In this document: positions 1 to 64,000 of the stretch, in pieces
How the letters are laid out: each line of letters begins with the position of its first letter
How positions within the stretch are numbered: the first letter of the stretch is position 1
Source of the DNA: Suicoccus acidiformans
GTDB lineage: Bacteria; Bacillota; Bacilli; Lactobacillales; Aerococcaceae
Length of the DNA stretch: 64,000 nt
Direction: 5' to 3'
Assembly (NCBI RefSeq): GCF_003546865.1
Contig: NZ_CP023434.1
Coordinates: 2,356,001-2,420,000 of the forward strand
Program-made: the position numbers and the translations under genes
The notes under the pieces: model-generated
Told to the model about the DNA's origin: nothing
The model's input: the letters and a program-made list of their open reading frames with translations, nothing else
Databases searched by the model: none

Positions 1-35
1 CTTTAGATGAACCTACACTACTCCCCAGAAAAAAA

Positions 36-60
36 GGTTCTAAAATAAATACGGTTGATG
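36..60 (+). repeat. ISL3 left terminal inverted repeat
   Basis: Begins ggttct and ends cggttgatg. It pairs with the reverse complement of 1484-1508 at 18 of 25 positions; the mismatches cluster at positions 7-11 of the repeat. Confidence 0.7.
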
Positions 61-95
61 GAAATTTCTCGACCGTTTTTAAGTGCAAAAAACGC

Positions 96-143
96 AGATG
101 TTCTTTAATATTAAAGTTGACCCAATAATAAAGGAGAACATCT
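96..143 (+). promoter_or_regulatory. Hairpin covering the transposase ribosome-binding site
   Basis: agatgttct (96-104) and agaacatct (135-143) are perfectly complementary. The 3' arm overlaps the end of the aaggag ribosome-binding site (131-136) just before the transposase ATG. Many insertion sequences use such a fold to block translation on read-through transcripts. That role is inferred here. Confidence 0.5.
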
Positions 144-147
144 ACGT

Positions 148-1470
148 ATGAATCATTTTATCGAAAAAACCTTCCAATTAAAAGACAAAAACATTGAAAT
201 CGATATGGATTATTGTGAAGAGATAGAATTCAAAGGGCGAACATCGCTCTTTTATCGAGGAACATTGGCATATAAACCGGAGGCTTGTCCTCATTGTGGC
301 ATTGCCAATAATGATTATGTCATTGTCAGTAATGGAAAACGCTCCTCTCGTCTGACATTAACAGCCAAATCAGGCTTACCTGCTTACTTAATCCTAGCTA
401 AGCAACGCTTTTTATGCAAAGCCTGTGGGCGGTCATTTACAGCGAAGACATCCATCGTTAATCCTGACTGCTATATTACGAATCAAGTCAAACAACAGAT
501 TATGGACCGCGCCACAAGAGTCACTTGTGAAACAGATATCGCCAAAGATACTTTTGTATCACCAAATACAGTCCGACGGGTGATTCATGAAACCGCTCGA
601 GCTATTCGAATACGGTCCACTGAACAGTTGCCTAAGCATCTATCCTTTGATGAATTTAAAAGCGTTAAGTCGGTTAAAGCAGCGATGAGCTTCATCTGTT
701 GTGATACACTGTCACATAAAATCGTAGATGTGGTCGAAGACAGAAAAACACACTCACTCAGTGCTTATTTCTCAAGGTTTAGTCGCCAAGCACGTTACCA
801 AGTTCAAACCATTACGATAGATATGTACGAACCATACATGCACCTGGCAAAGCGATGGTTTCCAAATGCAAAGATTATTCTTGATCCGTTCCATTTAATT
901 CAAGCCTTAAATCGCGAATTAGATCGGACACGAATTCGTTACATGAACGAGGTTCGTTATAAAGATTCAAGACTCTATAATAAACTTAAGCGTTATTGGA
1001 AATTAATACTCAAACCAAAAAGCGACTTAATGTCTACTGAATACCATCGCTTCCCACTGTTTGATTGGTTAACCAATACTCGTAGCATTGTGGACTATCT
1101 CATTCAGCACGACGACGTCTTGAAGGATACCTATCAAATGGTGCATCAATTGGGCGATGCCTTAAGGGATAGGAACTGGCAACGATATCAAGAGATTTTG
1201 GCACAAAGCCGGTCCATGACACTTTCAAAAGGCTTAAGGCGTGTATTAAGGACGTTCAGAAAGTATGGGGAATATATCCACAACACACTCACACATGCAG
1301 GCCTTAGTAATGGTCCTATCGAAGGGATTAATAATAAGATTAAACTACTCAAACGCAATGGTTATGGTTACAGAAACTTCAGTCATTTTAGAGACAGAAT
1401 ATTACTCATGTGCCGACTTTATGAACCTAAGAACAAAGAAAAAGATCAAGCAACAAATTTAGTCGCTTGA
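148..1470 (+). CDS. tnp: ISL3-family transposase
   Basis: A 440-residue DDE transposase that would cut and paste the surrounding element. The N-terminus has a zinc-ribbon region with two CxxC pairs (CPHC near residue 47, CKAC near 91), followed by a helix-turn-helix region around 120-150. The catalytic domain shows the ISL3 signatures DEFK, TIDMYEPY, ILDPFHLIQ and, near the C-terminus, GPIEGINNKIK with GYGYRNF. Length is normal for the family and no frameshift is visible, so the enzyme may be active. The start follows aaggag with an 11-base spacer. Confidence 0.93.
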   Translation: MNHFIEKTFQLKDKNIEIDMDYCEEIEFKGRTSLFYRGTLAYKPEACPHCGIANNDYVIVSNGKRSSRLTLTAKSGLPAYLILAKQRFLCKACGRSFTAKTSIVNPDCYITNQVKQQIMDRATRVTCETDIAKDTFVSPNTVRRVIHETARAIRIRSTEQLPKHLSFDEFKSVKSVKAAMSFICCDTLSHKIVDVVEDRKTHSLSAYFSRFSRQARYQVQTITIDMYEPYMHLAKRWFPNAKIILDPFHLIQALNRELDRTRIRYMNEVRYKDSRLYNKLKRYWKLILKPKSDLMSTEYHRFPLFDWLTNTRSIVDYLIQHDDVLKDTYQMVHQLGDALRDRNWQRYQEILAQSRSMTLSKGLRRVLRTFRKYGEYIHNTLTHAGLSNGPIEGINNKIKLLKRNGYGYRNFSHFRDRILLMCRLYEPKNKEKDQATNLVA

Positions 1471-1483
1471 CCTTAAATTTACT

Positions 1484-1508
1484 CATCAACCCTATTTGAC
1501 AAAGAGCC
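1484..1508 (-). repeat. ISL3 right terminal inverted repeat
   Basis: Read outward-in on the minus strand it begins ggctctttgtcaaat, typical of ISL3-family ends. It lies 13 bp after the transposase stop codon. The same ggctctttgtc string occurs in the adjacent pepA terminator (right arm and following bases, about 1549-1559). Confidence 0.75.
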
Positions 1509-1516
1509 GAAAAATA

Positions 1517-1556
1517 AAAGAGCCAAGTGACCCCTAAGACGGTCACTTGGCTCTTT
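1517..1556 (-). terminator. Intrinsic terminator of pepA
   Basis: A perfect 16-bp stem (aaagagccaagtgacc at 1517-1532, ggtcacttggctcttt at 1541-1556) with an 8-base loop. On the minus strand it is followed by a T-rich run, tattttt. The insertion sequence ends inside that run. Confidence 0.9.
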
Positions 1557-1567
1557 GTCTAGAATTA

Positions 1568-2938
1568 CTACATGCCTTTAATTAAATGATATAACGTCTT
1601 AACATGGACACCGGTAGCCCCTTTCTCGTATAAGCCTTGTGGCTTAGATAAGTAGGCCGTGCCTGCGATATCCATATGAACCCAAGGGGTCTCTTCAACG
1701 AAAGGTTCGATAAACTGTCCGGCAGTAATCGTTCCAGCCAAACGTCCGCCTGTATTCTTTAAATCAGCAATGTCTGATTTAAAGGATTCCCGGTAAACGT
1801 CATCATTAGGCAGTTCCCAGACCTTCTCATTAGCATGTTTGGCTGCCGCTTGCAAGCTGGCAAGTGCTTCTTCATTATTGGTAACAAGAGCCGTATATGT
1901 TTCGCCTAAAGCAACTAAGGCTGCCCCGGTTAAGGTGGCTAAATCAATGAGAAGTTTAGGCTGGTAAACATCTGCCCCATAATGGACGGCGTCTGCTAAG
2001 GTAAGGCGGCCTTCAGCGTCCGTATTATCCACCTCAATTGTCATACCGTTTCGGGCCGTAATCACTTCACCCGGCTTGTAGGCCTTACCTGATACCGCAT
2101 TCTCTGTTGCTGCAACAATACCTATAACATTCTGCTTTAAGCCGTTGAAAGCAATCGCACGCATGGCACCTATCACCGTGCCGGCCCCACCCATATCTGA
2201 ATGCATGGTAGACATGCTAGCTGATGGCTTAAGCGAATATCCACCTGTATCGTAAGTAATACCTTTGCCTACCAAGACTGTTGGTTGCTCATCTTCGGAC
2301 CCGCCTTTGTACTCCATTAGGATAAAGCGTGGTTCTTCTTCTGAGCCTCTAGCCACTTCTAGGAAAGCCGTTAAGCCTTTCGCGCGAATGGCGTCGGGTC
2401 CATCAATCGATACTGATACGTCTGTGTCTTGAAATATTTCGCTGACACGCTCAGCTAAGTGCGCAGGTGTCAAGGTATTCGAACGTAAATTGACCAAGTC
2501 ACGGCTAATTGCCTGGCTTTCAAGAAGGGTCAACCATTCCTGAACACTCTCCGCATACCTTGCGTAAGCTTCTGAGAAGTAAAGCGTTTCAATACCAGCT
2601 TTAGCCGTCTTCTGATAATAGGTAAAGCTATACTGACTTAAATATAAGGCCTCAATTGCTAAGCATACATATTCCTCGTCACTAAACGCCGTTGGATTGG
2701 CTGGCATGATAACTTTTGGAACTTCTTTAGATTTTAAGCTTTTGCCAGCTTGATAAAGCGCCTTTTGAAATGTGTTGGTGTCTAAATCAGCCTTCTTGCC
2801 AAGCCCAATCTGTATAGTATTATGCGTTTCATCAGCTAATAAGTCCCCCGACTTCCCCTGGAAGAAGAATCCGGTAGCCTCATCTTGATAGGCGAAATTG
2901 ATTAGAATGCCTGTTCCTGCTTCAAATAGAATATTCAT
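1568..2938 (-). CDS. pepA: Leucyl aminopeptidase, M17 family
   Basis: A cytosolic metallo-aminopeptidase that removes N-terminal residues from peptides, used in protein turnover and peptide nutrition. At 456 residues it is slightly shorter than the usual 480-500, the N-terminal domain being the shorter part. The catalytic domain carries the M17 signatures: GKGITYDTGGYSLKP (metal- and substrate-binding Lys and Asp), DMGGAG, and NTDAEGRLTLADAV with the second metal-binding Asp/Glu pair. A aaagga ribosome-binding site precedes the ATG. It is monocistronic, with its own terminator. A CysGlyA-type substrate preference cannot be excluded. Confidence 0.93.
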   Translation of the reverse strand: MNILFEAGTGILINFAYQDEATGFFFQGKSGDLLADETHNTIQIGLGKKADLDTNTFQKALYQAGKSLKSKEVPKVIMPANPTAFSDEEYVCLAIEALYLSQYSFTYYQKTAKAGIETLYFSEAYARYAESVQEWLTLLESQAISRDLVNLRSNTLTPAHLAERVSEIFQDTDVSVSIDGPDAIRAKGLTAFLEVARGSEEEPRFILMEYKGGSEDEQPTVLVGKGITYDTGGYSLKPSASMSTMHSDMGGAGTVIGAMRAIAFNGLKQNVIGIVAATENAVSGKAYKPGEVITARNGMTIEVDNTDAEGRLTLADAVHYGADVYQPKLLIDLATLTGAALVALGETYTALVTNNEEALASLQAAAKHANEKVWELPNDDVYRESFKSDIADLKNTGGRLAGTITAGQFIEPFVEETPWVHMDIAGTAYLSKPQGLYEKGATGVHVKTLYHLIKGM

Positions 2939-3081
2939 CGAATCATCCTTTCAAATATTGCAAATGTGTGTAGCTATAGGATAACATATTTTTAGGTTTG
3001 CCGAAAACAAAAGACACATATATCTTACAAATTGCGGTTAAATCTTTATGGCTTGAGGTGATATTTCGAAGCACAGGACCT

Positions 3082-3753
3082 TTATTTCAGCAATTCTCCT
3101 TCAGCGAGCCTTATTCCGGCCAGAAAACTCTCACTAAATTTGCCGGATCCTCTTAAATATACTTTGCCAAATTCATCAATCAGCCCATGAAACTCTTGCG
3201 CTTCGGCTAAATTAAAAGCTGAGTTCAGCGTAAGACGTTCTTGTAAATCCTTATACTTAGGAAAGATTACACCTGTTAATTGCGTAAACAAACGCCTAGC
3301 ATAAGCATCCGATACAAAGGTTACCTGATCAAAGACATATAAGCGTAAGACGTCGGCCGTTTCCTCCCCAACCCCATGAAGACGCAATAACTCCTTGCGC
3401 AAGACTTGATCTTCTGGAAAGACGGCGTTCACCGCTTCAGGTTCAAAGGCAAAGGACTCATACCATTGGAAGAATTCCTGCAAACCTCGGGCCTTATTCT
3501 TAAAGAAGCCACTAGGCCGAATCAAGCCCTCTAATTCAGCCCTTGGCAGAGCAAGCAGCTGTTCTGGTTCAAAAGCCGTTGCTTTCTTCAATTGCGCCAA
3601 GGATAATTCAACATTATTCCAATTCGTATTCTGCGTGAGGAAAGCGCCGATAATTATTTCATCTTTCGAATCAGCTGGCCACCAACCTTGAGGGCCCATC
3701 TCTTGCAACATGTAACCATAGAGTTCCTTTAAATTCACTGTCATCTCGCTCAA
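3082..3753 (-). CDS. Endonuclease III-like DNA glycosylase (COG2231 type)
   Basis: A helix-hairpin-helix/GPD base-excision glycosylase. The hairpin motif LHGVGEETADVL is followed by FVSDAYARRL, which holds the catalytic Asp. In the hairpin, the position that is Lys in true endonuclease III is Glu, so lyase activity is unlikely; no C-terminal Fe-S cysteines are seen. Together this resembles the monofunctional 3-methyladenine (MagIII-like) branch. I place the start at TTG 3753 because aaaggggt lies 7 bases upstream; in-frame ATGs at 3783 and 3744 have no good site. It begins 4 bases after ogt ends, making an alkylation-repair pair. Confidence 0.75.
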   Translation of the reverse strand: MSEMTVNLKELYGYMLQEMGPQGWWPADSKDEIIIGAFLTQNTNWNNVELSLAQLKKATAFEPEQLLALPRAELEGLIRPSGFFKNKARGLQEFFQWYESFAFEPEAVNAVFPEDQVLRKELLRLHGVGEETADVLRLYVFDQVTFVSDAYARRLFTQLTGVIFPKYKDLQERLTLNSAFNLAEAQEFHGLIDEFGKVYLRGSGKFSESFLAGIRLAEGELLK

Positions 3754-3757
3754 AAAG

Positions 3758-4243
3758 CTACCCCTTTCTCGCTTCCATATCAAGCAATGCTCGTTTCAAT
3801 GCTTGCCCTTCGCGGTAATTAGCTAAGGTGCCGTCTTTGGCGATGACTCGATGACACGGCACAACTATCAATAACGGATTCGACGCAACAGCTGAAGCGA
3901 CTGCACGTACTGCTTTAGGACGACCCATGCCTAATGCAAGCGTAGAATATGAGACGGTCTCACCATAGGAAAGCTCCAATAAAGCTTGCCAAACTTCTTT
4001 CTGAAAAGGCGTCCCCTGAGCATCTAGTGGCAAGGCAAAGACCTGGCGTTCTCCGGCGAAATATTGCCTTAATTGCTCAACATAAAGCGCCATCGTGTCC
4101 ACATCTTCTTGTAGATGAATCTTAGGATGCTGTGCCTGCCACCTGTCAAAACTAGCCCGCAAGCCAATAAAGGCCAGTCCGATAGGTGAAGCAACTAGAT
4201 AGAATGTTAAGCCTTCATGGACTAAGGTCGCATAGTGGTACAC
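3758..4243 (-). CDS. ogt: Methylated-DNA--protein-cysteine methyltransferase
   Basis: Suicide repair protein that transfers the methyl group from O6-methylguanine to its own cysteine. The active-site motif PCHRVIA is intact, preceded by the helix-turn-helix region SYSTLALGMGRPKAVRAVASAV that binds DNA. The GTG at 4243 is preferred as the start: agaggag lies 8 bases before it, giving 161 residues, whereas an upstream ATG (4288) lacks a site. There is no AraC/Ada regulatory domain, so this is the Ogt type. It is followed after 4 bases by a MagIII-like glycosylase, implying a joint response to DNA methylation damage. Confidence 0.9.
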   Translation of the reverse strand: MYHYATLVHEGLTFYLVASPIGLAFIGLRASFDRWQAQHPKIHLQEDVDTMALYVEQLRQYFAGERQVFALPLDAQGTPFQKEVWQALLELSYGETVSYSTLALGMGRPKAVRAVASAVASNPLLIVVPCHRVIAKDGTLANYREGQALKRALLDMEARKG

Positions 4244-4407
4244 TGGAATCACTCCTCTGATAAACATACACATAGCAAACTCTGCCAACTATTCAGGCTG
4301 TTACTGCTCAAAAATAAACTTCCGATACTCACTTAAGCATCTGTTTCACAGTATAAATCAAGCGTCATTGTGTATATTCTTTATCAATCACTTTTGCCAA
4401 TAATTAG

Positions 4408-4971
4408 TTAAAGAATCGAATACACAACCAGCCCTATAATCCCCGTAATAATAATGATATAAGTCGGATCCAACTTAAATCGTCGCAAAAGAAATAAGGA
4501 CACAAGAAAGATAGCGACTGAGACGCCATTCAAATGACCTAGTTGAATCACTGGCTCGCCTGAACCAAAGAAGGCCGTAAGAATAATGGAGAAACCAGCG
4601 GAAGCAATGAGGGCTACCACTGCCGGACGCATGGCTGTGACAACCCCTTGCACTAGGGCAAGGTTCTGGTATTTAAAGTAGAAATAAGCCAGGGCCAGCA
4701 CAATAATTAAGGATGGCAAGCAGACACCGATGGTAGCAACGATACCGCCCGGCACCCCAAGCAGTTGATTCCCCACAAAGGTTGCCGCATTAATGGCAAT
4801 GGGACCCGGGGTCATCTGCGAGATGGTGATAATATCGGTAAATTGCTGGGCAGTCATCCAACCATATTGATCTACAATAATCTGATCAATCATCGGCAGG
4901 ACAGCGTATCCCCCACCAAAACTCAAGAGGCCAATGCGAAAGAAAGCCCAAATAAGTTGCAAGTAAATCAT
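4408..4971 (-). CDS. chrA: Short-chain chromate transporter ChrA, second subunit
   Basis: A 187-residue membrane protein with one CHR domain: LSFGGGYAVLPMI near the N-terminus and the PGP motif TPGPIAINAATFVG, then several hydrophobic spans ending at the C-terminus. Short-chain CHR proteins work in pairs, with subunits of opposite membrane orientation. The ATG overlaps the stop of the preceding chrA by 4 bases (ATGA), which suggests translational coupling. Export of chromate by proton exchange is the family role; the physiological anion here is unknown. Confidence 0.85.
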   Translation of the reverse strand: MIYLQLIWAFFRIGLLSFGGGYAVLPMIDQIIVDQYGWMTAQQFTDIITISQMTPGPIAINAATFVGNQLLGVPGGIVATIGVCLPSLIIVLALAYFYFKYQNLALVQGVVTAMRPAVVALIASAGFSIILTAFFGSGEPVIQLGHLNGVSVAIFLVSLFLLRRFKLDPTYIIIITGIIGLVVYSIL

Positions 4972-5537
4972 TCAATCTCACCCCTTTGAATACGGATAAA
5001 AGTTTGGATAAAACCTATCACCGCTGCCATTAATAACAACCACACCACATTAACTTGGTAGAAAATCGCTAGAAGTAACGAGAGAAGCAAGACAATAATG
5101 TTCACAATATTGCCTTGCTTGATAATTCCAGCCGCCATATCAAACACCACATTAAGAATAATCGCAGCAATGCCTGCTTCCATCCCTAACATCACATAAC
5201 CTACATAAGCATTATCACGAATGGCATTATAAATATAGGTCACAATTGTCATAATGATAAGCGGTGGGAACATTGTCCCTAAAGCTGTCACCAAAGCTCC
5301 ATAAAGTCCGGCAACCCGGTAACCTACCATAATTGAAGCATTCATCGCAATCGGACCCGGCGCGGATTGTGCAATCGCAACTAAGTCCAACATCTCATCC
5401 CGCTCAATCCAACCCAACTCATCACAGAACCGTTTCTGCATCATCGGGACGATGACATATCCTCCGCCAAAGGTAAACATACTGATGCGGAAAGTCGATT
5501 TAAATAATTCCCAAAGTACTGCTTTCTCCCTAGTCAT
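4968..5537 (-). CDS. chrA: Short-chain chromate transporter ChrA, first subunit
   Basis: A 189-residue partner of the next gene with the same signatures: FTFGGGYVIVPMMQ and SAPGPIAMNASIMVG, followed by hydrophobic segments. The start at 5537 is chosen because aaaggag stands 6 bases upstream and the ATG begins just after the lysR stop; an in-frame ATG further up (5564) lies inside lysR and has no site. The pair and its adjacent LysR regulator look like one operon. Confidence 0.86.
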   Translation of the reverse strand: MTREKAVLWELFKSTFRISMFTFGGGYVIVPMMQKRFCDELGWIERDEMLDLVAIAQSAPGPIAMNASIMVGYRVAGLYGALVTALGTMFPPLIIMTIVTYIYNAIRDNAYVGYVMLGMEAGIAAIILNVVFDMAAGIIKQGNIVNIIVLLLSLLLAIFYQVNVVWLLLMAAVIGFIQTFIRIQRGEIE

Positions 5538-5547
5538 AGCTTCTCCT

Positions 5548-6444
5548 TTACAATCTACGTGCATGCATTAATTCGTCGAACCCTTTTTGAAGGTAGCTTA
5601 CAGATTCTTGCATTCGATTCCAATTTCTTTCTAGCGTTACCAAGTAGAACTTTTGTTGCATTGTCATATCTTCAATAAATACTTGACTGAGCTTCCCTGC
5701 AGCCAACTCTTCTTCGATCGACACCCGGTAAAAGAAACCTAAGTAATCTCTTTGCATGACCATCCGTTTGGCAATTTCAATGTGGCCGATCATTTGCACA
5801 TCATTAGCTTCCAAAAGGTTTGCGGAAACAGATTTTAACCATTTATCAATCGCATGATTAATTCCTGACCCTGGTTCACGCATGACAAATACTTCTTCTT
5901 GCAACTGCTGAAGGGGCACTTTCTGTTGGGCGAGGAAGTGATGCATGGAACAAGCTAAGACAATCTCATCCTGGTAAACCTCAACAGCATGGATGCTCTC
6001 ATCTTCAAGTGGCTCTGCGGTCAGCAGTAAGACATCTAAGTCGTAATTACTTAATTTGTCCAACAAGGCTTGTTGGGTATCAATCGTCAACTCAATATGC
6101 TTTAAATTCATCCCCGTTTGCAAGAGAATGTCGGGCAATAGGTAGTTACCAATCGTAAAGCTTGCACCTATCCGTAAATCGGCATCCACTTGCGCTAACT
6201 GCTGCTTTAGACTGTGGACCTCATGGTTTATTCGTCCCAGATGAACTAAGAGAATTTGCCCTGCTTGAGTGAGCTTAAGGTTATTGCGCGTATCATAATA
6301 GAATAATTTTACATCTAAATCCCGCTCAATTCGCTGAATATGCTTGCTGACAGTCGGTTGGGTAACGTTTAAATGCTCGGCCGCCTGTGTATAATTCATA
6401 TCCTTACACAGTTGCAGAAAACTTGCATACTTGACATCTAACAA
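5548..6444 (-). CDS. LysR-type transcriptional regulator
   Basis: N-terminal winged helix-turn-helix (FLQLCKDMNYTQAAEHLNVTQPTVSKHIQRIERDL type; recognition helix around TQPTVSKH), then a periplasmic-binding-like effector domain to residue 298. A TTG at 6444 is the likely start, because aggagg is 9 bases upstream; the TTG at 6453 directly abuts that site. It lies 10 bases before the chrA pair on the same strand, so it probably regulates that operon and itself. The effector is unknown; the domain resembles CysB/CysL-like sensors of oxyanion metabolism only in a general way. Confidence 0.88.
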   Translation of the reverse strand: MLDVKYASFLQLCKDMNYTQAAEHLNVTQPTVSKHIQRIERDLDVKLFYYDTRNNLKLTQAGQILLVHLGRINHEVHSLKQQLAQVDADLRIGASFTIGNYLLPDILLQTGMNLKHIELTIDTQQALLDKLSNYDLDVLLLTAEPLEDESIHAVEVYQDEIVLACSMHHFLAQQKVPLQQLQEEVFVMREPGSGINHAIDKWLKSVSANLLEANDVQMIGHIEIAKRMVMQRDYLGFFYRVSIEEELAAGKLSQVFIEDMTMQQKFYLVTLERNWNRMQESVSYLQKGFDELMHARRL

Positions 6445-6553
6445 TTCGCTCAACCTCCTGTCACACTTTATAATAAGCTTTTAATTCGAGTTTACAGGAA
6501 TTCCTTCCCCATGTAAAATTCCATTTCAGCATAGGTCCATGCTCTAGGCGAAT

Positions 6554-6587
6554 AAAAAAAGAGTCGTCACATCCTTGGACAACCCTT
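6554..6587 (-). terminator. Intrinsic terminator
   Basis: On the minus strand agggttgtc pairs with gacgactct (two G-U pairs) and is followed by seven T residues. It closes the GNAT/barrel-protein operon. Confidence 0.75.
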
Positions 6588-6598
6588 CTAATACTACT

Positions 6599-7003
6599 TT
6601 ACATATTGAAATGATAAGAAACTTCAACGAGTTGAGCTGACAAAGGCCGATCGTAATGGTAGTTGCCTGTAAGCAACATAAATTCCTCCGTCGCGTCAAT
6701 CACATTCCCATTCATATTCAATGAGTCCCGTTGCAAGGCACCTTGCTCTTGAGCTAGAAATTCACCAGCTTGGCCATTGATTTCTCCTTTGAAATGGAGG
6801 AAACCGCGAACATACTGCAAAGCTACCTCCCCATCTTCCTCTTCTACACCGTACATCAAATACATGCCCTGTGCGGTGCCTTGAATCTTCTCCCCTTGAA
6901 TATCATACAGAACCGTCCAAACATCCGCTGAACGAGCCTGAATCGGCCCTTGATGCTTATCCCGGTGTTCTGCTTTAACATGTGCACGTGCCTTACCTTG
7001 CAT
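6599..7003 (-). CDS. Small barrel protein, possibly DUF3224-like
   Basis: A 134-residue soluble protein without signal peptide. Alternating hydrophobic strands and spaced glycines (IQGTAQGMYLMYG, GFLHFKGEINGQAGEFLAQEQGAL) suggest a small beta-barrel of the allene-oxide-cyclase/DUF3224 type. The match is by pattern only and weak. The gene starts 2 bases after the GNAT gene ends; its ribosome-binding site (gaggaag) lies within the GNAT stop region, so the two are co-translated. No catalytic residues are recognisable and I assign no function. Confidence 0.6.
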   Translation of the reverse strand: MQGKARAHVKAEHRDKHQGPIQARSADVWTVLYDIQGEKIQGTAQGMYLMYGVEEEDGEVALQYVRGFLHFKGEINGQAGEFLAQEQGALQRDSLNMNGNVIDATEEFMLLTGNYHYDRPLSAQLVEVSYHFNM

Positions 7004-7005
7004 AA

Positions 7006-7521
7006 CTACTCTTCCTCTCTAACATAATGATACGCATTCCGGTCAGTTCCGTCGCGTACTTGAATTACACCACAATACGCAAAGCCAAGTTTCTCAATAA
7101 TGTAACGCATGGGCTTATTCTGCTTATGCGTATCAATGCGAATATTATCGTAATGTTCCATGACCCATTCAATACACTTAGTTCCAATACCAGGTGCAAG
7201 ACCATTTGAAGCGATACGGTGAATGGTTACATATGGCTCTTCATTAAGCCAAGCGCCCGCTATATTCTCATAATACGGATCAGGTTCTTCCTGCAAGAAA
7301 AAAGTTCCCAGAAGCGTGCCAGCTGCAAGATCCGCTTCCGCTTCATTAGCATAGGCCACATAACTACCTCCAGCTTCAATATCTTGATGAATATCTGTCG
7401 CACCTGGATAATCATCTGGCCACTGCACAATCCCACTCTGACTACGCTGCAGTTGGCGCCCATATTCAATTATTTCGAGCACCTCAGCCATATCCTCTAA
7501 GCTTGTCTTACGAATTTCCAT
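7006..7521 (-). CDS. GNAT-family N-acetyltransferase
   Basis: A 171-residue acetyl-CoA-dependent acetyltransferase. The N-terminal strand and helix (IRKTSLEDMAEVLEII) are followed by the core strands VTIHRIASNG and the acetyl-CoA loop region APGIGTKCIEWV, then NKPMRYIIEKLGFAYCGVI, typical of the C-terminal strand-helix of GNATs. It resembles the family acetylating small molecules or protein N-termini; the substrate is not predictable. The ATG at 7521 has aagggg 8 bases upstream; the GTG at 7530 abuts it. First gene of a two-gene operon. Confidence 0.85.
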   Translation of the reverse strand: MEIRKTSLEDMAEVLEIIEYGRQLQRSQSGIVQWPDDYPGATDIHQDIEAGGSYVAYANEAEADLAAGTLLGTFFLQEEPDPYYENIAGAWLNEEPYVTIHRIASNGLAPGIGTKCIEWVMEHYDNIRIDTHKQNKPMRYIIEKLGFAYCGVIQVRDGTDRNAYHYVREEE

Positions 7522-7630
7522 TTGCTTCACCCCTTCACTTTCTTTCCAATATCATACCTTATCCTACACGCTCCAACAACTCAAACCCATTCTCGAGAAC
7601 CAACAAGTCGCATACTCAATCGAAATAAAT

Positions 7631-7658
7631 TTGAATTTCCCTGTAAGATTGATATAAT
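7631..7658 (+). promoter_or_regulatory. Sigma-A-type promoter of the orphan gene
   Basis: TTGAAT, a 16-base spacer, then a perfect TATAAT, ending about 40 bases before the start codon at 7700. Confidence 0.75.
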
Positions 7659-7699
7659 TTAGAAGAACGATTAATGAATAAATTATGAGGTGTAAGCAA

Positions 7700-8347
7700 A
7701 TGATAGAATCCATGCAGAAAATTAGCCCTGATCGCGCTACATTACTGGCTGAACAATACCAAGACGATAAAAAACAAAAGTTCATTGTCTATAACATTCG
7801 CCGTCGCAGTTACATTCTTCACAGCCCTTATCGCTACTACTTCCGCTTCACTCGCCGTCAATCCGTTTGGAATACGCCTGTTGTGAATATCGAAGATATT
7901 GCTGATGGCAACGAATCCACTCAAGCATTAGCTGAGAAAATTACTGCAGCTGTCAATCAACATGTAGAAGATACCCTATCTTTCAAACTCAAACGAGAAT
8001 TTACGCTAGAAGATTCGCGTGTCATGCTTGAATACTATTTCGATGGTAAATGCTACTTAGCTTATTATGATTATTACTTAGGTCGAGTTTGCCTCATCAA
8101 GGAACGTGATAAATCAGACGACTTTGGTACCATGATTGGTGAACGCTATTACTTTATTGATGACTTACATAATGTCATCCAATACAAACTTGGCTTAGGC
8201 GAGGACTTCATCCATGGATTTATTGAACACTTAACAAGTAATGAGAAAGTTGAAGAATTCGACGGCTTCGAGGAACTCAACACAGCCGTTCATGAATACA
8301 TGACTGAAGAAATCAACTCCCTCGAGAATCAAATTGCCGAAGCATAA
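7700..8347 (+). CDS. Conserved-looking hypothetical protein, 215 residues
   Basis: I do not recognise this family. The protein is soluble, without signal peptide or membrane segment. It has an aromatic, basic N-terminal half (NIRRRSYILHSPYRYYFRF) and a tyrosine-rich middle (YYFDGKCYLAYYDYYLGRV), ending in an acidic helical tail. The start at 7700 has gaggtg 7 bases upstream; the in-frame ATG at 7685 overlaps that site. It has its own consensus-like promoter and shares a bidirectional terminator with truA. It is the only + strand gene between the insertion sequence and the ribosomal operon. No function is proposed. Confidence 0.8.
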   Translation: MIESMQKISPDRATLLAEQYQDDKKQKFIVYNIRRRSYILHSPYRYYFRFTRRQSVWNTPVVNIEDIADGNESTQALAEKITAAVNQHVEDTLSFKLKREFTLEDSRVMLEYYFDGKCYLAYYDYYLGRVCLIKERDKSDDFGTMIGERYYFIDDLHNVIQYKLGLGEDFIHGFIEHLTSNEKVEEFDGFEELNTAVHEYMTEEINSLENQIAEA

Positions 8348-8352
8348 ACGTC

Positions 8353-8396
8353 AAAAGCGAAGCATCCCAACATTTAAGTTAGGATGCTTCGCTTTT
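8353..8396. terminator. Bidirectional terminator between the orphan gene and truA
   Basis: A perfect 15-bp stem (aaaagcgaagcatcc / ggatgcttcgctttt) with a 14-base loop, A-rich on the left and T-rich on the right. It serves convergent genes; the truA stop codon begins at its right edge. Confidence 0.9.
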
Positions 8397-9172
8397 TATA
8401 ATGCTTCAAAGGGATCCGGTTCATAATCCACCTTCCACAGATACAAACCTTCTGGGGCAGCCGTTGGACCCGCTTGGTTACGGTCCTTTACCTCTAATAG
8501 GCGCTTCATCTCAGAAACCGGCTTCAGGCCATCCCCTATCTGCAAGCAAGTACCGACAATAATACGAATCATATTATATAAGAAACCGTCCCCATAGAAA
8601 TCAAAACGCAATTCATTGGCCCTCGCGTCATAGTTAACCTCAGCCTGATGCAAAGTGCGTACCTTATCTACTTTATCAGTATGTGTAGAACAAAAGCTGG
8701 TAAAATCATGTCGTCCGACAAGTATCGCCAAGGCTTCTTGCATATCCGGTAAAGAGATTCGGTATGGGTGATGTGTGGTGTAAAGTCGCTTAAAGGGATC
8801 CGGGTGCTGATTCAAATCAACCCGGTAGAAATAATGCTTTCCCACAGCACTATATCTGGCATGGAAACTATCGCTAACTTCAATCGCCTGAATCACTCGA
8901 ATTGACGGGTCTAGTAAGCTATTTAAGGCTCGCGTTAAAGCCTGAGGCGGAATGGCACTCGGATAGTCGAAATGGACGACTTGGCCTAAAGCATGAACAC
9001 CTGAATCGGTTCGACCTGAACTTGCGGTCGGAATATGTTCTTCTGCAGGTAATTTAGCCATTGTCTGCAAGGCTTTCTCTAAGGCAGCTTGAATACTCGG
9101 CCCATTGGGTTGCACTTGGTAACCCACATAATGGGTTCCGTCGTATTCCATCTTGATTGCGTAGCGTGTCAT
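8396..9172 (-). CDS. truA: tRNA pseudouridine(38-40) synthase
   Basis: Isomerises uridines 38-40 of the tRNA anticodon arm to pseudouridine. The 258-residue protein has the TruA signature SSGRTDSGVHALGQVVHF with the catalytic Asp. Family motifs RVDLNQHPDPF-like and DFYGDGFLYNMIR follow. It ends the ecfA1-ecfA2-ecfT-truA cluster, the standard Firmicute order; the start lies 14 bases after ecfT. In many Firmicutes rplM-rpsI follows, but here it is absent and the terminator comes straight after truA. Confidence 0.95.
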   Translation of the reverse strand: MTRYAIKMEYDGTHYVGYQVQPNGPSIQAALEKALQTMAKLPAEEHIPTASSGRTDSGVHALGQVVHFDYPSAIPPQALTRALNSLLDPSIRVIQAIEVSDSFHARYSAVGKHYFYRVDLNQHPDPFKRLYTTHHPYRISLPDMQEALAILVGRHDFTSFCSTHTDKVDKVRTLHQAEVNYDARANELRFDFYGDGFLYNMIRIIVGTCLQIGDGLKPVSEMKRLLEVKDRNQAGPTAAPEGLYLWKVDYEPDPFEAL

Positions 9173-9186
9173 GCAAGCCTCTCCCT

Positions 9187-9990
9187 TTAAATATAATTAC
9201 GAATGCCGAAAATTACCACAGTCAGAACCAGTAAACCGAGCACAAGGACCGTATCTCCCTTGTGGAAACTCAATTGCCGGTATTTTGTTCGACCTTCCCC
9301 TCCGCGGTAGCCGCGAGCCTCCATCGCAGTGGCCATTTCTTCCGCACGATTAAAGGCACTGACAAAAAGAGGCACAAGAATCGGAATAATCGCTTGAATA
9401 CGTTGGATAAACGAGCCTTGATTAAACTCAACACCGCGCGCTCTTTGCGCATTCATAATTTTCTGCGCTTCATCCATTAAGGTCGGTACATATCGCAAGG
9501 CAATGGATAACATCAAGGCAATCTCATGGGAAGGAAAGCCGAAGCGACTCAAGGGGCGCAACAAATGCTCAATCCCATCGGTCAATTCTAAAGGAGCCGT
9601 GGTTAAGGTTAATAAGGTAGATATCATAATCACCAAGACCAGTCGAATAAAGATAAATACCGCATTCCTCAGCCCTTCAGAAGTGACCTGCAGAATTCCC
9701 CAACTAAAGTACACTTCACCACCTTGGGAGAAGAACACTTGAAACAAGACGGTAAAGAGAATTAAGCCAATCATCGGCCGAATTCCTTTGAGAAAGAAGC
9801 TCAAATCAATTCCACTTAGGCGAATCAGTATAAAGACGACTGCCGTTAATAGCAAGTACGCTAGCCAATGATTTGCTAGTAGAATAAGGAAAATAAAATA
9901 AATCGTCCCCAAGAGTTTCGCTCGAGGGTCAAGGCGATGGATCCAAGAATTCCCTTGAATATAGCGGCCAATCAGTAATTTATCAAACAT
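9187..9990 (-). CDS. ecfT: ECF transporter transmembrane subunit EcfT
   Basis: The membrane scaffold of the group II ECF vitamin transporter. It joins the EcfA1/EcfA2 ATPases to exchangeable S components for vitamins. The 267-residue protein has N-terminal hydrophobic helices and the two diagnostic coupling helices with Ala-Arg-Gly motifs: QRARGVEF and MEARGYRGGEGRT. Its ATG overlaps the ecfA2 stop by 8 bases. No S-component gene is in the window, as usual for group II systems. Confidence 0.95.
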   Translation of the reverse strand: MFDKLLIGRYIQGNSWIHRLDPRAKLLGTIYFIFLILLANHWLAYLLLTAVVFILIRLSGIDLSFFLKGIRPMIGLILFTVLFQVFFSQGGEVYFSWGILQVTSEGLRNAVFIFIRLVLVIMISTLLTLTTAPLELTDGIEHLLRPLSRFGFPSHEIALMLSIALRYVPTLMDEAQKIMNAQRARGVEFNQGSFIQRIQAIIPILVPLFVSAFNRAEEMATAMEARGYRGGEGRTKYRQLSFHKGDTVLVLGLLVLTVVIFGIRNYI

Positions 9991-10876
9991 CGCCCATCCC
10001 TCCCTTCAAGTCTGCTTGCATGGCTAAGAGAATATCAGCCAATTCCTCAACATTTAATGGCGCCTCTGTCACAGGATAGCTTATGCCGCTTTCCTCTAAT
10101 AATCGCTCCAGAAAATCCATTGATTTCGGCAAGGTTAGATGATGTTCCTTAAGCCAAGCTGTATCGGCAAAGACCTCTTTGGGTGAGCCAACTTTATGAA
10201 TCTGACCTTGGTCCATGACAATAACGTAATCAGCATAATTGGCCACGTCTTCCATCTGATGGGTCACCAGAACTAAGGTCAAATCCTGCTCTGCTTGAAG
10301 TCGCATAAATAATTCCATCATTTGGTGATGACCCATCGGATCCAAGCCCGCTGTGGGCTCATCTAAGACTAAGACACTTGGCTCTAATGCTAGCACACCA
10401 GCAATCGCCACCCGACGCATCTGGCCACCACTCAAATCAAAGGGTGATCGTTGGAATAACGACTCATGAATTCCGACTTCTAATAGCATGTGCCGGGCTA
10501 CTTCTTCGGCCTCCTCTGGACTGGCCCCGAAGTTAAGGGGGCCAAACATAACGTCTTTTAAGACCGTCTCTTCAAAGAGTTGAGCTTCAGGAAATTGGAA
10601 GACAACCCCCACTTGCTTGCGTAAATCCTTCAAAGATTGACTGTCCTGCCCTGAAGTAATGGTATAATCTCCCAAGGTAACTTGCCCGGCTGTAGGCCTT
10701 AAAAGGACGTTTAAATGCTGGATTAAGGTTGATTTCCCGGAGCCGGTATGGCCGACAATTGCTGTCACCTTACCCGTGTGAATAGATACATTAATCTGCT
10801 TTAATGCTTGATACTCCAGCGGTGTCCCCACATTATAAGCATAGCTTACATCTTGGAATATAATTTGCTTAACCAC
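9983..10876 (-). CDS. ecfA2: ECF transporter ATP-binding subunit EcfA2
   Basis: One of two ATPases driving EcfT. All ABC motifs are present: Walker A GHTGSGKST, Q-loop VFQFPEAQLFE, signature LSGGQMRRVAIAGVLA, Walker B VLVLDEPTAGLDP and H-loop VTHQM. The C-terminal extension (about residues 245-297) is typical of EcfA. It begins with GTG, with ggagg 10 bases upstream, inside the last 31 bases of ecfA1, so translation is coupled. Confidence 0.95.
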   Translation of the reverse strand: MVKQIIFQDVSYAYNVGTPLEYQALKQINVSIHTGKVTAIVGHTGSGKSTLIQHLNVLLRPTAGQVTLGDYTITSGQDSQSLKDLRKQVGVVFQFPEAQLFEETVLKDVMFGPLNFGASPEEAEEVARHMLLEVGIHESLFQRSPFDLSGGQMRRVAIAGVLALEPSVLVLDEPTAGLDPMGHHQMMELFMRLQAEQDLTLVLVTHQMEDVANYADYVIVMDQGQIHKVGSPKEVFADTAWLKEHHLTLPKSMDFLERLLEESGISYPVTEAPLNVEELADILLAMQADLKGGMGDV

Positions 10877-11685
10877 TGCAGTAAATCCTCCTCATCCAAA
10901 TACGTCTCCGGAACAGCAAAGCCCCTTGTTGATAATGCTTTTTGTAATTTTTGGGAGAAGGGGACATCTAAGCCCATGCCCATTAACTCTTCACCCATCA
11001 AGAAAATCTCTTCCGGTGGGGCAATCTTAACCAGTTGTCCCTGATTCATTACAAAAATGCGGTCTGCTTCAGCCGCTTCATCAAGGTCATGCGTAATTGA
11101 AATAACAGTTAAGTTATAGCGTTCCTTCAAGCGTTCAATCGCTTCTATCACTTCATAGCGACCCATCGGATCTAACATCGCGGTCGCTTCGTCCATAATA
11201 ATGACGTCTGGGCGTAAGGCAATAATCCCTGCAAGGGCCACTCTTTGCTTCTGACCGCCCGAAAGCTTGGCAGGTTCATGCTGCTTATACGCTTGCATAT
11301 TCACTTCTTCAAGTGCATGCTCTACCCGCTCAATCATCTCTGGTCGCGGTACGCCGAGATTCTCCATGCCGAAAGCAACATCATCTTCAACCGTCGCGCC
11401 AACAAATTGGTTATCAGGGTTTTGAAAGACCATGCCTACACTCTGGCGTACATTCCAAACAGTTTCCTCGTTTAGTGTTTCTCCCTTGACTTGAATTGTC
11501 CCGGAATGAGGGGCAAGTAGACCATTCATAATCTTAGCTAAGGTAGATTTGCCTGAGCCATTCGGCCCAATCATAGCAATCCATTCCCCTTGCTCAATTG
11601 CAAAAGATATATTCGACAAAACATCTGCCTCATCAGGAGCATACTTAAAAGATACGCCACTGGCAGCAATAACTTCCCCCACCAT
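10846..11685 (-). CDS. ecfA1: ECF transporter ATP-binding subunit EcfA1
   Basis: Partner ATPase of EcfA2. Walker A GPNGSGKST, Q-loop VFQNPDNQFVGATVEDDVAFG (the EcfA1-type sequence), signature LSGGQKQRVALAG, and Walker B VIIMDEATAMLDP with Ala in place of the usual Pro after Glu, a normal EcfA1 trait. The start at 11685 has ggag 7 bases upstream; the longer in-frame extension to 11745 has no site. A TATAAT at 11753-11758 (minus strand) may give this operon its own promoter after the ribosomal terminator, but I see no good -35 box. Confidence 0.94.
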   Translation of the reverse strand: MVGEVIAASGVSFKYAPDEADVLSNISFAIEQGEWIAMIGPNGSGKSTLAKIMNGLLAPHSGTIQVKGETLNEETVWNVRQSVGMVFQNPDNQFVGATVEDDVAFGMENLGVPRPEMIERVEHALEEVNMQAYKQHEPAKLSGGQKQRVALAGIIALRPDVIIMDEATAMLDPMGRYEVIEAIERLKERYNLTVISITHDLDEAAEADRIFVMNQGQLVKIAPPEEIFLMGEELMGMGLDVPFSQKLQKALSTRGFAVPETYLDEEDLLQWLSKLYSKM

Positions 11686-11818
11686 CTCATCACTCCAATA
11701 CATGATTTGAAACTTCTTCACATTGCAATCTATCTTACTAGACATCCTAGTAATTATACAATTAAATACCGGCTTTTCTTATACCTAAATACACCAGCAC
11801 CCTGATGCATTTAAGTAT

Positions 11819-11896
11819 AAAAAAAGCACTTTAACGATGTTAGCACAACGGTTGGAAGCTAACTTCCAACCGGAATGATATACATCATTCGTGCTA
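11819..11896 (-). terminator. Structured terminator between rplQ and ecfA1
   Basis: On the minus strand two hairpins, gaatgat/atcattc (11873-11879 with 11884-11890) and a perfect 10-bp cggttggaag/cttccaaccg (11849-11858 with 11863-11872), sit inside a closing TAGCAC/GTGCTA helix (11891-11896 with 11841-11846). A second pairing is possible: GCAC and ATGATG with CATCGT and GTGC (11826-11839), which lies directly before seven T residues. The second form looks like a terminator; the two are mutually exclusive. It probably ends the ribosomal transcript. Confidence 0.65.
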
Positions 11897-11965
11897 GAGC
11901 TAGACCACCCCTTAGGCAATCATAACGCTCTTCATCATAAAAGTGACCTAAAAACTACACTTGTC

Positions 11966-12346
11966 TTAAACTAACTCTAAAACCACCATTTCAGCAGCAT
12001 CTCCGCGACGTGGTCCTTTTTTAAGGATACGGGTATAGCCACCATTGCGATCAGCATATTCTGCTGCATACGTATCGAATACGCGGTCTAATACACGTTC
12101 GATAACTACTTCATCATCTTCAATTCTTGCATCCGCAATTTCGAAGCGTAAGAAAGAAGCAGCTTTACGACGAGAAGCTAAATCGCCTTTTTTGCCAAGG
12201 GTGATCATCTTATCAACTAAGCGACGAACTTCTTTAGCGCGAGCTTCCGTTGTTTCGATTCTTCCGTTGATAATTACGTCCGTTGTTAAGTCACGTAGCA
12301 TTGCTTTACGTTGTGAACTTGTGCGTCCTAATTTACGATATGCCAT
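11966..12346 (-). CDS. rplQ: Ribosomal protein bL17
   Basis: Large-subunit protein near the peptide exit tunnel. The 126-residue sequence has the L17 opening [18 protein letters not shown] and closing [21 protein letters not shown]. Last gene of the S10-spc-alpha superoperon, 25 bases after rpoA, then the structured terminator. Confidence 0.97.
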
Positions 12347-12371
12347 AATTTATCCTCCTTTATCTAGTGAA

Positions 12372-13316
12372 CTAGTCATCATCTTTGAGACTAAGGTCAA
12401 GTTCAGCTAGTTTATTCTTGACTTCAGCTAGGGATTTACGTCCGAGGTTACGAACTTTCATCATCTCTGCTTCAGTCTTATTTGTTAACTCTTGAATCGT
12501 ATTGATTCCAGCGCGTTTCAAACAGTTATAAGAGCGTACCGAAAGGTCTAGTTCTTCAATCGTCATGACTAGAACTTTCTCTTTCTCTGTCTCTTCTTTC
12601 TCAACCATGATCTCGACATCGCGAGCATCTTCGTTAAGATTAACAAAAACATTTAAGTGCTCAATTAAGATTTTCGCAGCTAAACTGAGGGACTTCTCTG
12701 GTGAAATTGATCCATCGGTCCAAATGTCCATTGTTAACTTATCGTATATATTTTGTTGACCAATACGGGTGTTTTCGACCGTATAATTGACCTTGTCAAT
12801 CGGTGTATAAACAGAATCTACGGGAATGACACCAATTGGTAAATCATCAGCTTTATTATATTCACTACGTACATAACCTCGCCCATTGGATACATTCATC
12901 TGCATCGCTAATGTGGCACCTTCTGATAAAGTACAGATGTACAAATCAGGATTTAAGATTTCTAGTTCATTGTCATGAATAATATCAGCTGCGGTAACAG
13001 TTTTCGGTCCTGTTACATTAATTTCAACGATTTTATCTTCATCGGTATGAAGTTTCATCGCTAAATTCTTAAGGTTTAAAATGATTGTTGCGACATCTTC
13101 TACAACACCTTCAACAGTCGAAAATTCATGGAGGACTCCATCAATTTGTACCGTGGTAATTGCAGCCCCAGGTAAGGATGATAGAAGAATACGACGTAAT
13201 GAGTTTCCAAGGGTAGTTCCATATCCACGCTCAAGTGGTTCAATGACTATCTTACCAAATTTTTCGTCATCACTAACTTCAATCGTTGTAATTTCAGGCT
13301 TTTCAATTTCGATCAT
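12372..13316 (-). CDS. rpoA: RNA polymerase alpha subunit
   Basis: Scaffold for RNA polymerase assembly. The N-terminal dimerisation domain contains [21 protein letters not shown] linker leads to the C-terminal domain that contacts UP elements and activators ([39 protein letters not shown]). I place the start at MIEIEKP (13316) by similarity to other alphas; an ATG three codons earlier (13325) is only 3 bases from aaagggg and fits less well. The C-terminus ends with an acidic LKDDD. Confidence 0.96.
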
Positions 13317-13401
13317 TGATAACATGTTCCCCTTTCAAAACGTAATGATTCACTGATAATGTCATGCGTATTAAGCACAGCCTTTGCTGAGACAAAGAAC
13401 A

Positions 13402-13794
13402 TTATACGCGGCGACGCTTTGGAGGACGGCAACCGTTGTGAGGGATTGGTGTTACGTCACGAATTGCAGTAACATCTAATCCAGTTGCTTGAAGTGAACG
13501 AATTGCTGATTCACGACCTGAACCAGGACCTTTAACCGCTACTTCAACTGATTTCATTCCATGCTCCATTGCACCTTTTGCAGCAACTTCCGCAGCCATT
13601 TGAGCAGCAAATGGGGTAGATTTTCTTGATCCACGGAAGCCTAATGACCCTGCTGAAGACCATGCAATTGCATTTCCAGCTTCATCAGTAATCATTACAA
13701 TCGTATTGTTAAACGTAGAGCGAATGTGTGCAACTCCACGCTCAACATTTTTTCTTACGCGACGACGTCTAGAACGAGTTGATTGTCTTGCCAT
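13402..13794 (-). CDS. rpsK: Ribosomal protein uS11
   Basis: Small-subunit platform protein. The 130-residue chain shows [31 protein letters not shown] and the basic C-terminus [12 protein letters not shown]. It follows rpsM by 27 bases and precedes rpoA, as in the alpha operon of other Firmicutes. Confidence 0.97.
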
Positions 13795-13821
13795 ATCTTT
13801 TCTTAACCTCCTTTATATTGC

Positions 13822-14178
13822 TTATCTAGTAACAGGCTTCTTAGCACCTTTACGTGTACGGGCATTGTTCTTAGTATTCTGTCCACGTACAGGTAAGTTG
13901 CGACGGTGACGCATACCACGGTATGAACCGATATCTTGAAGGCGTTTAATGTCCATGCTTACATCACGGCGTAAGTCACCTTCTACTTTGATTGAGTCAA
14001 CGACACTACGGATACGGTCTAATTCATCGTTAGATAAATCTTTAACACGAGTATCTTCAGAAACATTTGCTTCTTTCAAGATATTCTGTGCAGTTGTTTT
14101 ACCGATTCCATAGATGTATGTTAATGAAATTACCACACGTTTATCGCGTGGAATATCAATCCCTGCAATACGAGCCAT
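13822..14178 (-). CDS. rpsM: Ribosomal protein uS13
   Basis: Small-subunit head protein forming bridges to the large subunit. [19 protein letters not shown] and the helix-two-turn region [12 protein letters not shown] are intact; the basic tail [18 protein letters not shown] contacts P-site tRNA. At 118 residues it is a few residues shorter than most homologues, at the extreme C-terminus. Confidence 0.97.
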
Positions 14179-14201
14179 ATATTTCCCTCCTTTATTTACC
14201 C

Positions 14202-14315
14202 TTAACCTTGGCGTTGTTTATGTTTTGGATTGCTGCAAATTACCATAACTTTACCGTTACGGCGGATAACTTTACAGTTTTCACAAATTGGTTTTACGGA
14301 TGCTCTAACTTTCAT
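14202..14315 (-). CDS. rpmJ: Ribosomal protein bL36
   Basis: A 37-residue protein found by reading the gap between infA and rpsM. It starts [20 protein letters not shown] and ends KHKQRQG. Cys11, Cys14, Cys27 and His32 form the zinc site, so this is the zinc-binding form. A gaggag ribosome-binding site lies about 5 bases before the ATG. Position between infA and rpsM is canonical. Confidence 0.96.
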
Positions 14316-14340
14316 GTTTCTCCTCCTCAGAACTTAAGTC

Positions 14341-14559
14341 TTATTTGAAACGATAGGTAATGCGTCCTCTTGATAAGTCATACGGAGACATTTCAATCGT
14401 TACGCGATCTCCTGGCAAAATACGGATGTAGTTCATACGAATTTTACCCGAGACATGAGCCAATATTTCATGGCCGTTTTCTAATTCTACTTTGAACATT
14501 GCATTCGGTAAAGTTTCAACTACTGTACCTTCAACTTCGATTACGTCATCTTTAGCCAT
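14341..14559 (-). CDS. infA: Translation initiation factor IF-1
   Basis: A 72-residue OB-fold protein that occupies the A site during initiation. [20 protein letters not shown] and the C-terminal [22 protein letters not shown] are typical. It lies 50 bases after adk and precedes rpmJ. Confidence 0.97.
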
Positions 14560-14609
14560 TGCTTTTACCTCCTTATTTACCAGTAGATTGTTGTGAGGGG
14601 TCTACGATA

Positions 14610-15260
14610 CTATTCACCTAATATATTACGAATCTCACGATAGACAGTTTCAATTGCTTGATCCCCATTGATTTTCGTCAATAGGTTCGCTGCTTCATAA
14701 TGCTCTAGAATTGGACGAATAGAGTCCATTTGTAACTGGATACGATGGCCCACTTTCTCAGGTGTGTCATCTTCTCTTTGATGAAATTCAGTGTGTCCGC
14801 AGACATCACATACGCCACTGACTTTTGGCGGATTGTATACTTTGTGGTAAGTTGCGCCACAATTTGAACACATAATCCGTCCGCTTAGGCGTTCTTTTAA
14901 GATATCAGCGTCGACCTCAATATAGATAACATGATCTAAGTTTGAATCGATATCCGCTAGGTTAGCATCCAATGCCTCTGCTTGCGCAATAGTTCTCGGA
15001 TAACCATCAAGTAAGAAGCCGTTGGCTTGTACGTCTGCTTCAGCTAAACGTTCTTTAACTAAACCATTTGTAATATCGTCTGGCACAAGGTCTCCGTTGT
15101 CTGTATAGCGTTTGGCTTCCAGACCTAATGGGGTTTCGTCTTTGATTGCCTTACGGAAGATGTCTCCCGTTGAGATATGAATCATATCGTAATCATTAGC
15201 AATCATTTCACTTTGAGTTCCCTTACCTGCACCAGGTAGACCCATTAATAAAATATTCAT
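14610..15260 (-). CDS. adk: Adenylate kinase
   Basis: Interconverts ATP + AMP and 2 ADP. P-loop GLPGAGKGTQ at the N-terminus, AMP-site motif LLDGYPRT, and a long LID with a four-cysteine zinc site (CSNC and CDVC), as in Gram-positive long-form kinases. 216 residues, complete. It sits between secY and infA in the usual order. Confidence 0.97.
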   Translation of the reverse strand: MNILLMGLPGAGKGTQSEMIANDYDMIHISTGDIFRKAIKDETPLGLEAKRYTDNGDLVPDDITNGLVKERLAEADVQANGFLLDGYPRTIAQAEALDANLADIDSNLDHVIYIEVDADILKERLSGRIMCSNCGATYHKVYNPPKVSGVCDVCGHTEFHQREDDTPEKVGHRIQLQMDSIRPILEHYEAANLLTKINGDQAIETVYREIRNILGE

Positions 15261-15285
15261 ATGTATCTCCTAACTGTTCACTGTG

Positions 15286-16584
15286 CTAGTAGTAAAGAAA
15301 ACCTTTATAGCGTCGTTTAATCATACGACCTTCGATTTGCTTAGCCGTTTCAATTGCTACCCCGACAACAATTAATAAGCTTGTCCCACTTAGTGACAAG
15401 GCTGTTGGAATATCCTTCCAAATCATCCCTGCAATAATTGGTGTAATAGCAATCACTGTTAAGTAAAGTGCCCCTACTCCACTCAACCGGTTAAGTAAAT
15501 AAGTTAAGTAGTTTTCTGTATCTTTACCTGGACGAACACTTGGAATGTAACCGCCTTGTTTCTGTAAGTTTTCTGCGACTTTCTCAGGGTTTACTTGGAT
15601 TAAAGCGTAGAAATAAGTAAAGGCAATCAGTAATACGGTGTAGAAGACTACGCCGATTGGGTCATTTAAGTTAAATAAACGCATAACCCATTGCAACCAA
15701 GTGGATGCTTTCTCTTGATCAATAAATGAGAAGATTGTCTGCGGTAAAGAAATAACAGATGTTGCGAAAATAACCGGGATCACACCCGCTGAATTAATTT
15801 TCAGTGGTAAATGAGCTGTATGCTTAGATCCTGAAATTTTCTTAGAGTAGTGAATTGGAATGCGTCTTTGGGCTTGTTCCATTAACACTACAATAATAAT
15901 CGCAATTGCATATACCAGAACGATACCTAGAGCTATCAGTAAGCTGTTGCGTAAAGCAACCCCTTCAACGCCTTGAATATTCTGCTGGAAATATGCGTAA
16001 ATCTCTTGAGGTACTTGCGCAACAATTCCGGCGAAGATAATCATGGAAGTTCCATTACCTACACCGTTACGTGTAATCTGCTCACCCATCCAGACTAATA
16101 GCATAGTTCCTGCTGTCAGAATTAGGGCAATCGATAAATATGTTGGCATACTTGGGTTAATCACCAGGCCTAAACCAGCCAGTTGATTAAAACCAAAGGC
16201 AAGTCCAAGTGATTGGATGAAGCCGATAATAATCGCTCCATATGTGGTTGCTTGATTCAGCTTACGCCGTCCCACTTCACCTTGCTTTGCCCACTCTGTA
16301 AATTTCGGAATTAAATCCATCTGTAAGAGTTGAACAATGATAGAGGATGTAATATAAGGTGATACACCCATCGCAAAGATAGAGAATCGTTGTAATGCTC
16401 CCCCACCAAATGTATTTAACAACCCTAGAATACCGCTTCTGCTGATTAATTGTAATGCTTCAGCATTGACACCCGGTACAGGAATGTGTGAACCTAACCG
16501 AAAGACAGCTAACATGAATAGTGTATAGAATATTCTGCGACGGACCTCACGTGTTGTAAATGCATTTTTAATAAAGGAAAACAT
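15286..16584 (-). CDS. secY: Preprotein translocase subunit SecY
   Basis: The protein-conducting channel of the plasma membrane. 432 residues with ten hydrophobic spans; landmarks are the plug/pore region (LGLLNTFGGGALQRFSIFAMGVSPYITSSII) and the C-terminal RRYKGFLYY. The ATG shares one base with the rplO stop (TAATG type), indicating coupling. Gene order rplO-secY-adk is canonical. Confidence 0.97.
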   Translation of the reverse strand: MFSFIKNAFTTREVRRRIFYTLFMLAVFRLGSHIPVPGVNAEALQLISRSGILGLLNTFGGGALQRFSIFAMGVSPYITSSIIVQLLQMDLIPKFTEWAKQGEVGRRKLNQATTYGAIIIGFIQSLGLAFGFNQLAGLGLVINPSMPTYLSIALILTAGTMLLVWMGEQITRNGVGNGTSMIIFAGIVAQVPQEIYAYFQQNIQGVEGVALRNSLLIALGIVLVYAIAIIIVVLMEQAQRRIPIHYSKKISGSKHTAHLPLKINSAGVIPVIFATSVISLPQTIFSFIDQEKASTWLQWVMRLFNLNDPIGVVFYTVLLIAFTYFYALIQVNPEKVAENLQKQGGYIPSVRPGKDTENYLTYLLNRLSGVGALYLTVIAITPIIAGMIWKDIPTALSLSGTSLLIVVGVAIETAKQIEGRMIKRRYKGFLYY

Positions 16585-17024
16585 TAAATCACCTCTACAG
16601 ATCCACCTGCTTGAGTAATTGCTTCTTCAGCAGTTTTGGAGAACTTCGCAGCTTGAACAGTTAATTTCTTCTCGAGTGTTCCGTTACCAAGAACTTTTAC
16701 TCCAGCAAGTTCATTCTTGATGATACCAGCTTCTTTTAACGTTTCAACATTAACTGTTGCACCGTCTTCAAAACGATTCAATGTTTCTAAGTTAACGATT
16801 GCGTATTCCTTACGGTTGATATTGTTAAAGCCTCGTTTAGGCAAACGACGCATTAATGGTGTTTGACCACCTTCAAAACCAACTTTCACTTTACCACCTG
16901 AACGTTGCTTTTGGCCTTTCTGACCGCGTCCAGCTGTCTTACCGTTGCCTGAACCAGATCCGCGACCTACACGGTTACGTGATTGACGTGATCCTTCGTT
17001 TGGCTTAAGTGTATGAAGTTTCAT
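16584..17024 (-). CDS. rplO: Ribosomal protein uL15
   Basis: 146 residues. The basic glycine-rich N-terminus ([28 protein letters not shown] region) penetrates 23S r[21 protein letters not shown] is the family signature. Good aggagg site before the start. Confidence 0.97.
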
Positions 17025-17057
17025 TCCTTCGCACCTCCTCTGGATTAAATTTAGCTA

Positions 17058-17237
17058 TTAAATTTCTTTGACTTCAACTAGATGAGAAATCTTGCGTGTC
17101 ATGCCACGAATTGCTTCGTTATCAGGTTGCACGACTGTCTTATTTGTCTTTTTCAGACCTAAAGCGTGGGCAGTCTTAATTTGGTCTTGTTTACGGCCAA
17201 TTAAGCTACGCTTAAGCGTAATTTCTAAGTTCGCCAT
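17058..17237 (-). CDS. rpmD: Ribosomal protein uL30
   Basis: A 59-residue protein, [20 protein letters not shown]. Two ATGs are adjacent; the second (17237) is better spaced (7 bases) from the aggagg that overlaps the rpsE stop region. Confidence 0.95.
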
Positions 17238-17248
17238 CATTCTGCCTC

Positions 17249-17752
17249 CTAATTTAGAATTTCTTCAACAGTCTTACCACGAAGTTCAGCAACTTCTTCA
17301 GCAACTTTAAGCTGTTGGAGTCCTTCCATCGTAGCAGTAATCATGTTGATTGGTGTGTTTGAACCAAGGGATTTAGAAGTCACATCTTGGATACCCGCTA
17401 ATTCAACAATCGCACGAACAGGTCCACCGGCAGCAACTCCAGAACCGGCAGCAGCTGGTTTTAAGAGAACTTTACCACCACAGAATTCACCAAGGACTTC
17501 ATGAGGGATGGTTGAACCAGTCATTGGTACGGTGATCATTTTCTTCTTAGCGTCTTCAATCGCCTTACGGATTGCTTCAGGAACTTCTTGCGCTTTACCT
17601 GTACCAAATCCTACATGTCCTTCACGGTCACCTACAACGACTAAAGCTGAGAAACGTAGACGACGTCCACCTTTAACAACCTTTGTGACACGATTAATCG
17701 CAACAACGCGATCTTCGATTTCACCTAATGTTTCAGGGTTTACATATTCCAT
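17249..17752 (-). CDS. rpsE: Ribosomal protein uS5
   Basis: Small-subunit body protein involved in decoding fidelity and mRNA unwinding. 167 residues with the double-stranded-RNA-binding N-terminal domain ([22 protein letters not shown]) and the S5 C-terminal domain ([23 protein letters not shown]). Sites of known spectinomycin-resistance changes look wild type (VVKGGR). Confidence 0.97.
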
Positions 17753-17775
17753 TCAATCTTTACCTCCTTATCCGA

Positions 17776-18129
17776 TTAGAATTCTAAACCGTTCTCACGA
17801 GCGGCTTCAGCCAATGCTGCAACTCGGCCATGGTATACATATCCACCACGGTCAAATACAACTGTTTTAATGCCTTTTTCTTGAGCACGTTCAGCAACCA
17901 ATTTACCAACTGCTTTGGCTTGGTCAACTTTGGTTCCTTCAATATTATCATCTAAACTTGAGGCACTGACAAGCGTCACACCCTCTACGTCATCAATAAC
18001 TTGAGCATAGATGTTGGTGTTCGAACGGAACACGTTCAAGCGTGGGCACTCAGCAGTCCCAGAAATTTTATTACGAATACGCATATGGCGCTTCTTACGT
18101 TGTTTATTCTTATCTGGTTTTGTAATCAT
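17776..18129 (-). CDS. rplR: Ribosomal protein uL18
   Basis: Binds 5S rRNA with uL5 and bL25. 117 residues with a basic N-terminus ([11 protein letters not shown]), the [16 protein letters not shown] strand region and [26 protein letters not shown] at the end. Confidence 0.97.
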
Positions 18130-18172
18130 ATTGTCACCTCTTTATTTGGAATATCATGCAGCAAGTAAGTTA

Positions 18173-18709
18173 TTACTTACCAGTCTTACCTTCTTTACGA
18201 CGTACATATTCGTCAACATAACGAATACCTTTACCTTTGTAGGGCTCTGGTGGACGAACGGCACGAATATTCGCGGCTAATTCGCCAACTTTCTCTTTGT
18301 TGAAGCCTTCAACAATAATTTGTGTGTTGCTTGGTACGTCAATTGCAACACCTTCGCCTGCTTCAAATTCAACTGGGTGAGATAGACCGACGTTCAAGAC
18401 AAGTTTGTTGCCTTGTTTTTGTGCACGGTATCCAACACCGATCAGTTCCAATTCTTTCTTGAAACCAGTTGAGACACCTTCAATCATGTTTGCTACTAAT
18501 GAGCGTGTAGTTCCATGGATTGAGCGGTTTTCTTTTTGATCGTTTGGACGTGTAAAAGTAATTACATTATCCTCTACATTTACTGCAATGGCGGGACTTA
18601 ACTCACGAGTTAATTCGCCTTTAGGTCCTTTAACAGTCACAGTGTTTCCGTTTAATTCAACGGTTACGCCGGATGGGATTTCGATGGGTTTATTTCCAAT
18701 ACGACTCAC
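18173..18709 (-). CDS. rplF: Ribosomal protein uL6
   Basis: Large-subunit protein near the GTPase centre. 178 residues; [15 protein letters not shown] opens it and [25 protein letters not shown] is the C-terminal signature. Confidence 0.97.
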
Positions 18710-18749
18710 AGGACCGCACCTCCTTATATTCTATAATATTTTTGTGAAA

Positions 18750-19148
18750 TTACCAAACGTAAGCTAAGATTTCGCCGCCGATACCTTGTTGGCGAGCAAC
18801 TTTATCAGTTACAACTCCATTTGAAGTTGAAACAATCGCGATTCCTAAGCCGTTTAGTACTTTAGGCATTTCTTCAGCTTGCGCATATACGCGAAGACCT
18901 GGTTTAGAAATACGTTTTAAGCCTGAAATAACTTTCTCGTCATTGCGACCATATTTCAATTTAACGGTGATTACGTTTTGTTTGTTATCTTCTTCTACTT
19001 CGTAACCTTTGATGAAACCTTCGTTTTTCAAAATTTCAGCAATGGCAACTTTCATATTTGAAGATGGAGCAGATACAGTTTGATGCATTTGTGCATTTGC
19101 ATTACGGATGCGTGTTAGAAAGTCCGCAATTGGATCTGTCATTACCAT
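18750..19148 (-). CDS. rpsH: Ribosomal protein uS8
   Basis: Primary 16S-binding protein of the central domain. 132 residues, [18 protein letters not shown] at the N-terminus and [20 protein letters not shown] near the end. aggagg is 9 bases before the first ATG. In Gamma-proteobacteria S8 represses the spc operon; whether that applies here is unknown. Confidence 0.97.
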
Positions 19149-19184
19149 ATAGTGTTACCTCCTTAATCTTTCTGTAAAATAAGA

Positions 19185-19370
19185 TTACCAGCTTGCTTTT
19201 TTCACGCCAGGAATTTGACCTTTGTAGGCAAGTTCGCGGAAGCAAATACGGCACAATTTGAACTTACGATATACAGAATGTGGACGTCCGCATCGTTCGC
19301 AGCGTGTGTAGTTACGAACGGAATATTTAGCGTCTTTTTTGTTCTTTTCGATCATTGATTTTCTAGCCAA
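19185..19370 (-). CDS. rpsN: Ribosomal protein uS14, zinc-binding type Z
   Basis: A 61-residue protein with a four-cysteine zinc ribbon (CERCGRP and CRICF). This is the short zinc-binding form typical of Firmicutes. A zinc-free paralogue often exists elsewhere but is not in this window. Confidence 0.97.
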
Positions 19371-19388
19371 TTCATTCGCCTCCTTATA

Positions 19389-19931
19389 TTATTTTCTAAA
19401 TGGCATGCCTAGTTCTTTAAGTAGGGCATGTGATTCTTCGTCAGTTTTCGCAGTCGTTACAATTACGATATCCATCCCGCGAACACGGTCAACATTATCG
19501 TAGCTGATTTCTGGGAAAATTAATTGTTCTTTAACACCTAGTGTGTAGTTACCACGGCCGTCGAATGCGCGTGTTGAAATACCTTGGAAGTCACGTACAC
19601 GTGGGAGTGATACGCTAATCAACTTATCTAAGAAGTCATACATGCGTTTGCCGCGTAGCGTTACTTTAGTACCAATTGGCATACCTTCACGTAGGCGGAA
19701 ACCTGCGATAGATTTCTTAGCTTTTGTAATCACTGGTTTTTGTCCAGAGATTTGGGTTAACTCTTCCACTGCTTTGTCCAAGTTCTTAGAGTTTGCTACT
19801 GCATCCCCCACACCCATGTTGATGACGATTTTCTCGATTTTTGGAACTTCCATCACTGATGAGTAGTTAAATTGTTCTACTAATTTCGGTGTTACTTCGT
19901 TTAAATATTTCTCTTTCAAACGGTTTTCCAT
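19389..19931 (-). CDS. rplE: Ribosomal protein uL5
   Basis: Central-protuberance protein that contacts 5S rRNA and P-site tRNA. 180 residues; [39 protein letters not shown] and [23 protein letters not shown] are characteristic. Confidence 0.97.
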
Positions 19932-19958
19932 TGAAACAAGTCCTCCTTCCCCAAAATA

Positions 19959-20264
19959 TTAGTTAATTGTTTCGTTTGTTTTCTTAGAATAACGCACTTT
20001 CTTACCATCTTCCATACGGTAGCCAACGCGTGTTAGTTCACCGTTTGACGGGTCGATTAACTGCACATTAGATACATGGATTGGTGCAGGGAATTCTTCG
20101 ATTCCGCCTGTTGAAAGTTGAGATGGTTTTTGATGACGTTTACGGATGTTTACACCCTCAACGATTACGCGATCTTCTTTCGGCAATGTTTTAAGAACAG
20201 TTCCTTCTTGGCCTTTATCGCGTCCTGCGATTAGACGAACTGTGTCACCTGCTTTAATTCGCAT
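19959..20264 (-). CDS. rplX: Ribosomal protein uL24
   Basis: Assembly initiator of the large subunit with a KOW motif ([20 protein letters not shown]). 101 residues. Confidence 0.97.
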
Positions 20265-20289
20265 AGTTCGGTTCCTCCTTGTCAGTGTA

Positions 20290-20658
<369 letters not shown>

Positions 20659-20689
20659 TTATATTCCTCCTTCCGATTGCGAGTTACAA

Positions 20690-20962
20690 TTAGATGATAA
20701 TAGCTTCTTCTACTACATCCAATAAGCGGAAGCGTTTCGTTTTAGACAATGGACGAGTTTCCATGATTGTCACGATGTCGCCTTCTTTTGCACGGTTGTT
20801 CTCATCATGGGCTGTATATTTCTTAGAGTATTTAATACGTTTACCATATTTCGGATGAGTTTTACGTGTTTCTACTTGGACGATAATTGTTTTATCGTTT
20901 TTGTCTGACACGACGCGACCACGGTATACTTTACGTTGATTACGTTCTTGTACTTCAGTCAT
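20690..20962 (-). CDS. rpsQ: Ribosomal protein uS17
   Basis: Primary 16S-binding OB-fold protein. 90 residues with [22 protein letters not shown] and [23 protein letters not shown]. Confidence 0.97.
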
Positions 20963-20983
20963 TTATTTGCCTCCTTTGCCTTC

Positions 20984-21181
20984 TTATTGTTCAGCCAATT
21001 CTTGCTCGCGCAAAACTGTTTTTATTCTAGCAATTGTTTTACGTACTTTACGTAAACGGGCAGTGTCTTCTAATTGACCAGTTGCTAATTGGAATCGAAG
21101 GTTGAAGAGTTCTTGTTTGTATTCTTTTTCTTTCTCAACCATTTCAGCAGTGGAAAGTTCTCTGATTTCTTTAATTTGCAT
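20984..21181 (-). CDS. rpmC: Ribosomal protein uL29
   Basis: A 65-residue helical hairpin at the tunnel exit. I start it at MQIKEIREL (21181), which overlaps the rplP end by 11 bases, as is common for rplP-rpmC; an upstream in-frame ATG at 21205 would add eight unusual residues. Motif [25 protein letters not shown] is typical. Confidence 0.95.
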
Positions 21182-21605
21182 TCGATTCACCACCATATTC
21201 TTCACGTTTTACAAACTTAGTTTTGATTGGTAATTTGTGTGAGGCAAGACGGAATGCTTCGCGAGCTACTTCCTCAGAAACCCCATCAATTTCAAACATA
21301 ATTTTACCACGTTTAACAGGTGCTACCCAGCCTTCTGGAGCCCCTTTACCAGATCCCATACGTACACCAATTGGTTTAGATGTATAAGATTTGTGAGGGA
21401 AAATCTTGATCCAAACTTTCCCACCACGTTTCATGTAACGAGTCATTGCAATACGGGCAGCTTCGATTTGACGGTTGGTAATCCAGCTTGATTCAACCGC
21501 GCGTAAACCGTATGACCCGAAATCTATGTTCTTACCGCCTTTAGCTTCTCCGCGCATTTTGCCACGGAATTCACGGCGGTGTTTCACACGTTTAGGTACT
21601 AACAT
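21171..21605 (-). CDS. rplP: Ribosomal protein uL16
   Basis: Contacts A-site tRNA near the peptidyl-transferase centre. 144 residues; [21 protein letters not shown] and the signature [18 protein letters not shown]. Starts 3 bases after rpsC. Confidence 0.97.
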
Positions 21606-21608
21606 TGA

Positions 21609-22265
21609 TTAGTTCCCTCCTTCTGTTGTGTTGTTCACTCCAGGTAGGATTTCTCCACGACAGATCCAAACTTTAACTCCTATTTTTCCGTATGTTGTAT
21701 CGGCTTCTTGCCATGAGTAGTCAATATCGGAGCGGAGTGTATGCAATGGTACGGTACCTTCACTATAGTGTTCTGTACGTGCCATATCTGCACCGTTTAG
21801 ACGACCTGAAACTTGAGTTTTGATTCCTTGAGCTCCTGCGCGCATTGCACGTTGGATCGCTTGTTTCTGAGCGCGACGGAATGCTACACGGTTTTCAAGT
21901 TGTTGAGCGATATCTTCTGCGACTAATTTCGCATCTAAGTTAGGCTCTTTGATTTCTACAATGTTGATGTGGATTTTCTTGCCAGTTAAACGGCTCAATT
22001 CAGCGCGAAGTGCATCAACTTCTGCTCCACCTTTACCAATGACCATACCTGGTTTAGCTGTATGGATTGATACGATGACACGGTTTGAAGCACGTTCAAT
22101 TTGAATCGTAGAAACAGAGGCCTCAGCGAATTTCTTCTCGATATGTTCGCGAATCTTTAAATCTTCATGTAAGTAATCAGCGTAGTCCTTGTCTGCATAC
22201 CATTTAGCGTCCCAGTCACGGATAACGCCAACGCGCATGCCAATTGGATTAACTTTTTGACCCAT
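21609..22265 (-). CDS. rpsC: Ribosomal protein uS3
   Basis: mRNA-entry protein with helicase role. 218 residues: N-terminal KH domain ([20 protein letters not shown]) and C-terminal S3 domain ([30 protein letters not shown] region). Confidence 0.97.
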
Positions 22266-22269
22266 TCGT

Positions 22270-22626
22270 TTATGCCTCCTCTTTCTCTGATACCACTACA
22301 GTAATGTGGCTTGTTCTTTTGTTGATTGGTGAAGCTGAACCACGAGCACGTGGACGGTAACGTTTCAAGGTTGGTCCTTCGTTTACGAAGGCTTCACTTA
22401 CGTATAAGTTCTCTAAATCTAAATCATAGTTATGTTCTGCATTAGCAATTGCAGACATTAATACTTTCTCTACAACTGGTGAACCAGCTTTAGGCGTGAA
22501 TTTCAAGATTGAAATTGCCTCATCGATGCGTTTACCGCGAATAAGATCGACAACTAAACGTACTTTACGAGGGGCAATACGCACTGTTTTGGCTGTTGCT
22601 TTTGCTGATGTAATTTGTTCTGCCAT
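22270..22626 (-). CDS. rplV: Ribosomal protein uL22
   Basis: Lines the exit tunnel through a long beta-hairpin. 118 residues; [22 protein letters not shown] at the start and the tunnel loop [20 protein letters not shown]. Confidence 0.97.
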
Positions 22627-22641
22627 CTATTTCCCTCCTAA

Positions 22642-22923
22642 TTAACGTTTGCTTGTTTGACGGTCATCTTTACTGTGTCCACGGTATGTACGTGTTGGAG
22701 CGAATTCTCCTAATTTGTGTCCTACCATATCTTCTTGGATATATACAGGAACGTGTTTACGTCCGTCATATACTGCAATGGTTAATCCGATGAAGTTCGG
22801 GAAGATGGTTGAACGACGAGACCATGTTTTGATGACTTGTTTTTTCGAATTGTTTTCTTGTTCTTGAACCTTTTTCATCAAATGCTCATCGACGAAAGGT
22901 CCTTTTTTCAAACTACGTGCCAC
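22642..22923 (-). CDS. rpsS: Ribosomal protein uS19
   Basis: Small-subunit head protein. 93 residues, [19 protein letters not shown] and [18 protein letters not shown]. Confidence 0.97.
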
Positions 22924-22956
22924 TGTGTAGCCTCCCTTCAGCTGACTTTATTTAAC

Positions 22957-23796
22957 TTACTTTCTCTTCGTACGACGTCCACGTACAATAAGTTTGCTTG
23001 ATTTTTTCTTCTTGTTGCGAGTTTTGAGACCCAAAGTCTTCTTACCCCATGGAGATAATGGTGAAGGTCTACCAATTGGAGCACGGCCTTCCCCACCACC
23101 GTGTGGGTGATCGTTCGGGTTCATAACAGATCCGCGTACGGTTGGGCGTTTAGACATCCAGCGTGAACGACCTGCTTTACCTACGTTAATTAGTTCGTGT
23201 TGTTCGTTACCTACTGTACCGACTGTAGCGCGGCAAGTTGAAAGGATCATACGAACTTCACCAGAAGCTAGACGGACAAGGGTGTATTTACCTTCTTGAC
23301 CTAATACTTGAGCAGCAGTACCTGCTGAACGTACTAATTGTCCACCTTTACCTGGCTTCATTTCAATGTTATGGATGAATGTACCCACTGGGATATTTAC
23401 TAATGGAAGAGCATTCCCTACTTGGATATCCGCTTGTGGACCTGATTCAATCTTCTGACCTACTTTAAGGCCTTTAGGTGCTAGGATGTAAGTTTTCACA
23501 CCGTCTTCGTAGTGAACTAAAGCGATGTTTGCGGTACGGTTTGGATCGTACTCAATTGTACGAACTGTTCCGACAACTCCATCTTTATTACGTTTAAAGT
23601 CGATTACACGGTAAGCACGTTTGTGACCGCCACCTTTATGGCGAACAGTGATTTTACCTTGTTTGCTGCGACCTGCATTTTGTTTCTTTGGTTCAAGCAA
23701 TGATTTCTCAGGTTTATTTGTAGTGATCTCTGAGAAGTCATAGCCTGTCATATTACGACGTCCGTTTGTCGTCGCTTTATAATGTTTAATCGCCAC
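22957..23796 (-). CDS. rplB: Ribosomal protein uL2
   Basis: Essential for subunit joining and peptidyl-transferase structure. 279 residues; [16 protein letters not shown] in the N-terminal RNA-binding part and [19 protein letters not shown] with the conserved functional His near the C-terminus. Confidence 0.97.
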
Positions 23797-23831
23797 AGTT
23801 TGTCCCTCCTATTTACTTAGTATTGCTCGAA

Positions 23832-24131
23832 TTACTCTTCTGTGCTTGCTTGGAATAATTCGATATCTGCTGATGCGTCGGTTAACGTTACAATTGCTTT
23901 CTTGTAGCGGCGTGTATAACCTTGGTAACGTCCCATACGTTTTAATTTACCATCCACATTGATTGTGTTAACTTTCTTGACTTCAACACCTTCAAATAGA
24001 GCTTCGACGGCTTGTTTAATAAGGTTTTTGTTAGCGCGACGGTCTACTTCAAACGTATATTTCTTCTCGTCAATATCGTTCATTGATTGCTCAGTGATGA
24101 CCGGGCGTAAGATTACTTCTGAAAATTCCAT
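23832..24131 (-). CDS. rplW: Ribosomal protein uL23
   Basis: Tunnel-exit protein that docks trigger factor and SRP. 99 residues; [15 protein letters not shown] and [27 protein letters not shown]. Its start shares one base with the rplD stop. Confidence 0.97.
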
Positions 24132-24757
24132 TATGCTAAAGCCTCCTCTACAGTGGATAATGCGGTTTGTGTGAATAGGACTTTATCATAATTAACCACG
24201 TCTAATACGTTAACGTTCAAGCTATCGATAACTTTTACGTTTGGTAAGTTGCGTGCAGACAAGTATGCATTGTCATTGTCTTGTTCAACTACTAAAAGCA
24301 CTTTTGTATCGATATCTAAGTTTTGAAGAACTGCTTTGAATGCTTGTGTTTTTGGTTGTTCGAATGATAAAGCATCTACGACAACAAGAGCATCCTCTTG
24401 TACTTTCTGAGAAAGCGCAGATTTAATCGCTAATCTACGAACTTTCTTTGGTAGTTTGTAGCTGTAGTTGCGTTCTGTGGTTGGTCCGAATACGACTCCA
24501 CCGCCAACCCATTGTGGTGAACGGATTGATCCTTGACGAGCACGACCTGTACCTTTCTGTCTCCAAGGTTTGCGTCCCCCGCCGCGAACTGCACTACGGT
24601 TTTTAACTGCGTGTGTTCCTTGGCGCATTGATGCACGTTGCATAATAACTGCATCGTATAATACTGCTTCATTTGGTTCGATACCAAATACGGCTTCGTT
24701 TAATTCGATTTCTCCGTTTTGGCTACCGTCTTGTTTAAATAATGTCACTTTAGGCAT
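24131..24757 (-). CDS. rplD: Ribosomal protein uL4
   Basis: Lines the tunnel constriction. 208 residues; the extended loop [20 protein letters not shown] is intact, without visible macrolide-resistance changes. In E. coli L4 represses this operon; no such site is recognised here. Confidence 0.97.
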
Positions 24758-24783
24758 TTAAATATCCTCCTTCCATTCCCTTA

Positions 24784-25416
24784 CTAAACAGATTTAACTG
24801 CTTGTTTGATTTCGACTAATGATTTCTTAGCTCCCGGAACGTTTCCTTTAATAAGGAGGACATTATCTTCCGGTTGAACTGCAACGATCTCTAAGTTTTG
24901 GATTGTCACAGTTTGGCCACCCATTTGACCTGGTAATTTCTTTCCTTTGAATACGCGACTTGGGTCAGCAGCCATTGCCATTGCCCCTGGTCCGCGGTGG
25001 TAACGAGAACCGTGAGCCATTGGTCCACGTGCTTGGCCGTGACGTTTGATAGCCCCTTGGAAACCTTTACCTTTGGATGTACCCGTCACATCGACGATAT
25101 CACCAACTGCGAATGTTTCTACTGTGATTTCTTGTCCAACTTCATATTCTCCTAGCTCGACATCACGAAACTCGCGAATGAAGCGCTTAGGAGTAGCATC
25201 TGCTTTTGCTACATGACCTTTATGCGGTTTGTTAGCTAATACTTCACGTTTATCTTGGAAACCTAACTGAACAGCTTCGTATCCGTCTGTTTCGTTTGTT
25301 TTTACTTGTAAAACAACGTTAGGTTCAGCTTGGATAACTGTTACAGGAATAAGTTCTCCGTTTTCAGTAAAGAATTGCGTCATACCGACTTTTGTTCCTA
25401 AGATTCCTTTGGTCAT
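24784..25416 (-). CDS. rplC: Ribosomal protein uL3
   Basis: Early assembly protein whose loop reaches the peptidyl-transferase centre. 210 residues; [16 protein letters not shown] and [20 protein letters not shown] then GMGQMGGQ-like [16 protein letters not shown]. Confidence 0.97.
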
Positions 25417-25443
25417 GAGTACACCTCCGTTTTATTTATTTTT

Positions 25444-25752
25444 TTATAATTTAATTTCGACATCCACACCACTAGGTAAATCTAATTTCATCAATGCATC
25501 AACTGTTTGAGCTGTTGGATTGATGATATCGATTAAACGTTTGTGTGTGCGCATTTCGAATTGCTCACGTGAATCTTTGTCTTTGTGCGGTGAACGGATA
25601 ACAGTATATACTGAACGATCTGTTGGTAATGGAATAGGTCCAGCCGTTTCTGCTCCAGTTCTTTGCGCTGATTCAACGATTTTATTCGCTGATACATCAA
25701 GAGCACGGTGCTCATATGCTTTTAAGCGAATACGAATTTTTTGGTTTGCCAT
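25444..25752 (-). CDS. rpsJ: Ribosomal protein uS10
   Basis: Small-subunit head protein, also the NusE antitermination factor. 102 residues; [21 protein letters not shown] and the loop [20 protein letters not shown]. First gene of the 29-gene superoperon; gaggagg precedes the start. Confidence 0.97.
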
Positions 25753-25756
25753 GTGA

Positions 25757-25926
25757 GTTCCTCCTCGTCAATTTTTAGAAAATGACTTGCTCCACAGGAA
25801 TTACCGACCGCCAGTGGCAACATATCCTAGCGTGTCGCAACCTCCTATTTCAACGCTGTCAAGGTCATCCAGAGTATATCCTGATGACACAACGAGTATT
25901 ATACCGAAACAAATCGCGAGACGCAA
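25757..25926 (-). promoter_or_regulatory. Promoter and 5' leader of the S10 operon
   Basis: On the minus strand TTGCGT (25921-25926), a 17-base spacer and TATAAT (25898-25903) form a good promoter. Transcription would start near 25890, giving about 135 untranslated bases before rpsJ. An unexplained aggagg (near 25843) lies upstream in this leader. I see no intrinsic terminator and no recognised ribosomal-protein-binding motif. Together with bases to 26049, the rest of the gap would hold the promoter of the divergent methyltransferase gene. Confidence 0.6.
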
Positions 25927-26049
25927 GCACTTTTTGCCAAATAAATTCATTTGTTATATAATATGGCGTATTCTCATCCAAGTTTAATATATTGCCATTA
26001 ATCCCCAAAGCTACTGTTAATATAGATAGATTAGACCAAGGAGCCAATC

Positions 26050-26823
26050 ATGTTTATTACCCATTCCAAAAAAGCACACCCCCCTGCTATCCAACGGGCT
26101 GAAGCTATCGCGGATCGTTATCAATTAGACTTTTATCCCCGCACGAAGCTAGCTATTACAAAGATGATGACCCAGCTAAAAGACGATGCCTTCGTCGTCG
26201 GCAACGACTTTAATGAACTTTACCTGCAAGAAGAAGCCACCAAAGCCTTGCGCTTTCACCCGAGCTTTGGCAAATTGCGCATTTATCACCTAAATCATAC
26301 TGGCTATGATCCACTTATTGACGTATGCAACCTTCAAGCGGGCGACACCTTCCTCGACTGCACAATGGGATTGGCAGCCGATAGCCTAGTTGCAAGTTAT
26401 ACTGTTGGTCCATCAGGCCATGTTCAAGCGGTTGAGGGAAGCTTTCCGATTTACTTACTTGTCAGCTTAGGCCTCAAACAATATGCGGAAGACGACACCC
26501 TAATTGAAGCGATGCGCCGCATCGATTGCATCCACTCTGATTACTTAACACATTTAAAAGGGCTTGCTGATAAGTCATTTGACGTGGTCTACTTCGACCC
26601 GATGTTCACCGAAGCGATCGAAACCTCCACTGCTATCCGTGATTTAGATCAAGCAACCCTGAAAGATGATTTGCCACTAGAGGCTATCCAAGAAGCTAGA
26701 CGGGTCGCCAAACGCCGAGTCGTTCTAAAAGACCACTTCCGTAGCCAGCGCTTTGAGACTTTAGGCTTCACGCGAATTATCCGCCCTTCCAGCCGGGTTC
26801 ATTATGGCTACATCGACGTTTAA
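26050..26823 (+). CDS. RsmJ-like class I SAM-dependent methyltransferase
   Basis: A 257-residue soluble protein. The Rossmann core begins with FLDCTMGLAADSLVAS (SAM loop), then VQAVEGSFPIYLLVSLGL and the catalytic-region motif VVYFDPMF. That DPMF motif and the overall order are like RsmJ, which makes m2G1516 in 16S rRNA; Firmicute members are poorly characterised. It is transcribed divergently from the ribosomal operon and ends before a strong terminator. The RNA substrate is inferred, not shown. Confidence 0.75.
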   Translation: MFITHSKKAHPPAIQRAEAIADRYQLDFYPRTKLAITKMMTQLKDDAFVVGNDFNELYLQEEATKALRFHPSFGKLRIYHLNHTGYDPLIDVCNLQAGDTFLDCTMGLAADSLVASYTVGPSGHVQAVEGSFPIYLLVSLGLKQYAEDDTLIEAMRRIDCIHSDYLTHLKGLADKSFDVVYFDPMFTEAIETSTAIRDLDQATLKDDLPLEAIQEARRVAKRRVVLKDHFRSQRFETLGFTRIIRPSSRVHYGYIDV

Positions 26824-26880
26824 GTTTACACCCATCCTGTTGACTCTTGTCAATGCGGCTTCCGATTAATAGCACAAATA

Positions 26881-26924
26881 AACCTCACCCCCTGACGCTT
26901 GTTTACGAACCAGGGGGTGAGGTT
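26881..26924. terminator. Terminator between the methyltransferase gene and tyrA
   Basis: A perfect 14-bp stem (aacctcaccccctg / cagggggtgaggtt) with a 16-base loop, between convergent genes. T-richness after it is modest on both strands. Bases 26925-27047 hold nothing I can recognise. Confidence 0.75.
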
Positions 26925-27047
26925 AGATTGTAAATTTAAAAGACTAGACGAATACACAAGTAATTTAAGTCCTTCTTTCTGCGCAAGTCACCGTTCTACG
27001 AAACTTAATGTCCACTAGGAAAGACCGCTATCGAAAGAAGCATCACA

Positions 27048-27941
27048 TTATGGCGCTACATTCCTTGCAATATTCAACTTCAAATCGGTCTGCTCTAAAC
27101 TGCTTCGGCGCTTGGTGGACTCCCGGAACATCTCTTTCAAGTCTTGGCTGTTCGATGTCTGAATGGCTTGCTTCATTGCTTGCCACTCCGTCTCAAAGGC
27201 AGCCATCGATTCCAACAAAGATTCCTTATTATATAGGAAGAGTTGCGCCCAAAGCTCATCATTAATCTTCGCAATTCGGGTCAATTCTCGGAAACTATCC
27301 CCGACAAAGCTTGCCGTATCCCGATCATGGCGGTCACTATTCATCAAAGCGACGGCTAGCACATGGCATAATTGACTGGTATAGGCAATCATCTCATCAT
27401 GAAATTCCGGCGTCACATGGGTAATCCGGCGAAAGCCAATCGCATCCAGTATCAATTCTAGCTTGTCGATGTTAGCTTGTTGATTTCTCGGGCGAGGCAT
27501 CAATAGGTAATTTGCCCCATGGAAGACACCTGCTTCCGCATATTCATAACCTTGGTTTTCCCGACCGGCCATTGGATGGCCAAAGATGTAATCCACATCC
27601 GGGCGCAAAATCGCCTCAACTTGCTGGATTAAACTGCCCTTAACACCGACGGTATCGGTAATAATGGCTCCTTTTTTGAAAGCATCTTGATGGGTTTGGA
27701 TAAAGTCAACTAAGTCATCTGGATACAGAGAAATTATCACGACATCCGCTTGTTGGAGGATGCTCTCATTGCTGGTTTCTCCCTGAGTGATAATTCGCTC
27801 GTCGAGGGCCCGCTGAATGGTCGCTGCATTCGTATCAATCCCTAACAAATTCACATGTATGACATTCTGCGCCCTCAGTCCTTTGGCAAAAGATCCGCCA
27901 ATAACCCCCAAGCCGACTAAGGCAATATTAAGCGGTCGCAT
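27048..27941 (-). CDS. tyrA: Prephenate dehydrogenase
   Basis: Oxidatively decarboxylates prephenate to 4-hydroxyphenylpyruvate for tyrosine synthesis. 297 residues; the N-terminal Rossmann motif LVGLGVIGGSFAKGL binds NAD(P), and the central FGHPMAGRENQG contains the catalytic His. No ACT domain is present. The start at 27941 has a ggaggag site; it overlaps pheA by 14 bases. It is the last gene of the transporter-glnQ-pheA-tyrA operon, so it falls under the Phe/Tyr leader described at 32080-32354. Confidence 0.95.
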   Translation of the reverse strand: MRPLNIALVGLGVIGGSFAKGLRAQNVIHVNLLGIDTNAATIQRALDERIITQGETSNESILQQADVVIISLYPDDLVDFIQTHQDAFKKGAIITDTVGVKGSLIQQVEAILRPDVDYIFGHPMAGRENQGYEYAEAGVFHGANYLLMPRPRNQQANIDKLELILDAIGFRRITHVTPEFHDEMIAYTSQLCHVLAVALMNSDRHDRDTASFVGDSFRELTRIAKINDELWAQLFLYNKESLLESMAAFETEWQAMKQAIQTSNSQDLKEMFRESTKRRSSLEQTDLKLNIARNVAP

Positions 27942-28839
27942 AAGCCTCTCCTCCAATCTTTCCATCGTTCATCGGCTCGAAACATCCAATCAATTGCATC
28001 CGATTACTTGCATAAGCTAGCGTCTTCCAGAAAATTTCCATATCAATTCCCACATGGCTAATATCCACTTCAATGAAGAAACCATAGGCGAAAGGCTGGT
28101 CAGCAATCGGTCGTGCGTCTAAGCCTTCCAAGTTGCAATCATATAAGTTAAAGGTATTCAATAACTTGGCTAAGGCACCTGGCTTATGGGGCGTTTCGAC
28201 ATACAGCATTAACCGAGTACGCTTTGGATGCTCTCCCCGCATCTCTTGCAAGTATTTGCCAATGCCCTCTCCCGGTTCTACAAAGGACTCCATTAGAAAG
28301 AAACGCGTTGTATTCGTCTCCTCACTTTGAATCTCTTTCTGAAGGGGAATTAATTGATACAAGTCGCCACAACGGGGACTGGCTAAAGCAGCCAACTTAG
28401 GATTCTGCTCATCTGCGACCAATTTAGCCGATTGGGCTGTGTCGGTATAGGCAATGGGTTGAATCCAAGGATGCGCTGCAAAGAAATTACGGCATTGCGA
28501 CAGGGCTTCTGGATGCGAGTATACCTCTTCCAAGTCCTCAATGCGTCCACCTGGCACACCCCACAGGATATGCTGTACGGGCTGGTATACTTCAGCTGTT
28601 GCCAATACACTCTGGCCACGATATAAATCCATCGTCCGATCAATAAGGCCGGTGGTAGAATTCTCTACTGGCATCATGGCTGCATCTAATTTTTGAGAGG
28701 CGACATCTTGCACAAGTTCCACAAAAGAATTATAGCCGAGCATATCCAAATTTTTAATTTCAGCTTGCTTACGCTCTTGATATTGAATGCTTGCTGCTTC
28801 GCTATAAGAGCCAGCAATTCCTTGATAACCTATCTTCAC
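27928..28839 (-). CDS. pheA: Prephenate dehydratase
   Basis: Converts prephenate to phenylpyruvate for phenylalanine synthesis. 303 residues: PDT domain starting GYQGIAGSYSEAAS, with the conserved TTRFF motif near residue 177, then a C-terminal ACT domain (ETPHKPGALAKLLNTF, GLDARPI) expected to bind phenylalanine for feedback inhibition. It is monofunctional, with no chorismate mutase part. It begins 10 bases after glnQ and overlaps tyrA, so aromatic biosynthesis is tied to the transporter genes upstream. Confidence 0.95.
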   Translation of the reverse strand: MKIGYQGIAGSYSEAASIQYQERKQAEIKNLDMLGYNSFVELVQDVASQKLDAAMMPVENSTTGLIDRTMDLYRGQSVLATAEVYQPVQHILWGVPGGRIEDLEEVYSHPEALSQCRNFFAAHPWIQPIAYTDTAQSAKLVADEQNPKLAALASPRCGDLYQLIPLQKEIQSEETNTTRFFLMESFVEPGEGIGKYLQEMRGEHPKRTRLMLYVETPHKPGALAKLLNTFNLYDCNLEGLDARPIADQPFAYGFFIEVDISHVGIDMEIFWKTLAYASNRMQLIGCFEPMNDGKIGGEAYATA

Positions 28840-28849
28840 TTAAACCCTC

Positions 28850-29593
28850 CTATACCATCACACCGCTAAAGCCTTGAATAAACTGCTTCGTCCGCTCATG
28901 CTTCGGCTGTTCAAAGACTTGCGCCGGACTCCCATCCTCCAAGATATGCCCTTGATCTAAGAAGATAACATAATCCGATACCTCTTTGGCGAAGGTCATC
29001 TCATGGGTCACCAAAATCATCGTCGTATCATTATGGGCAATATCTTGAATCAATTCCAGAATCCCACCAACTAATTCCGGGTCTAAGGCGGATGTTGGTT
29101 CATCAAATAAGATAACTTCTGGTTGAATTGCAAGAGCCCGAGCGATACCAACCCGTTGCTGCTGCCCGCCTGACAAACGACTTGGGTAGTAATCCATCCG
29201 ATTGGCCATCCCTACTTGCTCTAAATAGTGACTCGCCTTATCGCGGGCTTCACTTTCCGGCAGTTTCTGAACCATCAACAAGTTCTCCATCACATTCTCT
29301 AAAGCCGTCTTCTTCGAGAAGAGAGCATAATTCTGAAAAACCATAGCAGTTTGCCGGCGAATTGCTAAGATGTCTTGCTTGGACACATGTGCTACATCAT
29401 AAGTTTGCGTACCTAAGGTAATCAGCCCCGAATCCGGTTGCTCCAAGAAATTAATCGTACGAAGTAAGGTCGATTTACCCGACCCACTGGACCCGATAAT
29501 GGTCAAGACATCTCCTGTAGACACTTCCATATGGATATTATTAAGCACTTGATTGTTGTTAAAGGATTTATTCCATTGTTCTAATTTCAGCAT
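28850..29593 (-). CDS. glnQ: Polar amino-acid ABC transporter ATP-binding protein (GlnQ-like)
   Basis: 247-residue ATPase that powers the upstream permease. Walker A GSSGSGKST, Q-loop VFQNYALF, signature LSGGQQQRVGIARALA, Walker B VILFDEPTSALDP and H-loop VTHEM are all present. It lies 13 bases after the permease gene and 10 bases before pheA. The glnQ label reflects family; co-transcription with pheA-tyrA makes import of an aromatic amino acid or precursor a real alternative. Confidence 0.92.
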   Translation of the reverse strand: MLKLEQWNKSFNNNQVLNNIHMEVSTGDVLTIIGSSGSGKSTLLRTINFLEQPDSGLITLGTQTYDVAHVSKQDILAIRRQTAMVFQNYALFSKKTALENVMENLLMVQKLPESEARDKASHYLEQVGMANRMDYYPSRLSGGQQQRVGIARALAIQPEVILFDEPTSALDPELVGGILELIQDIAHNDTTMILVTHEMTFAKEVSDYVIFLDQGHILEDGSPAQVFEQPKHERTKQFIQGFSGVMV

Positions 29594-29606
29594 ACGATCT
29601 CTCCTC

Positions 29607-32060
29607 TCACGCCTTTGTATCTGGGGCTACTGAATCAACTTGGGCTTCCGGGTCAATCGCATCCACGTCTAAACGCTTCTCCAACCAACCGACAAACCAT
29701 TCAATTAACAAGCAACATACCCAATAAATTAAAGCTACAGCAATATAAGCTTCGAAGAAACGTAAGTTAGCTCCCGCAATAATCCGCGCCTGACCCATAA
29801 TATCAATCACCGTCACCGTGAAGGCCAAAGACGTTCCTTTGAGTAAGCTAATTAAGCTATTACCCAAGTTAGGAATTGCCACAATCATCGCAGAAGGCAG
29901 TACAATACGGCGCATTGTCTGACCATCCGTCAAACCGATTGCCTTGGCAGCTTCAATCTCGCTCTTATTCACTGAGAGAATAGCTGCCCGGAAGGTCTCG
30001 GAATTATAAGCCGCTTCATTCAGCCCAAAGGCAATAAAGACGTAGATTAAAGCCGGAATACTATTCACGTCAAAACTCCAACCGAACTGCTGATTCAACC
30101 AACGCACCACCAAAGGGAAACCATAATAAGCTAAGAAAAGTTGAACTAGCTGTGGGGTTCCCCGCATAAATGATACAAATAAAGTCATTAATTGCGCAAG
30201 TACCGGCACTTTGTTAATCTTGGCTAAGGCAATTAAGAAACCTAGCACCAAACCAATAAGAGCAGAAACAAACGTCATCATGAGGGTAATCGGTAATTTA
30301 CCAAGAATGGTCGGCAGAATATCAGGAATAATCTCCGGTGCAAAAAGCTTACCCTCGCTTGAAGCTTCAGTATCCGCTACGTCCAATTCCCCGGCCGCCG
30401 CCTGCCGCTCTGCTTCAATAACGTCATTCTTCTCAATAATAGCTTCACTTAACTGGGCATTATCTTCGCCGAAATAAGTCTGACTCAATTGGCTCAAGGT
30501 GCCATCGGCACGCATCTCTGCCAAGGCCCCATCAATCGCTTCGCGTAAGTCAAGGTCTTCTTGTCGGTAAATGAAGTAAGAGCCAGGAGGTTGAATGGCG
30601 TCTTCATTCTCAATGGGGTGCCGCTTCAACTCAATACCGTAAGTATTCTGTACATCATTGAGATAAGTGGTTGAATAGATGGTCGCATCGAAGCGTCCGG
30701 TATAGACATCGCGAATAATTTGTGAGGGATCCGAGTCTACATATTGAATATCCACCGCCTTATCCGGATGCTCTTCATTCCAAGCTTCCAAGAACATGGA
30801 CTGGGGCGAAGCCGCAACGACCCCGAAGCTTTGCCCAGCCATCTCTGCCATCGTTAAATTATCCGGCGCTTCCGTATCGGTAATCATCACATTATGGGTT
30901 ACCACATAAGGATAATGGGAGAAGAGGTATTTCTCGCGTCGTTCCTCATTCTCGCCAAGATTATTCGCCACCATATCAAAGTTCCCTGCGTCTAAGCCAG
31001 CGAATAGCGACGGAAATTCCGTAATCTCATAAGTAAACGATAAATTCGGTACTCGCCGGGCAACTTCCTTTAGAATATCAATTTCTAGACCAGTTAACTC
31101 ATTGTTCTCATCGAAATAATTATTCGGCTTTGTTTGCCCAGTTGTCCCCACGACCACCCGACGCATCGCCGTCCCAGCCTCGCCTAAACGTTCGGCTTCA
31201 ATGGCATCATTCTTTTCAATAATCTCTGGTGTTAACTGTGAATTATCTTCACCGAAATACTTCATGCTAATCGCTTTAAGTGTGCCATCTTCACGCATCT
31301 CAGCTAAGGCTTCATCCATTTGCTCTCTAAGTTCAATATCTTCTGGCTGGTAAATAAAGTATGAGCCCGGCGGGCGAATCGCATCTTCATTCTCAATTGG
31401 ATGACGTTTCAGTTCAATGCCATAAGTAGACTGCACATCATTTAAGTAGGTTGTCGAATAAATCGTTGCATCGAACCGCCCGGTATAGACGTCCCGAATA
31501 ATTTGTGACGGATCAGAATCCACGTACTGAATATCTACTGCCCTATCCGGATGTTCTTCATTCCATGCCTCAAGAAACATGGATTGGGGAGACGCTGGTA
31601 CTACCCCAAAGGATTGGCCGGCCATATCTTCCATCGTTAGATTGTCCTCTGCATCCTTATCGGTAATAAGCACATTATGGGTGATAACATAAGGATATTG
31701 TGAGAAGAGATACTTTTCGCGTCGCTCTTCATTCTCACCCAAATTATTCGCAACTAAATCGAAATTTCCTGAATCCAGCCCAGCGAATAAGGAAGCAAAT
31801 TCGGTAATCTCATAAGTAAATTCAAGGCCCTCCACCCGTTCTTCAATCTCACTTAGAATTTCTATCTCTAAGCCCGTTAGTTCATTATTCTCATCGAAAT
31901 AATTACTTGGCTTGGTCTGACCGGATGTGCCGACAACTACTTTACGCACCGCATCTTCTTGGGCAGCAACCTCCTGCAGATTGCTCCCCCAAATATTGCC
32001 TAGTGGCAGAATCATTACGGCAGCCAGGAGAAGCCGCCATATCTTGTTAAGTCTTTCCAT
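29607..32060 (-). CDS. glnP: ABC transporter with two substrate-binding domains fused to the permease (GlnP-like)
   Basis: 817 residues: N-terminal signal/anchor helix (about 5-25), binding domain 1 (about 39-299), binding domain 2 (about 300-560), then a permease domain with several membrane spans and the EAA loop (EAAKAIGLTDGQTMRRIVLP). This layout matches lactococcal GlnP. The two binding domains align without gaps and are about 82% identical over 250 residues by hand count, far closer than in typical GlnP proteins. The ATG at 32060 has agagggg upstream; the longer ORF to 32168 runs through the leader terminator and is not real. Substrate unknown: glutamine, another polar amino acid, or an aromatic one. 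Confidence 0.9.
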   Translation of the reverse strand: MERLNKIWRLLLAAVMILPLGNIWGSNLQEVAAQEDAVRKVVVGTSGQTKPSNYFDENNELTGLEIEILSEIEERVEGLEFTYEITEFASLFAGLDSGNFDLVANNLGENEERREKYLFSQYPYVITHNVLITDKDAEDNLTMEDMAGQSFGVVPASPQSMFLEAWNEEHPDRAVDIQYVDSDPSQIIRDVYTGRFDATIYSTTYLNDVQSTYGIELKRHPIENEDAIRPPGSYFIYQPEDIELREQMDEALAEMREDGTLKAISMKYFGEDNSQLTPEIIEKNDAIEAERLGEAGTAMRRVVVGTTGQTKPNNYFDENNELTGLEIDILKEVARRVPNLSFTYEITEFPSLFAGLDAGNFDMVANNLGENEERREKYLFSHYPYVVTHNVMITDTEAPDNLTMAEMAGQSFGVVAASPQSMFLEAWNEEHPDKAVDIQYVDSDPSQIIRDVYTGRFDATIYSTTYLNDVQNTYGIELKRHPIENEDAIQPPGSYFIYRQEDLDLREAIDGALAEMRADGTLSQLSQTYFGEDNAQLSEAIIEKNDVIEAERQAAAGELDVADTEASSEGKLFAPEIIPDILPTILGKLPITLMMTFVSALIGLVLGFLIALAKINKVPVLAQLMTLFVSFMRGTPQLVQLFLAYYGFPLVVRWLNQQFGWSFDVNSIPALIYVFIAFGLNEAAYNSETFRAAILSVNKSEIEAAKAIGLTDGQTMRRIVLPSAMIVAIPNLGNSLISLLKGTSLAFTVTVIDIMGQARIIAGANLRFFEAYIAVALIYWVCCLLIEWFVGWLEKRLDVDAIDPEAQVDSVAPDTKA

Positions 32061-32079
32061 TATAACCCCTCTTTCAAAC

Positions 32080-32111
32080 AAAAAAACCAGCATTAGATGT
32101 CCTAATGCTGG
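32080..32111 (-). terminator. Attenuator terminator in the leader of the transporter-pheA-tyrA operon
   Basis: On the minus strand ccagcattag pairs perfectly with ctaatgctgg (10 bp, 5-base loop) and is followed by seven T residues. It lies between the promoter and the glnP start, about 20 bases before that start codon. A terminator here can only act as a conditional switch for the operon. Confidence 0.92.
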
Positions 32112-32280
32112 TAATCTCTCGGAATATGGGCTAGAGCCCTTGAGATAGCCTACATTAGACATTGTCATCTATGTAGGCAGGCTAACGCTTACTTCCATAG
32201 ATACAAACACGGTTTGCTGGTTTGTACCTAAGCTACAAACCCTATCTATAAAAGTAAAAATAAAAGCCTTGCATCTCAAG
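32112..32280 (-). promoter_or_regulatory. Leader RNA with competing helices upstream of the attenuator
   Basis: Complementary segments, in plus-strand positions: 32273-32280 with 32139-32146 (8 bp), 32265-32269 with 32179-32183 (5 bp), 32243-32249 with 32197-32203 (7 bp), 32234-32241 with 32219-32226 (8 bp), and 32171-32178 with 32048+100-107, i.e. 32148-32155 (8 bp). Three of the first arms lie inside the leader-peptide codons, so a moving or stalled ribosome would decide which helices form. Two segments could open the terminator: 32153-32158 (matches its 5' arm) and 32216-32223 (matches its 3' arm plus T-run). Which is used is not settled by eye. Confidence 0.65.
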
Positions 32281-32295
32281 TAAATTCTCTAACAT
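32242..32295 (-). CDS. Phe/Tyr leader peptide
   Basis: A 17-residue peptide, MLENLLEMQGFYFYFYR, encoded about 24 bases after the predicted transcription start. An aaagga ribosome-binding site lies 9 bases before the ATG. Six consecutive aromatic codons (TTT TAT TTT TAC TTT TAT) come just before the Arg and stop codons. The downstream operon makes phenylalanine and tyrosine. Position, site, codon content and the following terminator together match the classical design in which ribosome stalling at scarce aminoacyl-tRNA prevents termination. The ORF is too short for standard gene callers. Confidence 0.85.
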   Translation of the reverse strand: MLENLLEMQGFYFYFYR

Positions 32296-32325
32296 AACTC
32301 ACATTCCTTTCTAATATTTAGTACC

Positions 32326-32354
32326 ACTATAAACAAAGTTACAGAATTTGTCAA
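32326..32354 (-). promoter_or_regulatory. Promoter of the glnP-glnQ-pheA-tyrA operon
   Basis: Minus strand TTGACA (32349-32354), 17-base spacer, TATAGT (32326-32331). It starts two bases beyond the stop codon of the upstream channel gene. Predicted start of transcription near 32319. Confidence 0.88.
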
Positions 32355-32356
32355 AT

Positions 32357-33586
32357 TTATTCCGCTTCCTCATCTGCTTTATCTGTTGCATCTTGCTCGG
32401 CATCATGGATGACCTTATCTAAATGCTCCAACTGCTTGGCAGCGAAATCACGCCCCCCTAAGCCAAAAGCCAAGGCGAAAGTTACCGCTAGAGCACTAAG
32501 GATAATGATAAAGCTAGCGTTGACAATCCGTTGGGCAATTTGTAGCTGATCCAAAGTCATGAAGATAGCAAGTCCTAAAACAATATAGCGGGCAATTTCT
32601 GCAATGACGTAACTTCCATACACCCTCTTTAAGAATTGAGCTAGCACATTAGCCGTAATGAAGCCAAAAGACATCAGCATCACTGCGCTAATCACTGATG
32701 GCAGATAGGCTATGACACCTTTACCTATCAAATTCAAAACTTCTAGCTCCATCACCGAAATGCTCTCTACAAGAAAGAAGAGAAAGAGAATAATCTTGAC
32801 GCTCGCGCCAATAATTTGCGAAATATTGATGGAAGCTTCTCCACGGACATTTAAATACTGGGAGTAACGATCGATTCCTGAGGTTTTCAACAGGCCTTCA
32901 ACAAGATCGCCTAATAAGCGAGCTAAGAAGCCCCCAAATATTAACAAGATAATCGCTACAAATAATTTCGGCATGAAGGCTAACAATTGATTCAACAAGC
33001 TAAGTATCGGCTTCGAAATTGCCTCAATCCCTAAGGTTTCCATAGATAACGTTAAAATTGGAATAAACAATAAGACATATACAACCGATGCTAGGACTTC
33101 AGCCAGGCGCTTATCGCTCACTGATTCCTTGGCTTGACCGGTCACTTTCGCTATCCAGACATCTAAATTTAAACCCTCGAATAAATTCTGGCTAATGCGT
33201 CGAATAAAACTACAGAAATAAAGCCCCACACTGAATATCACTACCGCTAGTAGAATATTGGGAATATAGCTAACAATGCCTCTGAATAATTGCTGCAAGC
33301 TATCCAACTCTCGACCAATATTCAAGCCTGAGAGAATACTTGGCAGAAATAAAAGAAGCACAAGGAAATACAATAAAGACGCCACCGTCTCGCTCAAAGC
33401 CTTCGCTTCACTTTCGCTTTTGGCTATACCCCAGGCTTGAAATTTATCCCGAAAATCAAAGCGACTCATTAGCATTAAAGATGAGCGTTTAACAAACCAA
33501 GCAACAATTAAGGCAAGAACTAACAAGGAGACTGCCCCGACAAGTCCGGGCAACTCTTCCATCACCGTCTTCAGAAATGTTTCCAT
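32357..33586 (-). CDS. Mechanosensitive-channel-like membrane protein with repeated conserved TM helices
   Basis: 409 residues with about ten or more hydrophobic segments, arranged as repeats of a conserved unit (FLPSILSGLNI..IVSYIPNILLAVVIFSVG, then NQLLAFMPKLFVAIILLIFGG, then VIAYLPSVISAVMLMSFG). This is the conserved TM helix family. The C-terminal FALAFGLGGRDFAAKQLE is the pore-adjacent motif shared with MscS proteins; the cytosolic MscS beta domain is missing. The tail is acidic and helical. Likely role: osmotic or membrane-stress channel, possibly CmpX-like. Ribosome-binding site agaggtg precedes the ATG. Confidence 0.75.
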   Translation of the reverse strand: METFLKTVMEELPGLVGAVSLLVLALIVAWFVKRSSLMLMSRFDFRDKFQAWGIAKSESEAKALSETVASLLYFLVLLLFLPSILSGLNIGRELDSLQQLFRGIVSYIPNILLAVVIFSVGLYFCSFIRRISQNLFEGLNLDVWIAKVTGQAKESVSDKRLAEVLASVVYVLLFIPILTLSMETLGIEAISKPILSLLNQLLAFMPKLFVAIILLIFGGFLARLLGDLVEGLLKTSGIDRYSQYLNVRGEASINISQIIGASVKIILFLFFLVESISVMELEVLNLIGKGVIAYLPSVISAVMLMSFGFITANVLAQFLKRVYGSYVIAEIARYIVLGLAIFMTLDQLQIAQRIVNASFIIILSALAVTFALAFGLGGRDFAAKQLEHLDKVIHDAEQDATDKADEEAE

Positions 33587-33626
33587 GTAACATCACCTCT
33601 CTTCGAAATGTATAGAACCCTTCTCA

Positions 33627-33657
33627 CTAAAAAAAGCGCTCCACCAGGGAGCGCTTT
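33627..33657 (-). terminator. Terminator of the str operon after tuf
   Basis: Perfect 10-bp stem aaagcgctcc/ggagcgcttt with a 5-base loop; on the minus strand it continues into a T-run. Confidence 0.92.
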
Positions 33658-33675
33658 ATTAGCTTAACTGAAAAA

Positions 33676-34863
33676 TTATTCAGTGATTTCAGTAACAGTA
33701 CCAGCACCTACAGTACGTCCACCTTCACGGATAGAGAAGCGAGTTCCTTGCTCGATCGCGATTGGGTGAATCAATTCAACGTCCATAGATACGTTATCAC
33801 CAGGCATTACCATTTCTGTACCTTCTGGTAATTCAACAACACCTGTAACGTCTGTTGTACGGAAGTAGAATTGTGGGCGGTAGTTAGAGAAGAATGGTGT
33901 ATGACGTCCACCTTCTTCTTTAGAAAGAACGTAAACTTCAGCTTTAAATTTAGTATGTGGCGTGATTGTTCCAGGAGCAGCCAATACTTGACCACGCTCA
34001 ACGTCTTCACGGCCTACACCACGTAGAAGGGCACCAATGTTGTCACCAGCTTCTGCGTAGTCTAACATCTTACGGAACATTTCAACACCAGTAACAGTTG
34101 TTTTCGCTGTATCTTTGATACCAACAATTTCAACTTCGTCACCAACTGAAACTCGTCCACGCTCAACACGACCTGTAGCAACTGTACCACGACCAGAGAT
34201 TGAGAATACGTCCTCAACTGGCATCATGAATGGTTTGTCAGTGTCGCGTTCTGGTTCTGGAATGTACTCATCAACAGCTTCCATTAAGTCTAGGATGCGT
34301 TGTTCGTAAGTTTCGTCACCTTCAAGAGCTTTTAATGAAGAACCAACGATAACTGGAACATCATCACCTGGATAGTCGTATTCAGATAATAAGTCACGAA
34401 CTTCTAATTCAACAAGTTCTAATAACTCTTCATCGTCAACCATATCAGCTTTGTTTAAGTAAACTACGAAGTAAGGAACACCCACTTGACGTGACAATAG
34501 GATGTGCTCACGAGTTTGTGGCATTGGACCATCAGCTGCAGATACAACTAAGATCGCACCGTCCATTTGAGCAGCACCAGTAATCATGTTTTTAACGTAG
34601 TCCGCGTGTCCTGGCGCATCGATATGTGCGTAGTGACGGTTAGCAGTTTCGTACTCGATGTGAGACGTGTTGATTGTGATTCCACGTTCTTTTTCTTCTG
34701 GAGCGTTATCGATAGAAGCGTAGTCAGCTGCGTCTCCACCGAAACCATGCTTAGCTAAAACTGTAGCGATTGCTGCAGAAGTTGTAGTTTTACCGTGGTC
34801 AACGTGACCTAATGTCCCAATATTAACATGGGGTTTCGTGCGTTCGTATTTTTCTTTTGCCAT
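33676..34863 (-). CDS. tuf: Elongation factor Tu
   Basis: GTPase that delivers aminoacyl-tRNA to the ribosome. 395 residues; P-loop GHVDHGKTT, switch [14 protein letters not shown] specificity motif, then the two beta-barrel domains ending VTEITE. The effector-region motif [10 protein letters not shown] is intact. Own promoter in the fusA-tuf gap in addition to the str promoter, consistent with its need for high expression. Confidence 0.98.
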
Positions 34864-34925
34864 TTTAAATGTTCCTCCTTAGGATTCCAAATAAGTATTA
34901 TAGATTAGGTTAATCTATCGAAGTT

Positions 34926-34954
34926 AGTATACCGTTTATGGGGCAAGATTTCAA
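34926..34954 (-). promoter_or_regulatory. Internal promoter for tuf
   Basis: Minus strand TTGAAA (34949-34954), 17-base spacer, TATACT (34926-34931). The -35 box lies in the loop of a hairpin gggcaaga/tcttgccc (34941-34966), which could also attenuate read-through from fusA. Confidence 0.75.
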
Positions 34955-34997
34955 CAACTCTTGCCCACAATAATCGGTAAAATTATCTATTTAAAGC

Positions 34998-37079
34998 TTA
35001 TTTCCCGCTATGTTGTGCCATAATTTCTTCCTGAATAGATTTTGGCACCGCTTCGTAATGGTCGAATTGCATTGTAAATGTACCACGACCTTGGGTTGCT
35101 GAACGTAGGGTTGTAGCGTAACCGAACATCTCTGAAAGTGGGATGAATGATTTAACAATTTGCGCGTTACCACGTGCAGTTGTTCCTTCAATACGTCCAC
35201 GACGAGAGTTAACGTGACCCATTACGTCTCCTAAATACTCTTCAGGTACTGTAATTTCTACGTCCATCATTGGTTCTAAGATAACTGGATCAGCTGATTT
35301 AGCTGCTTCACGAAGCGCTAAGGATGCTGCTACCTTGAAGGCCGTCTCAGATGAGTCGACATCGTGGTATGATCCATCGTATAATTTCGCCTTGATATCC
35401 ACAAGTGGATAACCTGCTAGGACACCATTCTCCAATGCGTCTTCCAATCCTGATTCAACAGCTGGAATGTATTCGCGAGGAACTACCCCACCAACAATCG
35501 CATCTTCGAATTCAAAGCCGGCACCTTCTTCATTAGGGGCGAATTCAATCCATACGTGACCGTATTGACCTTTACCACCTGATTGACGAACGAATTTACC
35601 TTCGGCTTGTGTTGATTTACGGAATGTTTCACGGTATGAAACTTGAGGTGCACCAACTGTTGCTGATACTTTAAACTCACGTTTCAAGCGGTCAACGATG
35701 ATATCCAAGTGCAACTCACCCATACCAGCGATGATTGTTTGACCTGTTTCATGGTCTGTTGTCGCTTTGAAGGTTGGATCTTCTTCAGCTAATTTCGCTA
35801 AAGCTTGAGACATCTTATCTTGGTCTGCTTTTGAATCTGGTTCAATCGCAACGTTGATAACTGGCTCAGGGAATTCCATTGACTCAAGGATAACTGGTTC
35901 AGATGGATCACACAAGGTGTCCCCTGTACCGGTGTCTTTCAAACCAACCGCTGCAGCGATATCACCTGAGAAAACTTCTGGAATTTCTTCACGGTGGTTC
36001 GCATGCATTTGAAGGATACGTCCAACACGTTCACGCTTATCTTTCGTCGCATTCAAGACATAAGAACCTGATTCTAATGTTCCTGAATAAACGCGGAAGA
36101 ATGTTAAACGTCCAACGAATGGGTCGGTCATAACCTTGAAGGCTAAAGCTGCAAATGCTTCAGAATCATCTGCATGGTGTTCAATTTCTTTCTCAGTACC
36201 TGGTTCGATACCAATAATTGGTGGAACTTCAAGTGGTGACGGTAAGTAATCAATAACACCGTCTAGAAGTAATTGAACCCCTTTGTTCTTAAATGCAGAT
36301 CCACAGAAAGCTGGGAATAACTCAACATCAAGTGTTGCTTGACGAATTGCAGCTTTCAAATCTTCGACAGCAATTTCTTCACCTTCAAGGTAAGCCATCA
36401 TGATGTCTTCGTCATAGTCTGCAACTGCTTCGATAAGCACTGTACGTTGCTCTTCGACAAGATCTTGCATATCTTCAGGAATATCAATCTCTTGGATGTC
36501 ATTTCCTAAATCATCACCATAGTTGTAAGCTTTTAGCTCAACTAAGTCGATGATACCTGTGAAGTTATCTTCAGCACCAATTGGTAATTGAACTGGTACA
36601 GCATTTGCTTGAAGACGGTCATGAACCGTTTGAACTGCATATAGGAAGTTCGCACCGATTTTATCCATCTTGTTTACGAAGATAATACGTGGTACACCGT
36701 AAGTAGTTGCTTGACGCCAAACTGTTTCTGTTTGAGGTTCTACACCTGATTGTGCGTCAAGAACAGTAATCGCACCGTCTAGGACACGAAGAGAACGCTC
36801 TACCTCAACAGTAAAGTCCACGTGACCTGGGGTATCGATAATGTTTACGCGGTGACCTTTCCATGCAGCTGTTGTTGCAGCAGATGTAATCGTAATTCCA
36901 CGTTCTTGTTCTTGCTCCATCCAGTCCATTTGTGCCCCACCATCGTGAGTTTCACCAATTTTATGGATTTTACCAGTGTAGTACAGAATACGTTCACTCG
37001 TCGTTGTTTTACCCGCGTCGATATGGGCCATGATCCCAATATTACGCGTATTTTCAAGAGAAAATTCTCTTTTCGCCAT
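34998..37079 (-). CDS. fusA: Elongation factor G
   Basis: Translocase GTPase, 693 residues. P-loop [24 protein letters not shown], then domains II-V ending in a C-terminal region with [24 protein letters not shown]. Complete. It lies 74 bases after rpsG. Confidence 0.98.
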
Positions 37080-37153
37080 TTATAGTTTCCCCTCTTTCAT
37101 CATATAAATAGATGTGATCGAAATGTTTGTAATGGTTGGATACGAAACGACTC

Positions 37154-37624
37154 TTACCAACGATAGTGAGCAAATGCTTTATTTGCTTCTGCCATCTTAT
37201 GAACATCTTCACGACGTTTAACAGCTGCACCCGTATTGTTAGCTGCATCCATGATTTCACGCGCTAGACGTAACTCCATGCTCTTCTCACCTCTAAGGCG
37301 AGCATATTGAACTAACCAACGAATCGCTAAAGTTGAACGGCGTTCTGGACGAACCTCAACCGGTACTTGATAATTAGAACCCCCTACACGACGAGCTTTA
37401 ACCTCAAGTAATGGCATAATATTCTCCATCGCTTGTTCGAAAACTTCCAATGGATCTTGACCAGTTTCCTCACGAACAATGTCAAAAGCACGGTATAAGA
37501 TGTTTGATGCTTTTCCACGTTTACCATCAACCATGATACGGTTAATTGTACGTGTTACTAATTTAGAATTATAAATTGGATCTGGCAAAACATCACGTTT
37601 TGCTACGGCTCCTTTACGTGGCAT
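37154..37624 (-). CDS. rpsG: Ribosomal protein uS7
   Basis: 156 residues; [16 protein letters not shown], the beta-hairpin [19 protein letters not shown] and AHYRW at the end. Binds the 16S 3' major domain; autoregulates the str operon in E. coli. Confidence 0.97.
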
Positions 37625-37659
37625 TCAGTCTCCTCCTTCCTTGTCTTAAATTAAACTGA

Positions 37660-38073
37660 TTAACCTCTAGGTTTCTTAGCACCGTATTTAGAACGGCTTT
37701 GTTTACGGTCGTTAACACCAGCTGTGTCAAGCGCACCGCGGACAATATGGTAACGTACCCCTGGTAAGTCTTTCACACGTCCACCGCGAATAAGTACGAC
37801 ACTGTGCTCTTGTAGGTTGTGACCTTCCCCTGGAATATAAGCAGTCACTTCCATTAAGTTAGATAAACGAACACGCGCGTATTTACGTAGAGCTGAGTTC
37901 GGTTTCTTAGGTGTCATTGTACCAACACGAGTACATACGCCACGTTTTTGTGGTGACATTGTCGTCGTAGTTTTACGTTTTTGGCTGTTGTAGCCAACGT
38001 TTAATGCTGGTGAGTTTGATTTCGTAGACTTAGATTTACGTGGTTTACGAATCAATTGATTAATTGTAGGCAT
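37660..38073 (-). CDS. rpsL: Ribosomal protein uS12
   Basis: Decoding-centre protein, 137 residues. [13 protein letters not shown] opens it; the streptomycin-relevant segments [11 protein letters not shown] and VRYHIVRG are intact with wild-type lysines. First gene of the str operon. Confidence 0.97.
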
Positions 38074-38228
38074 TGTATGTCCTCCCTTCGATTATCTTAG
38101 TCCACACATCCAAGTGTGTCATTTCATTGTAAAAAGAATTCAGTGAGCTTTCATCACTGTTTGCGGGTGGTTTTAAGCAGTCAGCACGACTGTCTATTAC
38201 AGGAATCTGTCTTTAAAACACCTTGAAT

Positions 38229-38257
38229 AGAATAACACGACGCCAGTCATTAGTCAA
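38229..38257 (-). promoter_or_regulatory. Promoter of the str operon
   Basis: Minus strand TTGACT (38252-38257), 17-base spacer, TATTCT (38229-38234). The leader to rpsL is about 150 bases and holds two small hairpins (cagtga/tcactg and cacac/gtgtg) but no terminator. Bases 38258-38403 hold nothing recognisable. Confidence 0.75.
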
Positions 38258-38403
38258 TACTACTTGCCCTATTCTCGGCCGATTTAATTAATTTCTAATA
38301 CTTATGAGGCAGAAACACATTTAGATTGGTTAATTTAAGCCGATTCACAAAATATTGCATCTTTATTAACATTCAGGCTTAAATCCAGCGACCCTAATTT
38401 AAA

Positions 38404-38434
38404 CGAGCCACAGAAATTTCTTCCCTGTGACTCG
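38404..38434 (-). terminator. Terminator of the NatAB-like operon
   Basis: Ten-base stem cgagccacag/ctgtgactcg with one mismatch, followed on the minus strand by tttaaatt. Confidence 0.65.
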
Positions 38435-38490
38435 ACTTACTTATAAATATAGTATGTATTCTGGCTTATTCCCAAGATAAGCATCATACC

Positions 38491-39780
38491 TTAAGCATTG
38501 CGCTTCAAATTCATTGACCGCTTTAATGTATGCCAGACGCCTTTATCGCTATACGTCAAGACGTTGCTTTGATAGAAGGCAGTTGCAAGCCAGAAGCATC
38601 CAACGATAAAAAGCAGGCAAACACCCAGCATGACCCACAGCTCGGTCGTACTCACGCTATAATGTGCGATACGAATCGGCATAACAAAAGGGGTAAAGAA
38701 GGGGATATAGGAGCCTATTCTAACGATCAAACTGGATGTAGACATTAGCCCAAATATTCCGATATAAAAGCCAAATAGAATGGTAAATATCATTGGTGTA
38801 TTCACCCGCTGTGCGTCTTCAACTTTGGAAGCGAGGGAGCCAAAGAAAGCACTTAAAGCTAGGTAAATCAATGCTCCAATGATTGCAAAAGCACCACTCC
38901 ACAAGAATATATCTCGGTTATCTTGAACGAAAGCTTGAGCTACTAACATTATTACAGGTGGCAAATCTACTTGCACCCATCCAAACTGCCGGTTTAAAAG
39001 AAGAACAAGCAAGAATAAAGTGATATAAATCGCCAAATGCGTGGCAATCAGAAGCAGAATGCCAAGAATCTTCCCAAAGAAATGTTGGGTGGCTGACATA
39101 CTGGACATGACGATTTCCATCACCCGTGAACCTTTCTCCTTGGCAATTTCTTCAACAATCAGTTGCATATAATAGACCAAGAAGATGAAGAGAAACATTA
39201 AGATAACATAAGCAACACCGGTACGAACGATTCGCTGAATATCATTATCGGGATTGACCACAAGGTCCCCAGTTTCGCTTATATCAATTTCAATCGTTTC
39301 AATCTTCGAATTCTGATTCATCAAGGCGAAAAGTTCCTGGGACGTCAATCCTAATCGCTCTCCAACCTGAGCCGTTTGGGATCTAATCATGATTGCCTCT
39401 TCAACTGAAAGATTGATGGCATCAGTTCCCTGCCTCTTATAAAGTTTGCCCGTTGGTCCATTACCTGTCATTTCGACCACAAGCATGGCGTCTGCTTGGC
39501 CACTTATAAGCTGCTCTCTACCCTCTTCTTCAGAATCTACGAGGATGTACGTATTCTCACTCTCCGAAGCCTCGAATTGCTTTTGTAAGTTCACATCATC
39601 TACCACAAGGGCTAAATTTACACTCTGGCCTACTGCCGCCTGATTTCCCAAATAGCCTACGCCTAAGGCTATCACAAGAAAGATGAGGGGCGTTAATACC
39701 ATGGCGACAAAGCCCCAGGATTTCACATTTCGCCGATAGACACTCTTGGTAATCACCCATAGCTTACTCATTAAGCTCAC
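38491..39780 (-). CDS. ABC-2 type exporter permease (NatB-like)
   Basis: 429 residues: one N-terminal membrane span (about 20-45), a large extracytoplasmic domain (about 50-185), then six further spans. The layout fits the NatB/ABC-2 transporter family, in which NatAB exports sodium or lipophilic compounds. Its ATG overlaps the ATPase gene by 17 bases. Substrate not predictable from sequence. Confidence 0.82.
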   Translation of the reverse strand: MSLMSKLWVITKSVYRRNVKSWGFVAMVLTPLIFLVIALGVGYLGNQAAVGQSVNLALVVDDVNLQKQFEASESENTYILVDSEEEGREQLISGQADAMLVVEMTGNGPTGKLYKRQGTDAINLSVEEAIMIRSQTAQVGERLGLTSQELFALMNQNSKIETIEIDISETGDLVVNPDNDIQRIVRTGVAYVILMFLFIFLVYYMQLIVEEIAKEKGSRVMEIVMSSMSATQHFFGKILGILLLIATHLAIYITLFLLVLLLNRQFGWVQVDLPPVIMLVAQAFVQDNRDIFLWSGAFAIIGALIYLALSAFFGSLASKVEDAQRVNTPMIFTILFGFYIGIFGLMSTSSLIVRIGSYIPFFTPFVMPIRIAHYSVSTTELWVMLGVCLLFIVGCFWLATAFYQSNVLTYSDKGVWHTLKRSMNLKRNA

Positions 39781-40672
39781 CTACCTTCATCTTGAAAATC
39801 TCTTCTAATGTTGGTGGCTGTTGACTAAATTGTTGAATATACTCGCCACCGGTAATCGTGTGAAAGAGCCTTGGCCCAACTTCTTCTGACGCTAAGCGTA
39901 GAGAATACTCATGCTCTCCTCTGGCTTGGACTTCAAGAACTCCAGGCAATTCGGCTAAAGCTTGCTGATCCCAGCGTTCGGTTTCTATATGTAATTTTAT
40001 CCTTCCGTAACTGCGACGAACTTCATCGACCGTCCCGCTTAAAACTTGCTGGCCATTATGTATCATGACCAATTGATCGCACAAGGCTTCTACATTAGCC
40101 ATATTATGGCTCGAGAAGATAATTGCACTGCCTTGCTCCTTCAAAGTAAGAATCCCTTCTTGCAAGAGTTGTGCATTCACCGGGTCCAAACCTGAGAAAG
40201 GCTCATCTAAAATCAACAAGGTCGGTTCATGCAATAACGTAGCAATTACTTGGACCTTCTGCTGATTCCCTTTCGATAACGTTTCAACCTTATCCTTAGG
40301 TTGACCTTTCACGTTAAATCGTGACAGCCACTTCTCCATTCGCTCTAGCACTTCTTCACGACTCAAACCCCGCAATTCTCCAAACAGAATTAACTGCTCT
40401 TCAATCGTGAGCTTCTCATAAAGTCCCCGCTCTTCTGGCAAATACCCCAATTGATTTGCCATCAACTCAATGTCATAAGGCTTACCGTCCCAGAGAACTT
40501 CCCCTTGTCCTTCAGACGTCAGAAAGCCTAATATTAACCGAAATAGTGTTGTTTTACCTGAGCCATTCTGTCCAATAAGGCCTAGGATTTGCCCACGTTT
40601 TACTTCGAAAGACACATCCTCTACCGCTGTGACATCTCCAAATGTCTTCTTTAAATGCTCCACACTTAACAT
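39764..40672 (-). CDS. ABC exporter ATP-binding protein (NatA-like)
   Basis: 302-residue ATPase of the DrrA/NatA group. Walker A GQNGSGKTT, signature LSKGNQQKVQVIATLLH (the SKGNQQK variant typical of NatA-type ATPases), Walker B LLILDEPFSGLDP, and a C-terminal extension of about 80 residues. The ATG at 40672 is 8 bases from gggg; a GTG and an ATG lie just upstream (40681, 40678). Pairs with the next gene. Confidence 0.85.
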   Translation of the reverse strand: MLSVEHLKKTFGDVTAVEDVSFEVKRGQILGLIGQNGSGKTTLFRLILGFLTSEGQGEVLWDGKPYDIELMANQLGYLPEERGLYEKLTIEEQLILFGELRGLSREEVLERMEKWLSRFNVKGQPKDKVETLSKGNQQKVQVIATLLHEPTLLILDEPFSGLDPVNAQLLQEGILTLKEQGSAIIFSSHNMANVEALCDQLVMIHNGQQVLSGTVDEVRRSYGRIKLHIETERWDQQALAELPGVLEVQARGEHEYSLRLASEEVGPRLFHTITGGEYIQQFSQQPPTLEEIFKMKVGELNE

Positions 40673-40704
40673 CGTCATCACCCCATTCTTTCTCTACTTC
40701 CTTT

Positions 40705-40733
40705 ATTATATCCACATAAAAAAACGCTGTCAA
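40705..40733 (-). promoter_or_regulatory. Consensus promoter of the NatAB-like operon
   Basis: Minus strand TTGACA (40728-40733), exactly 17 bases, TATAAT (40705-40710): a perfect sigma-A consensus. The leader to the ATPase gene is only about 25 bases. Confidence 0.9.
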
Positions 40734-40767
40734 TTTTAGTATGCAAGCCAATACAACATGTTAGCTC

Positions 40768-40820
40768 TCTTAAGGTAACAAAGCATATGAATTGGTGAAT
40801 ATTCAAAGATATGTTAAACT
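40768..40820 (+). repeat. 53-bp direct repeat, copy 1
   Basis: From tcttaaggtaaca to gttaaact. It matches 41155-41207 at 51 of 53 positions. It includes a TTGGTG-17-TAAACT promoter-like pair. Confidence 0.9.
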
Positions 40821-40826
40821 CTCGCG

Positions 40827-41148
40827 TTTGACACTTCTAAAGGCCAAAGGGTACCTAAAGCCTCTTTAAATCAACATTTCGGAGGAGTTTATGCCAACGA
40901 AAAAAAGCGTACTATTCGTGCTTTAATACAAAAATATTTAATTTTTTGAAGTATGAAGCATAATATAAGTGTCAAAGCAATCTAATTCATAGAGCGGTTT
41001 TTATACAAGGAAAATGCGATAATAACAATGTTTTTATCATATTTGTAGCTGATGAAAAAATAGTACGAAAAATATGCACGAGATATTTGACAATAAAAGT
41101 GCTATACACCAACGTTTAGAGTGATTTTTTAGGCTGGCAAGTGTCAAA
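40827..41148. mobile_element. 322-bp MITE-like segment between the direct repeats
   Basis: Begins TTTGACACTT (40827-40836) and ends with the exact inverse AAGTGTCAAA (41139-41148). A third copy of AAGTGTCAAA is inside (40967-40976). AT-rich, no transposase, one tiny ORF. No clear target duplication at the inverted repeats. It may be a miniature transposon or a remnant trapped by recombination; the direct repeats outside it argue for a duplication of the cysteine-operon promoter region. Confidence 0.4.
40891..40926 (+). pseudogene. 11-codon ORF with strong ribosome-binding site
   Basis: Encodes MPTKKSVLFVL then stop, with ggaggag immediately upstream. It could be the stump of a deleted gene (the start loosely recalls low-molecular-weight phosphatase/arsenate-reductase N-termini) or a short leader peptide. 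Neither can be shown. Confidence 0.25.
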
Positions 41149-41154
41149 GTCCCG

Positions 41155-41207
41155 TCTTAAGGTAACAAGGCATATAAATTGGTGAATATTCAAAGATATG
41201 TTAAACT
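41155..41207 (+). repeat. 53-bp direct repeat, copy 2
   Basis: Second copy of 40768-40820, two differences. It directly precedes the cysteine operon. Confidence 0.9.
41179..41207 (+). promoter_or_regulatory. Probable promoter of the cysteine operon
   Basis: TTGGTG, 17 bases, TAAACT, about 30 bases before the first gene. Weak match to consensus, as expected for an activator-dependent promoter. The same pair occurs in repeat copy 1. Confidence 0.45.
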
Positions 41208-41238
41208 ACACACACCATAAAACAAAGGGGGAACAATC

Positions 41239-41523
41239 ATGGATTTAAAACATGAATATCAAGCAATCGTATACCGAGATGATGAAGGGAAGAAACTAGC
41301 AGAAATTACCTACTCACTAACCGAGGATGCAGACATTGTAGCAGCAGATCATACATATGTCTCACCGACTTTGCGTGGCCAAGGTGTTGCGGGCAAACTA
41401 CTGGATGAATTGGTTTCGGTGATGCAGAAAGAAGGCAAGCAGATTAAAGCAGTCTGTCCATACGTTGTTCGCAAATTCCAGGAAGAACCCGAGAAATATA
41501 ATCAAATTAACGCCGATGCATAA
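41239..41523 (+). CDS. Small GNAT-type acetyltransferase (YjdJ/CG family)
   Basis: 94 residues of the short GNAT family. The acetyl-CoA loop is VSPTLRGQGVAGKLLDELV, followed by a helix and VCPYVVRKFQEEPE, the C-terminal signature of this group. Substrate unknown. First gene of the operon with cysK and cysE; strong ggggg site before the ATG. Confidence 0.85.
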   Translation: MDLKHEYQAIVYRDDEGKKLAEITYSLTEDADIVAADHTYVSPTLRGQGVAGKLLDELVSVMQKEGKQIKAVCPYVVRKFQEEPEKYNQINADA

Positions 41524-41551
41524 GCATTTATAGGACTTGAGGAGGATATAT

Positions 41552-42469
41552 ATGTTATTTGAGAATATTATAGACACTATAGGCAAGACACCATTAGTGA
41601 AATTAAAAGATGCGGACAACCGCGCTAGCATCTACGTCAAAGTTGAAAGTTTTAATCCAAGCGGGAGCGTAAAAGATCGCCCGGTGAAATATATCCTAAA
41701 AGATTTGATGGATCAAGGCATTCTCAAGGAAGGCGATACGATTATCGAACAGACGAGCGGAAATACCGGTGTTGGTCTAGCTATGGCGAGCGCCAGTCTA
41801 GGCCTCAAAGCAATGATTGTTATGCCTGACACTATGACTGTTGAACGCCATCGCTTAATGCAAGCCTATGGTGCCGAACTCGTCCTTACCCCTGGTAGCG
41901 AAGGAATGGCCGGTGCTAAAGCTAAGGCACAAGAATTGAGCGAAGAATTGGACGCACCTATTTTCGGGCAATTCACCAATCAGGCGAATGTTAAGGCTCA
42001 TGAAGAAACGACAGCTAAGGAAATTCTGGCTGACCTTCCAGACGTCGCTGCCTTCGTTGCAGGAATTGGAACCGGCGGTACTGTTACAGGTGTCGGCAAG
42101 ACCCTTAAAGCCAATGATGCAAATACAATTATTTGGGGCGTCGAACCCACTGACTCACCCCTTCTATCTGAAGGAAAGGCCGGCTCACATAAAATTCAAG
42201 GCATTGGGGCGAATTTCGTACCAGACATTCTTGACCAAAAGGTCATCGACCGCATCTTTACCGTGACAAACGACCAAGCCATCGACACCATGGTCAAACT
42301 TGCCAAGACCGAAGGTATTCTAGCCGGGGTTTCTGCAGGCGCGAATGTCTACGCAGCCTTGCAACTGGCAGAAGAATTAGGCGCCGGCAAGAAAGTGGTC
42401 ACTGTCTTACCAGATACAGGTGAGCGATACTTATCATCAGGATTCTTTGGCGATGAAGGCGCGCAATAA
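41552..42469 (+). CDS. cysK: Cysteine synthase A
   Basis: PLP enzyme making cysteine from O-acetylserine and sulfide. 305 residues; the PLP lysine lies in NPSGSVKDRP, the substrate loop is EQTSGNTGVGLAMA, and the phosphate-binding glycines are GIGTGGTVTGVG. The ATG at 41552 has gaggagg upstream (an in-frame TTG at 41537 overlaps that site). The downstream cysE overlaps its end. Confidence 0.95.
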   Translation: MLFENIIDTIGKTPLVKLKDADNRASIYVKVESFNPSGSVKDRPVKYILKDLMDQGILKEGDTIIEQTSGNTGVGLAMASASLGLKAMIVMPDTMTVERHRLMQAYGAELVLTPGSEGMAGAKAKAQELSEELDAPIFGQFTNQANVKAHEETTAKEILADLPDVAAFVAGIGTGGTVTGVGKTLKANDANTIIWGVEPTDSPLLSEGKAGSHKIQGIGANFVPDILDQKVIDRIFTVTNDQAIDTMVKLAKTEGILAGVSAGANVYAALQLAEELGAGKKVVTVLPDTGERYLSSGFFGDEGAQ

Positions 42470-43016
42470 CAAACGCTACCGTCTTGCGACTTATATCTAT
42501 CAAGAAGACGCAGCGGCCCATAGCATCGAAGAAGCCTACCGTTACTATCCAGGAGTCACTGCCTTGGTGATGCATGAACGTGCTCATATGCACTACCAGC
42601 GAGGAAATTTTCTACTCGCAAGGAAAATATCTGAACAGGCACGTTTTCTAACAGGCATAGAAATTCATCCCGGTGCTCAAATTGATGAACCGATATTTAT
42701 TGATCACGGCACAGGTCTTGTCATTGGCGAAACGTCAATCATTGGCCCAAGGGTTAAGCTATTCCACGGCGTCACCCTTGGAGGAACCGGTAAAGAAAAA
42801 GACGTCAAGCGCCATCCCACAGTTGAACATGATGTGCTCATTGGCACTGGCGCCACAATTCTTGGAGATGTCCGCATTGGCCACCATAGCAAAATCGGTG
42901 CCGGAGCGCTCGTCTTAGAAGACGTACCACCTTATGCAACCGCTGTGGGGGTACCAGCACGAATTATTCAAAGAGATCCCCCGGAAGGTGATGTTACTAA
43001 AACCTCAAAAGAATAA
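42453..43016 (+). CDS. cysE: Serine O-acetyltransferase
   Basis: Makes O-acetylserine for CysK. 187 residues: short helical N-terminal part, then left-handed beta-helix hexapeptide repeats with the catalytic region FIDHGTGLVIGETSIIGPRVKLFHGVTLGGTGK. The C-terminal tail that docks in CysK is short. I choose ATG 42453 (overlapping cysK by 17 bases); an in-frame GTG at 42420 is possible. Together with cysK this makes a complete two-step cysteine pathway. Confidence 0.93.
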   Translation: MKARNNKRYRLATYIYQEDAAAHSIEEAYRYYPGVTALVMHERAHMHYQRGNFLLARKISEQARFLTGIEIHPGAQIDEPIFIDHGTGLVIGETSIIGPRVKLFHGVTLGGTGKEKDVKRHPTVEHDVLIGTGATILGDVRIGHHSKIGAGALVLEDVPPYATAVGVPARIIQRDPPEGDVTKTSKE

Positions 43017-43025
43017 CTTCTAAGC

Positions 43026-43057
43026 AAGAGTCGGCTGTTTGCAGTCGACTCTTTTTT
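43026..43057 (+). terminator. Terminator of the cysteine operon
   Basis: 11-bp stem agagtcggctg/cagtcgactct (one G-U) with a 4-base loop, then six T residues. Confidence 0.92.
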
Positions 43058-43246
43058 GCCTTGCTTTTATAAGAGACGTGTATTACAAGAAGCATACAAC
43101 TGCCTTTCAATGAAATACACCTTAAACTCAATAAAAGGACACATTCGATGATTCATTTAGCTATCCGAGCATTCCATACAATATTTATCGTCTCATAATG
43201 TTTATGTGTTTAAATTATGTCATACCAAACAGAAAGGTTGATAACC

Positions 43247-43312
43247 ATGAAGTACATTTCAAGCCCAGAACAATTGAAAGTTTACATAGGGGTAACGGCT
43301 TCCAAGAAATAG
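43247..43312 (+). pseudogene. N-terminal gene stump
   Basis: ATG with agaaagg 9 bases upstream encodes MKYISSPEQLKVYIGVTAS and a stop. The SPEQL...YI.VT pattern loosely resembles the N-termini of HlyD-like secretion proteins in peptide-export (NHLM-type) clusters. Only a stump remains. Confidence 0.3.
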
Positions 43313-43782
43313 GAAGACTAGCCGAAAACGTATTCTTTTAGTATATCAAAGGATTTTCTAACGCTTCAGATGTTTCTCATACGCTTCGATTCCAAAAAAT
43401 AATTGGTGATCCCTTATGAAAAAGCTTAGTTATAAGGAAATGCAAATTACCTATGATGCAAGTTAGTTACCCAGAGTGCTTCCTAAACTTGATAAAAATT
43501 GGCATTTCGGAAAAGGTGTAATCCAAGATTTCAAAGAAGCAAGTGACCGTTCCTCATCAAGTCGGTAAGCACAGTAGGAGGTACATTGCCATTGCATGCT
43601 AAATAACTTTATCGAAACAATAAAACATAGCTACCATTTCTTTAATCAACTGTCGCTTTCAACACAATTGCTCATAGCCACTATAGTTTGTTATCTAATA
43701 TATCAATGCTGTCAGTGGATTGATAAACATTCCTGATTCTATGGTCTTCTACACACAATGATTCTTTACATATACAAGCTTT

Positions 43783-43902
43783 CTATTTGTATCTAAGAAG
43801 CTTGCATATGTTAGCTGCCTTCCATTTCTCTGCGCCTACAAAACCGATACATTCATAATAAGCCTTGTATTTGTTGAGCTTGACCAATACATCAACCAGT
43901 GC
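43783..43902 (-). pseudogene. Short open stretch, possible acetyltransferase C-terminal remnant
   Basis: Forty codons open on the minus strand without a start; the segment NKYKAYYECIGFVGAEKW recalls the N.A...Y...GF end of GNAT proteins. Weak evidence. Confidence 0.2.
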
Positions 43903-44035
43903 TCACATTAATCGTAATCTTTTAATGCAGCTGGATACCCCGCTACACTTTCTTTGCTGGATTAACTTTATTATTGGAGCTTTCCACGACTGACTCCCTA
44001 ATCACCTCAGCAAACAGAATCATTGGTGCATAAAG

Positions 44036-44081
44036 AGAAAAAACCAACCTCGAGTACACATAGTTTGCTGCTCGGGGTTGG
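44036..44081 (-). terminator. Terminator of lysS
   Basis: Stem ccaacctcgag/ctcggggttgg (one mismatch) with a long loop, followed on the minus strand by a run of T residues. Confidence 0.8.
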
Positions 44082-44095
44082 GATTTTAGTAATCA

Positions 44096-45667
<1,572 letters not shown>

Positions 45668-45677
45668 TCATATCGAT

Positions 45678-46562
45678 TTATTTCGCTTGGTTAGCATGAA
45701 GAACTTCACGCAAGTCTTCCTCGCTATACTGGTACTGCTCATTACAGAAATGACAGGTCACTTCTGCCCCATGGTCTTCTTCAATCATCTCACGTAAAGT
45801 CATCTCATCCAATACAGCCAACTTATCTTGATAGTAAGCTTTACTGCATGGGCAATGGAAACTCACGTCCGCTGCTTCCAATTCCTTATAATTACCCTGG
45901 CCAACAAGCGCCTCCACTAAAGACACGAGGGACTCACTCTCATTAAAGTACGTTGCTAAAGAATCTAACTGACTTAAATTAGCTTCCAAAGCTTGAATTG
46001 TCTCCTCAGTTGCACCCGGCATCATCTGAATCATAAAGCCACCTGCGGATTGAATCGACTCATCCGGATTAACCAGCACACTCAAGCCGAAAGAAGAAGG
46101 TGTCTGCTCAGACGCAGTCATATAATAAGTGAAATCATCCCCAATCTCCCCAGAGACCAAAGCCACTTGTCCAACAAAAGGCTCCATATGCTCAATATAA
46201 CGTCGCACTGTAAGCGTCCCAGGCAAGCCGACCGCACCACTTACATCTAGTTTGTGCTGTTCATTGAGCTCCAAGGCCACATGGGGCTGATTCACGTAAC
46301 CACGCACTTGGTTATGGCTATTCACATCCACCACAATGCGCCCAATTGGCCCAGTCCCTTGAATTTCAGTGATGATACGGTCTTCACCTTTCAAATTTGA
46401 CGCCAATAGTAAGCTACCAATCATAGTCCGTCCAAAGGCCGCACTGGCAGTATGCCACGTATCATGGCGACGGCAAGCTTCTTGAACCGTATTCGTCGCC
46501 TGCACAAGCACTAAGCGTACTTGCCCATCAAAGGCTAAATACTTAACTAATTGATCTTGCAT
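45678..46562 (-). CDS. hslO: Redox-regulated chaperone Hsp33
   Basis: Holdase activated by oxidative unfolding. 294 residues; the C-terminal zinc switch is intact (HCPCSKAY and VTCHFCNEQY, i.e. CxC and CxxC). aaggag precedes the start at 46562. It lies downstream of ftsH, as in Bacillus, but a terminator separates them; its promoter is not clear. Confidence 0.96.
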   Translation of the reverse strand: MQDQLVKYLAFDGQVRLVLVQATNTVQEACRRHDTWHTASAAFGRTMIGSLLLASNLKGEDRIITEIQGTGPIGRIVVDVNSHNQVRGYVNQPHVALELNEQHKLDVSGAVGLPGTLTVRRYIEHMEPFVGQVALVSGEIGDDFTYYMTASEQTPSSFGLSVLVNPDESIQSAGGFMIQMMPGATEETIQALEANLSQLDSLATYFNESESLVSLVEALVGQGNYKELEAADVSFHCPCSKAYYQDKLAVLDEMTLREMIEEDHGAEVTCHFCNEQYQYSEEDLREVLHANQAK

Positions 46563-46740
46563 ATCTCGCTCCTTCTCTTCACTAACAATCATAGCTATCA
46601 TACCATTCTCCCGCTGAAATATCAGCGCCTAATTCCAAAAAATATATATTTCCTGCCGGAAAGAACCACTAAGGATTCCGAATACTCATTATCACTTCCC
46701 GGAATTGACATTGCTCATATCCCAGCCCATATAAAAATCC

Positions 46741-46767
46741 CGAAACCCCTACTTGATAGAGGTTTCG
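46741..46767 (-). terminator. Terminator of the tilS-hpt-ftsH operon
   Basis: Nine-bp stem cgaaacccc/gaggtttcg (one G-U), minus-strand tail ggattttta. Confidence 0.75.
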
Positions 46768-46790
46768 AGACTTCATTTAAACCAAGTCCA

Positions 46791-48869
46791 CTATTCATCG
46801 CGGTCTTGATTAATATGTGCATTGCGCGGACGATCTGAATCGCTATCATAGGCCGATGGATGATGTGTCTCCAAAGGATCATCTTCTTCGGCTTTCTGCT
46901 TAGCATCTTCATAAGAATCCGGAGTAATTGGCTCCTCCTCAGAAGCTGGCTGATCTTCTGGCTTAGGCATTTCACCTGTCTTGAAGAGTGCTTCAATCTC
47001 ACGGCGATCTAGCGTTTCAATTTCAAGTAATTTCTCAGCAATTGTATTCAATTGCTCGCGGTGCTCATTGATAATTTGATGCGCCTCTTCCAGGGCTAAA
47101 TTCATTATGCGGCGAACTTCCATATCAATCTCGTAAGCTACTTGTTCAGAGTAAGCTGCGGTTTGACCGTATTGACGCCCTGCAAATGGTTGGCTATTGC
47201 CTTCATATTGAATCGTACCCAATTTCTCAGACATACCATATTCAGTGACCATGCTGCGAACAATTTGTGTTGCTTGCTGGAAGTCATTGCTGGCTCCCGT
47301 CGATTGATGATTGAACACAATCTCTTCTGCTGCCCGGCCACCCAGTAGTCCAACCACTTGTTCATACAATTCTTTCTCAGTAATGATATACTGATCTTCT
47401 TTAGGTAGCATAATCGCATAACCACCTGCTCGGCCCCGGGGAACAATCGTTACCTTATGCACGATACGCGCATCATTCAACACCATACCGACAACGGTAT
47501 GACCGGCTTCATGGTAGGCAACAGTACGCCGTTGTTTCTCAGACATTTCCTTATTCTCCTTAGCAGGCCCAGCAATAACGCGGTCATGCGCTTCATCCAC
47601 ATCTTCCGGCATAATTACCGCATGGTCGAAACGTGCCGCAACAAGGGCTGCTTCGTTTAGTAAGTTCTCTAAGTCTGCTCCTGAAAAACCTGGGGTTTGT
47701 TGGGCAATTACTTTCAAATCAACCTCTGGCGATAACTTCTTATTGCGCGCATGTACACGCAAGATTGCCTCCCGGCCTTTAACGTCCGGGTTGCCGACTA
47801 GAATTTGACGGTCAAACCGTCCTGGACGTAGTAAAGCTGGGTCCAGAACATCGGCCCGGTTGGTAGCGGCGATAACAATCACGCCTTCATTCCCTTCGAA
47901 ACCATCCATCTCCACAAGAAGTTGGTTCAAGGTCTGCTCACGCTCATCGTGTCCTCCACCCATTCCAGCACCACGCTGGCGACCGACAGCATCAATCTCA
48001 TCGATGAAGATAATCGATGGAGCATTCTTCTTTGCATTCTCGAATAAATCGCGCACGCGACTTGCTCCCACACCGACAAACATCTCAACAAATTCTGATC
48101 CTGAAATACTATAGAAAGGTACACCTGCTTCCCCAGCAACTGCTTTAGCTAGCAAAGTCTTACCTGTTCCTGGAGGACCCTCTAAAAGCACTCCTGCAGG
48201 GATACGCGCGCCTAGGCCGGTAAAGCGGTCTGGGTCCTTCAAGAATTCAACCACTTCTACAAGCTCTTGCTTTTCTTCTTCAGCACCAGCAACATCACTA
48301 AACTTCACTTTCACCTTCTGCTTGGATGCATCTTGTGACTTCGTCTTGCCAAAGTTCATGACATTGCGGCCACCTCCACCCCCGCTTTGCTGGGTCATGG
48401 AATAAATTAGAAAGAAGGTTGGAATAAGTAAAATTAAGAAGGGAATATAACTCAACCATAAGCCTGTTGTCGATTCTGGCAAGGTCTTCATCTTCGTTTC
48501 AGATGCCTTAGCCAGCTCCGTGATGGCTGATAAGGTAGAGTCGTTTCCTAGCACCTTTGTTTCGAAACGCTTCGTCGTATCAGAACCTTGGTAGACTTGC
48601 ATTAAGTTACCTTCATCTTCGTTAACTTTCGTTTCTTTCTCATACTGCCCTTTGACGTTATACGCGCCTGAGCCGATTTGGATTTCAAATTCTTTAATTT
48701 CGCCCTTTTCTAATTCGTCCATGAATTGAGTTTGGGAAATTTCTGCCGTGGGGCCTTGCGCAGCTCCCCCACCGGTCAATAATTGAATACCTCCTGCGAT
48801 CGCAAGAACAACGAGCACATAGAACAATGTACTACGGAAGAAGTTGCGATTGGGATTCTGGTTGTTCAT
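46791..48869 (-). CDS. ftsH: ATP-dependent membrane protease FtsH
   Basis: 692 residues. Two N-terminal membrane spans (about 12-32 and 140-160) flank an external domain. The AAA module has Walker A GPPGTGKT and Walker [16 protein letters not shown], and the zinc-protease motif is HEAGH. The C-terminal tail is acidic and disordered ([15 protein letters not shown]). Degrades misassembled membrane proteins and regulators. Confidence 0.97.
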
Positions 48870-48941
48870 TCGGGTATTTCCTCCTTACTTAATATTCTGA
48901 ACCCTATAAGGATACCATATTTATCGCAGGGAATACTATAA

Positions 48942-49490
48942 TTAAGCATTCTCATACAGTTCTGGTTTTAATACCCCGATGTACGGTAAATTACGATATT
49001 TCTGATCGAAATCGAGCCCGTAACCTACAACAAATTCATCCGGTACTTCCAAGCCTACGTAATCTGGGACTAAATCTTTAATCACTCGACGCTCAGGCTT
49101 ATCCAATAAGGCACATACCTTAACAGAGTTCGCTTTACGATATTTCAATAAATCAACTAAATAGCGTAAGGTCCGGCCTGTATCAATAATGTCTTCCACG
49201 ACTAAGATATTACGTCCTTCAACTTTCGTATCTAGGTCTTTAATAATCTTCACTTCGCCTGACGATTCAGTCCCTGCCCCATAACTACTCACATCCATAA
49301 AATCAATTTCAACATATAAATCAATTTCGCGAATGATATCCGTTAGGAAAATCGCAGCGCCCCTTAAAACACCAACGACAAGAAGTTCTTTTCCTTGGTA
49401 ATCTTGCGTAATTTGCTGACCAAGCTTTCGAACAGCTTCAGCTATTTCTTCTCGCGTAACCAGAACCTCTTGAATATCTTGTTCTAACAT
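48942..49490 (-). CDS. hpt: Hypoxanthine phosphoribosyltransferase
   Basis: Purine salvage enzyme, 182 residues. PRPP-binding motif [12 protein letters not shown], flexible-loop region [15 protein letters not shown], and the C-terminal [18 protein letters not shown]. The start at 49490 has aaggag 7 bases upstream. Between tilS and ftsH, as usual. Confidence 0.96.
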
Positions 49491-49553
49491 GTCGCTTCTC
49501 CTTTTATTTATGTTTATCAAATACCATAATACACATCATACCACAATTCTAAG

Positions 49554-50972
49554 CTAAATTCTTCCTTTTTGGTAGAGAAAATAATGGGTCGGGGCTTCTT
49601 TTGTGGTCGCTTTATAAGCGGACCCTTGCCGATATGCCAGCAAAGCGATTATTTCCTCTACCTCATCACAAGCCACTAACACCTTAGCCTGCTGGCGCTC
49701 GCTTTGTGGAACCTTCTCATCAATGAAAATCCGACTGACTTTCTTCGTGAAATATTCCCCCGTCTTATTTACCAAGCGCAAGCGATCCCCCGCTTGCCAC
49801 GGCCTGACGCACAGCTTGCTTACTCCTGCTGGCAATGTGAGCGGATAAACAATCGTCTCTTGTGAGTCATAATCTGGAAGTTGCCCCGCTTCAAATAAGG
49901 CGAAGCGCTCCTGCCCATCACCAGCATGCCAGGTATTCGAAGCGGATATTACTAAGCTTTGCCAGGTATCCACTTGATGTTGCTCAGGCTCAATATAAAT
50001 CGCCTCGTATGCCCGCCTTGCACACCAGCCATTGCCAAGGGGAATCCATTGATTTGGCTGCGTATCTTGATTGATTAATTTGTACAGACGCCCAATCGCT
50101 TCCTGGCTATAATCCGGCATCACTTCTACGAGGACTTCTTCAAACAAAACCTCAATATACAATATTTGCGCTGCTTCAGATAGACGCAACCAAAGATTGC
50201 GAGGCATCTGCCAACCGCTGTCCGTATGATGAATAAAGGGCGCAAGATGCTCTTGGAAATATGCTAAATGCACCGCATAGCTCTTTTGCCATTGGTCTAA
50301 AGCTTGTTTCACCTGTCCCGTTATATCAGGAAAGACCTCTTCTAAAGCTGGCAAGACTGTTTGACGCAGCCGATTCCGCGTATACACATCGCTCTGGTTC
50401 GATTCATCCTCAAAGAAGGGCACACTTCTCACCTGTGCATAGTTATAAAGACTAGCCTTATCAAGGCGGTGCAAGGGACGCAGAATATCAACATCCAGCG
50501 TCTCACCGGTCTTGTTAACTAGTTTCTGACGACTATGCGCTTGCATCCCGGCTAAGCCCTTCAAGGAAGAGCCCCGTCCGATTCTTAGCAGGAAAGTTTC
50601 CACAAAGTCATCGAGATGGTGGCCTGTGATTAAATTCCTTGCTTGATAGGTAGTGAGTATATCCGCAAAGAAAGTGTAACGTGCTTTGCGAGCGGCCGCT
50701 TCCGAGCGTTGCTGCTCTCCTGATTCCCAAATGCCCAGTTCGAAAGGCAAGCCATAACGGTGCGCATAAGCTTCCACCCCACTAGCTTCCGCTGCACTTT
50801 CAGCCCGCCAACCATGATTGAAATGGGCTACCACTAATTCGCTAGCGGGATATATCTGGCGGAGTGCATCCAATAAGACCATAGAGTCGACCCCACCTGA
50901 CACAGCCACGACCATTGGGCCCTGTTGCTTAAAAGTTATCAACTGTTGCTTAATTTCTTCAATTACATTCAT
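49554..50972 (-). CDS. tilS: tRNA(Ile)-lysidine synthetase
   Basis: Converts C34 of tRNA-Ile(CAU) to lysidine. 472 residues; PP-loop VAVSGGVDSMVLL at the N-terminus, GHHLDDFVETFLLRI, and the TilS C-terminal domain (WQAGDRLRLVNKTGEYFTKKVSRIFIDEKVP region). Own promoter just upstream. Confidence 0.96.
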   Translation of the reverse strand: MNVIEEIKQQLITFKQQGPMVVAVSGGVDSMVLLDALRQIYPASELVVAHFNHGWRAESAAEASGVEAYAHRYGLPFELGIWESGEQQRSEAAARKARYTFFADILTTYQARNLITGHHLDDFVETFLLRIGRGSSLKGLAGMQAHSRQKLVNKTGETLDVDILRPLHRLDKASLYNYAQVRSVPFFEDESNQSDVYTRNRLRQTVLPALEEVFPDITGQVKQALDQWQKSYAVHLAYFQEHLAPFIHHTDSGWQMPRNLWLRLSEAAQILYIEVLFEEVLVEVMPDYSQEAIGRLYKLINQDTQPNQWIPLGNGWCARRAYEAIYIEPEQHQVDTWQSLVISASNTWHAGDGQERFALFEAGQLPDYDSQETIVYPLTLPAGVSKLCVRPWQAGDRLRLVNKTGEYFTKKVSRIFIDEKVPQSERQQAKVLVACDEVEEIIALLAYRQGSAYKATTKEAPTHYFLYQKGRI

Positions 50973-50992
50973 GTTATCACCTTCGTAGGTGT

Positions 50993-51021
50993 ATCATACG
51001 AATCTTCTCATTAAAAAACAA
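50993..51021 (-). promoter_or_regulatory. Promoter of the tilS-hpt-ftsH operon
   Basis: Minus strand TTGTTT (51016-51021), 17-base spacer, TATGAT (50993-50998). It begins in the T-run of the hairpin at 51025-51056, leaving a leader of about 15-20 bases. Confidence 0.6.
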
Positions 51022-51056
51022 GAAAAAGATAGCTGCCTTTGGGCCGAGCTATCTTT
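51022..51056 (-). terminator. Terminator just upstream of the tilS promoter
   Basis: Perfect 10-bp stem aaagatagct/agctatcttt (51025-51034 with 51047-51056), followed on the minus strand by a T-rich run. No minus-strand gene now ends here, so it is probably the leftover terminator of a gene displaced when the two-component system entered. Confidence 0.7.
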
Positions 51057-51427
51057 CTGTGTGAATAAAACCTCTACCTAACGTAATAATAGTCTTATTA
51101 TTTACATGTTCTTGCCAGGGATTGCTGAAGATGCAAATAAATATATCCTATTGAAACGTCACGTTATCTTGTTTCATTCGTTTTGAATTACATGAACAGT
51201 TATGGAAATTGATTCAAGAGTGAAGAATACTTATTATAGGGATAAAGTAATCTTATTCGGTGGGTAATGAACGAATTCAAGTGCTTATCCGGTAGAGGTT
51301 AATATCACTATACCTTCCCTGTGTGAATTCATCATGAACTTCCGTTAGTTTTTAAACTTTCTTTAGTAAATTTTGCCAAGAAGATTAAATCTCGCTTATT
51401 TTGTACCCATTGCCCTTTAATTCATTT
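51057..51427. other. Intergenic region without recognised content
   Basis: About 370 bases between the tilS-side hairpin and the regulator promoter. AT-rich, stops in all frames; I see no conserved site, repeat or RNA motif. Confidence 0.6.
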
Positions 51428-51455
51428 TTACTTTTCTTTGTTTCTTGCTATAATT
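51428..51455 (+). promoter_or_regulatory. Promoter of the two-component system
   Basis: TTTACT, 16 bases, TATAAT, with an extended -10 (TGCTATAAT). Confidence 0.7.
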
Positions 51456-51483
51456 CTTAGTAAGAAAGGATTGAGTTAGAACC

Positions 51484-52164
51484 ATGAGTAGTATCTTAGT
51501 TTTAGAAGACGATAAATCCTTAGCGGAAATGTATCAACTAGCTCTCGAGAAGAACTTTCATACGGCTCATTTAGCTACTTCAGTCTCGCAAGCGCTCACG
51601 ATTATGGAGCACCAACATATTGATTTGTTAATTGTAGATGTCATGATGCCAGGACAAGACGGCTATCAATTTACCGAAATGCTCCGCGAAGCTAAGTATG
51701 AACAACCCATCTTAATGATTACCGCCAAAGGACGTTTCGAAGATAAGCAGCGCGGTTTCGAAACGGGTGTGGATGATTATATGGTTAAGCCGATTGATAT
51801 TAAAGAGATGTTACTGCGCGTGGACGCCCTCTTACGCCGGGCAAACATCAATAACAGTAACTACTTGCAAGTTGGCAAGACAGCGCTTGATTTATCAGCC
51901 AATACGGTAACTTTCCAGGGCGAAACTTATGATTTGCCCCAGAAGGAATTTCTCGTATTACATAAATTACTCTCCTATGAGAACAAGATATTCACCCGCC
52001 AGCAGCTGATGGACGAGATTTGGGGCTATGACAGCCAGTCAGATGAGCGAACCGTTGATGTCCATATTAAACGGCTGCGCGATCGTTTCAAAGACAACGA
52101 GGATTTCTCTATTATAACAGTTCGTGGCTTGGGCTATAAGGCGGTTATCCATGAAACCATTTAG
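51484..52164 (+). CDS. OmpR-family response regulator
   Basis: 226 residues. Receiver domain with the acidic pocket (VLEDD), phospho-acceptor Asp52 in LLIVDVMMPG, Thr in MITAKG and Lys in YMVKPID. The C-terminal winged-helix DNA-binding domain ends FSIITVRGLGYKAV. Paired with the kinase that overlaps its 3' end. Target genes unknown; no candidate target lies beside it. Confidence 0.93.
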   Translation: MSSILVLEDDKSLAEMYQLALEKNFHTAHLATSVSQALTIMEHQHIDLLIVDVMMPGQDGYQFTEMLREAKYEQPILMITAKGRFEDKQRGFETGVDDYMVKPIDIKEMLLRVDALLRRANINNSNYLQVGKTALDLSANTVTFQGETYDLPQKEFLVLHKLLSYENKIFTRQQLMDEIWGYDSQSDERTVDVHIKRLRDRFKDNEDFSIITVRGLGYKAVIHETI

Positions 52165-53206
52165 ACCTGGCCATCAGAATCTTTGGGTGTATTTCACCTT
52201 TCTCACGCTTTTCTTTTATGCATTGATTAGCTTTATCGCCTTAATTGTTACACTCCTGCTCATTCGCATCGATATCTTACCTACCCGGGTAGACATTTCA
52301 GTTCGGGTGCTCGTTTCAATCTTTATTGCGACTAATTTAATCTCGGTTTTAATCTCTTCAATTGTCAGCCGGTCTATCTTACAGCCCATTCGGCAATTAA
52401 AGCAGGCGATGAATCAAGTGGCTGAGAATGACTTCTCCGTACAATTGGACGAATATCAACAGCGTCCCGGAGATATTCATGAATTGTACCGTGCCTTTAA
52501 TATTATGGTGCAGGAATTACGCCGGAACGAGATGCTACAGAATGATTTCATCTCCACCATCTCCCACGAGTTCAAAACGCCTCTCACGGTCATTCGCGGC
52601 AATGCCCAACTGCTTAAGGATACTGATCTTGCAGAAGACGAACGCCAGACCGCCTTGCACAATATCATTGAAGCGTCGGATAGACTGTCTAAACTAAGCG
52701 GGAACATTCTTCTTTTGAACAAATTGGAGCATCAATCCGTGGCTATTAAACGCGACGCATTCCGTTTAGACGAGCAAATCCGCAACACGCTCGTTCTGCT
52801 GCAACAGCAATGGGATGAGAAGGATTTGGAGCTTAGCTTAGACTTACCTAAGACAATCTTCCAAGGCAATGAAGACTTGCTCGATCAATTGTGGATGAAC
52901 CTATTAGAGAATGCCATTAAATATAATCGGCCAGGCGGAATGATTGAAGTGCGCCTCACATCGAGCGAGGCTTCCGTGCATGTCCTTATCCGAGATACTG
53001 GCTATGGCTTTGATACGCAGAATATCCAGCGAATTTTCGATAAATTCTACCAAGAAGATACGAGTCGGGCTGATTCAGGCAACGGTCTCGGCCTTTCGAT
53101 CGCCAAGCAAATTATCGATTTACATGGAGGTCACATTGAAGCAAGCAGCTCCAAGAACGTCGGCTCGACCTTCTTAATTACCCTACCAATCCCAGAGCAT
53201 CATTAA
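52151..53206 (+). CDS. Sensor histidine kinase
   Basis: 351 residues: two membrane spans (about 15-40 and 55-78) with a very short external loop, a HAMP domain (RSILQPIRQLKQAMNQV), then HisKA with the phospho-His in STISHEFKTPLT and an ATPase domain (NLLENAIKYN, DTGYGFD, GNGLGLSIAK). The tiny sensor loop suggests sensing within or near the membrane. The ATG 52151 lies inside the regulator gene end (14-base overlap). Confidence 0.92.
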   Translation: MKPFRPGHQNLWVYFTFLTLFFYALISFIALIVTLLLIRIDILPTRVDISVRVLVSIFIATNLISVLISSIVSRSILQPIRQLKQAMNQVAENDFSVQLDEYQQRPGDIHELYRAFNIMVQELRRNEMLQNDFISTISHEFKTPLTVIRGNAQLLKDTDLAEDERQTALHNIIEASDRLSKLSGNILLLNKLEHQSVAIKRDAFRLDEQIRNTLVLLQQQWDEKDLELSLDLPKTIFQGNEDLLDQLWMNLLENAIKYNRPGGMIEVRLTSSEASVHVLIRDTGYGFDTQNIQRIFDKFYQEDTSRADSGNGLGLSIAKQIIDLHGGHIEASSSKNVGSTFLITLPIPEHH

Positions 53207-53239
53207 AAAAGCACGTGCAACATATTTGCACGTGCTTTT
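53207..53239. terminator. Bidirectional terminator between the kinase and yabR
   Basis: Perfect 14-bp stem aaaagcacgtgcaa/ttgcacgtgctttt, 5-base loop, shared by convergent genes. Confidence 0.92.
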
Positions 53240-53242
53240 GCT

Positions 53243-53713
53243 TTAGCCGCGACGGCCACCCCGGCCACCGCGCTTGCTTTCGGTATTACGTCTAAGCGAT
53301 GATAAGCGATCTTCGCTATCTTTCAAGAATTGACTCATCATCGTATCGAAGTCATCAGTATTCTGATTGCGTCGATTCTCTCGAGGAGTAGTGCGTACTG
53401 GGCGATGTTGTTCTGGACGATTTGCTCGTTCAGTTTTCTTTGGGCGCGCTTGCGGCTCTGCTTGAACATTCGCTTCTGTTGGGTTCGCTTGGCGAATGGA
53501 TAGGTTAATTTTACCATCTGGTGTAATCTTTAGCACCTTTACATCCACTTCATCCCCTACAGATAAATAATCCGCAATATCTTTGACATACCCTTCGGAT
53601 ATTTCACTAATATGCACTAACCCAGATTGGTTCTCTGGTAAGTTAACAAATGCTCCGAAATTTGTAATCCCTGTTACTTTCCCCGATACAATTTGACCTG
53701 CTTCAACTGTCAT
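53243..53713 (-). CDS. yabR: S1 RNA-binding domain protein (YabR-like)
   Basis: 156 residues: one S1 domain (GQIVSGKVTGITNFGAFVNLPENQSGLVHISEI) followed by a charged, Pro/Arg/Asn-rich tail ending in Arg-Gly repeats (RGGRGGRRG). Such a basic tail fits RNA binding. The start at 53713 has aaggagg upstream; an ATG overlapping the divIC stop (53755) is an alternative. Its place after divIC is conserved in Firmicutes. Confidence 0.85.
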   Translation of the reverse strand: MTVEAGQIVSGKVTGITNFGAFVNLPENQSGLVHISEISEGYVKDIADYLSVGDEVDVKVLKITPDGKINLSIRQANPTEANVQAEPQARPKKTERANRPEQHRPVRTTPRENRRNQNTDDFDTMMSQFLKDSEDRLSSLRRNTESKRGGRGGRRG

Positions 53714-53751
53714 TGACTCCAATTTCCTCCTTGTGTGGTTTCCTTTATATT

Positions 53752-54135
53752 TCATTCATTATGGGTAATATTCTCGCCTATTTCAAATATTATTTCATTC
53801 GGCTTAGAATAGTAATAATCCCGACGTGCAATTTCCGCAAGATAGTCTGGACTTTGAACCCGTTGATACTCTTCTTGCGTCTTGCGATTCTTCTCTACAG
53901 CAACTTGATGTGACGCGCGAGCCGCTTCATAGGCCGCCTGATTTTCTTGGCTTGCCTGGAGGGTCTGCAACAATTGCCCACCCGAAAGGCCTATAAGTAG
54001 GATGCCGGCTAAAAGAGCAGTCACCTTCCGCCAATTCAAGGTGCGAGGGATTTTAACAGCTTGTTGGGTCGCTTCTTCATATAGGTGCACAACTTTATTA
54101 TTCTGTTTGGCTTGCGTATTTCTGTTGTTTCCCAT
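53752..54135 (-). CDS. divIC: Septum formation initiator DivIC/FtsB family
   Basis: 127-residue division protein: short cytoplasmic N-terminus, one membrane span (VTALLAGILLIGLSGGQLL), then an external coiled coil (QASQENQAAYEAARASHQVAVEKNRKTQEEYQRV) and the conserved YLAEIARRDYYYSKPNEIIFEI end. Forms a complex with FtsL and DivIB. gagaggtg precedes the ATG at 54135. Confidence 0.92.
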   Translation of the reverse strand: MGNNRNTQAKQNNKVVHLYEEATQQAVKIPRTLNWRKVTALLAGILLIGLSGGQLLQTLQASQENQAAYEAARASHQVAVEKNRKTQEEYQRVQSPDYLAEIARRDYYYSKPNEIIFEIGENITHNE

Positions 54136-54192
54136 CTTATCACCTCTCATAACAAAGAGTATAACAGTTAAATTATTAGAAAGCCATTATTT

Positions 54193-54483
54193 TCACGATA
54201 GAAATTCATCTTTGAATGGCATTTCGCGTTCAATGCGCTCTTCTTTAATCACTGTATACATCTCGTCAGCATCTTGCTTCTTCGTACTTTCTTTTAATTC
54301 CTCTACTCGAACGGTTAAGTAACGATTTCCAAATTCAATCGTCATCTCATCACCCACCGCAACTTTTGTGCTGGATTTGGCGACTTTCCCATTAATTTGA
54401 ATGCGCCCTTGATCAGACACCTCTTTAGCGACTGTCCGCCGCTTGATTAAACGTGACACCTTTAAAAATTTATCTAACCTCAC
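54193..54483 (-). CDS. rqcP: RNA-binding S4 domain protein RqcP
   Basis: 96-residue S4-domain protein ([27 protein letters not shown]) that stabilises P-site tRNA in ribosome-associated quality control with RqcH. Start GTG 54483 with gaggagg 6 bases upstream, inside the mfd end (14-base overlap); the ORF continuing to 54555 is only mfd sequence in another frame. Confidence 0.9.
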
Positions 54484-57400
54484 GATGTTCCTCCTCTTCA
54501 ATGATTTCTTTAGCAGCTTCTTGGAAGCGGATGATTTCGCCCAACCATTGATCACTTGCTAAACCTACAATGCTCAGACTCACCACTAGAACTTCTTGGT
54601 CCAGACGAATTTGCGCTTTGAGCTTCACATCTTGCAAGGCTTCAAAGACTTTCGCTCCTTGGAGGCGCTTCGTTGCTTCTTCATTAAAGGTTATTTCAAT
54701 TTCAGAACGCTTCTGATTCATCTTGGTCATACCAATCTGCTCACCGTTGTAGCGGATAAGTGAAATATCCAATAAGTCTGAGACCGCATCAGGAAATTCG
54801 CCAAAGCGATCAATAAATTGGTCTTGCAGCTGGACATAGGCCTCCTTGGAGTCAATGCGTTGGATTGCTTGATACATCTGAATTTTTTGCCGTTCATCGG
54901 CAATATATTCGCTCGGAATATAAGCATCCACTTGAACATTAATATCAATTTCAGCGGATTTAACGGCTGATTCTTCAGGCGCCTGTCCTTGGCGTTTACG
55001 GATAGCTTCGTGTAACATTTGTGTATATAAATCATAGCCCACTGAGTCAATAAAGCCGGATTGTTGCTGGCCTAGCAGGTTACCTGCACCACGGATGGAT
55101 AAGTCCCGCATGGCAATCTTAAAGCCGGAACCCAGTTCCGTATATTCACGAATAGCATTCAAACGCTTCTCACTCAGTTCACTCAGTTGCTTCATTGGGT
55201 CATACATTAAATAAGCATAGGCAACCCGATTGGTTCGCCCAACCCGTCCCCTTAATTGATATAAGGTGGATAAGCCCATCCGCTCAGCATGATCGATAAA
55301 GAGGGTATTAGCATTCGGGATGTCCACACCAGTTTCGATAATGGTTGTCGTCACCAGAATATCATACTCTCCTTCAATAAAGTCCATTAAGACATTCTCC
55401 AGCTCTCGCTCATTCATGCGTCCGTGCGCAAAGGCTACCCGCGCTTCCGGCACTAAGTCACTAATTTCCTGGGCTTTCTGCTCTATCGTCTCCACTCGAT
55501 TATATAAGTAAAAGACTTGCCCACCTCGAGCCAGCTCGCGTTCAATTGCTGATTTTATGGCCGGTTCATTCCGTTCCATCACATAAGTTTGAACCGGGAA
55601 GCGGTTATTCGGCGGTGTTTCAATAACCGATAAGTCGCGCACGCCAATCATCGACATATGTAGCGTTCTAGGAATCGGGGTCGCCGTAAGGGTGAGCACA
55701 TCCACTTGAGACTTAAGTTGCTTGAGCCGTTCCTTATGCTTCACGCCGAAACGTTGCTCCTCATCCACAATCAACAAGCCCAAGTCATGGAACTTCACGT
55801 CTTTCGATAAAAGGCGATGCGTCCCGACAATAATGGAAAGACCACCGTTTGCTAATTTGCGTAAATTCTCCTTCTGTTCCGCTTGGGTGACGAACCGACT
55901 AAGCATACCAATTTCAAAAGGCCAGTTTTGGAAGCGTTCCACGAGACCATTGTAGTGTTGCTGAGCAAGGATGGTCGTTGGCACAAGAAAGGCAACTTGC
56001 TTGCCGTCCATGACAGCTTTGAAAATAGCCCGCATGGCCACTTCCGTTTTCCCGTAGCCTACATCGCCGACAAGTAGGCGGTCCATCGGCCGCTCCTTCT
56101 CCATATCTGCCTTGATTTCCGCAGCACTACGCAGTTGATCTTCCGTTTCCACATAAGGGAAGGCTTCTTCAAATTCAGCTTGTTCCGGGGTGTCTGGACT
56201 GAAGGCAAAGCCTTTATCTTGCTCCCGTTTAGCATAAAGCTCAATAAGTTGATCGGCAATGTCCTCCACCGTTGATTGAACTTTCTGCTTCGCTTTAGCC
56301 CATTCGGTCCCCCCTAATTTATTCAGCTTAGGCGTCTTCTCTTCAGAGGCGACATATTTCTGTAAAAGCTGGATTTGATCAACCGGAATATAAATCCGGG
56401 AACTATCTGCGTATTCCACCGCTATCATATCTCGGTGGGTGCCCTTCATCTCAATTGTCTCCACACCTAAATACACACCAATTCCATGGCTAGTATGGAC
56501 AACATAGTCTCCCACATTTAATTCATTGTAGCTTTTAATCCGTTCAGCGTTCGATAAATGCTGATGATGTACCCGCTTCGCCTTGCGTTGGTTGAACAAT
56601 TCTTGCTCAGTAATTACAACCCATTTATCTTGGGTTAACTCGAAACCTTTCGAAAGAGGTTGCGTGCCTATGGTCACCTGGCCCGGTTGATAACTTAGCG
56701 TATCAGCCACTTCCCTAGCTTGAATTTCATACTCTTCCAAGAGTTTACGCGTACGACGAGCCGATTCAGCGTCAGACGTTGCAATATGCACTGCATTGGA
56801 CTGACTTAGCCATTGGTCAATTTCAGTTTTAATCAGCGGAAGCTGATTATAGAATTGATTCATCGAGCGATAAGGATAGTGATGAATCCCTGCCAGTTCC
56901 ATTTGCCCTAACCCGCGCTGTAATACCGCAAAATAGACTGTCGCCTGTTGGGCTTGACGAATTAAGGAATGGACAGATAACTTCATACCGTCGCCCTGCT
57001 TCGGCAGCAATAGCCCTCTAGCTGTCTCTTGCTCCAGCCAATATTGATTCTCTTCAATGATTTGTTGTTCTTGCTGTTGAATTTTATGAAATTCCTGCAC
57101 CATAAGCCAGGCGTCAGCTTGCATATAGGTTAATATCGACGTACCTTCCGGATCGATATAACTCAAATATGCTGATGCATAGGTCAAGCCTTCTCCTGCG
57201 GAAAGCTGCGCAAGTTGGTAGTCCATACCCGTCCGGAAACTCTCCCGCGTCGCATCATCTTGCACCTTCTTGGCTGCGTCAGCCGCTTCTTTGCGCAAGG
57301 TTTCCAGTAAAGCTTGTTGCTGCTGAATCGGGAAGACTACATCAGAAACAGGTGTCAGAGCAACTTGCTCAATATTCTCAGTAGATTCCTGTGTTTCTGG

Positions 57401-58015
57401 ATTATAAAAGCGAATCGAATCCAATTCCACATCAAAGAAATCTAGTCGGACGGGTTGCGCTAGATCGAGTGAATAAAAGTCAACAATACCTCCGCGGATT
57501 GCAAATTGCCCCGGAGCATCGACCATCCCTTCATTTGTATAACCTAACTGTACAAAGCGCTCTCTTAAATTATCAATTTCATAAGACTCACCAACTTGCA
57601 AGAGAAGACTTTGTTCTTGCCACAAGTGTAGCGGAGTAAGCCTTTTGCGCAAACCAGCTACCGACGTGACAACCACCAGCGCTTCCCCCGCTTGCAACTT
57701 ATTCAATATTTGCACCCGCTGGGCACGGCTTTCAAAAGACGAAATGGAATACTCAATGGCTAAGGTCTCTTCTTCCGGAAATTCATAGACAATATCTTCC
57801 CCTAGCAATTGGGTCAAATCATCCAATAGAATATTTCGCTTCTGCGGATTGGCTTCCACCACAAGCATCTGCTTCGGCTCATTCGTATATAGTCCCGCAA
57901 TAAAAATGGCCCGTGCCGTCTCGTCAATCCCTGTCACGAGATGAGGCAGACGATGGCTCGCACTAATTTGCTTAAGACTTGCCTCAAAGGGCTTAAACCT
58001 AGTTTCTACTTCCAT
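54470..58015 (-). CDS. mfd: Transcription-repair coupling factor
   Basis: 1181-residue translocase that removes RNA polymerase stalled at lesions and recruits UvrA. UvrB-homology N-terminal part, RNA-polymerase-interaction domain ([15 protein letters not shown]), motor with Walker A GDVGYGKT and DEEQRF box, motif [13 protein letters not shown], and the C-terminal UvrA-masking TRCF domain. Start has aaggagg. Follows pth by 13 bases. Confidence 0.97.
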
Positions 58016-58028
58016 TGGACCTCCTTAA

Positions 58029-58595
58029 TTAGTGATACTTATTCATCAAAGAAACCATATCCATCCCACTGGCCCAGTCTTCGATAATAGCGACCGCTTT
58101 TAGCACACTATCATCCATCTTTGGACGGTCATCCTTGGCAAAAGGAGCTAAGACGTGATCAACGACTTTCCAGCCAGGCGCTGGACGACCAATCCCTACT
58201 TTCAATCGATCAAAGACTTGGCTACCTAGCATTTCTATAATGCTCTTCATCCCATTATGGCCACCGGCACTCCCTTTCTGCCTGAGGCGAAGTTGGCCGA
58301 CGGCCAAATCCATATCGTCATAAATGACCAATAAATCCTCCATACCTACACCGAAATAGGACATCAAAGGCAAGACGGCCTCGCCTGAAAGATTCATATA
58401 CGTAAAAGGCTTCAAAATAATAATCCGGTCACCGCCATGGCGCCAGATTGTATAGTCCCCTCTAAATTTCTGGTCAGTCATCGATAGATTCTGTTCTTTT
58501 AATAAGGCGTCGACAACTTCGAAACCAATATTATGCTTTGTGCCATCATATTTATCGCCGGGATTCCCCAGCCCTACAATCATCTTGACTGTCAT
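58029..58595 (-). CDS. pth: Peptidyl-tRNA hydrolase
   Basis: 188 residues; recycles peptidyl-tRNA. MIVGLGNPGDKYDGTKHNIGFEVVD with the catalytic His, DDMDLAVGQLRLRQKGSAGGHNGMKSI and RLKVGIGRP. First gene of the pth-mfd-rqcP-divIC-yabR operon; a TATAAT lies near 58640 on the minus strand but without a clear -35 box. Confidence 0.96.
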   Translation of the reverse strand: MTVKMIVGLGNPGDKYDGTKHNIGFEVVDALLKEQNLSMTDQKFRGDYTIWRHGGDRIIILKPFTYMNLSGEAVLPLMSYFGVGMEDLLVIYDDMDLAVGQLRLRQKGSAGGHNGMKSIIEMLGSQVFDRLKVGIGRPAPGWKVVDHVLAPFAKDDRPKMDDSVLKAVAIIEDWASGMDMVSLMNKYH

Positions 58596-58784
58596 TACCG
58601 AACTCCTTAATCATATTATACTTATTCCGTTTCAAAGCAAATCTTCTCAAGCGATATAAATATTCATCATTCCCCACTTGTAGTAATGAGTACGCTCGCC
58701 AAATGATTCATATAAATGCATATGTACTTTGTCTCATTTATTATAACATATTGTATTGCAATATTTAACTCATGCGTAAAAGAA

Positions 58785-58813
58785 AGTGAGCAAGCTGTCT
58801 ATGCTTGCTCACT
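58785..58813 (-). terminator. Terminator of veg
   Basis: 11-bp stem agtgagcaagc/gcttgctcact with a 7-base loop; minus-strand tail ttcttttac. Confidence 0.8.
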
Positions 58814-58827
58814 TCGAGAATCGCTTA

Positions 58828-59064
58828 TTAATCATTGAAATCTAACTCGATGGTATTCGTCAAGATATCCCGATAACTGTAAGATACTCGGTCGAAATCG
58901 TTCTCCGATTGATCTAAGTCAACAATAAATATTGACCGATACGTCTCCTTTAGAATTCCTCGACGTTCTTTCTTCTTCTTACGTCCCATTTGAACAGTTA
59001 CAGTGATTTCTTCACCAAGTCGATTATCCAAGAATAATTTAATTTCAGCTAATTCTTTTGGCAT
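58828..59064 (-). CDS. veg: Veg protein
   Basis: 78-residue Firmicute protein of the Veg (DUF1021) family; in Bacillus it is very abundant and affects biofilm matrix expression. MPKELAEIKLFLDNRLGEEI..KRKKKE-type basic centre and RVSYSYRDILTNTIELDF end. ATG 59064 has gagg 8 bases upstream (GTG 59073 overlaps). Driven by a perfect promoter. Confidence 0.92.
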   Translation of the reverse strand: MPKELAEIKLFLDNRLGEEITVTVQMGRKKKKERRGILKETYRSIFIVDLDQSENDFDRVSYSYRDILTNTIELDFND

Positions 59065-59082
59065 CCCCTTCACCTCAGAAGC

Positions 59083-59111
59083 ATTATATCATATTCTTTA
59101 CAAATTGTCAA
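59083..59111 (-). promoter_or_regulatory. Consensus promoter of veg
   Basis: Minus strand TTGACA (59106-59111), 17 bases, TATAAT (59083-59088). Matches the known strength of veg promoters. Confidence 0.93.
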
Positions 59112-59166
59112 TCTTATCATATATACCTGTAACAAGCAAGTACTTTACTTGAAAAATATATGAATT

Positions 59167-60042
59167 TTAGCTCAAAGTTTGATAAAGGGCCGCAAATTCC
59201 TGCAAGCTCAGCGTCTCAGCGCGCCTTGTCCCATCAATGCCCGCTTGAATAAAAGCTGCTTCAATGTGTTCATTTAGCACATCCGTGCCTTTATAGGCTG
59301 CCCGCAGATTATTGCGTAAGGTCTTACGTCGTTGGCTAAAGGCAGATTTAACAAAGCTTTGAAACGCTTCGGGATCTGCCAATTCAACGAGAGGCTCCGC
59401 TCGTCTTTTTAAGACAAGAACGGCTGAGTCAACATTAGGTTGGGGAATAAACACCGTTTTAGGAACTGTAAAGGCCACAGAAGCGTGCATTGTATTCTCA
59501 ATCGCAATGGTTAAAGAGCCGTATGCCTTAGATCCTACCGGTGCCGTCATCCGCTCTGCGACCTCTTTTTGCATCATCATGACCAATTTATCAAAAGGCA
59601 AGGAACTTCCCATCAGGTGCATAATAATAGGCGTGGTGATGTAATAAGGTAAATTGGCTATAACGACTAAGCGTTCAGCTTCTTGGAGAAAGCGTAAAGA
59701 CGGGTGATCGAAATCAACTTCAAGAATATCTTGGTGTACAACTTGGACATTTTCATAGGGACGCAAGGTCTCTGCTAAGATATCGATGAAGCGCTGATCG
59801 ATTTCAAAGGCTACTACTTGCTTGGCCTGTCTAGCAAGGACTTCCGTCAAAGCGCCAATCCCCGGACCAATTTCAATGACCGTCGTTTGTGCGTCAACGT
59901 CGCCGGCCAATAGCATCTTATCTAAGATTTGAGACTCAATAATAAAGTTCTGGCCGAGACTCTTCTTCATCTGAATGCCGTAAGTTTGCATAATTTCAGT
60001 TGTACGCGATGGACTCGCAATCAGTTTATGATTTGTTGACAT
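59167..60042 (-). CDS. rsmA: 16S rRNA dimethyladenosine transferase
   Basis: Dimethylates A1518 and A1519 during small-subunit maturation; also called KsgA. 291 residues; LGQNFIIESQILDKM, SAM motif VIEIGPGIGALTEVL, catalytic ANLPYYITTPII. ATG 60042 is 8 bases from aaagg and overlaps rnmV by 17 bases. Confidence 0.96.
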   Translation of the reverse strand: MSTNHKLIASPSRTTEIMQTYGIQMKKSLGQNFIIESQILDKMLLAGDVDAQTTVIEIGPGIGALTEVLARQAKQVVAFEIDQRFIDILAETLRPYENVQVVHQDILEVDFDHPSLRFLQEAERLVVIANLPYYITTPIIMHLMGSSLPFDKLVMMMQKEVAERMTAPVGSKAYGSLTIAIENTMHASVAFTVPKTVFIPQPNVDSAVLVLKRRAEPLVELADPEAFQSFVKSAFSQRRKTLRNNLRAAYKGTDVLNEHIEAAFIQAGIDGTRRAETLSLQEFAALYQTLS

Positions 60043-60610
60043 GATAGCCACCTTTCTCTAACGCCTCACAGACAGCTTGGTAGGATATCTGATAGCGTTC
60101 CAGTTTTCGTTTAAGTTGTTTACCATTTACCGGACCAATATGGAAGTACTCTGCAATATATTGCCTTCTACTAGCCGCACTTGCGCTACCAACTAAGCCT
60201 AAAGCTTGCAGATCAGCTGTTGTGAAGCTTTCACCCGCTACGCCTTGGACTTGCGGTGTGATTCGGTTAGCTAAGGCGCCTCGAATTGCTTCAGGACTGG
60301 CATGCTCGATACCTAAGCTATCTGAGGCATGTCGGCCGCGCCCTTCTTCCCGTTTGATATACGCATGGGCTACATCCGGGACATGGGCTTGCACGAGTCG
60401 GCGAATGCGTTCCCCTTGGAAATCGGGGTCAGTTAGAACAATAACTCCGAATAAACGCTGAGCTTGAGCAATCTCTTCTAAAGTAGCGAGACTGATCTCC
60501 GAGCCGTTCGTTTCAATTGTCTTAACCTCAGGGCCGAAGGTAACTTGCAGACGTTGGGTATCCGCCTTGCCCTCAACGACAATAACTTCTTGCGGCACTT
60601 CCCTAATCAT
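60026..60610 (-). CDS. rnmV: Ribonuclease M5
   Basis: Toprim nuclease that matures 5S rRNA. 194 residues; VIVVEGKADTQRL, LTDPDFQGERIRR and a conserved EEGRGRHASDSLGIEHA. Overlaps tatD upstream by 8 bases and rsmA downstream; order tatD-rnmV-rsmA is conserved. Confidence 0.96.
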   Translation of the reverse strand: MIREVPQEVIVVEGKADTQRLQVTFGPEVKTIETNGSEISLATLEEIAQAQRLFGVIVLTDPDFQGERIRRLVQAHVPDVAHAYIKREEGRGRHASDSLGIEHASPEAIRGALANRITPQVQGVAGESFTTADLQALGLVGSASAASRRQYIAEYFHIGPVNGKQLKRKLERYQISYQAVCEALEKGGYHVNKS

Positions 60611-61394
60611 GCGTTAACTCCTGGGGATGCCAATCGAAAAGCTGCATGGCATTCGTCGTTGTCAGGTGAGCCAACTCCTCCAAGGTTACGCCCCGGGTTT
60701 GAGCTAGTTGCTCGGCCGTATAGCGGACAAAGGCTGGTTCATTCTGCTTGCCCCGCTTAGGTACCGGCGCTAAATAGGGCGCATCGGTTTCAATCAAGAG
60801 ACGATTATCCGGCACGATTTGCGCAGCTTGTCGTACGTCTTCCGTCTTCTTAAAGGTTACCACCCCACTAAAGCTAATGTGCATGCCTAAATCCAGAAAT
60901 TTCTCGGCCCATTCAGGTCCTTCTCCGAAACTATGCATAATGCCACCCTTAGGAGGGACCCCTTCTTCTTTCAATATACGGTAAACATCCGCGGTCGCAT
61001 CCCGGTTATGGATGGTAATCGGCAATTGGTGATTTTTGGCAATGGCAATTTGCCTGCGGAAGGCTTTAGCTTGAATGTCTGCTGGGCTAGTATCCCAATA
61101 ATAGTCTAAGCCAATTTCACCTAGCATCTTAACTTTGGGATGTTGTAAGGTTTCTTCAAGGAAATCCTCACAAGCTTGGTCGAAGTGGATTGTCTCAGTT
61201 GGATGCCAGCCTGTTGCAGCGATTAAATTATCATACTCTTCCACTAATTCAAGGGCTTTATGAATTGTTGGATAATCGAAGCCAACAATCGCCATGTAAG
61301 CAACACCCGCCGCTTTAGCTCGTTCAATAACTTCCCCTTCTACGCCCGCAAATTGCTTAACGTTTAAATGCGTATGGGTATCAAATAATTCCAT
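60603..61394 (-). CDS. tatD: TatD-family metal-dependent deoxyribonuclease
   Basis: 263-residue TIM-barrel hydrolase. Metal ligands DTHTHLN, GEIGLDYYW (Glu), ITIHNRD (His), GIMHSFGEG (His) and LLIETDAPYLAP (Asp) are all present. Roles proposed for the family include 3'-5' exonuclease repair of oxidised DNA. Confidence 0.93.
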   Translation of the reverse strand: MELFDTHTHLNVKQFAGVEGEVIERAKAAGVAYMAIVGFDYPTIHKALELVEEYDNLIAATGWHPTETIHFDQACEDFLEETLQHPKVKMLGEIGLDYYWDTSPADIQAKAFRRQIAIAKNHQLPITIHNRDATADVYRILKEEGVPPKGGIMHSFGEGPEWAEKFLDLGMHISFSGVVTFKKTEDVRQAAQIVPDNRLLIETDAPYLAPVPKRGKQNEPAFVRYTAEQLAQTRGVTLEELAHLTTTNAMQLFDWHPQELTHD

Positions 61395-61416
61395 AATCTA
61401 TCCTTTCAGCAAGAAA

Positions 61417-61444
61417 GCTCAATTTCATCTTACTGAAATTGAGC
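61417..61444 (-). terminator. Hairpin terminator between metG and tatD
   Basis: Perfect 11-bp stem gctcaatttca/tgaaattgagc, 6-base loop; minus-strand tail tttctt is only moderately T-rich, so some read-through into tatD is likely. Confidence 0.6.
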
Positions 61445-61454
61445 CACCTTGTCT

Positions 61455-63497
<2,043 letters not shown>

Positions 63498-63517
63498 TTA
63501 ATATTCATACTTTTCCT

Positions 63518-63545
63518 ATTATAGCATAAGAATAAGGTCTTTTAA
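63518..63545 (-). promoter_or_regulatory. Promoter of metG
   Basis: Minus strand TTAAAA (63540-63545), 16 bases, TATAAT (63518-63523) with an extended -10 (TGCTATAAT). Confidence 0.65.
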
Positions 63546-63566
63546 CCCTTGCCTCAAATTTTCATA

Positions 63567-63602
63567 AAAAAACTTCCCCTCAGCTTTAAACTGACGGGAA
63601 GT
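63567..63602 (-). terminator. Terminator of the NlpC/P60 gene
   Basis: Interrupted stem acttccc-gtcag/ctgag-gggaagt on the minus strand, followed by a run of T residues. Confidence 0.85.
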
Positions 63603-63619
63603 ATATGGTTGGTATATGA

Positions 63620-64000
63620 TTAACGATTTACGCGAACCGCAAATTGTGGTGTGAACCATTGCGTGTTGTTGTATTCAAGTGGCGTACCTGGTTGAGAAGC
63701 GTGAATATAGTTTCCGCCACCTGTAGCGATAGCTACGTGGTAAGTAGAACCATTGTCACCCCAGAAGTATAAGTCTCCTGGCTGCGCGTCGGCTACACTA
63801 ATTTGTGTACCAGCGTGTTGTTGTTCACCAGTCCATCCACCAACATTAATGCCGTATGTTTCATTGAATACATATTGAACGAAACCTGAGCAGTCAAAAC
63901 CACTTGGCGTCTTGCCACCCCAAACATATGGTGTACCTAAGTATTTCTCTGCATTGGCAATCAATGCATTAGCATTAGCTTGGGCTGTTGCTGCTTGAGC
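63620..64000 (-). CDS. NlpC/P60 cell-wall endopeptidase, C-terminal part
   Basis: The reading frame runs off the window end, so only the last 126 residues are seen. They form an NlpC/P60 domain: catalytic Cys in GFDCSGFVQYVF, His in TYHVAIATG, and third residue in NYIHAS (His). Preceded by an Ala/Gln/Asn-rich linker (AQAATAQANANA), as in secreted gamma-D-glutamyl peptidases with an N-terminal cell-wall-binding or coiled-coil part. The N-terminal domains lie outside the window. Confidence 0.92.
   Translation of the reverse strand, partial: AQAATAQANANALIANAEKYLGTPYVWGGKTPSGFDCSGFVQYVFNETYGINVGGWTGEQQHAGTQISVADAQPGDLYFWGDNGSTYHVAIATGGGNYIHASQPGTPLEYNNTQWFTPQFAVRVNR

Follow-up and report, generated by a model that had tools for sequence, protein, structure and literature searches.

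The operon encoding a transporter, pheA and tyrA in Suicoccus acidiformans is preceded by a leader that, judging from sequence comparison and folding models, is very probably a ribosome-mediated transcription attenuator sensing charged tRNA-Phe and tRNA-Tyr. It was studied within a stretch of 64,000 nucleotides (the window; contig NZ_CP023434.1, positions 2,356,001 to 2,420,000), in whose numbering all positions are given. The leader ORF, the terminator, the conserved competing helices, the agreement of codon class with the downstream gene and the homology to other leaders were established from the sequence and by comparison with relatives. It is also likely that one scaffold, present in the Lactobacillales and in a few other Bacilli, acts as a re-codable attenuator, in which a swap of codons is accompanied by a compensated pairing strand. 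This scaffold would comprise a relay of seven helices with a third state (C:D) when the ribosome stands at the stop codon, and would form a translation-based parallel to the T-box.

Leader and downstream operon

All elements of the leader and operon are located on the minus strand. A promoter of the sigma-A type, TTGACA-17-TATAGT (32326..32354; -35 box TTGACA at 32354-32349, -10 box TATAGT at 32331-32326), is followed by the Shine-Dalgarno sequence aaagga (32305-32310) and a leader ORF of 17 codons, MLENLLEMQGFYFYFYR (32242..32295; ATG at 32295, stop codon TAG at 32244-32242). Homologous leader peptides occur in related loci, and similar promoter boxes precede related leaders. The ORF contains six consecutive Phe/Tyr control codons, TTT TAT TTT TAC TTT TAT (32248..32265). 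Promoter, aaagga site and ORF with its six codons had been described in this form by the initial annotation, which placed the existing codon run at 32245-32262, 3 nt away from its true position at 32265-32248. A chance origin of the run was rejected: among 612 ATG ORFs of 10-40 codons in the window it was unique to the leader ORF, and none of 17,252 ORFs in random sequence of the same trinucleotide make-up reached six such codons.

The terminator CCAGCATTAG-gacat-CTAATGCTGG (32111-32087) has a stem of 10 bp, as first described, or 11 bp with the flanking A-U pair. It is followed by seven T residues (32086-32080), and the first structural gene starts 3' of it at 32051. The folding energy of the complete leader (251 nt) was -92.9 kcal/mol, corresponding to z = -7.6 against 200 dinucleotide shuffles.

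The first gene (29607..32051) encodes an ABC importer of 814 aa with two SBP_bac_3 domains fused to a permease (PF00497 twice, PF00528), and the second (28850..29593) an ABC transporter ATPase of the polar amino-acid type (PF00005). Prephenate dehydratase, pheA (27928..28839; PF00800, E 7e-48), and prephenate dehydrogenase, tyrA (27048..27965; PF02153 and PF20463), follow; on the basis of these domain matches, pheA and tyrA are the third and fourth genes of the operon, as had been annotated. For the importer, the leader predicts an aromatic or related substrate, and family models loosely indicate cystine or polar amino acids. An ordinary S10-Clostridia ribosomal protein leader (RF03136) was also found in the window at 25765-25861 on the minus strand, before the S10 operon.

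The importer is 66-74% identical to its counterparts in four genomes (G010, G011, G019 and G016); partial relatives at 57-64% lay outside the leader comparison. pheA adjoins the importer in G010, G019 and G016. Homologous leaders with open aromatic reading frames were found before the importer in G010 (FYYFAYYR), G011 (YYFSYFR) and G019 (FYRFFR), and aromatic leaders also precede similar importers in G079 and G160. The aromatic run is thus kept in three of the four same-family relatives. The fourth, G016 (L230), retains the aromatic codons (LYSFYR) and some of the pairing but lacks hairpin B:C, and its frame is broken after eight A, which may reflect either decay or a sequencing error.

Competing helices

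Eight strands, A to H, were defined on the minus strand downstream of the first control codons. Strand A (32242..32260) comprises control codons and the stop codon and pairs with D and the downstream extension of D, as indicated by covariation. Strand B (32234..32241), directly 3' of the stop codon, forms the 5' arm of hairpin B:C (97.9% of cells paired). Strand C (32219..32230) pairs with B, or with D once B is masked, as judged from C:D pairing in the alignment. Strand D (32186..32208), composed of GTTTGTATCTATG (32208-32196) and the extension GAAGTAAGCG, has A, C or E as partner according to alignment and folding. Strand E, CCTACATAGAT (32167..32177), pairs with D or F in the alignment, and strand F, ATGTCTAATGTAGG (32149..32162), pairs with E or, as an antiterminator, with G, based on folding and on a duplex test of own against swapped partners. 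Strand G (32097..32111) contains the 5' arm and loop of the terminator and is the antiterminator partner of F in the duplex test and in folding; strand H (32080..32096) contains the 3' arm and the seven T residues. The resulting relay runs A:D, B:C, C:D, D:E, E:F, F:G and G:H and ends in either terminator or antiterminator. Both end states exclude each other, F:G standing against G:H and E:F in the duplex test and in folding. The helices thus form a longer relay than a simple choice between terminator and antiterminator, and the competition between helices claimed at the outset was borne out by covariation and folding.

Two-sided changes were observed in the alignment in 7 of 9 outer pairs of A:D, in 5 of 8 pairs of B:C and in 4 of 5 pairs of E:F, with 0 of 500 shuffles as good for any of these helices, and adjacent strand pairs of 80 leaders preferred their own partner over a swapped one (0 of 2000 permutations), all these shuffle and permutation counts being statistics that ignore the kinship of the leaders. 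In the window, helix A:D has A-U for G-C and U-A for A-U where the codon TAC stands for the common AGC. Pairing of C:D extended over 14 consecutive columns with 93% of cells paired, and that of D:E was found in 90% of cells; both were in register and were lost when the partner was slid. In the swap test on the same 80 leaders, the non-adjacent control pairs 2:5 and 1:6 showed no own-partner preference. A weak own-partner signal was seen for the non-adjacent pairs 1:4 and 3:6, probably because strands 2 and 4, and 4 and 6, look alike. The losses on sliding the partner and the null result of the control pairs make it unlikely that relatedness explains the whole pairing signal.

A plain four-strand attenuator was rejected for most family members because helix E:F has no T run of its own; it holds true for some (L094, L132, L138 and others). 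In the Trp-class leaders L094, L132 and L138, a T run lies directly 3' of E:F; these leaders represent a shorter version of four strands, and a second terminator follows. In L123-L130 and L139-L148, the leader ORF is extended by three codons (SYFRYCL, SYFRNCL) and its stop lies inside strand B, so that B would be masked more completely.

Ribosome-masked folding

Folding was simulated for the RNA 3' of the ribosome up to the end of strand G, assuming a ribosomal footprint of 13 nt beyond the A-site codon. The simulation describes equilibrium folding and not kinetics. For 73 leaders, the share of the antiterminator was 0.81 with the ribosome stalled on the control codons, 0.47 with the ribosome at the stop codon, 0.32 with the ribosome further upstream, and 0.27 without a ribosome. 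The share with a stalled ribosome exceeded that without ribosome in 51 of the 73 leaders and fell below it in 1; for some, e.g. L089, L131 and L133, no switch was seen in the simulation. When strand A was shuffled in the absence of the ribosome, the share rose from 0.27 to 0.50; shuffling of the 24 nt before strand A led to no such rise (0.29). In the window leader, the antiterminator was dominant as long as the A-site was at one of codons 11-15; it weakened at codons 16-18 and was absent when no ribosome was present. The predicted difference between stalled and stop positions in this leader is moderate and hinges on the footprint and equilibrium assumptions. Within these models, performed in silico only, the position of the ribosome decides the fold of the leader.

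Proposed mechanism

We infer that the leader ORF is translated, that the ribosome stalls on it, and that stalling affects termination. Translation of MLENLLEMQGFYFYFYR would proceed during synthesis of the leader by RNA polymerase. A shortage of Phe- or Tyr-tRNA would hold the ribosome on the FYFYFY codons, so that it covers strand A. The B:C hairpin could then form and D could pair with E, so that F would be freed for the F:G antiterminator, and the polymerase would read into the transporter-pheA-tyrA operon. With Phe- and Tyr-tRNA both plentiful, the ribosome would reach the stop codon and cover A and B, and C would capture D. Formation of C:D would permit E:F to form, G would be left to H, and transcription would terminate. 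Because of the conserved C:D pairing, a ribosome at the stop codon can favour termination although it masks both A and B. If the leader is not translated or the ribosome has left, A:D and B:C would form, likewise leading to termination. Specificity for Phe/Tyr, Trp or Ile/Leu/Val would arise on the shared scaffold from changes confined to the control codons and the strand that pairs with them. The codon-sensing attenuation proposed initially is thus supported, on the level of sequence and model, by the match of codons to pathways described below, the covariation of codons with their pairing strand, and the masked folding.

Distribution and codon classes

A covariance model, R1, was built from 51 leaders. 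In the family to which the window belongs, it matched 63 of 76 genomes, with up to eight matches per genome; in the order as a whole, 196 of 295 genomes and 56 of 75 genera had a match, the matches being leader peptides in front of amino-acid genes. A search across the class gave matches in 32 of 349 genomes, and all but five of these belong to the order. When named genomes were scanned with a DNA pattern, the aromatic leader was identified in many species of Enterococcus and Tetragenococcus. Four loci were read in G443 and G470, and fitting genes (transketolase, an aminotransferase, aroF and pheA) were found behind the leaders. A leader-peptide attenuator would thus be present in two thirds of the genomes sampled from the order, with as many as eight copies per genome, and would serve three amino-acid groups.

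Five copies of the leader occur in the Suicoccus acidiformans genome. Leader L072 (MANFNETRVIITSIIR) precedes a LivJ-like branched-chain importer, and L224 (MHKQVFAIEYRWQNWHR) a TrpX-type importer. Two further aromatic copies, L071 and L223, precede genes of importers or of an associated dehydrogenase; in L071 (MAQVKLHNAVFFNSNFR), the leader is followed by a D-2-hydroxyacid dehydrogenase and a TrpX-like importer.

Codon class agreed with the pathway of the downstream gene in all 33 diagnostic cases (0 of 100,000 permutations as good), although these cases are not all independent and the gene identities were in part spot-checked and otherwise assigned by sequence motif. Phe/Tyr codons preceded aroE, aroF, aroC and pheA (19 cases), Trp codons trpB (2 cases), and Ile/Leu/Val codons ilvE, ilvA, ilvB and livJ-type genes (12 cases). 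In a tree of the substrate-binding proteins of 99 importers (72 with Phe/Tyr leaders, 27 with Trp leaders), the class changes once, on a starred branch. The initial annotation had considered a leader alternating Phe and Tyr codons unusual and undescribed. No description was found in the open papers searched; its singularity was wrong, since the leader belongs to a large homologous family and nearly all members of the aromatic class mix Phe and Tyr codons.

These data also bear on an alternative of the kind known from TnaC and Erm-type leaders, in which a free aromatic metabolite or a drug is bound and the growing peptide itself halts the ribosome. The end of the aromatic-class peptides, (Y/F)FSYFR, is strikingly conserved, which speaks for this alternative. 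However, the conserved positions of the peptide fall where the RNA pairs, and its final residue is not fixed (R, G, H, S, E, Q, D and others). Some families stop three codons later (SYFRYCL), and with a different downstream gene the class of the peptide changes too, to Trp or Ile/Leu/Val. Peptide arrest is therefore improbable, and attenuation through cognate codons is preferred.

If leaders are read in this way, the substrate or pathway of a downstream gene can be predicted from its leader, which would help with the many unassigned ABC importers; the family also offers naturally occurring codon swaps on a single scaffold, on which attenuator evolution could be tested. In G443, an aromatic leader (L294, NRYYYFGWFS) precedes transketolase and would tie the supply of erythrose-4-phosphate to aromatic demand. 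Family leaders were also seen before an oligopeptide-type binding protein of the SBP_bac_5 group (L227) and a CitMHS-type transporter (L244); the gene behind L308 was identified, by eye only, as that of another peptide-binding lipoprotein. This suggests amino-acid-linked roles for the three genes.

Relationship to RF02863

In a permissive search, the window leader matched the Rfam family RF02863 (sRNA_2410) over the whole model (E 1e-4). Its score of 37.9 bits lies under the gathering score of 61 bits, and the leader is thus homologous to the curated family and outside of it. The model includes the B:C and A:D helices and starts within the last codons of the leader ORF, which in the window encode the end of the peptide. 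The record itself files a small RNA of unknown role and contains no leader ORF, attenuation or codon swaps. Of 148 genomes sampled from the order, 87 had RF02863 matches, and often there were two or three in one genome. Nearly all examined matches were leader ORFs with peptide ends such as NNYYFSYFR or NNFFFSYFR, and the genes behind them coded for ABC_sub_bind-type importers, aroE, aroF, aroC and a window-like importer; L122 and L128, among the weakest matches, look spurious.

The founding member was detected in E. faecium as a 195-nt RNA with two transcripts by RNA-seq and Northern blotting (PMC5593968), and no assigned role for it was found in that paper. This transcript would agree with a mainly trans-acting small RNA, as the family is filed; a terminated leader would resemble such an RNA just as well. 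The matches lie directly before amino-acid genes in the same orientation, together with ORF, terminator and antiterminator, and the model begins inside the last codons of the ORF. A mainly trans-acting role is thus judged slightly less probable than the already improbable peptide arrest, and RF02863 may be re-labelled as a cis-acting leader of the attenuator type. The re-codable attenuator would have gone unrecognised because one member had been filed as a small RNA.

Related leader peptides had no match in NCBIfam or Pfam. In the open literature, the peptide string FSYFR was not found for any such leader peptide, and searches for aromatic attenuation in Streptococcus, Enterococcus and Lactobacillales revealed no description of this leader. 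An S. pyogenes editing study was unrelated and concerned editing of ermB and aroE. The leader family, its codon-swapped members and the role of RF02863 as an attenuator are apparently undescribed in open papers, subscription papers not being searchable.

Comparison with known systems

T-boxes, TRAP and CodY are usually held responsible for amino-acid control in Gram-positive bacteria. Neither the T-box model (RF00230) nor the Rfam models of enteric leaders (Phe, Trp, His, Leu, Thr) matched the window leader at E up to 10, and an identity with the T-box or another Rfam leader was rejected. Direct binding of uncharged tRNA or a protein to the terminator region, T-box-like or otherwise and with an incidental ORF, would agree with T-box control of such genes in related bacteria, e.g. 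trpX of S. suis (PMC9382623), and with 29 T-box matches in the window's genome, but is extremely improbable in view of the lacking T-box match and the fit of codon class to gene pathway. The 29 matches mean that T-box and leader systems coexist in this genome. The T-box leaders resemble the attenuator family proposed here in the kinds of target genes, in a codon-like specificity element and in many copies per genome; they differ in that the T-box RNA binds tRNA directly, without translation.

Leader-peptide attenuation in Firmicutes has been reported for histidine, with Bacillus hisS*/hisZ (PMC2965389) and his genes of the B. cereus group and others (PMC9413887). These leaders share the principle in Gram-positive bacteria and are confined to histidine and other taxa, being set apart here by description and not by RNA scaffold. 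A Leu-rich attenuator peptide before the ilv genes of S. aureus (PMC5794164) is likewise reported as a Gram-positive attenuator peptide of branched-chain genes; the comparison was made by description and not by scaffold. The uORFC-13-1 motif, a proposed attenuator of Acholeplasma aroF (PMC8632094), also combines a short ORF containing Phe codons with a terminator before aroF. It differs in comprising 24 sequences of one genus, without described codon-swapped members.

The logic is shared with the enteric attenuators (trpL, the pheA leader, his), in which stalling on cognate codons selects the antiterminator before biosynthesis genes. In contrast to these, the leader family has a longer strand relay, and its single homologous scaffold has been re-coded to suit several amino acids. 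The logic of attenuation is therefore already known, and what appears to be new is a single homologous, widespread and re-coded scaffold with a longer relay of strands.
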